NCBI GenBank assembly: GCA_001768975.1 | Contig: MEND01000230.1 | Location: forward strand, 13,311-46,645 | Length of the DNA: 33,335 nucleotides | DNA from: Bacteroidetes bacterium GWA2_31_9 | GTDB lineage: Bacteria; Bacteroidota; Bacteroidia; Bacteroidales; GWF2-33-38 | Direction of reading: 5' to 3' | In this document: positions 1 to 33,335 of the stretch, piece after piece | Numbering within the stretch: the stretch's first letter is position 1 | Layout of the letters: each line of letters opens with the position of its first letter | Translations under genes and position numbers: made by a program | Notes under the pieces: model-generated | Told to the model about the DNA's origin: nothing | Database searches by the model: none | Seen by the model: only the letters and a program-made list of their open reading frames with translations

Positions 1-10
1 AAATATTCTA

Positions 11-1648
11 ATGAAAATAGTCTTTTTTTTAATTTTAGTTTTTAGCGTTTCAAGTTCTGTAATTTCACAGAATTCAAAAAAAATTCCACCAGAAAAACCT
101 AAGTTAATTGTTGCTTTGGTTGTTGACCAAATGAAAAACGAATACATAAGCAAGTATTGGAATAAGTTTGAAGATAACGGATTCAAACGATTAATAGGAG
201 AGGGAGCTTATTGCAGAAATACTAATCTTGATTATATTTTCACACAAACTGCTGTTGGTCACGCTACGATTTTTACCGGAGCTATGCCATCTTATCATGG
301 CATTATAAGTAATTATTGGTATAATAGTACTAAAAGTTTAAAAGTTTATTGTGTTGACGATGATAAAGTTAAGTCTGTTGGAATTAAAGGAGATTTTGGT
401 AAAAAGTCGCCACGAAAATTACTCACAACAACTATTGGAGACGAAATAAAACTTTCAAATGCCGGAAAATCCAAAGTTATTTCGATTTCACTAAAAGACA
501 GAGCTGCGATACTTCCAGGAGGTCATACAGCAAATGGAGTATTTTGGTTTGATACTGAATCGGGAACATGGATTACAAGCTCATATTACATGGATACTTT
601 GCCAAAATGGGTAAAGGAGTTTAACCAAAAGAAATACCCTGATTTATATATTGAGCGTCAATGGACACCAATGTTGCCAATTGAACAATACACAGAAAGC
701 CTAGAGGATAAAAATAATTTTGAAGTTGGTTTTGTTGGGAATAAAACCACTTTCCCATACGATTTAAAACTAATGCGTGGAGAAAGCAAAAGTTATGAGT
801 TATTGTTGAGTACGCCTTATGGAAATACTCTTACAAAAGACTTTGCTTTAGCTGCAATTGTAAACGAAAATCTTGGAATGGATGCATATCCTGATTTTCT
901 TAATGTAAGTTTTTCAGCAACTGATTATATTGGTCATGCTTTTGGCCCATCATCAATAGAAACAGAAGATACATACCTTCGTTTGGATAAAGAAATTGCT
1001 CATTTTCTTGAATTTATTGACAGCAATTTTGGGAAAGAAAATGTTTTGGTTTTTCTAACTTCTGACCACGGTGTTGCTGAAGTTCCAAAATATTTAATGG
1101 AGCAAGATATTCCTGCCGGATATTTCAACTATAATTATGCTATTACGCTTCTGAAATCATATTTGAATGCAGTTTATGGTTATGGCGATTGGGTTAAAAC
1201 ATACATGACTAAGCAAATTTATTTGAATCATATTCTGATTGAAGATTCAAAGCTCGACCTTGTTGATGTTCAGAATAAAGTTGCACAATTTTTTGTTCAG
1301 TTTACAGGAGTTGCAAATGCTACAACTGCTACAGCTTTGCAAAACAACAACTTCACTAATGGCATTAACGAAAAAATGAAAAATAATTATAATCAGAATC
1401 GTTCGGGAGATGTAATAATTAACCTTGAACCGGGCTGGCTCGAAGAAACTTCAGAAGCTACAAATCATAATTCTGCTTATACGTATGATACTCATATTCC
1501 TTTAATTTGGTACGGTTGGAAAGTTACACGTAAAACAATTACCAGAAGAGTTTCTGTTACCGAAATTGCACCAACTATTTCTACATTATTGAATATTCCT
1601 TTTCCGAATGGATGTATGAGTCAACCAATTATTGAGTTGACGGAGTAA
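11..1648 (+). CDS. pafA: PafA-type alkaline phosphatase, exported
   Basis: Predicted calcium-independent periplasmic phosphomonoesterase of the alkaline phosphatase superfamily that releases phosphate from organic phosphoesters. Residues 1-20 form a signal peptide (hydrophobic run ending SVISQ). Recognisable superfamily residues are metal ligand D39 in VVDQ, the nucleophile Thr at about 80 in TQTAVGHATIFTG, N101 in ISNYW, K162 and R164 in LKDR, D305 and H309 in DYIGH, D352 and H353 in SDHG, and a late His (H486 or H495 in YDTHIPL). The K/R pair plus the Asn is, from memory, the PafA phosphomonoesterase signature, and these positions nearly coincide with the numbering I recall for the Elizabethkingia enzyme. 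At 545 residues it is full length. The ATG lies only ten bases into the window, so its promoter cannot be seen. It converges on the next gene with a 7-base gap. Substrate is inferred from family only. Confidence 0.88.
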   Translation: MKIVFFLILVFSVSSSVISQNSKKIPPEKPKLIVALVVDQMKNEYISKYWNKFEDNGFKRLIGEGAYCRNTNLDYIFTQTAVGHATIFTGAMPSYHGIISNYWYNSTKSLKVYCVDDDKVKSVGIKGDFGKKSPRKLLTTTIGDEIKLSNAGKSKVISISLKDRAAILPGGHTANGVFWFDTESGTWITSSYYMDTLPKWVKEFNQKKYPDLYIERQWTPMLPIEQYTESLEDKNNFEVGFVGNKTTFPYDLKLMRGESKSYELLLSTPYGNTLTKDFALAAIVNENLGMDAYPDFLNVSFSATDYIGHAFGPSSIETEDTYLRLDKEIAHFLEFIDSNFGKENVLVFLTSDHGVAEVPKYLMEQDIPAGYFNYNYAITLLKSYLNAVYGYGDWVKTYMTKQIYLNHILIEDSKLDLVDVQNKVAQFFVQFTGVANATTATALQNNNFTNGINEKMKNNYNQNRSGDVIINLEPGWLEETSEATNHNSAYTYDTHIPLIWYGWKVTRKTITRRVSVTEIAPTISTLLNIPFPNGCMSQPIIELTE

Positions 1649-1655
1649 ATGAAAT

Positions 1656-3146
1656 TTACTTTTGAATTATCAGTTTCTTAAGTGTAATACCTTGTTCTGA
1701 AATGATTTTAATGATATAAATACCATCATTTAATTCAGAAATATTAACCTTAGTTTTCATTGAATCAAATTGTTGCTTCTTTATTTCAGAACCATTGATA
1801 TTTGTTAAAATTATAGTCCCTGAAGCAATTTTATAATTATCTAAAAATTCAATTTCAATAAAATCTTTTGCAGGATTAGGAAAAATATTTACTGTATAAT
1901 TTTTTTGTTCTTTTAAATTTCTAGAAAGTATTATTCCATCAGTTGAAACAGTGCCTTTTGTATCTCCATTTTTAATGTAGCCTTCTAGGGTTTCAGAACC
2001 GCCATTTTCAAAAAACATAAAACTACTATAAATTGCTCCCAATCCTAAACTATAATTTGTTAAGGTAGTTTGATATCCATTATAATTTAAAGTCGAATCA
2101 TAATTTGTAATATAAACATTTTCATTTCTGCTTTTAATAATTTCATTTGTATTACAAGAAATATATTCGGTTTTTGAAAAGTAAATATTTTCATGTTCCC
2201 ACATTTCAAAACAATTAAAATCATAATAAATTGAGTATTTACAATTAAATATCCAACATGGTTTTGTAGGTTCATTATTAAACTTATTTGCACTATGATT
2301 TAGAGAATCAGTGAAAATTATCGTGCTATCTCCAGCATGTTCATAATGATATGTAGAAGGATCCCAAAATCCAAAATAGTTAGTATAATAAGAAATATTA
2401 TAAATATAGCTGGAATCAGTTGTTGATTTAGAGTTAATAATAAATTTATATGTCCAAAAATCATTACCACCAGGATTCCCAGATGAACCTTTATATTGAA
2501 AAACATCGCCAACATTAAAATTGAAAATATCCCAGAAATTTGGAACTTTAATTCCTAAATTTCTGTTTTCAATTCCAAATAATTTGTAGTAAATATCAGA
2601 ATTATAATGATATGGAAATTGAATAATTCCAAACGACTTTGAAAGAACAATTGTATCTCCAGTTGATAATAATATTGTTTTAAACGAATCTGTTATCCCA
2701 AAATATGAAGCAGAATATTGTGAAGAAATAGTAGCATTAATATTATTTATAGTATCGAAAATCCATGTGTCATTTATATTCGCTAATGATTTTAATACGA
2801 AAGTTGAAGTGTCAGAAAATATAAAAATTCCATTATCTCTAAACCTGACTTTTTTTTGAAGAAATTGAGGATAATTTATATTCAAAATTGGAGAGTAGTA
2901 CGGTATATTACAAGTATCACACTCGTGAGCAATTCTGTTTAAGTGATAAATACTGTCATTTCCATTTGTAGAAACAGAATCAACCCAAATTGTATTTGTA
3001 ATGATTGTATTAGTATCAATTTTAAAATTGTAAATATCACCTTTATTAATAGGTTTCCAATTTTGAGAAAAGCTACTGGAAGTGATAGCTAAAAAAAAAG
3101 TAACAACAAGAGCTATAGCATTAATATGTTTGGTTTTATTATTCAT
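1656..3146 (-). CDS. T9SS-exported protein of unknown function
   Basis: Unrecognised exported protein of 496 residues. It begins with a signal peptide (hydrophobic stretch about residues 9-25, cleavage near SSFSQ) and ends with a type A T9SS C-terminal sorting domain: NIFPNPAKDF, then a beta-sandwich ending GIYIIKIISEQG and a basic tail KKLIIQK. It is therefore probably moved across the outer membrane and released or anchored at the surface. The body is rich in Asn, Tyr, Ser and Thr and beta-strand-like. It seems to contain two related modules, since INKGDIYNFK (about 33-42) resembles FNVGDVFQYK (about 210-219), each followed by a strand-rich segment. Two nearby cysteines (CDTC, about 76-79) may form a disulphide. 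A good two-element promoter lies just upstream. No enzymatic motif was seen; adhesion or binding is only a guess. Confidence 0.8.
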   Translation of the reverse strand: MNNKTKHINAIALVVTFFLAITSSSFSQNWKPINKGDIYNFKIDTNTIITNTIWVDSVSTNGNDSIYHLNRIAHECDTCNIPYYSPILNINYPQFLQKKVRFRDNGIFIFSDTSTFVLKSLANINDTWIFDTINNINATISSQYSASYFGITDSFKTILLSTGDTIVLSKSFGIIQFPYHYNSDIYYKLFGIENRNLGIKVPNFWDIFNFNVGDVFQYKGSSGNPGGNDFWTYKFIINSKSTTDSSYIYNISYYTNYFGFWDPSTYHYEHAGDSTIIFTDSLNHSANKFNNEPTKPCWIFNCKYSIYYDFNCFEMWEHENIYFSKTEYISCNTNEIIKSRNENVYITNYDSTLNYNGYQTTLTNYSLGLGAIYSSFMFFENGGSETLEGYIKNGDTKGTVSTDGIILSRNLKEQKNYTVNIFPNPAKDFIEIEFLDNYKIASGTIILTNINGSEIKKQQFDSMKTKVNISELNDGIYIIKIISEQGITLKKLIIQK

Positions 3147-3171
3147 AACACTAATGATTAAATTACTTTTA

Positions 3172-3202
3172 CAAAAGTAAAAATATTTTACTTAATAATC
3201 AA
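3172..3202 (-). promoter_or_regulatory. Bacteroidetes-type promoter for the 1656-3146 gene
   Basis: Read on the minus strand, TTG (3200-3202) is followed after 20 bases by TACTTTTG (3172-3179). This matches the Bacteroidetes -33/-7 pattern TTG-N19-21-TAnnTTTG. The -7 box ends about 25 bases before the ATG, giving a short leader. Confidence 0.6.
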
Positions 3203-3263
3203 CGTTTTAAAAAGAATTTATCTTTCTAAAATATACATTCACATAAATATAAAGAAATCATTC

Positions 3264-3378
3264 GGCTAAAGCCATGTTTGAAGTTTTATTTGTCCACGAC
3301 CTAAAGGACGTGGCAATTTTTTTAGCCCCGAACTTTAGGTCGGGGAATATTAAGAGAAATAAATTTAGGGCTTTAGCC
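3264..3378. repeat. Cluster of nested palindromes (REP/MITE-like)
   Basis: Four short inverted repeats stand in a row between two minus-strand genes: GGCTaaAGCC (3264-3273), CCACGacctaaaggaCGTGG (3294-3313), CCCCGAactttaggTCGGGG (3326-3345) and AGGGCTttAGCCCT (3367-3380). The outer two are reverse complements of each other (ggctaaagcc / ggctttagcc), and the inner pair also share gacctaaag / ctttaggtc in opposite orientation, so the whole element is one large imperfect palindrome. It is GC-rich against a very AT-rich background. Such clusters resemble REP/REPIN-type or non-autonomous elements common in Bacteroidetes intergenic DNA. It could also act as a bidirectional transcription terminator. 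No coding potential was seen. Confidence 0.7.
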
Positions 3379-3401
3379 CTTTTTAAATTTAGATATTCAA
3401 A

Positions 3402-6400
3402 CTAATCCTTAACAACCTTCATCCACTGTTTGCCGTTTTTGCCATCAAGGCTTATGAAATACAAGCCGGAACTTAATTCTTTTCCGTTCCATTCGTAAGT
3501 ATAATTTCCTGGAGTTAGATTACTATTCAGGCTTTTAATAAGCGATCCTTCTGCATTATAAAAATTCAAACTATAATTTCCTTTTTCAAGAATATTATAA
3601 TTAATTGTTGTTGTTTCTGCAAATGGATTTGGATAAGGATATTGTAAATAATAAGCAAAAGATTGAGTATTTTCTATTCCATTATACTGATTATCATTAG
3701 CAATAACTAGAATATCATTGCTTCCGTTCCATAAATACTTAACAAATAAAACCTGATTTGGACTGTCGAAATATGCTCCTGTATCGGCTTGTGCGAAATC
3801 TTGAAGGCTTGTATAAATGGTAACATTAATACTATTTAAAAGTACCGCAAAAGGTGTTGTAGTCTGGCGTTGAACTTCAAAAGTTGTACTTCGAGTTAAT
3901 GGAGCAGCACTGTAACCGTTTCCAGATTTTGAAAGTCGAATATTTGTCTGATGTGTAAGAACTTCGCCCGAAAAAGTAAGCAAATCATAATCGCCAGAAA
4001 TGTTTGTTGAAGGAGTTTTTCCATCGTCTTCATACATTGTAAAATTTGAGTTAGGAGTGGAGTTATCTGGATAATATTTTACCGATAAAGTATCTGTTTT
4101 ATAATTACTTGTGTGATAATAAACAGGAACCATTGGAATAAAACTTCCAGCTTTTACAAATAATGGCATTTTATCAAGCGGAGCACTTACTGTAGAAGAT
4201 GAATTGCCTGTGTAAGATTGATTTGTCCAATAGTTTATCCAGTTTCCCGATGGAAAAAGAACTGTACGGCTTGTTTGTCCAGCACTCATGACTGGAGCTA
4301 CCAACATATTTTCGCCCCATAAAAATTCGTCGTTTACATTTGCAATTGAAGAATTTGTTGGTTCAAAATAGTTAATCGGTAAAGCCAAAGGACGACCAGT
4401 TGCAGTGTTTTTCCATGCAAGTGTGTAATTATAAGGCATTAATTGATACCTCAATTTTACATAATTACGAACTATATCTTTTTCATTTGCTGGATAATAA
4501 ATGGGTTCTGGAGCAACACCTTCGCCATGTGGACGCATGATTGGACAAAATGCACCGAATTGTAACCAGCGTGTATAAAGTTCAGGATTATAGCTTCCAC
4601 CAGTAAATCCTCCCAAATCGGAGTGCATATAACCAACTCCGCTCATTCCCATTCCGAGCATTATTGGAATTTGTGCCTGAAAACCTTCAAAACTTCTGTT
4701 CACATCGCCCGACCACGGAAAAGTTGAATAACGTTGCATTCCGGCATATCCCGAACGCATTAAATCGAAAAGTCGCTGATTTGGATATTCTTGTTTATAT
4801 TTATTGTATAACAACGAAGCCCATTCTAGTGCATAAACATTGTGAACCTGACGAGCAGTTCCTGCAACATGTTTTATTCCAGATGGATGATTTTCTGGTT
4901 CGCCCACATCGCACCACCAGCCTGCTATACCTTCGTCGGTGCGAGCTTTATATTTGCTCCACATCCAGTTTTTGGTTTCGGTTTTAAAAATATCTAATAA
5001 ACCTGACGATCCAGCATAAAAATCAGGAACAATATAAGTGTAATTGCCCGAAGCATCAGTTCCGAAAAGTAATTGAGAATCGCAATAACTGTAACTTGAC
5101 GAGCTTTGTGTTACGTAAGGCTCCGAAATCAAAACTGTATTAACTCCCAAGTTTTTTAAATCGCTAATCATTCCAGTTGGATTTGCCCAATTGTCAGAAT
5201 TCCACGAAAAATTTCCCATATCGCCAAGTTGTCCGAACCAGTATAAATCTAAAATAATTGCATCAATTGGAAAATCTTCTTGCATGATAGAATTTACCAT
5301 ATTTCGGGTTTCAGTTTCGGTTTGATAGCCAAATCTTGATTGCAAATATCCCAAAGACCAGCGTGGGGGCAAGGGTTGTTTTCCAGTTAAGTTTGTATAA
5401 GAATTCAATATTTCGTCAAATGAATCTCCTGTAATTACATAGTAAGACAATTTGCCATCTTCAACTGTGTATTGAAAAACAGAATCTTCGGAGTTCCCAA
5501 TGTTGAAATTTCCTGCAGTTCGATTTTCGATATAAATTCCATACAAACCCGACGACATTATAAATGGAATATTGATATTAAGAGTAGATGAACCATTTGA
5601 GTATGAGTAATGTGCTTCGTTATATGAATAAAGCGATTGACCTTTTTTATTGATTGGAGTTGCCCGTGAGCCAGTTCCATAGAAACTTTCAGAAGGAGAC
5701 ATTTTAAATCGAAGTCCTTTTGAGTCGCTTGTGCTGAAATAGCCTGATTCTTCATTTAATACAGTAGTTCCATTGCTTTTGTACGATAGTCTTATAGGAT
5801 TTTTTTCGATATGAACTTTGAGATTTCCACAATTTAATTCAAGATAATTTGTGCTATCTGATAATGTTGCAGTTGTTGCAGAAGTTGATAAAACTACGCT
5901 GTAAGTTGTGTCAGGACTGACGATTCCAACTGGATAAATTGCAATTTTTGCCATGTTGGAAGCAAATGGTTCAATTGTCATTTTTCCATTTTGAGCTGTT
6001 ATTGTGAGTTTGTTGTTGGTGAATGTGTTTGAAATGTAGTCTTGAAGTTTATAAGCATTTGCAGTAATCAGAATATCGGTGTTGGCAGAAGTACGACCAA
6101 CAATAGAACCATCGGCATTTCTAAATACAAAAGCAAGTTTCAGTACATCAATTCCTTGTGGAATAGAGTAAAATGTGCGGATGTTGAAGGTTTTTCGGTA
6201 TAAATTATTTCCCAGACTTTCCATTGCAACATTGGCATCGGCTGTTCCCCAGTTTCCAACTGTGTATTTCCAGTCGCTGTTATTAATGCTGGTTGTTGTA
6301 ATTACGCCTGTGTGCATGTAAACTGTTCCAGAAAAACCTGATAATGCAGAATTCCCTTTTGAAGCATCAAAAATTACTGTAATATTATTGTCGGTTGATG

Positions 6401-6485
6401 GTAACGATGGGCTTACTGTAACCTGACAATTGCTGTTTTTATAAAATGTCAGAAATAAAAGTGAAAATATTAATAATGATTTCAT
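3402..6485 (-). CDS. Glycoside hydrolase family 31, T9SS-exported
   Basis: Large (1027 residue) retaining alpha-glycosidase, probably acting on alpha-glucans or alpha-glucosides outside the cell. Order of parts: signal peptide (1-20, ending NSNC); an N-terminal beta-sandwich of about 120 residues that resembles Bacteroidetes starch-binding modules; the GH31 N-terminal beta domain (about 155-360); the catalytic barrel (about 370-700) with PPRWSLGYLQSRFGY, LDLYWFG, the nucleophile D526 in GWWCDVGEPE and the acid/base D594 in WSGDVNRSF; C-terminal beta domains including a DUF5110-like stretch (MYEDDGKTP); and a T9SS sorting domain from about 950 (YPYPNPF ... GLYFISL). Both catalytic aspartates are present, so activity is expected. 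Exact substrate (alpha-glucosidase, alpha-xylosidase or other) cannot be read from motifs. It is not beside SusC/SusD genes here, so it is not an obvious polysaccharide utilisation locus member. Confidence 0.9.
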   Translation of the reverse strand: MKSLLIFSLLFLTFYKNSNCQVTVSPSLPSTDNNITVIFDASKGNSALSGFSGTVYMHTGVITTTSINNSDWKYTVGNWGTADANVAMESLGNNLYRKTFNIRTFYSIPQGIDVLKLAFVFRNADGSIVGRTSANTDILITANAYKLQDYISNTFTNNKLTITAQNGKMTIEPFASNMAKIAIYPVGIVSPDTTYSVVLSTSATTATLSDSTNYLELNCGNLKVHIEKNPIRLSYKSNGTTVLNEESGYFSTSDSKGLRFKMSPSESFYGTGSRATPINKKGQSLYSYNEAHYSYSNGSSTLNINIPFIMSSGLYGIYIENRTAGNFNIGNSEDSVFQYTVEDGKLSYYVITGDSFDEILNSYTNLTGKQPLPPRWSLGYLQSRFGYQTETETRNMVNSIMQEDFPIDAIILDLYWFGQLGDMGNFSWNSDNWANPTGMISDLKNLGVNTVLISEPYVTQSSSSYSYCDSQLLFGTDASGNYTYIVPDFYAGSSGLLDIFKTETKNWMWSKYKARTDEGIAGWWCDVGEPENHPSGIKHVAGTARQVHNVYALEWASLLYNKYKQEYPNQRLFDLMRSGYAGMQRYSTFPWSGDVNRSFEGFQAQIPIMLGMGMSGVGYMHSDLGGFTGGSYNPELYTRWLQFGAFCPIMRPHGEGVAPEPIYYPANEKDIVRNYVKLRYQLMPYNYTLAWKNTATGRPLALPINYFEPTNSSIANVNDEFLWGENMLVAPVMSAGQTSRTVLFPSGNWINYWTNQSYTGNSSSTVSAPLDKMPLFVKAGSFIPMVPVYYHTSNYKTDTLSVKYYPDNSTPNSNFTMYEDDGKTPSTNISGDYDLLTFSGEVLTHQTNIRLSKSGNGYSAAPLTRSTTFEVQRQTTTPFAVLLNSINVTIYTSLQDFAQADTGAYFDSPNQVLFVKYLWNGSNDILVIANDNQYNGIENTQSFAYYLQYPYPNPFAETTTINYNILEKGNYSLNFYNAEGSLIKSLNSNLTPGNYTYEWNGKELSSGLYFISLDGKNGKQWMKVVKD

Positions 6486-6563
6486 TTTTTATGAGATTAA
6501 TGAAATATAAAAATAGTGATAATTTTTAAAGTTCATCATAGCTTTTAAATTCTATTTTTTTTA

Positions 6564-6593
6564 TTGTTTATTTAATAATGTGTTATATCTTTA
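6564..6593 (+). promoter_or_regulatory. Candidate promoter for the 6654-7397 gene
   Basis: TTG (6564-6566), 19-base spacer, then TATCTTTA (6586-6593), one mismatch from the Bacteroidetes -7 word TAnnTTTG. It lies about 60 bases upstream of the ATG at 6654. Confidence 0.45.
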
Positions 6594-6653
6594 TATTGAT
6601 AATAAATAGTTATATAAACATCATTCATTTATCTAATTTAAAATAACTAATCA

Positions 6654-7397
6654 ATGAAATTATTATACGTATTAGTATTGCTTATTTTTATAGTACTTGA
6701 TTCATTTTCTCAAGATATTATTTTTAAAAAAAATAATAGTGATTCAATAAAATGTAGAATTATTGAAGATAAGATTACTTCTTTGAGATATAAATTGAAT
6801 AATTCAAACGATACAACAATTTATGAAATTAAGCAAAATGACTATGATTATTATGTTGATAAACCTGATGAATTAAATGATGTTGTTAGTTCTGTAAAAT
6901 CAATTGAAAGTACTAACGAAAATTTGAAAGATGGATTTAAAACTGATTTTGGAATTGGTTTAGGTCTTGATTATAGTGGAATTTTTGGAGTGAAATATAC
7001 TTTTTTTCCAATTAAATATGCAGCAGTTTTTATTTCTGTAGGTTATATGAATGTTGATGCTGGATATAACGTTGGTTTACAGCTTAATATTTTACCTTAT
7101 GGAACTGAATTTAATCTTCGTCCACACATAAAATTTATGTATGGAGCAAATTCTTCAATACATATTAATGGTGCTTCGCAATATAACAAAGTTTATTATG
7201 GATACACTTATGGAGGAGGATTTGAGTTTAGATTTGGTAGATTTAAAGATGTTGGGTTCGATATTGATTTTAGTGTTCCTTTGCGGTCAAATGATTTTGT
7301 TAAAGATTATAATAAAATATTGAATAATAAAACTATTATCGTTTATAATTATCCTCCAAAATTAACAATTGGTATTGGATTTCATATTCAACTTTGA
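6654..7397 (+). CDS. Exported outer-membrane-like protein, unknown function
   Basis: Unrecognised 247-residue protein. Residues 1-20 form a signal peptide (LLYVLVLLIFIVL, cleavage near DSFSQ). The segment at about 20-70 (IIFKKNNSDSIKCRI ... YEIKQNDYDYY) resembles the small N-terminal domain that often precedes beta-barrels in Bacteroidetes exported proteins. From about residue 95 the chain alternates short hydrophobic, Gly- and aromatic-rich strands (GIGLGLDYSGIFGVKYTFF, YGYTYGGGFEFRFG) and ends LTIGIGFHIQL, the typical terminal aromatic/hydrophobic strand of a small outer-membrane barrel. It has its own candidate promoter and converges on aroQ with 13 bases between. Likely an outer-membrane barrel of unknown cargo or purely structural role. 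Confidence 0.65.
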   Translation: MKLLYVLVLLIFIVLDSFSQDIIFKKNNSDSIKCRIIEDKITSLRYKLNNSNDTTIYEIKQNDYDYYVDKPDELNDVVSSVKSIESTNENLKDGFKTDFGIGLGLDYSGIFGVKYTFFPIKYAAVFISVGYMNVDAGYNVGLQLNILPYGTEFNLRPHIKFMYGANSSIHINGASQYNKVYYGYTYGGGFEFRFGRFKDVGFDIDFSVPLRSNDFVKDYNKILNNKTIIVYNYPPKLTIGIGFHIQL

Positions 7398-7410
7398 GTT
7401 TTTTAAAATT

Positions 7411-7830
7411 TTAAATATTTCTAAAACTCTCCACTGCTAATCTATACGAATCCAAGCCAAAGCCACAAATAGAGCCTTTGCATTTTCCGGCTATTAACGA
7501 TTTGTGTCGGAATTCTTCACGAGAATAGATATTGCTAATGTGAACCTCTATCGAAGGGCATTTTACAGCAGAAATTGCATCCATAATCGCCACCGAAGTA
7601 TGAGTATAACCACCTGCATTTATGATAATTCCATCGAAACTAAAACCAACCTCATGAATTTTGTTAATTATTTCACCTTCAACGTTCGATTGAAAATATT
7701 CTAATTGAAAATTAGGAAATTTCAGTTTCAATTTTTCAAAATATACCTCAAAAGTTTCATCTCCGTAAATGCTTTTTTCACGAACACCCAATAGGTTCAG
7801 ATTTGGACCGTTTATAATTTGTAGTTTCAT
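7411..7830 (-). CDS. aroQ: 3-Dehydroquinate dehydratase, type II
   Basis: Shikimate pathway enzyme converting 3-dehydroquinate to 3-dehydroshikimate in the cytoplasm, on the way to chorismate and aromatic amino acids. At 139 residues it is the normal length for the type II dodecameric family. Visible signatures are [13 protein letters not shown] at the start with R17, the catalytic Y22 in SIYG, N71 and the loop [10 protein letters not shown], the general acid H98 in EVHISN, and R108/H109 in SREEFRHKS, so the active site is complete. No other aro gene is nearby, so it is a scattered housekeeping gene here. Stop-to-stop convergence with the preceding gene leaves 13 bases and no clear terminator. 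Confidence 0.95.
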
Positions 7831-7863
7831 GAGTAAAATTTTAAGTATTACAATTTATTTTTT

Positions 7864-7958
7864 GCCACAGATTACACTAATTTACACAGATTTCTTTCGC
7901 AGATTTAAAAATACCAGAGGTAGTTTTTTAATCTGTGGGAATCTGTGCAATCTGTGGC
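7864..7958. repeat. Inverted repeat of CACAGATT-type units
   Basis: Left arm gccacagattacac (from 7864) continues through a second unit, tttacacagattt; the right arm aatctgtgggaatctgtgc ends in aatctgtggc at 7958. Each arm carries two or three degenerate copies of an 8-12 base unit (CACAGATT / AATCTGTG), so the element is both internally repetitive and an inverted repeat with a loop of about 35 bases. Similar dispersed repeats are, as I recall, frequent in Bacteroidetes genomes. It sits between divergently transcribed aroQ and xerD, upstream of the xerD -7 box. The ORF called across it (7769-8020) is not convincing. Confidence 0.7.
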
Positions 7959-8017
7959 ATATTCTTTTATTGAGTTTGTCAAAATATTATTTTAATTATT
8001 TTCCAATGTTGTTAACT

Positions 8018-8026
8018 TAAATTTGC
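8018..8026 (+). promoter_or_regulatory. Candidate -7 box for xerD
   Basis: TAAATTTGC matches the Bacteroidetes -7 consensus TAnnTTTGC exactly, 57 bases before the xerD ATG. No TTG is found at the expected spacing upstream, so only half the promoter is supported. Confidence 0.4.
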
Positions 8027-8083
8027 ATGGATATATCATTGGTTTAATTTATCTTCACAAAGTTAAGAATTTGATTTGAATAT

Positions 8084-8983
8084 ATGAATTGGCTTACAAC
8101 AATAAAAGAATTTGAATCGTATCTGAAAATTGAACGCTCGCTATCGGTCAACTCTGTAGAGGCTTATGAGGACGATATGTATAAATTATATCAGTTTATT
8201 CAGTTTAAATATCCTGAATTGAATCCTGAAAAAGTTACACTTAAAATTTTGCAGGAGTTCATTTTATGGATTAACGAACTTGGAATGTCGGCACGCTCAC
8301 AAGCAAGGGTTTTATCTGGTATTCGGGCTTTTTACAAATATCTGATTATGGAAGATTTGATTGATTCAAGTCCAGCCGAACTACTCGAATTTCCCCGAAT
8401 TGGTCGAAAACTTCCTGAATTTCTTTCAATTACTGAAATTGATAATTTAATTGCAGCAATAGATTTAAGCAAAGCCGAAGGACATCGTAATCGAGCAATT
8501 TTGGAAACACTTTATAGCTGTGGATTAAGGGTTTCGGAGTTAGTAAATCTGAAAATTTCGCATATTTATTTCGACGATGGATTTATAAAAGTAATGGGCA
8601 AAGGGAGCAAGGAGCGACTTGTGCCAATTAGTCCAAAAGCAATAAAGGAAATTAATAATTATAAAATTTCGTATCGCAATCATATAGCAATTGCAAAAGG
8701 GCATGAGGACTTTTTGTTTTTAAATCGTCGTGGCAAAAAACTTACTCGTGTGATGATTTTTACAATAATAAAAGGACTTGCAACCAAAATCGGACTTCAA
8801 AAAACAATAAGTCCACATACATTTCGCCATTCGTTTGCAACACATTTGGTTGAAGGTGGAGCCGATTTACGTGCAGTTCAAGAAATGCTTGGACACGAAT
8901 CAATTATCACAACCGAAATTTACACACATTTGGATAGAGAATACTTGCGAGATGCGATTATTCGATTTCATCCGAGGTCTTAA
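8084..8983 (+). CDS. xerD: Tyrosine recombinase XerD
   Basis: Site-specific tyrosine recombinase of the XerC/XerD type, which resolves chromosome dimers at dif with its partner and FtsK at the septum. The N-terminal SAM-like core-binding domain covers about 1-105 (FESYLKIERSLSVNSVEAY) and the catalytic domain about 110-290. The full catalytic set is present: R149 (CGLRVSEL), K173 (GKGSKER), H245 and R248 (HTFRHSFATHL), H271 (LGHESI) and nucleophile Y280 (EIYTHL). Length 299 fits XerD, and the sequence (SVNSVEAY, LVEGGADLRAVQEMLGH) reads as the housekeeping enzyme rather than a phage or integron integrase. XerC versus XerD cannot be settled completely without its paralogue, but XerD is favoured. 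It ends 2 bases from the hepT stop on the opposite strand. Confidence 0.9.
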   Translation: MNWLTTIKEFESYLKIERSLSVNSVEAYEDDMYKLYQFIQFKYPELNPEKVTLKILQEFILWINELGMSARSQARVLSGIRAFYKYLIMEDLIDSSPAELLEFPRIGRKLPEFLSITEIDNLIAAIDLSKAEGHRNRAILETLYSCGLRVSELVNLKISHIYFDDGFIKVMGKGSKERLVPISPKAIKEINNYKISYRNHIAIAKGHEDFLFLNRRGKKLTRVMIFTIIKGLATKIGLQKTISPHTFRHSFATHLVEGGADLRAVQEMLGHESIITTEIYTHLDREYLRDAIIRFHPRS

Positions 8984-8985
8984 AT

Positions 8986-9324
8986 CTATAAATTTAGATT
9001 TTTGTTAAGAAATTTTTTTAACTCAGGAATTTTAGTCTGGATAACTTGCCAAACAACTTTATCATCAACACCGAAATAATCGTGAACTATAATGTTTCTA
9101 AATCCTTGAATCTTAAACCAATCTATTTCGGGATATTTGTTTTTAAATTCTTGACTTAATTTTACAGTCATTTCCCCAATTACAATAAAGTTCAGCATTA
9201 CAGCATCATAAGGAATATAATCCTTTTTTAACTCATCAATTGTGGAAAATTTACTTGAAATTTCTTCAATCTTCTTGACAGAATCAAGAATATTAAAACA
9301 TAATAAGTCATCTTTGCTATACAT
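8986..9324 (-). CDS. hepT: HepT-like toxin (HEPN, DUF86)
   Basis: Small alpha-helical HEPN-superfamily protein of 112 residues, the RNase-type toxin of MntA/HepT (type VII) toxin-antitoxin systems. The hallmark RX4HXY motif is intact as R76-NIIV-H81-D-Y83 (FRNIIVHDYFGVD), where the Arg and His act in RNA cleavage and the Tyr is the residue that MntA AMPylates in characterised systems. Its start overlaps the end of mntA by 8 bases (9317-9324), giving the usual antitoxin-first translationally coupled order. A family member used only as a nucleotidyltransferase partner without toxicity is possible. Confidence 0.88.
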   Translation of the reverse strand: MYSKDDLLCFNILDSVKKIEEISSKFSTIDELKKDYIPYDAVMLNFIVIGEMTVKLSQEFKNKYPEIDWFKIQGFRNIIVHDYFGVDDKVVWQVIQTKIPELKKFLNKNLNL

Positions 9325-9616
9325 AAATAGCGTCTTTAAGAATTATTGATTTAAAAATTGGTTTAATCGCACCCTCACGACATAAATCTATATTCATTTT
9401 AAACTGCGAAATTAGATATTCACGAAGCTCAAATTTTTTATCGTAAAGATTCTCAGTATTTTCCTCAAATTCGACTATAATGTCTATATCACTTTTCAGA
9501 GTCTGTTCTTCTCGTGCATACGAACCAAAAATTCCAATTTTAATTACATTAAATTTAGTTTTAAAATAAGTTTTATTATCTTTTAAATATTTCAATATTT
9601 CGGCTCTTGAAATCAC
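9317..9616 (-). CDS. mntA: MntA-like nucleotidyltransferase antitoxin
   Basis: Minimal nucleotidyltransferase of 99 residues, expected to neutralise the neighbouring HepT by transferring AMP to its tyrosine. The family motif GSX10DXD is exact: GS at 31-32, ten residues, then D43-I-D45 (FGSYAREEQTLKSDID). A third acidic residue could be supplied by D77 in MNIDLC. The start codon is GTG (CAC on the + strand at 9614-9616), because no ATG precedes the GS motif in frame. It is the first gene of a two-gene operon with hepT. A candidate -7 box lies at 9635-9642. The pair lies between xerD and a transporter, with no visible mobile element. Confidence 0.88.
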   Translation of the reverse strand: MISRAEILKYLKDNKTYFKTKFNVIKIGIFGSYAREEQTLKSDIDIIVEFEENTENLYDKKFELREYLISQFKMNIDLCREGAIKPIFKSIILKDAIYV

Positions 9617-9634
9617 TTATTAAGTTATTTAATA

Positions 9635-9642
9635 CAAATTTA
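9635..9642 (-). promoter_or_regulatory. Candidate -7 box for mntA-hepT
   Basis: Minus-strand TAAATTTG fits TAnnTTTG and ends 18 bases before the GTG of mntA. No matching TTG was found at 19-21 bases upstream. Confidence 0.35.
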
Positions 9643-9704
9643 TACTTTTTATCAGTAGTATCTGACTAATTTATTAATTTATTTTACTTATTTGAAATAA
9701 CCAA

Positions 9705-9713
9705 TACATTTGC
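9705..9713 (+). promoter_or_regulatory. Candidate -7 box for the MFS transporter
   Basis: TACATTTGC fits the consensus TAnnTTTGC perfectly and ends 12 bases before the ATG at 9726, implying a very short leader. No -33 TTG at the usual distance. Confidence 0.4.
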
Positions 9714-9725
9714 TAAATTTTATTT

Positions 9726-10904
9726 ATGAATAATCCGAAAATTACAATCTGGTCAAAAAGCTTTATATTACTGACATTGTCAGTGCTTTTTATGGCAATT
9801 TCGTTTTATTTTCTGATTCCAACATTGCCTTTATACATAAGTCAGGTATTACATGCCGATAACAGTACCGTTGGTTTTGTTATTGCTATGTTTACAATCT
9901 CGGCACTTATTATTCGACCATTTGGTGGATATTTTTTAGATAGAATGGGAAGAAAAATTATTTTTATTATTTCATTCGTTTTTATGGCAATTTTTTTCAA
10001 TTTATACCTTGTTGCATCAACAGTTGTATTAATGGCTGCTTTCAGATTTATTCACGGTTTGGCTTGGGGAGTTACTTCAACATCTGGAGCTACTCTGGCA
10101 GTTGATATTTTGCCATGCGAAAAGAGGGGCGAAGGGCTTGGGATTTATGGTTTATCTATGCCAATTGCAATGTCGATTGGACCATTATTAGGATTTTATA
10201 TTTTGCATGTTTCGAATTACAATATATTATTTATTTCGGGCTTTGTACTTTGCTTAATAGGTCTGATTCTAACACTATTTATAAAATATCCACATTATGA
10301 AAAGCCAAAAAAAACAAGAGGTTTAGGATTTCATTCTTTAATTGAAGTAAAAAGTTTGCCTCTTTCAATTAATGTATTATTTACATCATTGCCTTATGGA
10401 GGATTGGTTTCTTTTGTTGCACTTTATGCAGCAGAAGCAGGAGTTCAAAATGCAGGTTTGTTTTTTCTGATTTTTGCAGGCGGAATAGCTATTTCAAGAA
10501 TATTTGCAGGAAAAATATTTGATAAATTCGGACCTAAAAATTTATTTTTATCAGGTATTGTATTGTTAATTATTGGCTTACCAATTCTGGCATTGTTTAA
10601 AAATCCTTATGGTTTTTTTATATCAGCAGCTATTTTAGGAATTGGCAATGGAATAATTTTTCCTGTAAGTCAGGCTATGATTAACAATATGGTATTAATA
10701 AATCGTAGAGGAGTGGCAAATTCTACATTATTTTTAGCTTTCGATTTAGGAATTGGTTCAGGTATGATTCTAACAGGATTTTTAGCCGATAAAATTTCTT
10801 TATCAAATACATTTTTATTGAGTTCTGCCATTTGCATACTAGGCTTGATTTACGCTTTGTTTTTTGTTTTTAAACATTATGAGAAGAACAAGATAAATAT
10901 ATAA
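9726..10904 (+). CDS. Major facilitator superfamily transporter
   Basis: Inner-membrane secondary transporter of 392 residues with about twelve hydrophobic helices by eye. The MFS motif A appears between helices 2 and 3 as GGYFLDRMGRK, and a weaker copy in the second half as GKIFDKFGPK, showing the two six-helix bundles. The start of helix 4-5 carries RFIHGLAWGVTSTSGATLAVDILP, a pattern common in drug-efflux-type MFS proteins. Substrate cannot be inferred; multidrug, sugar or metabolite efflux are all possible. It is a single-gene unit with its own -7 box and about 90 bases before the next gene. Confidence 0.85.
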   Translation: MNNPKITIWSKSFILLTLSVLFMAISFYFLIPTLPLYISQVLHADNSTVGFVIAMFTISALIIRPFGGYFLDRMGRKIIFIISFVFMAIFFNLYLVASTVVLMAAFRFIHGLAWGVTSTSGATLAVDILPCEKRGEGLGIYGLSMPIAMSIGPLLGFYILHVSNYNILFISGFVLCLIGLILTLFIKYPHYEKPKKTRGLGFHSLIEVKSLPLSINVLFTSLPYGGLVSFVALYAAEAGVQNAGLFFLIFAGGIAISRIFAGKIFDKFGPKNLFLSGIVLLIIGLPILALFKNPYGFFISAAILGIGNGIIFPVSQAMINNMVLINRRGVANSTLFLAFDLGIGSGMILTGFLADKISLSNTFLLSSAICILGLIYALFFVFKHYEKNKINI

Positions 10905-10920
10905 ATATGTTTGTAGTTTG

Positions 10921-10953
10921 TTGTTTCTGGTACGATTGTGTTTTATATCTTTG
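10921..10953 (+). promoter_or_regulatory. Candidate promoter for the 10994 metallopeptidase
   Basis: TTG (10921-10923, inside TTTGTTG) and TATCTTTG (10946-10953) are separated by 22 bases, close to the Bacteroidetes pattern. The -7 box ends 40 bases before the ATG. Confidence 0.45.
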
Positions 10954-10993
10954 AGCTTTATAATGAATTTAGTAATTAATTAAATATATAATT

Positions 10994-13057
10994 ATGAGAA
11001 TTTTAACTGTAATTTCAATTGTTATGATAATGTTTTCATGCAATAATAATTTTAAAGCTCCTGATTTGATGAATAAAAATGAAGGAATTGATAAAAACGC
11101 TGTGAGTGCTATAATAGACAGTATGATAGCTAAATTTGGAACTGATAATCAAGAACGAATTAAAAAAGCTGTTAGCCAAGTTGCTGAGTTATGGAAAGAA
11201 AGTGATGGTAATTCAGACGAATTTAAACAATTCTGTTTGTCGAATTTTTATAACGATGATAAGGAATTAGACTTATTATTCAACAAAATATCAAGAAATT
11301 ATGAAGTTTTAAATGGTTATTTCAATAAAATAAGTATTGAACTTAAAAAGCCTTTACATCTTGATATGGGCGATATAAATGCCATTGACGAACTTTTTGG
11401 AAGTTATGAGCCAAGTTCACATTTAACCGAAGATTTTTTTGTAAATAAATTGGCGTTTATTGTAATGCTGAATTTTCCACATTATAGCCTTTCTGAAAAA
11501 GCCGAAAACGGAAAAAGCTGGACGAGCAAACAATGGGCTTATGCAAGAGTTGGAGATATGTACACATCACGAGTCCCTGCTGATTTATTACAAAATTATT
11601 CAAATAAAACTACATCGGCAGATACTTATATTTCAGAGTATAATATTTATATGGGAAATCTGATTAATTTAGACAAAAAAACACTTTTTCCTGCTGAATT
11701 AAAACTAATTACACACTGGGGTTTAAGAGACGAACTTAAATCGAATTATAATGTCGAAAATGGTTTCGATAAGCAAAAAATGATTTATGCTGTTATGAAA
11801 AATATTATTTCTCAAGAAATTCCTGAAAGTGTTATCAATTCAAACGAAAATTTGTGGAATCCTTTTGAAAATAAGTTATTTAAAAATGATGGAACTGAAA
11901 TTAAGTTCAAACCTGAGCCTAATGTTCGTTACCAGCATATAATTGAAGTTTTTAATGCACAAACAGAAATTGATAAATATAATCCGTTAGAGCCATCTTA
12001 TATTCAACGAAAATTTGACGGCGAAATGGAGCTACTTCAGGACGAAGTTGAAAAATTATTTATTGATTATATTTCTTCGCCAACAATTAAAGAAGTTGCA
12101 GAATTAATTAAAAAGCGATTAGGTCGAAATCTTGAACCATTTGATATTTGGTACGATGGATTTAAGTCGAGAAGCAGCATAAACGAAGAAGAGTTAAACA
12201 AAATAGTTTCTGCTAAATATCCTAGCAAAGATGCGTTTGAAAAGGATTTGCCTTCAATTTTAGTTAAATTGGGATTCCAACAGGAAAAGGCAAACTTTAT
12301 AACTTCTAAAATTGTTGTTGACGCATCACGTGGAGCAGGACATGCTTGGGGTGCAGAAATGAAAGACGATAAATCTCGATTAAGAACAAGGGTAGGAGAT
12401 AAGGGCATGGATTATAAAGGTTATAATATTGCAGTTCACGAATTTGGACACAATGTGGAACAAACCATATCGTTGCATGATGTTGATTTTTATAGCCTTA
12501 GAGGTGTTCCGAATACTGCTTTTACCGAAGCTTTGGCTTTTGTTTTTCAGGAAAGAGATTTAGAATTATTAAATATTAAAAGCACTGACGAAAATAAAAA
12601 ACATTTAATGGCACTTGACAATTTTTGGTCAACTTATGAAATAATGGGCGTTTCGCTTGTTGACCAGAAAGTTTGGAAATGGCTTTACGAGCATCCAAAA
12701 GCAAATGCTGAAGAATTAAAAGTTGCTGTAAATTCAATTTCAATTGAGGTTTGGAATACATATTATGCAGATGTTTTTGGCATTAAAGACCAGCCAATTT
12801 TGGCAATTTATTCTCACATGATTGATGCTCCACTTTATCTTTCGGCTTATCCAATTGGATTGTTAATTCAATTCCAGCTTGAGAAACATTTTGAAACTCA
12901 CGATTTTGCAACAGAAGTACAACGAATTTATAAAACCGGAAGATTAATTCCTCAAATTTGGATGAAAAATGCAGTTGGAAGTGAAATTTCTGCACAACCT
13001 ATGATTGATGCAGCTTCTGAGGCTGTCAAAGTAGTTGAAAGTGGAAAGATGGAATAA
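10994..13057 (+). CDS. Lipoprotein zinc metallopeptidase (M3-like gluzincin)
   Basis: Exported lipoprotein of 687 residues with a zinc-peptidase centre. The N-terminus is a lipoprotein signal (hydrophobic run, lipobox IMFSC, lipidated C16). The zinc motif HEFGH is at 482-486 (VHEFGHNVEQT), and a glutamate 26 residues later (FTEALAF, about E512) is placed like the third ligand of M3-family oligopeptidases, where the spacing is similar. Just before it is DASRGAGHAWGAEM, a Gly/His-rich loop. The rest is mostly helical, as in M3 enzymes, but I do not see the other M3 signatures, so it is better called M3-like. Predicted role is peptide cleavage at the membrane. Alternative: another MA-clan family known only as a conserved Bacteroidetes protein. 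Confidence 0.7.
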   Translation: MRILTVISIVMIMFSCNNNFKAPDLMNKNEGIDKNAVSAIIDSMIAKFGTDNQERIKKAVSQVAELWKESDGNSDEFKQFCLSNFYNDDKELDLLFNKISRNYEVLNGYFNKISIELKKPLHLDMGDINAIDELFGSYEPSSHLTEDFFVNKLAFIVMLNFPHYSLSEKAENGKSWTSKQWAYARVGDMYTSRVPADLLQNYSNKTTSADTYISEYNIYMGNLINLDKKTLFPAELKLITHWGLRDELKSNYNVENGFDKQKMIYAVMKNIISQEIPESVINSNENLWNPFENKLFKNDGTEIKFKPEPNVRYQHIIEVFNAQTEIDKYNPLEPSYIQRKFDGEMELLQDEVEKLFIDYISSPTIKEVAELIKKRLGRNLEPFDIWYDGFKSRSSINEEELNKIVSAKYPSKDAFEKDLPSILVKLGFQQEKANFITSKIVVDASRGAGHAWGAEMKDDKSRLRTRVGDKGMDYKGYNIAVHEFGHNVEQTISLHDVDFYSLRGVPNTAFTEALAFVFQERDLELLNIKSTDENKKHLMALDNFWSTYEIMGVSLVDQKVWKWLYEHPKANAEELKVAVNSISIEVWNTYYADVFGIKDQPILAIYSHMIDAPLYLSAYPIGLLIQFQLEKHFETHDFATEVQRIYKTGRLIPQIWMKNAVGSEISAQPMIDAASEAVKVVESGKME

Positions 13058-13163
13058 AGGAATAATCTATATGAAATAGATGTTTCTATGCTATTTCTAA
13101 TTAGAAGTAAATTTTTTTGGATTTTTCAAAACTAGATTCAAATTTTTAATTGAAAAAAAATAT

Positions 13164-13171
13164 TAAATTTG
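13164..13171 (+). promoter_or_regulatory. Candidate -7 box for the ATPase/TOPRIM pair
   Basis: TAAATTTG fits TAnnTTTG and ends 21 bases before the ATG at 13193. The nearest upstream TTG is too close (11 bases), so the -33 element is not supported. Confidence 0.4.
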
Positions 13172-13192
13172 TCAATAACTATATAGAAATTA

Positions 13193-14404
13193 ATGATAAA
13201 ATCAATTCAAATAAAAAACTTTAAATCTGTAGTTGACCTTTCTCTTGATTTGGGTGTATTCAATGTTTTGATAGGAGAAAATGGTTGTGGTAAGTCAAAT
13301 GTTTTAGAAGCAATTGCCTTTGGAGCAGCAGCTAGCAATGACAAGCTTGATTATGAGTATTTTGGAAACAGAGGCATTAGAGCTACAAATCCTGAATTTA
13401 TGTATTCAGCATTTACGAATGGTAAAAAAAAGAAGTCAATTGAAGTTAACATTACTACTGATGAAAGACAATATCCGTATAATTTAGAGCATGAACAAAA
13501 CAATACTAAAAGATGGGTAAACAAAAATAAAGAAGTTGCGTTGAAAGAAATTGAAAAGATTTTTAAAACGTTATATCTTGAAAATGATGAAGAAAAAAGA
13601 GCAAAAGTTTTAGCTGAAATTAGCGAAGGCAAAGATGAAATACTTTTGATTTCTGAATTATTAAAACCCTATAGAAGTGAAAATGATTTAAAAGAATTTT
13701 TTGGCAAACTTTATCCAACATTATTAGAGAAAGCATTTTCTAATAATGAGATTTCTGAATACATGATTTATTCTCCCGAACAAAGTCATTTAAGAAAAAC
13801 TGACGAAACAACACCTATTTATCCACTTGGAAATAAGGGAGAAGGACTTTTTCAATTCATTAAGGAACTTGCTTATGACAAGAAGAACAAGATAACATTA
13901 AGTAATATTAAAAATAATTTAAATCTTCTTGATTGGTATGAAGACTTTGACTTACCTGAAAATTTAATGACTAATGAATTTTCTCTGAAAATAAAAGACA
14001 AATATCTTTACGAAAATCTTAAATACTTCGACCAACGTAGCACTAACGAAGGTTTTTTGTTTTTGCTTTTTTATTCTACATTATTTATTTCTAAGATAAC
14101 TCCTTCTTTTTTTGCTATTGACAATATTGATGCATCATTTAATCCAAAATTATGTATGCAGTTGACAATGAATCTTGCAACTTTAGCAAAAAAACATAAA
14201 AAGCAAGTAATTGTTACAACGCAAAACCCTGCTATCTTAGATGGTTTGAATTTAAAAGACGACAATCAACGTTTATTTGTAATAAGTAGAAATAGTGATG
14301 GACATACAAGAGCAGAAAGAATAAATTATAATGAAAAACGAACGATGAGATTATCTGAGGTTTGGACAAAAGGTTTCATTGGAGGACTACCCGAAAATTT
14401 CTAA
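13193..14404 (+). CDS. ABC/AAA15-type ATPase, RloA/OLD-like
   Basis: Soluble 403-residue ATPase of the SMC/ABC-like group found in OLD, RloA, PARIS and Septu systems. It starts with the typical strand IKSIQIKNFKSV, then Walker A GENGCGKS (28-35, K34). A middle helical insertion (about 85-270) contains charged stretches. The signature-like region is STNEGFLFLLFYS and Walker B is FFAIDNID with D310. Unusually, the residue after D310 is Asn (N311) where ABC ATPases have catalytic Glu, and the H-loop histidine is replaced by Gln (TTQNP, Q344). Gene 14419 follows after 14 bases and looks like its partner. Together they resemble an RloA/RloB-type cassette, often associated with restriction loci or phage defence. 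No restriction genes are present here. Function is inferred from family and pairing only. Confidence 0.75.
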   Translation: MIKSIQIKNFKSVVDLSLDLGVFNVLIGENGCGKSNVLEAIAFGAAASNDKLDYEYFGNRGIRATNPEFMYSAFTNGKKKKSIEVNITTDERQYPYNLEHEQNNTKRWVNKNKEVALKEIEKIFKTLYLENDEEKRAKVLAEISEGKDEILLISELLKPYRSENDLKEFFGKLYPTLLEKAFSNNEISEYMIYSPEQSHLRKTDETTPIYPLGNKGEGLFQFIKELAYDKKNKITLSNIKNNLNLLDWYEDFDLPENLMTNEFSLKIKDKYLYENLKYFDQRSTNEGFLFLLFYSTLFISKITPSFFAIDNIDASFNPKLCMQLTMNLATLAKKHKKQVIVTTQNPAILDGLNLKDDNQRLFVISRNSDGHTRAERINYNEKRTMRLSEVWTKGFIGGLPENF

Positions 14405-14418
14405 TTATATAATTGTAA

Positions 14419-15090
14419 ATGAAATTTGCACTAATCACAGAAGGAATATCTGAGCATAGAATTATTAGACATATTCTTGAGAAATTTTTCAAAGATAAAG
14501 TCCCATTTATTAGACAAATTCAACCACAAATATTTAATGAAAAACAAATTTCAATTGGTAGTTGGAATGAAGTATTGAAGTATTGTGGAAGAACAGATGA
14601 TTTAAAAGAAATTTTTAACAATAATGATTATTTAATAATTCAAATTGACACCGACAAATCACAAACAAAACCATTTAGCATTAGTCATTCAAAGATAGAT
14701 AATACATTAAAATCAGTTGATGAATTATGCAATGAAGTTATTGTGAAGTTAAAAAGTATTATTAGCCTTGAAATTATTAAAGAACACGGTAATAAGATTT
14801 TCTTTGCAATTTGCGTACATTCTATTGAATGTTGGTTACTACCTTTATTATATACAAACAATCTTAAGTCAAAAACACATGGTTGCATTGATACACTTAA
14901 CACTGAATTAATAAAAAAAAATATTCATATAATTCCAAATGGAAATAAAAACAATCATAATGCAATTAGAACTTATGAGACAATATTAAAAATTTGGAAA
15001 AGAAAACAAGATATAATTGAATCATCTAAACATAATGAGGGATTTAAAAAGTTTATTAATTCGCTAAAAACAATTGATTTAACAAAATAA
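14419..15090 (+). CDS. TOPRIM-like RloB/DUF4276-type partner protein
   Basis: Small (223 residue) protein directly downstream of the ATPase, with 14 bases between. It begins KFALITEGISEH, giving a conserved-position glutamate (E8) after the first strand. It then has IIQIDTDKS with D77-X-D79 after a hydrophobic strand, and VHSIECWLL with E137-X-W139. This E ... DXD ... E-x-W arrangement is that of TOPRIM-related RloB/DUF4276 proteins, which are found next to AAA15 ATPases and in several cases belong to nuclease-type defence systems. If so it would bind metal and cut or bind nucleic acid. The C-terminal 60 residues are basic and helical. AriB (DUF4435) of PARIS is an alternative relative but is usually longer. 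Confident as the operon partner, less so for the exact family. Confidence 0.6.
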   Translation: MKFALITEGISEHRIIRHILEKFFKDKVPFIRQIQPQIFNEKQISIGSWNEVLKYCGRTDDLKEIFNNNDYLIIQIDTDKSQTKPFSISHSKIDNTLKSVDELCNEVIVKLKSIISLEIIKEHGNKIFFAICVHSIECWLLPLLYTNNLKSKTHGCIDTLNTELIKKNIHIIPNGNKNNHNAIRTYETILKIWKRKQDIIESSKHNEGFKKFINSLKTIDLTK

Positions 15091-15136
15091 AATGTTTTCG
15101 TTATTCTACTAATATACGTTAAAATAATCTTAAAAA

Positions 15137-17164
15137 ATGAGTTTTTTATACCCATCAATGCTTTTTGGATTATTGGCAGTTTCGATTCCAATAATTGTTC
15201 ATTTATTTAACTTCCGAAAATATAAAACTGTTTACTTCAGCAATATATCTTTTCTGAAAAATATAAAACAAGAAACTAAAGCTAAATCGCAGTTAAAGCA
15301 TTTATTAATTTTATTTTCAAGAATTTTAGCAATTATATTTTTGGTTCTCGCTTTTGCACAACCCTTTATTCCTGTTAGCACGCAGCACGAATCAAATGCA
15401 GGTTTGGTTTCGGTTTATGTTGATAATTCATTTAGTATGGAAGCCGATGGCGAAACTGGAAAAATTCTGGAAGCAGCCAAGAGCAAAGCAAGCGAAATTG
15501 CTGAAGCATATCCAGCATCGACAAAGTTTATTTTGGTAACAAACGATTTTTATTCTAAGAATCAGCATCCTGTGAGCAGAGACCAATTCCAATTGAATGT
15601 TTCTGATATTCAATCGTCTCCAATAGTTAGAAATACTTCTGAAATTATTTCAAAATTCAATTCTTTTAAGGATTTTGGAATTAAACAGATGAATTATTAT
15701 TTGTCTGATTTTCAAAAGTCGAGTACCGATTTTTCAAATGTATCACCAGATACTTCAATGGATTATTATTTAATGCCTTTTGAAAATACAAATTACAACA
15801 ATTTATATATTGATTCCAGTTGGTTCGAGACTCCAGAGCATAAGCTTTTGCAAACAGAAAACTTTAATATCAAAATTGTAAATAAATCGGAAGAAACCTA
15901 TCAGAATATTTCACTAAAACTGTTTATAAACGACACATTAAAAGCCGTTAATAGCTTCAATATTGATAAAGCCAGCGAAAAAACGATAAGCCTTTCGTAC
16001 ACCAATACAACAAATAAAATTATCAAAGGAAAGGTAGAAATTACTGATTATCCTATTGTTTATGACAATGTCTTGTATTTTAGTTATTTAATTCCAGAAC
16101 AAATATCTGTACTTTCAATTTTCAGTAAAGAACCAAATTTGTTTATAAATAGCCTGCTAGACGATACACTTTATAAGGTTTCATCTGAAAATGTTAAGAA
16201 TCTGAATTATTCGGAGTTTAAAACTTATGATGTAATTATTTTAGACCAGATTGATGAGTTTTCTACAGGTTTGACTCACGAAATTGAACAATATGTTGCA
16301 AACGGCGGAACTTTGGTGTTTTTTCCTTCAAATAAAAGCAATTTAAGTTCGTACAATTTATTTTTTGAAAAACTTAATTTGCCTCAGGCTTCGGGAGTTG
16401 ATACTGTAAAAACTCAAATTCGATTTGTTAATACTGAAAATAATATATTTAAAAACGTATTTAAAAAGCTAAAAGAAAACTCTGATTTGCCAATTGTGAA
16501 TTCGCAATTATTGTATCAAAAGTCGAATTCGTTGAGCGAAGTGATATTGGAAACAAAAAATAATATGCCCGTATTGGCTTATTATCCATTTAGTAAAGGG
16601 AAAATCTATTTGTTTAGCATTAACCTGACAAAGGCATCTGGCAATTTTGCAACTCATCCGATTTTTATTCCAACTATGATTAACATTATCAATAATAGCT
16701 CGACACTAATGCCTATTTATTATTCTTTGGGCGATAATGTTAATGTTGATTATAGCTACAATAGTGAAAATGCAAATACAGTTTTTAAAATTAAAAATGA
16801 ATCAAGCGATTTTGAATTTATTCCATTTTTTAAATTACAAAGCTCAGGATTAAACATCAATATAAGCAACGAAATAAGCTCGTCTGGCAATTATATAGTG
16901 TTTGACGATAAATCTGCCCTGTTTCCATTATCTTTCAATTACAAGCGATCTGAATCCGATTTAGCTAGTTATAGTTTTGATGATATTCAGAATTGGATAA
17001 ATACAAAAGCAAATAATTGTTTTTATCTTTTTGAAAATAAAAACATTCAAATTTCAAAGCAAATTAACGAAATCAATTCAGGATTAAAGCTTTGGAAGTT
17101 TGCTTTAGCACTCGCATTATTATTCCTTATTGTTGAAATGTTGTTGATTCGATTTTTGAAGTAA
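15137..17164 (+). CDS. BatA-domain, VWA-like membrane protein
   Basis: Membrane protein of 675 residues of the BatA/aerotolerance-regulator type. The N-terminal domain is diagnostic: a first helix YPSMLFGLLAVSIPIIVHLF, the short basic segment FRKYKTVYFSNISFLK, and a second helix at about 57-77 (LLILFSRILAIIFLVLAF). A von Willebrand A-like region follows with a DXSXS MIDAS start (VYVDNSFSME). The long middle part is presumably periplasmic and beta-rich, including an Ig-like region (about 230-310) and a glutamine-amidotransferase-like fold region (about 330-510). A last helix (LWKFALALALLFLIVEMLL) anchors the C-terminus. The role of these proteins is not well defined; classical Bat operons sit with MoxR ATPases, absent here. 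It converges on the next gene with 7 bases between. Confidence 0.75.
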   Translation: MSFLYPSMLFGLLAVSIPIIVHLFNFRKYKTVYFSNISFLKNIKQETKAKSQLKHLLILFSRILAIIFLVLAFAQPFIPVSTQHESNAGLVSVYVDNSFSMEADGETGKILEAAKSKASEIAEAYPASTKFILVTNDFYSKNQHPVSRDQFQLNVSDIQSSPIVRNTSEIISKFNSFKDFGIKQMNYYLSDFQKSSTDFSNVSPDTSMDYYLMPFENTNYNNLYIDSSWFETPEHKLLQTENFNIKIVNKSEETYQNISLKLFINDTLKAVNSFNIDKASEKTISLSYTNTTNKIIKGKVEITDYPIVYDNVLYFSYLIPEQISVLSIFSKEPNLFINSLLDDTLYKVSSENVKNLNYSEFKTYDVIILDQIDEFSTGLTHEIEQYVANGGTLVFFPSNKSNLSSYNLFFEKLNLPQASGVDTVKTQIRFVNTENNIFKNVFKKLKENSDLPIVNSQLLYQKSNSLSEVILETKNNMPVLAYYPFSKGKIYLFSINLTKASGNFATHPIFIPTMINIINNSSTLMPIYYSLGDNVNVDYSYNSENANTVFKIKNESSDFEFIPFFKLQSSGLNINISNEISSSGNYIVFDDKSALFPLSFNYKRSESDLASYSFDDIQNWINTKANNCFYLFENKNIQISKQINEINSGLKLWKFALALALLFLIVEMLLIRFLK

Positions 17165-17171
17165 CAAATTT

Positions 17172-18560
17172 CTAATTGTTAATCAATTTATTAAGAATAA
17201 CAGATAAATATTCTACCCCTATTTTTTTAGCAATAATTCGTTTGTCTTTATCAAGTATAAAAATAGAAGGAGTAACTGTTAAATCGTAGTAATTCTTATA
17301 ATTGGAAGTATTAAATGGGTCGTAAACATTCAAAAATGAGTTTAAATCATTTTCTTTTATAAACTCCGACCATAAAGGATAATTTTCACCGATATAGACA
17401 GCTAAAACCTTCAATTTATCATTATCAAATTTTTGATACATTTCCTTCAGCTCAGGAATTTCATCTCTGCAATGGTCGCAATCTGGATCCCAAAAAAATA
17501 AAATTGTAAAATCTGCACTAATTTCAAGCATTGAAATATTGTTTCCGGCATAACTTTGCATTACAATTTCAGGAGCTTTTTCTCCTAATAAAGTTGGTCT
17601 GAGTTTATCGGTTCTTTTTTTTAAGTTTAATAAAAAATTAATATCGCCCCATAGGTCTTGTTTGCTTATAAAATACTTATCAGCAATGTTTACAAATAGT
17701 TCATCTGTATTAAAGTTATAAGTAGTTTCTGCCATATTTATCAAATAAACAAGTGCATATTTGTAAATATCTATATTAATATTTGGATTTGAAAGTAGCT
17801 TTTCTGATTCAAAATGTATTGAATCCTGACTTTGAAAAACTACGTTTTTAAAAAAAATATCTAATTTATTGTGAAGTACAGGCGAACGTAGGATTCTGGA
17901 ATCGCTAAAATCAAAATTGTCGAAAAAATGTTCTTTATAATAAAAGGTTTCTAAAACTTTATTTTTTTTCTTTTTTATTGATTTTGGAATTTCAGGCTCA
18001 AGCATTGAATTAAGAATTAATCCAAGAAGAGAGCCTTTGTTCTTAATTGCAGTTTCTTTCCAATAATCGTAAATTATATCTTGAGTCTTTTCAATTTTAG
18101 AGTCAATAACACTAATTTGTAATGAATCAGTAATTCCTTTTTTTTCACTAACCAAATTATAGATTTCAATTTGTTGTTTTCTCACATATTTCTGATAGTC
18201 ATTGAATTTAGAATTTTCAGGTGAATTTTTGAAATCTAGATTTTCAACTAAATTTAAAGTATCAGTAAAAATTGAAAAGTGTTGATTTTCTGAGATTAAT
18301 ATTTCAACAAATTTTTTTGTAGGAGTAATAATTAAATAAACACCTTGTAATAATTTTTCATTACCAATAAAATTACCTTCTCCATTTTCGTTCAATAAAA
18401 TAGTATCAATGACATATTTTCTAATACCATAATGATATCCCAAATAAACGGGATTATTACTTAGGTTTTTAATTGAAATCTTAATATTATGCCCTGTTTC
18501 TTGGCTATATAATATTGTTGATGATATAAATATTAAAAAAACTGCTAGAAAAAGTTTCAT
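17172..18560 (-). CDS. TlpA/ResA-like thiol-disulphide protein with DUF4369
   Basis: Exported thioredoxin-family protein of 462 residues. Signal peptide at about 1-19 (LFLAVFLIFISSTILYSQ). The N-terminal beta domain (about 25-110) reads as DUF4369, frequent in Bacteroidetes. A long helical linker (about 115-320) follows, then an AhpC/TSA-thioredoxin domain with active site CDHC (C361, C364 in WDPDCDHCRDEIPE) and the cis-proline loop VTPSIFI (P431). Likely reduces or reshuffles disulphides of exported proteins in the periplasm. It is co-transcribed with the upstream glycosyltransferase, with 8 bases between. Partner specificity cannot be read. Confidence 0.85.
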   Translation of the reverse strand: MKLFLAVFLIFISSTILYSQETGHNIKISIKNLSNNPVYLGYHYGIRKYVIDTILLNENGEGNFIGNEKLLQGVYLIITPTKKFVEILISENQHFSIFTDTLNLVENLDFKNSPENSKFNDYQKYVRKQQIEIYNLVSEKKGITDSLQISVIDSKIEKTQDIIYDYWKETAIKNKGSLLGLILNSMLEPEIPKSIKKKKNKVLETFYYKEHFFDNFDFSDSRILRSPVLHNKLDIFFKNVVFQSQDSIHFESEKLLSNPNINIDIYKYALVYLINMAETTYNFNTDELFVNIADKYFISKQDLWGDINFLLNLKKRTDKLRPTLLGEKAPEIVMQSYAGNNISMLEISADFTILFFWDPDCDHCRDEIPELKEMYQKFDNDKLKVLAVYIGENYPLWSEFIKENDLNSFLNVYDPFNTSNYKNYYDLTVTPSIFILDKDKRIIAKKIGVEYLSVILNKLINN

Positions 18561-18568
18561 TTCAAATC

Positions 18569-19690
18569 TTACTGAAATATCTGATTAATAAGGATTTTAA
18601 TGTTTTTTTTGTTAGAATAATATTTATTCAAAATGGTTTTGCGATTTTCTATAAGCTCATCAGTAATTTCAACATGCATTAATTGATTAATCGATTCAAT
18701 TATATCTTCAGGAGTATCTTTAATGTAGCATAAGTCATCAAGTTCAGTATTATTAACCATTGTTTTATTAACTAAACAATGTCGTCCTAAATATAACGAT
18801 GATAATAGTTTTAGTTTAATTCCTGTGTCCTGAAATGTAATAAGTAGATTTATTTGAGCATTTTCGATCAGGTTTTTCATTTCTGCATCGTCAGGATTTT
18901 TAATTATTTCAACATTTTTATGCTTTAAAAGTAGCTTTGTGAAAGATTTTGAAGGATTATTACCTGCAATTTTAATTTTATAATCTATATTATCAAGAAC
19001 ATTATCAGCTAAATATTGTAATGCTTGAATATTTTCATTTACAGATAAGTTGCCATGATATAAGATATAATCACCAATTCCCTTTTTTGTAGTAACTTTT
19101 TCATTTGGATGAAAAGCAGGCAAATAAAACGATTTATTGTATTTTGAGAAAAGATAATCATTGTCGTTTTTTGAAATTGCAGCTATGTTGTTAGCATACA
19201 GAACATTTTTTTCATAGTTATTTAGTTTCTCAGATTCTTTTTTAAAAAATATTTTCTTTAAAATATTAGTTTCATTTAAATATAATTCATAATAGTAATG
19301 ATGTTCAATATTATGAGATCTTATTATTTTCATTCTGTTTTTCAATAATTTATCTCCGATGAAATATGTTGTATGTATCCCTTCAAATAAAATAGGGTAA
19401 TCATCTTTGATTAGATTATCAAGTAATTCTTTATTTGATCGAGTATTTACAATAAAAGGTAAGTTAGAAAACGCTTTTGATATTTTTTTTGGACGCTTAT
19501 AATAATAAACCTGTTCGCAATAGTTCAATAATTCATCATTATGAGCTCTACCATATTCAAAACAGTGAAGAATTACTTTGATTCCCTCATCCTTGAGTGC
19601 TTTGAGTTTATAAAAAACATCAATAATGCCACCGTAATTAGCAGGTAATGGGATATTAAACGAAACTATGTGAATGAATTTGTCAGCCAT
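18569..19690 (-). CDS. Glycosyltransferase, GT4-like
   Basis: Cytoplasmic glycosyltransferase of 373 residues with a GT-B fold. The N-terminal Rossmann half begins FIHIVSFNIPLPANYGGIIDV, a common GT4 start with the Gly-Gly loop, followed by KLKALKDEGIKVILHCF. The second half has IIRSHNIEHHYY (acceptor/His region), DYILYHGNLSVNENIQAL and an acidic stretch IKNPDDAEMKNLIENAQI, typical of the nucleotide-sugar-binding half. The usual EX7E glutamate is not distinct here (INLLITFQDTGIKLKLLSSL occupies that place). It transfers an unidentified sugar, probably in envelope glycan synthesis. First gene of a two-gene operon with the TlpA-like gene, driven by the promoter at 19810-19839. Confidence 0.8.
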   Translation of the reverse strand: MADKFIHIVSFNIPLPANYGGIIDVFYKLKALKDEGIKVILHCFEYGRAHNDELLNYCEQVYYYKRPKKISKAFSNLPFIVNTRSNKELLDNLIKDDYPILFEGIHTTYFIGDKLLKNRMKIIRSHNIEHHYYYELYLNETNILKKIFFKKESEKLNNYEKNVLYANNIAAISKNDNDYLFSKYNKSFYLPAFHPNEKVTTKKGIGDYILYHGNLSVNENIQALQYLADNVLDNIDYKIKIAGNNPSKSFTKLLLKHKNVEIIKNPDDAEMKNLIENAQINLLITFQDTGIKLKLLSSLYLGRHCLVNKTMVNNTELDDLCYIKDTPEDIIESINQLMHVEITDELIENRKTILNKYYSNKKNIKILINQIFQ

Positions 19691-20013
19691 ATTTATGATT
19701 TAAGATTAGATTAATTATTAAGCATCTGATTTAGACAGTTATAGTCCAGATGTTTTTGTTTAATTGAATATTTAAGAATCAATATATTTTTTAATAATTA
19801 AAAACTTAGCAAACCTAAAGGATTTTTTTCACATGACAATAACTTTAATGTAAGTTATTAGCAATTTTTGAAATTTAGCGTAAATTAACATATCGCATTA
19901 AGTAGTTTAAAAACAATGCATTGGAATTGTTTTAATTAATTGTGAGAAAAAATAATTTAAAGCACGGAAACTTTTAGAGCAAGTCGATTGTCTAGTATTT
20001 AAAAAAGGGAAAA
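19691..20013. other. Divergent intergenic region, 323 bases
   Basis: AT-rich region between the divergent glycosyltransferase and WecA-like genes. It holds the minus-strand promoter described above. No good plus-strand TTG/TAnnTTTG pair was found for the WecA-like gene, although AAAAAAGGGAAAAATG just before its start includes a purine-rich stretch that could serve as ribosome binding site. No ORF or repeat was seen. Confidence 0.4.
19810..19839 (-). promoter_or_regulatory. Promoter for the glycosyltransferase-TlpA operon
   Basis: Minus-strand TTG (19837-19839), 19-base spacer, then TAGGTTTG (19810-19817), an exact fit to the Bacteroidetes two-element pattern. The leader before the ATG at 19690 would be a little over 100 bases. 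Confidence 0.55.
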
Positions 20014-21039
20014 ATGGACGCTTTAAGCAACATATCACAAATAAGTTTTACGCAAATCATATTGCCTTTTTTGGTTGCACTAACTTCTACATTAGTAATA
20101 TTGCCTTATGTAATAAAAGTTGCCAGAGATAAAAAATTATTTGATATACCAAACGAAAGAAAAATTCATACTGCATTAATTCCACGTTTTGGAGGTTTTG
20201 CAATATTCTTTGGATTAATTGTCTCTGTATTAATGTTTATGGATTCATTTGGAAGCTTTAGCTTCTTTTATTTATTTACCGCAATCATAATATTATTTTC
20301 AATAGGAATAATAGATGATGTTAAAGGAATGAGAGCAATGGACAAATTTTATGTTCAAATTTTAGCCGCTTTCATTGTAGCCTATGGAGGATTTCGTTTA
20401 GAATCATTATATGGATTATTTGGCATATATGAATTACCTATTGGAGTTCAGTATATTCTTACAACTTTAATAATTGTTGGTGTTACTAATGCCTATAATT
20501 TAATTGACGGAATTGATGGATTAGCCGGAGGAATTGGACTAATAAACTTTGTAGTACTAGGAATGATATTTTTACATCTTAATAACTTATCATTTGCTAT
20601 CATATCATTCGTTTTTGCTGGGTCAATTCTTGGCTTTCTTACTTTCAATTTTCAACCTGCAAAAATATTCATGGGCGATGCAGGATCGTTAATAGTTGGT
20701 TTTTCGATGATTTCAATAGGCATATATGCTATTAATAACAATGAGATTGTAAGCAATATGCGATATGTTACAAACATCAATATTATCATTGGGAGTATTG
20801 TGTTTTTACCAGTAATAGATACTTTAAGAGTTTTCTTTTTACGTTTAATTCACAAAAAATCACCATTTACACCAGATAAAAATCATATTCATCATATATT
20901 ACTAAATCAAGGATTAAATCACAGAAATAGCTCATTGATGCTATATGCTGCAAATATATTAATCATAATAATGGGCTTTATTTTAAAAGATATATCAATT
21001 GACAAAAGCTTTGTTAATCTATTTTATTTATCACACTAA
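20014..21039 (+). CDS. WecA/TagO-like undecaprenyl-phosphate sugar-phosphate transferase
   Basis: Integral membrane enzyme of the polyprenyl-phosphate N-acetylhexosamine-1-phosphate transferase family (MraY/WecA/TagO). It loads a sugar-1-phosphate from a UDP-sugar onto undecaprenyl phosphate, the first step of many envelope glycans. About ten hydrophobic helices are visible. Family motifs are IPNERKIHTALIPRFGG (about 45-61), the metal-binding DD in IIDDVKGM (101-102), NAYNLIDGIDGLAGG (159-173), GDAGSLIVGF (221-230) and the His motif NHIHHILL (290-297). The HIHH motif and lack of the MraY-specific pattern favour WecA/TagO over MraY. It is slightly short at the C-terminus compared with some relatives. 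Gene 21051 follows after 11 bases, suggesting one transcript. Confidence 0.88.
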   Translation: MDALSNISQISFTQIILPFLVALTSTLVILPYVIKVARDKKLFDIPNERKIHTALIPRFGGFAIFFGLIVSVLMFMDSFGSFSFFYLFTAIIILFSIGIIDDVKGMRAMDKFYVQILAAFIVAYGGFRLESLYGLFGIYELPIGVQYILTTLIIVGVTNAYNLIDGIDGLAGGIGLINFVVLGMIFLHLNNLSFAIISFVFAGSILGFLTFNFQPAKIFMGDAGSLIVGFSMISIGIYAINNNEIVSNMRYVTNINIIIGSIVFLPVIDTLRVFFLRLIHKKSPFTPDKNHIHHILLNQGLNHRNSSLMLYAANILIIIMGFILKDISIDKSFVNLFYLSH

Positions 21040-21050
21040 AAATTAAAATT

Positions 21051-21488
21051 ATGGGACAGCAAGATATTATAAGTATGATAGTCAATAATGATGTTAAAGC
21101 ATTACAAGTGTTTTTTAGTGATGTTGCCGGAAACGAAAAGCAAGTATCATTAGAAACAAATGATATTGACAACTTAATGAACAACAATGTTTGGGTTGAC
21201 GCATCAGATGTTACAGGATTACTTAATATTTGTGAAGACGAATATCTTTTAAAGCCTGACTTAAAGTCGTTCAGATTAGAAAGTATAAATGGAAATGGAA
21301 AGAAAAAAGCTATTTTCAGATGTACTGTTTTTGAGCAAAATGGTTCATTACATGAATTAAATATAGAATCAACTTATGTTGATTTATGCAAAATTGCAAA
21401 AAATACAGGCATTAATGAAATTGATTTCTTTAATGTTAATTTCAGCAATAACATGGTTACTCCAATTATAAAAAAAATAAATAATTAA
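21051..21488 (+). CDS. Stand-alone glutamine synthetase N-terminal (beta-grasp) domain homologue
   Basis: Soluble 145-residue protein. Compared by memory with type I GlnA N-termini it aligns along almost its whole length: NVKYIRLQFTDILG matches DVKALQVFFSDVAG, FDGSSIEGFVRIEESDMYL matches VDASDVTGLLNICEDEYLL, then PDL-x-x-F, then GKVARFICDIY matches GKKKAIFRCTVF. The strand/helix NLKRILKEMEDLGF also has a counterpart (VDLCKIAKNTGINEIDFF). The Asp of the DGSS loop, which in GlnA reaches into the neighbouring subunit's active site, is kept (VDAS). The protein ends where GlnA would supply the first metal-binding Glu pair (PEPEF); no catalytic barrel follows in any frame, so it is not a fresh truncation. 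It may bind GlnA or act as a free module. Gap of 11 bases after the WecA-like gene. Function unknown. Confidence 0.72.
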   Translation: MGQQDIISMIVNNDVKALQVFFSDVAGNEKQVSLETNDIDNLMNNNVWVDASDVTGLLNICEDEYLLKPDLKSFRLESINGNGKKKAIFRCTVFEQNGSLHELNIESTYVDLCKIAKNTGINEIDFFNVNFSNNMVTPIIKKINN

Positions 21489-21492
21489 GATT

Positions 21493-21633
21493 ATGATAAC
21501 GTTAATGGCGAATGTAGATTTTTTTGTTTTAGTAGTAATTACACTATTAGGAAGCTTAATAACTATTAAGACTACAATTAAAATAATAGGCTATTTATTA
21601 AGCAAGTTTTCTAGAAAAAGTCAGAAGATTTGA
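21493..21633 (+). CDS. Small single-helix membrane protein (46 aa)
   Basis: Short ORF below the track cut-off: MITLMANVDFFVLVVITLLG continuing with SLITIKTTIKIIGYLLSKFS and a basic end RKSQKI. It starts 4 bases after the stop of the glutamine-synthetase-like gene, which favours translational coupling. The central segment is one hydrophobic helix followed by an amphipathic, lysine-rich helix, so it would be a small inner-membrane peptide. No Shine-Dalgarno is obvious, but Bacteroidetes genes often lack one. Chance ORF cannot be excluded; the spacing and hydrophobic character are the main support. Confidence 0.45.
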   Translation: MITLMANVDFFVLVVITLLGSLITIKTTIKIIGYLLSKFSRKSQKI

Positions 21634-21677
21634 AATTCATAGCTAAGGTTCTTTAAAATATTGTGATTTGTTGTTAT

Positions 21678-21716
21678 TTGATTAATATAGTTAATAAAAT
21701 GAATAACTATAATCAA
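21678..21716. repeat. Imperfect inverted repeat before the sigma factor gene
   Basis: TTGATTAATATAGTTA (21678-21693) and TAACTATAATCAA (21704-21716) are reverse complements except for three extra bases in the left arm, with a 10-base loop. It ends 20 bases upstream of the -7 box of the sigma gene, so it could be an operator or a weak hairpin ending the upstream transcript. Confidence 0.4.
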
Positions 21717-21736
21717 TAAATTTAATTTAATTTTAT

Positions 21737-21744
21737 TAATTTTG
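21737..21744 (+). promoter_or_regulatory. Candidate -7 box for the sigma/anti-sigma operon
   Basis: TAATTTTG fits TAnnTTTG and ends 27 bases before the ATG at 21772. No TTG at the usual distance. Autoregulation by the ECF sigma factor itself would use a different sequence, which I cannot identify. Confidence 0.35.
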
Positions 21745-21771
21745 ATAGTAGAATAACCCAAATTAATAATA

Positions 21772-22332
21772 ATGCATCAAGCAGAAGAAACAGAATTAGT
21801 TAATAGGTGTCTGAAAAATGATGTAGAAGCTCAAAATAAGCTTTATAAAACTTATGCAAGAAAGATGTATGCTGTAAGCTGGAGGTTTGCAAGAGTAGGA
21901 GCAGAAGCAGATGATATTCTTCAAGAAGGTTTTATAAAAGTTTTTACAAAGCTAAATACATATAGACACGAAGGTTCTTTAGAAGGTTGGATTAGAAGAA
22001 TAATTGTTAATACCGCTTTAACTTATATAAAAAAGCATGGCGAGTATAAACAAGAGATTGACATTGAGAATATTGGCAATTGCGATATTGTAGAAGATGA
22101 AGCAATTGCAAATTTATCAAAAGAAGACATTTTGAAGTTAGTTCAGGAATTACCTGATGGAAAAAGAATGGTGTTTAACCTTTATGTTTATGAAGGATAT
22201 AGCCATAAAGAAATTGGCGAAATGTTGAATATAAATGAAGGAACTTCTAAAGGGCAGCTGTCAAAAGCAAAACAAATATTAAAAGAAAAATTGGAAAAAA
22301 TTAATATAAAGCTTTATGAAAGAGTATATTAG
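21772..22332 (+). CDS. ECF-type RNA polymerase sigma factor
   Basis: Extracytoplasmic-function sigma-70 factor of 186 residues with only regions 2 and 4. Region 2 covers about 20-95: LYKTYARKMYAVSWRFA, then the conserved core-binding/-10 part EADDILQEGFIKVFTKLNTYR and GWIRRIIVNTALTYIKK. Region 4 covers about 125-180: LPDGKRMVFNLYVYEGYSHKEIGEMLNINEGTSKGQLSKAK, a helix-turn-helix for the -35 element. Its last 17 bases overlap the next gene, the probable anti-sigma factor, the usual arrangement for ECF pairs. The regulon is not visible. In Bacteroidetes such factors often control envelope genes. Confidence 0.92.
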   Translation: MHQAEETELVNRCLKNDVEAQNKLYKTYARKMYAVSWRFARVGAEADDILQEGFIKVFTKLNTYRHEGSLEGWIRRIIVNTALTYIKKHGEYKQEIDIENIGNCDIVEDEAIANLSKEDILKLVQELPDGKRMVFNLYVYEGYSHKEIGEMLNINEGTSKGQLSKAKQILKEKLEKINIKLYERVY

Positions 22333-23041
22333 AAAAGATGTTGGGGATTATTTTTTCGATCGTACAAACGATTTCGAAATGTCTCCTCCTGAGCATATTT
22401 GGGAAAATATTCGTAAGGAAATTACTATACCTCAAGCCACTGTTAAACCACATTTTATTAGGTTTTGGCAATACTATACTATTTCTGCTATAGTTGGAAT
22501 AATTGCTATTTCAGCTTATTATTATTCAAATAATAGTAATAATTCTAATGTTATTGCTGAAAATATTGCTGTTACTACTCAAGAAACTACTGTTAATAAT
22601 ATTTTAAACGAATCATCTTCAAATACAATAGTCGAAGCTGAGAATAAAGAAGAAGTGCCAGAAATTAAATCAGAGATTGTTAAAGTTAAAAATGAAGATG
22701 CAGTTATTAAAAACGATTATATTGCACCAGTTGAGAAAGTTGTATCAAATAATTCAAATACAGAAAAAGCAAATGTTGCTTTAAATACTAAAGTAAGTGA
22801 AACTCAACCTTCAGTTATTAAAAGTGTTAAAAAATATAATATAAGTGCATCTGCTTTTGAAAATGTTAAGCAAATATTATTTGTAAATAATTTAGGCGAA
22901 AAAAGCATTATCGTAAATAATCCTAACCCAAATAAATTTGGCTTTTTTGAGGTTGATGTTACTAAATTAGTATCAGGTAGATATGAGATTAGAGTTGTTA
23001 CAGATAAAGAAGAAATTAAGCATAAAATAGAAAACTTTTAG
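22316..23041 (+). CDS. Probable membrane anti-sigma factor
   Basis: Protein of 241 residues overlapping the sigma gene by 17 bases and read in another frame. Residues 1-45 are cytoplasmic and acidic/aromatic (RKDVGDYFFDRTNDFEMSPP, HIWENI), a common anti-sigma sigma-binding region in Bacteroidetes. One transmembrane helix follows (about 50-68, YYTISAIVGIIAISAYYY). The periplasmic part is a long Asn/Glu/Val-rich linker (about 70-170). The last 65 residues form a strand-rich domain (ILFVNNLGEKSIIV, FFEVDVTKLVSGRYEIRVV) whose pattern resembles the T9SS sorting-domain beta-sandwich. It would hold the sigma factor at the membrane until a periplasmic signal releases it. No classical zinc-binding ZAS motif is present. 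Confidence 0.75.
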   Translation: MKEYIRKDVGDYFFDRTNDFEMSPPEHIWENIRKEITIPQATVKPHFIRFWQYYTISAIVGIIAISAYYYSNNSNNSNVIAENIAVTTQETTVNNILNESSSNTIVEAENKEEVPEIKSEIVKVKNEDAVIKNDYIAPVEKVVSNNSNTEKANVALNTKVSETQPSVIKSVKKYNISASAFENVKQILFVNNLGEKSIIVNNPNPNKFGFFEVDVTKLVSGRYEIRVVTDKEEIKHKIENF

Positions 23042-23046
23042 AATTT

Positions 23047-24132
23047 CTATATTTTAAGTTTACATATTTTAACTTCATCAAAATATTCCTCTTCATTTTT
23101 ATTTGAAACTGTACGTCTGAATTTTATGTTCTTAACCAAAAGAGAAATATAATAAGAAGACTCTATATCATTTGCTTCTGATTCAGTTACTTTTAAATAA
23201 ACTTTACCTTCAATTGGATTAAAAAAATTATTATCAGAATTAATTTCTTTTAAATAATTTTCACACTGTTCAGAGTTAATATTATTTGCTTCTATCAAAT
23301 AAACATTAATAATTTTATTTGGAAAGCTATCAATGCTAAATGTCGCTATAATATCTTTATAATCAGCAATATCGTGATGTAGCTTGATGAAAATAAATTT
23401 ATTTGCACTGATTTGCTGATAAACGCAAAGTTCGTTACAATAACCTCTTATAATTTCTGAATTTTGTGTAAAATCAGTACAATAATCTTTTGATAAATTT
23501 TCTTTGATTTCTGTTATTGCATTTTCAGAATTTGCCTCATTAACAGTATCTTTATCTTTCTTTTTCTTTTTCTTTATGAATGATTGTAATTGATAAAGAT
23601 TAATTCCAAAACCAACGTTTGCCGAAAGATGAAAATTTGAATCATAGTAAGGATGTTTACTTTTATCAAGTATTGCAAAACCTGGGTCAATTGTAAAGCT
23701 GAATCCAAAATGTAATAAATTTTCGGAAATTTCAACACCTGCTTTTAAAGCACTACCATAAACAAAGGGAGAGTATGGTTCAAAGCCAATTTTTTCGTTA
23801 TAATAATTATTTAACCATCCTAAATGAATTCCTAAAAATGGCTTAAACGAACTTCTTATATCAAAAAAATAATAGTTTGTTCCAAATCCAAAGTTATAGC
23901 TTTCATTAATTTGTAAACCATTTGTGGTAGTGTAGTGTGGACTGTAGCCTATACATAAATAATTTGCTAAATGATTTTTTCGATATTCGGCATTAATTCC
24001 ATATCCACTATATGCAGTACCTCTTCCACCCTTTATTACAAATAATTTATCGAAATAATTAGCCCCCTGACTAAAGCAAAAATTAGCAATTAATACTAAA
24101 ATTATTATATGTATGAAATACTTAAAGTGCAT
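23047..24132 (-). CDS. Exported outer-membrane-like protein, unknown function
   Basis: Unrecognised 361-residue protein. Signal peptide at about 1-21 (YFIHIIILVLIANFCFSQ). Residues about 25-190 look like a beta-barrel half: GGRGTAYSGYGINAEY, FGFGTNYYFFDI, PFLGIHLGWLNNYY, LHFGFSFTIDPGFAIL, LSANVGFGINLY. Then comes a lysine run (KKKKKKDKD, about 191-199) encoded by a tct/ttt-rich stretch, an acidic linker and a C-terminal soluble domain (about 220-361) with four cysteines (DYCTDF, GYCNELC, EQCENY). Barrel plus soluble tail suggests an outer-membrane protein with a periplasmic domain. It faces the anti-sigma gene (5-base gap) and has a minus-strand -7 box at 24149-24156. Confidence 0.6.
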   Translation of the reverse strand: MHFKYFIHIIILVLIANFCFSQGANYFDKLFVIKGGRGTAYSGYGINAEYRKNHLANYLCIGYSPHYTTTNGLQINESYNFGFGTNYYFFDIRSSFKPFLGIHLGWLNNYYNEKIGFEPYSPFVYGSALKAGVEISENLLHFGFSFTIDPGFAILDKSKHPYYDSNFHLSANVGFGINLYQLQSFIKKKKKKDKDTVNEANSENAITEIKENLSKDYCTDFTQNSEIIRGYCNELCVYQQISANKFIFIKLHHDIADYKDIIATFSIDSFPNKIINVYLIEANNINSEQCENYLKEINSDNNFFNPIEGKVYLKVTESEANDIESSYYISLLVKNIKFRRTVSNKNEEEYFDEVKICKLKI

Positions 24133-24148
24133 TAATTCAAATATTTCA

Positions 24149-24156
24149 CAAACCTA
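24149..24156 (-). promoter_or_regulatory. Candidate -7 box for the 23047-24132 gene
   Basis: Minus-strand TAGGTTTG fits TAnnTTTG and ends 16 bases before the ATG at 24132. No TTG at 19-21 bases upstream. Confidence 0.35.
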
Positions 24157-24235
24157 ACAGAAAAATTACATATTTAAAAGTTTTTTATATCATACTTATA
24201 ATTTGTTAATTTGCAACAAATTCAATCCTTAATAT

Positions 24236-26011
24236 ATGAATGAAACTTATTTAATTCAACAAGTAATAAAGGCAATTAAAGGCTTATATCAGCATGATAT
24301 TCTCGAAAAGAATGTTCAAATTTCAAAAACCCGAAAGGAATTTTCTGGAGATTACACTCTTGTTGTATTTCCATTATTATCAATTAGTAAGAAAAGTCCA
24401 GAATCGACAGCGAATGATATTGGTGAGTATTTAAAAAATAATTATTCTGCACTAGAATCATTTAATATTGTAAAAGGCTTTTTGAATTTATCACTTAAAT
24501 CTGAATTTTGGATTGAAAAATTAAAATTATTTAATTCATTAAATGATAATTTAAGTTCGGCCAATAATAAAGTATTAATTGAATTTTCTTCTCCAAATAC
24601 TAATAAACCTCTGCATTTAGGACATATTAGAAATAATTTGATTGGGCATTCAGTTTCAGAAATATTAAAAAAAGCTGGAAATGAAGTAGTTCGTGTTAAC
24701 TTAATAAACGATAGAGGCATTCATATTTGTAAGTCGATGTTGGCATGGCAAAAATGGGGAAATGGAGAAACGCCTGCAAGTTCAAGCTTAAAAGGCGACC
24801 ATTTAATTGGGAAATATTACGTTTTATTTGATGTTGAATTAAAAAATGAAATTGCCGATTTAGTTTCTAAAGGAAATTCTGATGAATTTGCAAAAAACAA
24901 TACCTCATTGATGAAAGAAGCTCAAGAAATGCTTCAAAAATGGGAGAGGGGCGATATTGAAATTATTAGCCTTTGGAAAAAAATGAATTCATGGGTTTAC
25001 GAAGGCTTCGAACAGACTTATAATGCTTTAGGAATATCATTTGATAAAATATATTATGAATCTGAAACATATTTACTCGGAAAAAATATTGTTGCTGAAG
25101 GTTTAAAAAAAGGAATAGTCGAAAAGAAAACAGATAATTCAATTTGGGTAAATCTAACAGATGATGGATTAGACGAAAAACTACTTTTACGTGCCGATGG
25201 AACATCGGTTTATATTACTCAGGATTTGGGCACTGCAATTATGAGATACAATGAATATAAACCCAATAAAATGATTTATGTCGTTGGAAATGAGCAAAAT
25301 TATCATTTTCAGGTTTTAAAGCTAGTTTTAAAGAAACTTGGAAATGAATTTTCAGATTCTATTCAGCATTTATCGTATGGAATGGTCGAATTGCCCGATG
25401 GAAAAATGAAATCTCGTGAAGGAACTGTTGTTGATGCTGATAACTTAATTGATGAAATGATTGATACAGCACGACAGATTTCTGTAGAATTAGGCAAACT
25501 TGATGGCTTTTCAGATGATGAGAAAAATCAAATTTACAAAGCAATAGGCTTATCAGCTTTAAAATACTACATTTTAAAAGTTGACCCTAAGAAAAATATG
25601 ACTTTCAATCCGAAAGAATCTATTGATTTTAATGGCAATACCGGTCCTTTCATTCAATATACTTATGTGAGGATTAACTCTATTTTAAGAAAAGCTAACG
25701 ATTCAAATATTGAATATAAAAAAGTTGACAACAATTACGATTTAAATGAAAAGGAATTAGAATTAATAAAGTTATTAAATCAATATCAGTTAGTTATAAA
25801 CGAAGCTGCATCAAGTTTAAGTCCTGCAATTATTGCAAATTATACTTATGAATTAGCTAAAGAATTCAATCAGTTTTATCACGATTTTTCGATTTTAAAT
25901 GCAGAAAATGAAACAATAGTAAAATTCAGACTTTTACTAATATCTTTTTATAAAAATGTTTTAAAAGATGCAATGAGTTTGCTTGGAATTGAGATGCCTG
26001 AAAGGATGTAA
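24236..26011 (+). CDS. argS: Arginyl-tRNA synthetase
   Basis: Class I aminoacyl-tRNA synthetase of 591 residues charging tRNA-Arg in the cytoplasm. Order of parts: an N-terminal Add1-type tRNA-binding domain (about 1-100), the catalytic Rossmann fold with HIGH signature HLGH (127-130, in SSPNTNKPLHLGHIRNNLIG), the KMSKS-equivalent at 390 (KMKSREGTVVDADNL), and the C-terminal DALR anticodon-binding helical domain (about 460-591, NGNTGPFIQYTYVRINSILR ... LLGIEMPERM). The altered KMKSR signature is normal for Bacteroidetes ArgRS. Length is standard. The gene stands alone. Confidence 0.96.
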   Translation: MNETYLIQQVIKAIKGLYQHDILEKNVQISKTRKEFSGDYTLVVFPLLSISKKSPESTANDIGEYLKNNYSALESFNIVKGFLNLSLKSEFWIEKLKLFNSLNDNLSSANNKVLIEFSSPNTNKPLHLGHIRNNLIGHSVSEILKKAGNEVVRVNLINDRGIHICKSMLAWQKWGNGETPASSSLKGDHLIGKYYVLFDVELKNEIADLVSKGNSDEFAKNNTSLMKEAQEMLQKWERGDIEIISLWKKMNSWVYEGFEQTYNALGISFDKIYYESETYLLGKNIVAEGLKKGIVEKKTDNSIWVNLTDDGLDEKLLLRADGTSVYITQDLGTAIMRYNEYKPNKMIYVVGNEQNYHFQVLKLVLKKLGNEFSDSIQHLSYGMVELPDGKMKSREGTVVDADNLIDEMIDTARQISVELGKLDGFSDDEKNQIYKAIGLSALKYYILKVDPKKNMTFNPKESIDFNGNTGPFIQYTYVRINSILRKANDSNIEYKKVDNNYDLNEKELELIKLLNQYQLVINEAASSLSPAIIANYTYELAKEFNQFYHDFSILNAENETIVKFRLLLISFYKNVLKDAMSLLGIEMPERM

Positions 26012-26013
26012 CT

Positions 26014-26084
26014 CTAAGAAAACAGTGTGTTTTTAGAAATCCCACATTTTAACCGAGCTTGCGAGCTCAACGAAGTTAAACTTC
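26014..26084. terminator. Hairpins after argS, possible terminator
   Basis: Three small stem-loops follow the argS stop: CTAAGAAAAC-agt-GTGTTTTTAG (26014-26036, one mismatch and one wobble), GAGCT-tgcg-AGCTC (26055-26068) and GAAGTT-a-AACTTC (26072-26084). The first could end argS transcription but has no T-run after it. The other two are perfect but short and may be repeat debris. Confidence 0.3.
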
Positions 26085-26210
26085 AAAAATCAAATAAATC
26101 TCAAATTACATTTCGACAAGCTCAATGTATCGCAATAGCGTAATATACAAACTGTTTTGAGGATTGGAATTTGTTTGACATTTGTTTTATCGCTCAAACA
26201 GCTTGCAAAT

Positions 26211-28283
26211 TTATTTTGAAGTTATCACAAATTCTGTTCTACGATTCAAGGCACGGTGTGCATCGGAATCGTTTTTTGCAACTGGTTTTGTTTCGCCTAA
26301 ACCTTTGTAGCTTATTCTCGAAGGATCAATATCCATTAAAACCAAATAATTGTAAACGGACTTTGCTCTTTCGGTAGATAATATCATATTTTGTGCATCA
26401 TCGCCAACATCATCGGTATGTCCTTGAATTATAAACTTAATTGTCTGGTTTTCTTCCAAAAACTCTATAAAATTATCAAGCACAACAATACTTTCTGGTT
26501 TAAGGTTTGCAGAGTTAGTTTCAAAGTAAATGTTATTCAATTTAATCGTTGTACCAACTTCAATCTTTTTTACTTCAAAATTCAGTTTGGCTGGGATATC
26601 AATTCGCACTTCCATAGGCTTAATATCGGCAACAACATCAAGATGTGTCTGAGTTTTTGATACAATTGGTTTGATATACTGCGAAGCAAATGCATAACCG
26701 TCCTTTTTTACAGTAACAACAACATCTTCATCTTTTTTAACTGCAACAGCAAGAGCATATTCTCCTGTATTTTTATCGACTATTCCTTCGGTAACTTTTG
26801 CAGTTTTGATATTTTTTACAACAATTTTGGCATCGGTTAGGGCATCCCCTTTGTCGTTAACGAGTTGACCTTTCAGAAAAACTACATTTTCGGGACGAGC
26901 TTTTTCGTACAAATCAAATGAGTAAATGTCCCATCCTCCTTTTCCTGATAATTTATTCGACGAAAAGTAAGCCTCATGTCCATCGGTACTTACAACAAAT
27001 CCCAAATCATCATCTTCTGTGTTTATAGGGAATCCAATATTTTCGGGCTCGCTCCACTTCCCAAAATCGTCCATTTTTGAAAAATAAATATCGTAACCAC
27101 CAAGTCCAAAAAGACCATCAGAAGAGAAATACAAAGTTTGACTATCTGTATGAATATAAGGCGATTTATCATTTCCAGCTGAATTAATTACATTCCCAAG
27201 ATTTTCAGCTTTCGCCCAATTTCCTAAGTTATCTTTTAAAGTTCGGTAAATATCAATACCTCCCAATCCTCCTTCTCTTGCACTTGCAAAATACAAAACT
27301 TTGCCATCGGGCGAAATCGACGGTTGCCCCTCCCATGTTGACGTTCCGTTAATATTTGTACCCATATTTATTGGAACAGTCCATTTGCCATCTTCATAAT
27401 TTGATGAATATAAATCGCAGTTTTTGTATGGTTGACCTCCAACTCTAGTAAACTCACACATAGAGATGTACAGATTTTTATTGTCAATTGTTATAGTAAC
27501 TCCTCCTTGGTCTTTCCCTGCATTAAAAGGCGAAGGCATTGCCATGCCATCATCAAAAATGGTTATTTCGGTTCCGGGCAGACTTAATAATTTGCTAAAA
27601 GAAAACTCATCAACATCGCAGGCTGCAATACTGTTCATATCTTGTTTCAAATACCTTCGTGTATAAAACGCCATTTCTCCATCAGGCGATATTAAAGGCA
27701 AAAACTCATCTTTACCTGACGAAACACCTTCCAACGTTTTTGGCTTAAAAGGAACAGGATGACTTAATAAAAATTTATATTTTTCGATGTTTTTAATGTA
27801 TTCTTTTGACTCAGCAATTTCAACACTATTTTTATTGTTTCGGGCAACAAACTCTTTTAAATTAGTAAGTGCTAACTCATTTTTATGGTTTGTATAATAA
27901 TATTTACCCAAATAATAATATGAAATATAGTCGTAAAATGCTGGACAATACTCAATAACTTTTCCATAATATTCGACTAGCTTATTTGTGGTTCTTTCAA
28001 TTTTCCTTAGTTCATTAATATTTGCAGGAATTTTATCAAGTTTATCGAAACTAATTCCACCTAAAGTGAAATATGCATCAACAAATTCAGGTTCTACCTT
28101 TGTAGCCTCAATAAGTATCTGGATTGCCTCTTCCTCATTTGACTTTAATTTAGCAATTGCCTCATCGTATAATCGTAAAGCCTTTTTGTTTTTTATGGTT
28201 TTGCAATCGTCGCCACCATTAGTTGCAAATGAACTTACAGTAAGAATGGATAATATGTTTAATATTAAAATTAACTTTTTCAA
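26211..28283 (-). CDS. PorE-like TPR-PD40-OmpA protein
   Basis: Periplasmic protein of 690 residues with the domain order of PorE, which in Porphyromonas links the T9SS machinery to peptidoglycan. Signal peptide at 1-20 (ending SSFA). TPR-like helices at about 30-165 (YDEAIAKLKSNEEEAIQIL, YYYLGKYYYTNHKNELALT). PD40 beta-propeller blades at about 190-465 (PLISPDGEMAFYTRR, SISPDGKVLYFASAREGGLG, STDGHEAYFSSNKLSGKGGW). Carboxypeptidase-regulatory-like domain at about 470-555 (LKGQLVNDKGDALTDAKIVV). OmpA peptidoglycan-binding domain at about 575-690 (IYFETNSANLKPES, GHTDDVGDDAQN, HRALNRRTEFV). It has no lipobox near the signal, unlike the lipidated PorE I recall. It lies downstream of the AsmA gene with 99 bases between. 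Could be a PorE paralogue rather than PorE itself. Confidence 0.8.
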   Translation of the reverse strand: MKKLILILNILSILTVSSFATNGGDDCKTIKNKKALRLYDEAIAKLKSNEEEAIQILIEATKVEPEFVDAYFTLGGISFDKLDKIPANINELRKIERTTNKLVEYYGKVIEYCPAFYDYISYYYLGKYYYTNHKNELALTNLKEFVARNNKNSVEIAESKEYIKNIEKYKFLLSHPVPFKPKTLEGVSSGKDEFLPLISPDGEMAFYTRRYLKQDMNSIAACDVDEFSFSKLLSLPGTEITIFDDGMAMPSPFNAGKDQGGVTITIDNKNLYISMCEFTRVGGQPYKNCDLYSSNYEDGKWTVPINMGTNINGTSTWEGQPSISPDGKVLYFASAREGGLGGIDIYRTLKDNLGNWAKAENLGNVINSAGNDKSPYIHTDSQTLYFSSDGLFGLGGYDIYFSKMDDFGKWSEPENIGFPINTEDDDLGFVVSTDGHEAYFSSNKLSGKGGWDIYSFDLYEKARPENVVFLKGQLVNDKGDALTDAKIVVKNIKTAKVTEGIVDKNTGEYALAVAVKKDEDVVVTVKKDGYAFASQYIKPIVSKTQTHLDVVADIKPMEVRIDIPAKLNFEVKKIEVGTTIKLNNIYFETNSANLKPESIVVLDNFIEFLEENQTIKFIIQGHTDDVGDDAQNMILSTERAKSVYNYLVLMDIDPSRISYKGLGETKPVAKNDSDAHRALNRRTEFVITSK

Positions 28284-28382
28284 ATCACACCAACGATTAT
28301 TGAAAACCAGTAAATATTATTAGCTAACTTTCTTAATTTAAATTACTTAATTTTCAAATTTTCAAATCTCCAAATAACTTAA

Positions 28383-31088
28383 TTATTTAAACAATCCATT
28401 CAATTTTTTCTTTGCTTCTTCTTTAGCTTTGTCTTCGGCATCTTTTTTGGCTTTTGCAGCAGCTGCTTCTGCTTCTCGCTTCAATCTGTCGGCTTCGGCT
28501 TTTGCTTTTGCTTCGGCATCGGATTTCAACTTATTGGCTTTGGCTTCTGCATCTGCTTTTAGCTTATCGGCTTGTTCTTTTGCTTTACGCTCAAGTTCAG
28601 CTTTTTGCTTATCTAATTCAGCTTTAGCTTTGTCTTTTAAATCGTCAACTGCATTGCTTGCCTGATCTTTTAAATCGAGTTTAACGGTTGGATTGCTTGA
28701 AGTTCCGCCAATTAAAGCATTAATATCAATTACTTCTGAAGGGTTTATTGCTAATCCAGTTTTACTGCTTACCTGACCAAATAAATCATTAACTACTTCA
28801 TTTGCAGCACCGCCAAGCTCACTTCTAGGGATTTTTAATTTTATTTTGAAATCAAGATTTTGATCTAAATCCATAAATCCACCAATATTTGCAACACTTT
28901 TTGAAAATTTAGTATCGAATGGTTCAACTGAAATTTTCCCGTCTTTAATGCTGAATTTCAAATTAATATCATTCAATGCCAGCTTTTTAAACTGATCTGC
29001 TTTTAATTGCTCGGCTAGTTTATCAAACATTTTTGAATTTGTAATTACTATACTTTTTGTAGCCAAAATTCCTTGACTTTGAAGCGAATTCATAACAGGC
29101 GACATTTCTTTATTGAGCAATGAACTTAAAGTAAACTCAGCAGAAAAAATTCCTGTACAATGCTCCCCAACTGGAGCTATCTTTTGTATAGTATTAAATG
29201 CTGCATAAGTTTTTTGAATATCAAAACCTGTCATTTTTATATTGAAATCAATATTTGGTTTACTAAGGTCTTTGGTGTCGTATTTTCCGCTCAAATTAAT
29301 TTGACCATCGAGTAAATTCATGCTTAATCCTGATAAATCAACAACTCCATCTTTAATTAGAATTAAACCTGATGTATTGGTAATGTCAAGTTTATCGTAA
29401 AGGATTTTTGCAATTTTTGACTGCAATGTAAAGTCCAGATTTTTTGGAACTTCAATTACCGACATTGGAGTTACTTCGGCTGGAGTTGTTGGTGTAGCAG
29501 CAGTTTCATCGTCTGACATAAATTCGTTAAGGTCGAGATATGACGAATTGAAATTAAAATTCCCTTTAAGTAATTCATCTTTAAAGGTGTATGCAAGATA
29601 ATTTTCGATTTTTCCTGTAAGTTCGATATTGCTTTTGCCAATTTCAGAACTAAAGGTTTGTAATTCCAAGTATTGTGGAGTAAAATTCAATAACGCATCA
29701 ACAATTGTAACCCCGTAAGCCAAATCGTTGCTACTGTATTTAAAATTAGTAAGGTGCATGTTTCCAACCGCATTAAACTCTTCGTATTTTTCCTGCTCAA
29801 TCGACGACATTTTTCCTTTAAGCGAAATATCGGCGGTTACTTGTCCGTCCATTGTCATACTATCAAGTGGAACAATGTCTTTTAAAGTTGCAAAGTCAAT
29901 TTTTCCTGTAATTTTTCCGTTGATATCGGCATCGCTTACTGGAGTTTTAATCAACATGCTTATATCTATTGGATTCGATGCAAATTCGATATGAAACTTC
30001 TTAATATCCACAACTGTATGGTCGGTAACTCCATCAGGGTTATTAATGTCGATGTCGATATTTATATTGTCTGCTGATTTTGGAAGGTCGGGATATTTAA
30101 ACATTGCATTTCCGATTTGCAATTTTACACCAAATGCAGGCAATGACGTTTCGTTGTAAATTCCTTTTGCAAAACCATTAAGTGCAAGCGTACCAGATGT
30201 TTTTACCGACTCAAAATCGGTCATGTAAACGGCAGGAACTAATGATAAAATATTTTTAAACTCCGTTTTTTTTGCATCGAATTTTAAATCCATGCTTATA
30301 TCGTCGGTTGGCATTGATACAAAGCCATCTAAGCCAAGTTCAAGTTCGTTTAACTTAAAGCTATTGTTTGTGAATGTGTATTTCGAATCTTTCAAATTTG
30401 CTTCGAGGTCGGCAATAATTTCGATTTTTGTTTTGTTCAAATATTTTATACCGGTAAACACAACATCAATAGCATCCATTGTTGTAACTGTTTTAATATT
30501 AGTTACATCTTGCGTAAAATCACCACTAAGCGAAAAGTTGAAATTTTGAATTTTAGAATTCAAATCCATTGATTTATCGTTGTAAACAATATTTGCAGAA
30601 ACTATTTCAAAAGTTTTTAACGACATTTTGAATTTTGTTGGCTCCGAAGATGCTGTACTTGTGTCGGCTGCCTCGTCTGATTCTTTTGCTATATCCCAGT
30701 TTGCTTTGCCATTGGCTAAAACTTTTGCATTGATATTTGGACTGATTAACGAAATACCATTGATTTTGATTTCATCGCCAAAAACACTCATAATATCGAT
30801 GCTCAATTGAAGCGATTCGAGATTAATCAATGTGTCGTTAACAAAAGTATCGAGCCCAACGGTAGTAAGCTTGTTAAGCTCAAACCTTAAATCGGGAAAC
30901 GAACTAAAAACTGTAAGGTCGTAAGATTGAAACTCAACTGTGGCATTAACATTATTATTAATTTGCTCAACAACAATATCTCTCACTTTGTCTTTAAAAA
31001 TAAAAGGAACAGAGATTACAAAAGCAACTAATAAAATAATAACAACAAAAAACCAAACCAAAAATTTAACTATCTTTTTCATATTCAA
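28383..31088 (-). CDS. AsmA-family protein with lysine/alanine-rich tail
   Basis: Large (901 residue) AsmA-family protein, anchored in the inner membrane by one helix near the N-terminus (VKFLVWFFVVIILLVAFVIS). The N-terminal AsmA domain (about 30-140) has the usual VRDIVVEQINNNVNATVEF start and long beta-strand repeats, and an AsmA C-terminal-like region at about 560-790 (LDFTLQSKIAKILYDKLDI, SGLSMNLLDGQINLSGKYD). Such proteins span the periplasm and are thought to move lipids or help outer-membrane biogenesis. The last 95 residues or so are a repetitive Ala/Lys/Glu heptad-like coiled coil (DKLKADAEAKANKLKSDAEA, EADRLKREAEAAAAKAKKDA), reminiscent of TolA, and end KKKLNGLFK. It precedes the PorE-like gene on the same strand. 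Confidence 0.8.
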   Translation of the reverse strand: MNMKKIVKFLVWFFVVIILLVAFVISVPFIFKDKVRDIVVEQINNNVNATVEFQSYDLTVFSSFPDLRFELNKLTTVGLDTFVNDTLINLESLQLSIDIMSVFGDEIKINGISLISPNINAKVLANGKANWDIAKESDEAADTSTASSEPTKFKMSLKTFEIVSANIVYNDKSMDLNSKIQNFNFSLSGDFTQDVTNIKTVTTMDAIDVVFTGIKYLNKTKIEIIADLEANLKDSKYTFTNNSFKLNELELGLDGFVSMPTDDISMDLKFDAKKTEFKNILSLVPAVYMTDFESVKTSGTLALNGFAKGIYNETSLPAFGVKLQIGNAMFKYPDLPKSADNINIDIDINNPDGVTDHTVVDIKKFHIEFASNPIDISMLIKTPVSDADINGKITGKIDFATLKDIVPLDSMTMDGQVTADISLKGKMSSIEQEKYEEFNAVGNMHLTNFKYSSNDLAYGVTIVDALLNFTPQYLELQTFSSEIGKSNIELTGKIENYLAYTFKDELLKGNFNFNSSYLDLNEFMSDDETAATPTTPAEVTPMSVIEVPKNLDFTLQSKIAKILYDKLDITNTSGLILIKDGVVDLSGLSMNLLDGQINLSGKYDTKDLSKPNIDFNIKMTGFDIQKTYAAFNTIQKIAPVGEHCTGIFSAEFTLSSLLNKEMSPVMNSLQSQGILATKSIVITNSKMFDKLAEQLKADQFKKLALNDINLKFSIKDGKISVEPFDTKFSKSVANIGGFMDLDQNLDFKIKLKIPRSELGGAANEVVNDLFGQVSSKTGLAINPSEVIDINALIGGTSSNPTVKLDLKDQASNAVDDLKDKAKAELDKQKAELERKAKEQADKLKADAEAKANKLKSDAEAKAKAEADRLKREAEAAAAKAKKDAEDKAKEEAKKKLNGLFK

Positions 31089-31222
31089 TATGTTTTAAAA
31101 ATAATACTGAGCAATTTAATATATGTAAAAATATAAATTTAACTGACTTTGTGGTACAGTTATTAATAATTTGTTAGTAAGTTGATTGGGTTATTTAACT
31201 CTACTGTATAAATATGCTTGTT

Positions 31223-31272
31223 CATCTGAGGCTCTGCCTCAGATGATATTATCTTTACAGGTTGAACCTGTA
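31223..31272. repeat. Two adjacent perfect palindromes
   Basis: CATCTGAGGC-tct-GCCTCAGATG (31223-31245) is a perfect 10-bp stem with a 3-base loop, and TACAGGTT-g-AACCTGTA (31256-31272) is a perfect 8-bp stem with a 1-base loop. Both are more GC-rich than their surroundings and lie 10 bases apart. They look like a REP-type intergenic element or a terminator, with a different sequence from the cluster at 3264 but the same tandem-palindrome design. Confidence 0.65.
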
Positions 31273-31390
31273 TTCATAATTTCGAAAGAAGTCAGTACCT
31301 CTGCCAGCAAGTATTTTTTTGTTTAAGGAGCTTGTGATAATGGTAGATTTGGAGAGGAGAGGAGAGAAAGAACAGTTGTCAGACTTGTTC

Positions 31391-31413
31391 ATTTATTTAT
31401 TTATTTATTTATT
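31391..31413. repeat. ATTT microsatellite
   Basis: Five complete ATTT units plus ATT, ending 6 bases before the stop of the minus-strand amidotransferase gene. As a perfect tetranucleotide tract it could vary in length by slippage, but it is outside the coding region. Confidence 0.7.
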
Positions 31414-31419
31414 CCAATA

Positions 31420-32508
31420 CTAATTTATTCGTTGTTTAATTTTCATTAATCTTGTAAAAAGCCTATTTATCTGGGAAGTATGCTTTTCAAATTTTAATGG
31501 TTGATTATTTATTATTGTTTGTAAATCTTTTTCAGTAAGATTTAAATAATTTAAAACATTTTGATAGTTTTCTGGTAAAGATGTAATGTCATCATTTGAA
31601 TATAATTCTAATGCTTTTTCTCTTGAAATTTCGTCTCGTCTAATCATATTGCTATATTGACATAGCCTTCTCTCGTAACCATATATTTTATTTCTCACAT
31701 AATTTGTTAGTGGTTCTGCAATGCAATCAAAATGTTTTGAATATTCTTTACTTTTATCTTCTTTCCAATCTAATTCCTTTGCAATAATTTCTCCCATTTC
31801 TTTGTCAGTTGGATTCTTGATATAAAACAATGGTTTAACTTCTTTAGCCATTTTTCCTAACTTTTTATTAATTGATAATAGAAAAAGATTGAGATTTGGA
31901 TAAATTAAAAAATCATTTATTTCTTTTTTTGTCAAATCTGTATATTTTCTTAATATGTATTTAAATCTAACAATATCTTGTATATTATCTGGAACAAAAG
32001 AATCTTCTTCTAATGGAGATGTACCATAAAGAATAATTGGACAAGAATAATTTTTTGCTACCTTTATGATATTGGCCTTTGTCCCTATATCACAAGCACC
32101 ACAAATGTCCCCTGAATATAAAAGTGTATTTCTATAAATCTTTTTTTGAACTTCTTTATCTGGTTTACAAAAAACATGTTTTACTTTTGTAATTTCAATG
32201 GCTCTTTGTATATTTTCTAATGCTATTGGACTAAATAATCCATTATCATATGTCATTGCTACTACATTTAGATTATAAACATTTACCGCTAAATGAAGGA
32301 TATAAGTACTGTCCTTACCTCCGCTTAATGGGACTAACGCATCATATTTAGTTGCTTTATTTTTTGCGTTTTGCAATATATTTAAAAATTGATTTTCACC
32401 TATTGGTTTATATTTTTTTTGTACTACACACAAGGAACATGCTCCGTCCTCATTGAAAGAAATTCCTGGATATTTGTCATTTATAATACATTTACTACAA
32501 ATTTTCAT
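31420..32508 (-). CDS. WbpG/PseA-like N-acetyl sugar amidotransferase
   Basis: PP-loop ATP pyrophosphatase of 362 residues of the WbpG type, which adenylates a sugar carbonyl/carboxyl and transfers an amide from a glutaminase-derived ammonia in LPS or capsule sugar synthesis. It begins with a zinc-ribbon-like pattern (CSKC, C4/C7; CSLC, C24/C27, around NDKYPGISFNEDGAC). The PP-loop PLSGGKDST (60-68) follows, then a further CGAC (136-139). The C-terminal half is helical with the family-like end SREKALELYSNDD. Length is close to the family. WbpG-type enzymes usually work with HisH/HisF-like glutaminase and cyclase genes, and none is present here. A -7-like word (TAATTTTT, minus, 32534-32541) with TTG 18 bases further up precedes it. 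The substrate is unknown, and a distant PP-loop paralogue is possible. Confidence 0.75.
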   Translation of the reverse strand: MKICSKCIINDKYPGISFNEDGACSLCVVQKKYKPIGENQFLNILQNAKNKATKYDALVPLSGGKDSTYILHLAVNVYNLNVVAMTYDNGLFSPIALENIQRAIEITKVKHVFCKPDKEVQKKIYRNTLLYSGDICGACDIGTKANIIKVAKNYSCPIILYGTSPLEEDSFVPDNIQDIVRFKYILRKYTDLTKKEINDFLIYPNLNLFLLSINKKLGKMAKEVKPLFYIKNPTDKEMGEIIAKELDWKEDKSKEYSKHFDCIAEPLTNYVRNKIYGYERRLCQYSNMIRRDEISREKALELYSNDDITSLPENYQNVLNYLNLTEKDLQTIINNQPLKFEKHTSQINRLFTRLMKIKQRIN

Positions 32509-32580
32509 TTTATCAAGTTTTAAGTTTTTTTCAAAAAATTAGTATTGAGATTTTTATTGCAAATTTCATGGAACTGAATG

Positions 32581-32603
32581 GTAACTAGTTACTAAAAGTA
32601 ACT
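32581..32603. promoter_or_regulatory. Palindromic candidate operator
   Basis: Perfect palindrome GTAACTAGTTAC followed by a half-site GTAACT, about 75 bases upstream of the amidotransferase start. The two-plus-one half-site arrangement suits a dimeric regulator, but chance is possible in AT-rich DNA. Confidence 0.3.
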
Positions 32604-33044
32604 GCCGATTTATTTTACTATTTTACAATCAATTGCTATTCGTTTTTAATTGAGTTTAAATGTTTACAAACGTTTACACTCATATTTTGCAAAACTAACA
32701 AAACTTTGTACCATAAAAATATAACAAAGTTTAAAACAAACAAAATTAATTCATTCTGTGTAAGTAAATTTAGGCAATACAATACTTATTAATTTTGTAC
32801 CCTCAGTTTGTAAATAATTGCAAGCGTTTCACCGCTTTAATAAATGATATAATTTTTTGAAGTCTGGCATATATAAAGAGTTTTAACCCAATATATATAA
32901 GTTAGATATATAATATAATTAGTAAAATTTCAAATTGAACTTATCAAAATTTGAAAAAAAATGGCTCTTAAAGTTAATATGAAAGTTAGTTTTTTTATTG
33001 ACGAATGTAGCGTATTACTTGACTAAAATTTCATTTAGACAATA

Positions 33045-33070
33045 ATTACACTAATTTTCACTAATTGCAC
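33045..33070. repeat. Fragment of the CACTAATT-type repeat
   Basis: ATTACACTAATTTTCACTAA followed by TTGCAC shows a 10-base tandem period (CACTAATT). Its first 13 bases (ATTACACTAATTT) are identical to 7871-7883 inside the inverted repeat near xerD, so it is probably a decayed copy of the same family. Confidence 0.45.
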
Positions 33071-33154
33071 TCTGTCTCATATGATTAGATGAACCTGCAA
33101 TTATAAAAATCAAACGAAGGCAGTGATTCAACCGAGCTGAAAAGTTTACAAATG

Positions 33155-33335
33155 TTAAGCTTTTCTAACAAATTCAGATTTTAATGCCATTGCACCAAAA
33201 CCATCAATTTTACAATCAATATTATGGTCGCCTTCGACTAAACGAATGTTTCTAACTTTGGTGCCAGCTTTTATAGGTCCGGCGGCTCCTTTTACGGGTA
33301 AGTTTTTAATAACTATAACCGAATCGCCATCTTGC
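33155..33335 (-). CDS. phnA: PhnA/YjdM zinc-ribbon protein, C-terminal part
   Basis: Gene cut by the window end; not in the ORF track. The visible 59 residues read [19 protein letters not shown] then a strand-rich stretch ending [20 protein letters not shown] and KSEFVRKA, followed by TAA (TTA at 33155-33157 on the + strand). This is the highly conserved C-terminal SH3-like domain of PhnA/YjdM; the N-terminal zinc ribbon would lie beyond the window. In E. coli the gene sits near the phn locus but is not needed for phosphonate breakdown, and its role is unclear. Recognition is firm because the motif [12 protein letters not shown] is distinctive. Confidence 0.9.

Follow-up and report, generated by a model that had tools for sequence, protein, structure and literature searches.

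Pairs of ABC ATPases and TOPRIM proteins form a large and growing immune group, in which the trigger and the nuclease target are known for few members. A two-gene cassette in a 33,335-nucleotide stretch of DNA from Bacteroidetes bacterium GWA2_31_9, here called the window, raises the question of whether it encodes such an immune pair and, if so, how its ATPase might control its putative nuclease.

Identity of the two-gene cassette

Genes A and B (Table 1) lie on the same strand, A first, with a spacing of 14 bp in the ORF list of the window, and a check of this list reproduced exactly the two reading frames, the gap and the flanking genes that the first-pass annotation had given. The best PADLOC-DB match of A is PDC-M31A (239 bits, 2.2e-71), with PDC-M25A as the runner-up family (102 bits, 8e-30), while B matches PDC-M31B (40 bits, 8.7e-11) as its sole family. 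A match to the A profile, a match to the B profile and A-before-B adjacency on one strand, which together define PDC-M31 membership, are all present; since both proteins score as PDC-M31, the pair belongs to a listed candidate defence system. The first-pass annotation had recognised no named system for the pair with certainty and proposed a PADLOC search, and that search, in which the genes score as PDC-M31A and PDC-M31B, now supplies the name of a listed candidate. A 2026 survey (PMC12988326) traces the PADLOC candidates (PDCs) to a guilt-by-embedding screen and notes that most of them still await validation, and no paper using the name PDC-M31 was found in the literature searched.

The GC content is 0.287 for A, 0.240 for B and 0.295 for the window; native genes elsewhere in the window have almost equally low values, so that composition is not informative as a sign of an island. 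Terminator, tRNA and insertion-repeat signals were not found at the A–B pair. A -7 box had been proposed upstream of A, and its sequence, TAAATTTG, is indeed present 21 bases before the ATG; however, the pattern TAnnTTTG occurs 54 times in the AT-rich window, against 64 +/- 9 expected, and a count that is not above chance means that the box alone proves nothing. Elsewhere in the window, a HepT-like RNase gene (8986-9324, minus strand; PF01934, 1e-26) has no nucleotidyltransferase partner of at least 100 aa listed beside it.

Table 1 Features of the A–B pair and its flanks, in window coordinates.
Feature	Position	Strand	Basis
Upstream flank: 687-aa HEXXH protein (peptidase)	10994-13057		ORF call
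Possible Bacteroidota -7 element TAAATTTG before A	13164..13171	+	Pattern match only
Gene A: 403-aa SMC/Rad50/PtuA-like ABC ATPase, PDC-M31A	13193..14404	+	Pfam, PADLOC, AF2, Foldseek
A, Walker A GENGCGKS, residues 28-35, intact	13274..13297	+	Alignment
A, ABC signature-like N-E-G, residues 285-287	14045..14053	+	Alignment
A, Walker B/D-loop FFAIDNIDASFNP, residues 306-318	14108..14146	+	Alignment
A, catalytic Glu position, Asn311	14123-14125	+	Alignment
A, switch-His position, Gln344 in the window copy	14222..14224	+	Alignment
Gene B: 223-aa RloB/DUF4276-type TOPRIM-like putative nuclease, PDC-M31B	14419..15090	+	PADLOC, hhalign, AF2, Foldseek
B, TOPRIM motif I glutamate E8 (EG-x-[ST]-[DE])	14440..14442	+	Alignment, hhalign
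B, TOPRIM D-x-D, D77-T-D79	14647..14655	+	Alignment
B, E-x-W, E137-C-W139	14827..14835	+	Alignment
Downstream flank: BatA N-terminal-domain protein	15137-17164		PF07584, 2.6e-21

Motifs and predicted folds of A and B

Gene A carries the Pfam domains AAA_21 (7e-22) and AAA_15 (1e-12). Its AF2 model (pLDDT 88.4) retrieves retron/Septu PtuA, Rad50 and SMC heads from the PDB in Foldseek searches (E ~1e-12 to 1e-13), and the predicted fold is that of an SMC/Rad50/PtuA-type head. Across 91 pair-forming homologues, the Walker A residues G28, N30, G31, G33 and K34 are invariant, as is G287 of the signature-like motif, whose E286 is kept in 90/91. Position 311, however, is Asn in 89/91 and Ser in 2/91 of the same homologues and Glu in none, so that A lacks the catalytic glutamate after the Walker-B Asp by which a hydrolysis-competent ABC ATPase is recognised. 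The PDC-M31A motif reads D-N-I-[DE] where the partner ATPases of related systems show D-E-P-E: wherever the motif could be recovered, the ATPases that accompany DUF4276, RloB or DUF4435 proteins have Glu, and so do the six remoter ATPases that have no B and align in this column. The fixed substitution of Asn for the catalytic Walker-B Glu across PDC-M31A looks new. At position 344, His is present in 86/91 and Gln in four homologues of the pair-forming set. ABC ATPases that lose their catalytic Walker-B Glu tend to form a stable dimer with ATP bound.

Gene B scores above cut-off with nothing in Pfam, its top family being DUF4276 with 17.9 bits against a gathering score of 30.2, and RloB (PF13707) gives no match at E<=1. 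Profile–profile comparison with hhalign relates B to DUF4276 (97%, E 1e-10) and to RloB (69% over 103 columns), with 0.2% for DUF4435; a column-reversed control profile scores 0.1-0.4% (0.4% against DUF4276). When B is compared with the OLD TOPRIM, the aligned segment is exactly the EG-x-T motif. The AF2 model of B, built with 65 homologues in the alignment, reaches a pLDDT of 94.9, and its top Foldseek hit among viral models is an RloB-like protein (prob 1.00, E 5e-3, TM 0.51/0.53); against the PDB, GajA (E 0.05) and AriB (E 0.06-0.12) appear in the first ten, none of them significant. E8, D77-x-D79 and E137-x-W139, the residues picked out in the earlier annotation, all lie where it had placed them in B, and among 85 distinct homologues E8, D77 and W139 are found in 85/85, D79 in 69/85 and E137 in 71/85. 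With a conserved Glu and a D-x-D in a predicted TOPRIM fold, B has the features of the TOPRIM superfamily, and the profile comparison, the fold and the invariant E8 and D77 together make a divergent TOPRIM protein of the RloB/DUF4276 type its most fitting description, putatively a metal-dependent nuclease. The earlier RloB/DUF4276 TOPRIM-like reading of B is thus borne out by the 97% hhalign score and the RloB-like predicted fold; a lack of TOPRIM fold, which would have spoken against it, was not seen.

Distribution and genomic contexts

We fetched homologues of A from plasmids, GTDB genomes and IMG/VR. B lies directly downstream on the same strand in 94/102 full-length A homologues, with a median gap of 1 bp over the 94 pairs, and one of the remaining eight retains a B remnant. 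Excluding the window and 13 loci that had been fetched through B, the figure is 80/88. Homologues of both genes in other phyla, together with these 80/88 adjoining partners, show that A–B is a conserved two-gene unit beyond chance. Intact pairs occur in Bacteroidota, Cyanobacteriota, Pseudomonadota, Campylobacterota and others, as well as in the fetched IMG/VR contigs, and one locus (L069) holds a tandem A-B-A-B arrangement with copies 66% and 80% identical. The closest relatives of the window A are from Bacteroidota MAGs (65-66% identity). The tree of A clusters by phylum with extra label changes (six each for Bacteroidota and Pseudomonadota), where more than one change per phylum is not proof of transfer. 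No third operon partner is constant across the loci, at which the neighbours are mostly unrelated housekeeping genes.

The pair is accessory, being sparse and missing from most relatives. With B as query, matches come from 4/41 genomes of the order to which the window belongs, one of the four being the genome of the window itself, the same-genus and same-family genomes give no match, and 13/396 genomes match in a phylum sample, the same with the PADLOC model as with a window-type profile. Universal conservation at this locus, which would have refuted the candidate-defence reading of the first-pass annotation, is therefore not what we observe. A comparison for an empty insertion site met the peptidase and BatA genes on separate broken contigs in the same-genus genome, and on separate contigs with other neighbours in the same-family genome. 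Behind the peptidase orthologue of the same-genus genome (L028:1-300), where the contig ends, there is a short, possibly MITE-like element with inverted ends of ~20 bp, TATATCAATAGTTCGGTAT and ATACCGAACCATTGATATA. No match to B was found in isolated phage records, and none to the A–B pair DNA in E. coli genomes. The host genome carries, on other contigs, an RloB-family (AbiL-like) protein with an adjoining ATPase (L178) and a DUF4276 (HEC-01) pair (L152).

Most chromosomal copies, including that of the window, sit between unrelated housekeeping genes; other copies are found in mobile contexts. Small mobilizable plasmids (5.8-13 kb) of Paracoccus and Acinetobacter carry the pair, and on an Enterobacter conjugative plasmid it lies near traI, with a SAVED + ThiF gene cluster downstream. 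P2-like prophages have the pair next to their portal and terminase genes in L126:1507-6309 and next to the portal gene in L124:1688-4729; at L127 and L128 the neighbours, compared by size and strand, match, and at L055, L086 and L120 the pair adjoins a baseplate gene. In P2-like phages, a cos-proximal anti-phage hotspot extends from gpA to the portal gene gpQ (Rousset et al. 2022, PMC9122126), a comparison for which the fetched contigs show the portal side only. PADLOC matches are a minority among the neighbours of the pair, in a count made without a background control.

Several relatives have the pair fused to, or embedded in, restriction–modification genes, a connection that looks new. In L084:7497-9179, L088:1770-3380 and L092:2-1594, the HTH domain of BsuBI/PstI endonucleases (PF17728; 1e-33 to 1e-39) is N-terminal to A and the TOPRIM gene follows; an Eco57I-type methylase lies directly upstream of the fused A in L084 and L088, and L092 begins at a contig end. 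In L051:1080-5264, a type ISP restriction–modification enzyme shares one open frame with A, which may be a real fusion or a lost stop, and B follows 2 bp downstream. L045:6864-10998 has the order M.EcoRI-like methylase, A, B and GmrSD_N/HNH endonuclease, with a gap of 0 bp between B and the endonuclease. In a random Bacteroidota sample, matches above cut-off for BsuBI/PstI-domain::A fusions were confined to open frames 211-351 aa in length, which could not accommodate such a protein.

These fusions raise the possibility of a restriction system with an ATPase/TOPRIM cutter, and hence of a different role for the pair: A–B could be a DNA nuclease module directed against unmodified or foreign DNA, in which the ABC ATPase and TOPRIM protein replace the usual nuclease, and the stand-alone window copy would sense DNA ends or replication structures, as OLD/Rad50 do. 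The N-terminal BsuBI/PstI domain carries A where the endonuclease's own nuclease domain would be, and this role also draws on the upstream methylases, the type ISP frame, the L045 arrangement and the SMC/Rad50-like fold of A. Yet no methylase is linked to the window copy or to most of the homologues, and the three BsuBI/PstI fusions fall into a single clade and thus probably reflect one event, so we regard this role as possible but not probable. Proximity to restriction genes would also fit the guarding of restriction, as in PARIS: A would sense a phage anti-restriction protein and free B to cut host tRNA or other RNA, stopping growth. AriA/AriB offer a precedent with the same two-protein architecture (PMC12409363), but B is no DUF4435/AriB homologue by hhalign, and A is without the Walker-B Glu that DUF4435 partner ATPases keep, which leaves a PARIS-like guard doubtful.

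Small plasmids and a two-gene operon are also what a toxin–antitoxin or plasmid-stabilisation pair might show, with A restraining a toxic B and no specific anti-phage action. This is unlikely, given that the order of ATPase first and nuclease second and the size of the ATPase match defence dyads and that restriction-enzyme fusions are atypical of such pairs; "AbiEii", attached to AAA_21, is no more than a family name, and an assignment to the type IV toxin–antitoxin systems (AbiE), for which that name was the sole basis, was rejected. Least probable is a housekeeping pair for DNA repair that acts in the cell cycle or in nucleic-acid processing. The Rad50/SMC-like fold of A would suit it, and an archaeal OLD-family ATPase is reported to act in the cell cycle (PMC12796447), but the A–B pair is sparse, missing from same-genus and same-family genomes, and carried by plasmids and prophages.

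Possible mechanism and comparison with known systems

The pair is likely to be a phage-defence module, as far as its sequence and contexts suggest, and the candidate-defence reading of the first-pass annotation gains support from the PDC-M31 assignment, the mobile contexts, the P2-prophage portal neighbour and the restriction–modification fusions. Our preferred reading, to which we give a probability of about two in three, is a stand-alone, horizontally moving ABC-ATPase/TOPRIM immune module, PDC-M31, in which an ATP-clamped A controls B. A would bind ATP with slow or no hydrolysis, because its catalytic Walker-B Glu is Asn and, in the window copy, its switch His is Gln; such hydrolysis would make A a nucleotide-clamped oligomer and an infection sensor rather than a motor, a clamp model that we infer from the Asn311 substitution. 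The ATP-clamped oligomer would keep B inactive until a phage product, or an altered DNA or nucleotide state, releases or activates it. B, as a metal-dependent TOPRIM nuclease, would then cut nucleic acid and stop phage growth, possibly by abortive infection. The substrate of B is the least certain part of this scheme: the repeated fusions of A to restriction enzymes favour DNA, and the PARIS precedent allows tRNA. Several points weigh against the preferred reading: most PADLOC candidates of this class await validation, the immediate neighbours at most bacterial loci are housekeeping genes with defence genes in the minority, isolated phage records contain no B, the PDB search with the fold of B brought no significant match, and D79 or E137 is absent from some homologues.

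More tentatively, PDC-M31 could be a class of its own within ABC-ATPase/TOPRIM immunity: its ATPase, having lost the catalytic glutamate, would be a sensor clamp that is locked by ATP and does not hydrolyse it, and the two proteins together would form an effector that can be plugged into restriction–modification loci by way of DNA-binding fusions. In the resulting restriction systems, a TOPRIM nuclease gated by an ATPase would do the cutting. The restriction-enzyme fusions suggest a target for the PDC-M31 module and, since the module is compact and widespread and has fixedly lost its hydrolysis residue, it offers a direct test of ATP as fuel versus ATP as a structural or sensing ligand.

Among known systems, PARIS and Gabija may serve as working models for the mechanism. 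In PARIS, the sensor AriA releases the tRNA-cutting AriB (PMC12409363). Like PARIS, the window pair has separate ABC ATPase and TOPRIM proteins, and A matches AriA models through AAA_15/21, so that an adjoining AAA_15/AAA_21 ATPase is present; a DUF4435/AriB partner is absent, as B has no AriB match, and the ATPase motif differs. Membership in PARIS was rejected on account of B, which is not DUF4435/AriB, and of the missing Walker-B Glu in A. GajA of Gabija, a precedent within this group, is reported not to hydrolyse ATP and to be inhibited by it (PMC10568477). The pair shares the ABC ATPase and TOPRIM logic of OLD/GajA, including the EG-x-T alignment of B with the OLD TOPRIM, but consists of two proteins rather than one fused protein and has no UvrD helicase in the operon; no single polypeptide was matched by both the A and B profiles, as an OLD/GajA architecture would be.

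The systems with RloB- and DUF4276-type partners resemble the pair in their gene order. With RloA/RloB (AbiL in PADLOC) it has in common the RloB-like predicted fold of B, the ATPase–nuclease order and the GxxG-x-P tail of the ATPase, whereas B is without an RloB Pfam match, its hhalign relation covers 103 columns, and RloA retains D-E. With HEC-01, it shares an ATPase directly upstream of a DUF4276-related protein, and A shows homology to HEC-01A (5e-25). B itself is remotely homologous to DUF4276 but falls below the DUF4276 gathering score and has no PADLOC match to the HEC-01B profile, and A has DNI[DE] where HEC-01-type ATPases have DEPE/EEPE. The closest likeness is to PDC-M31 itself, whose A and B families are the best matches of the window genes in the same order. 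The window B nevertheless scores 40 bits against the PDC-M31B models, compared with 306 for the Enterobacter copy, and this low score marks the window pair as a divergent Bacteroidota branch of the PDC-M31 family.
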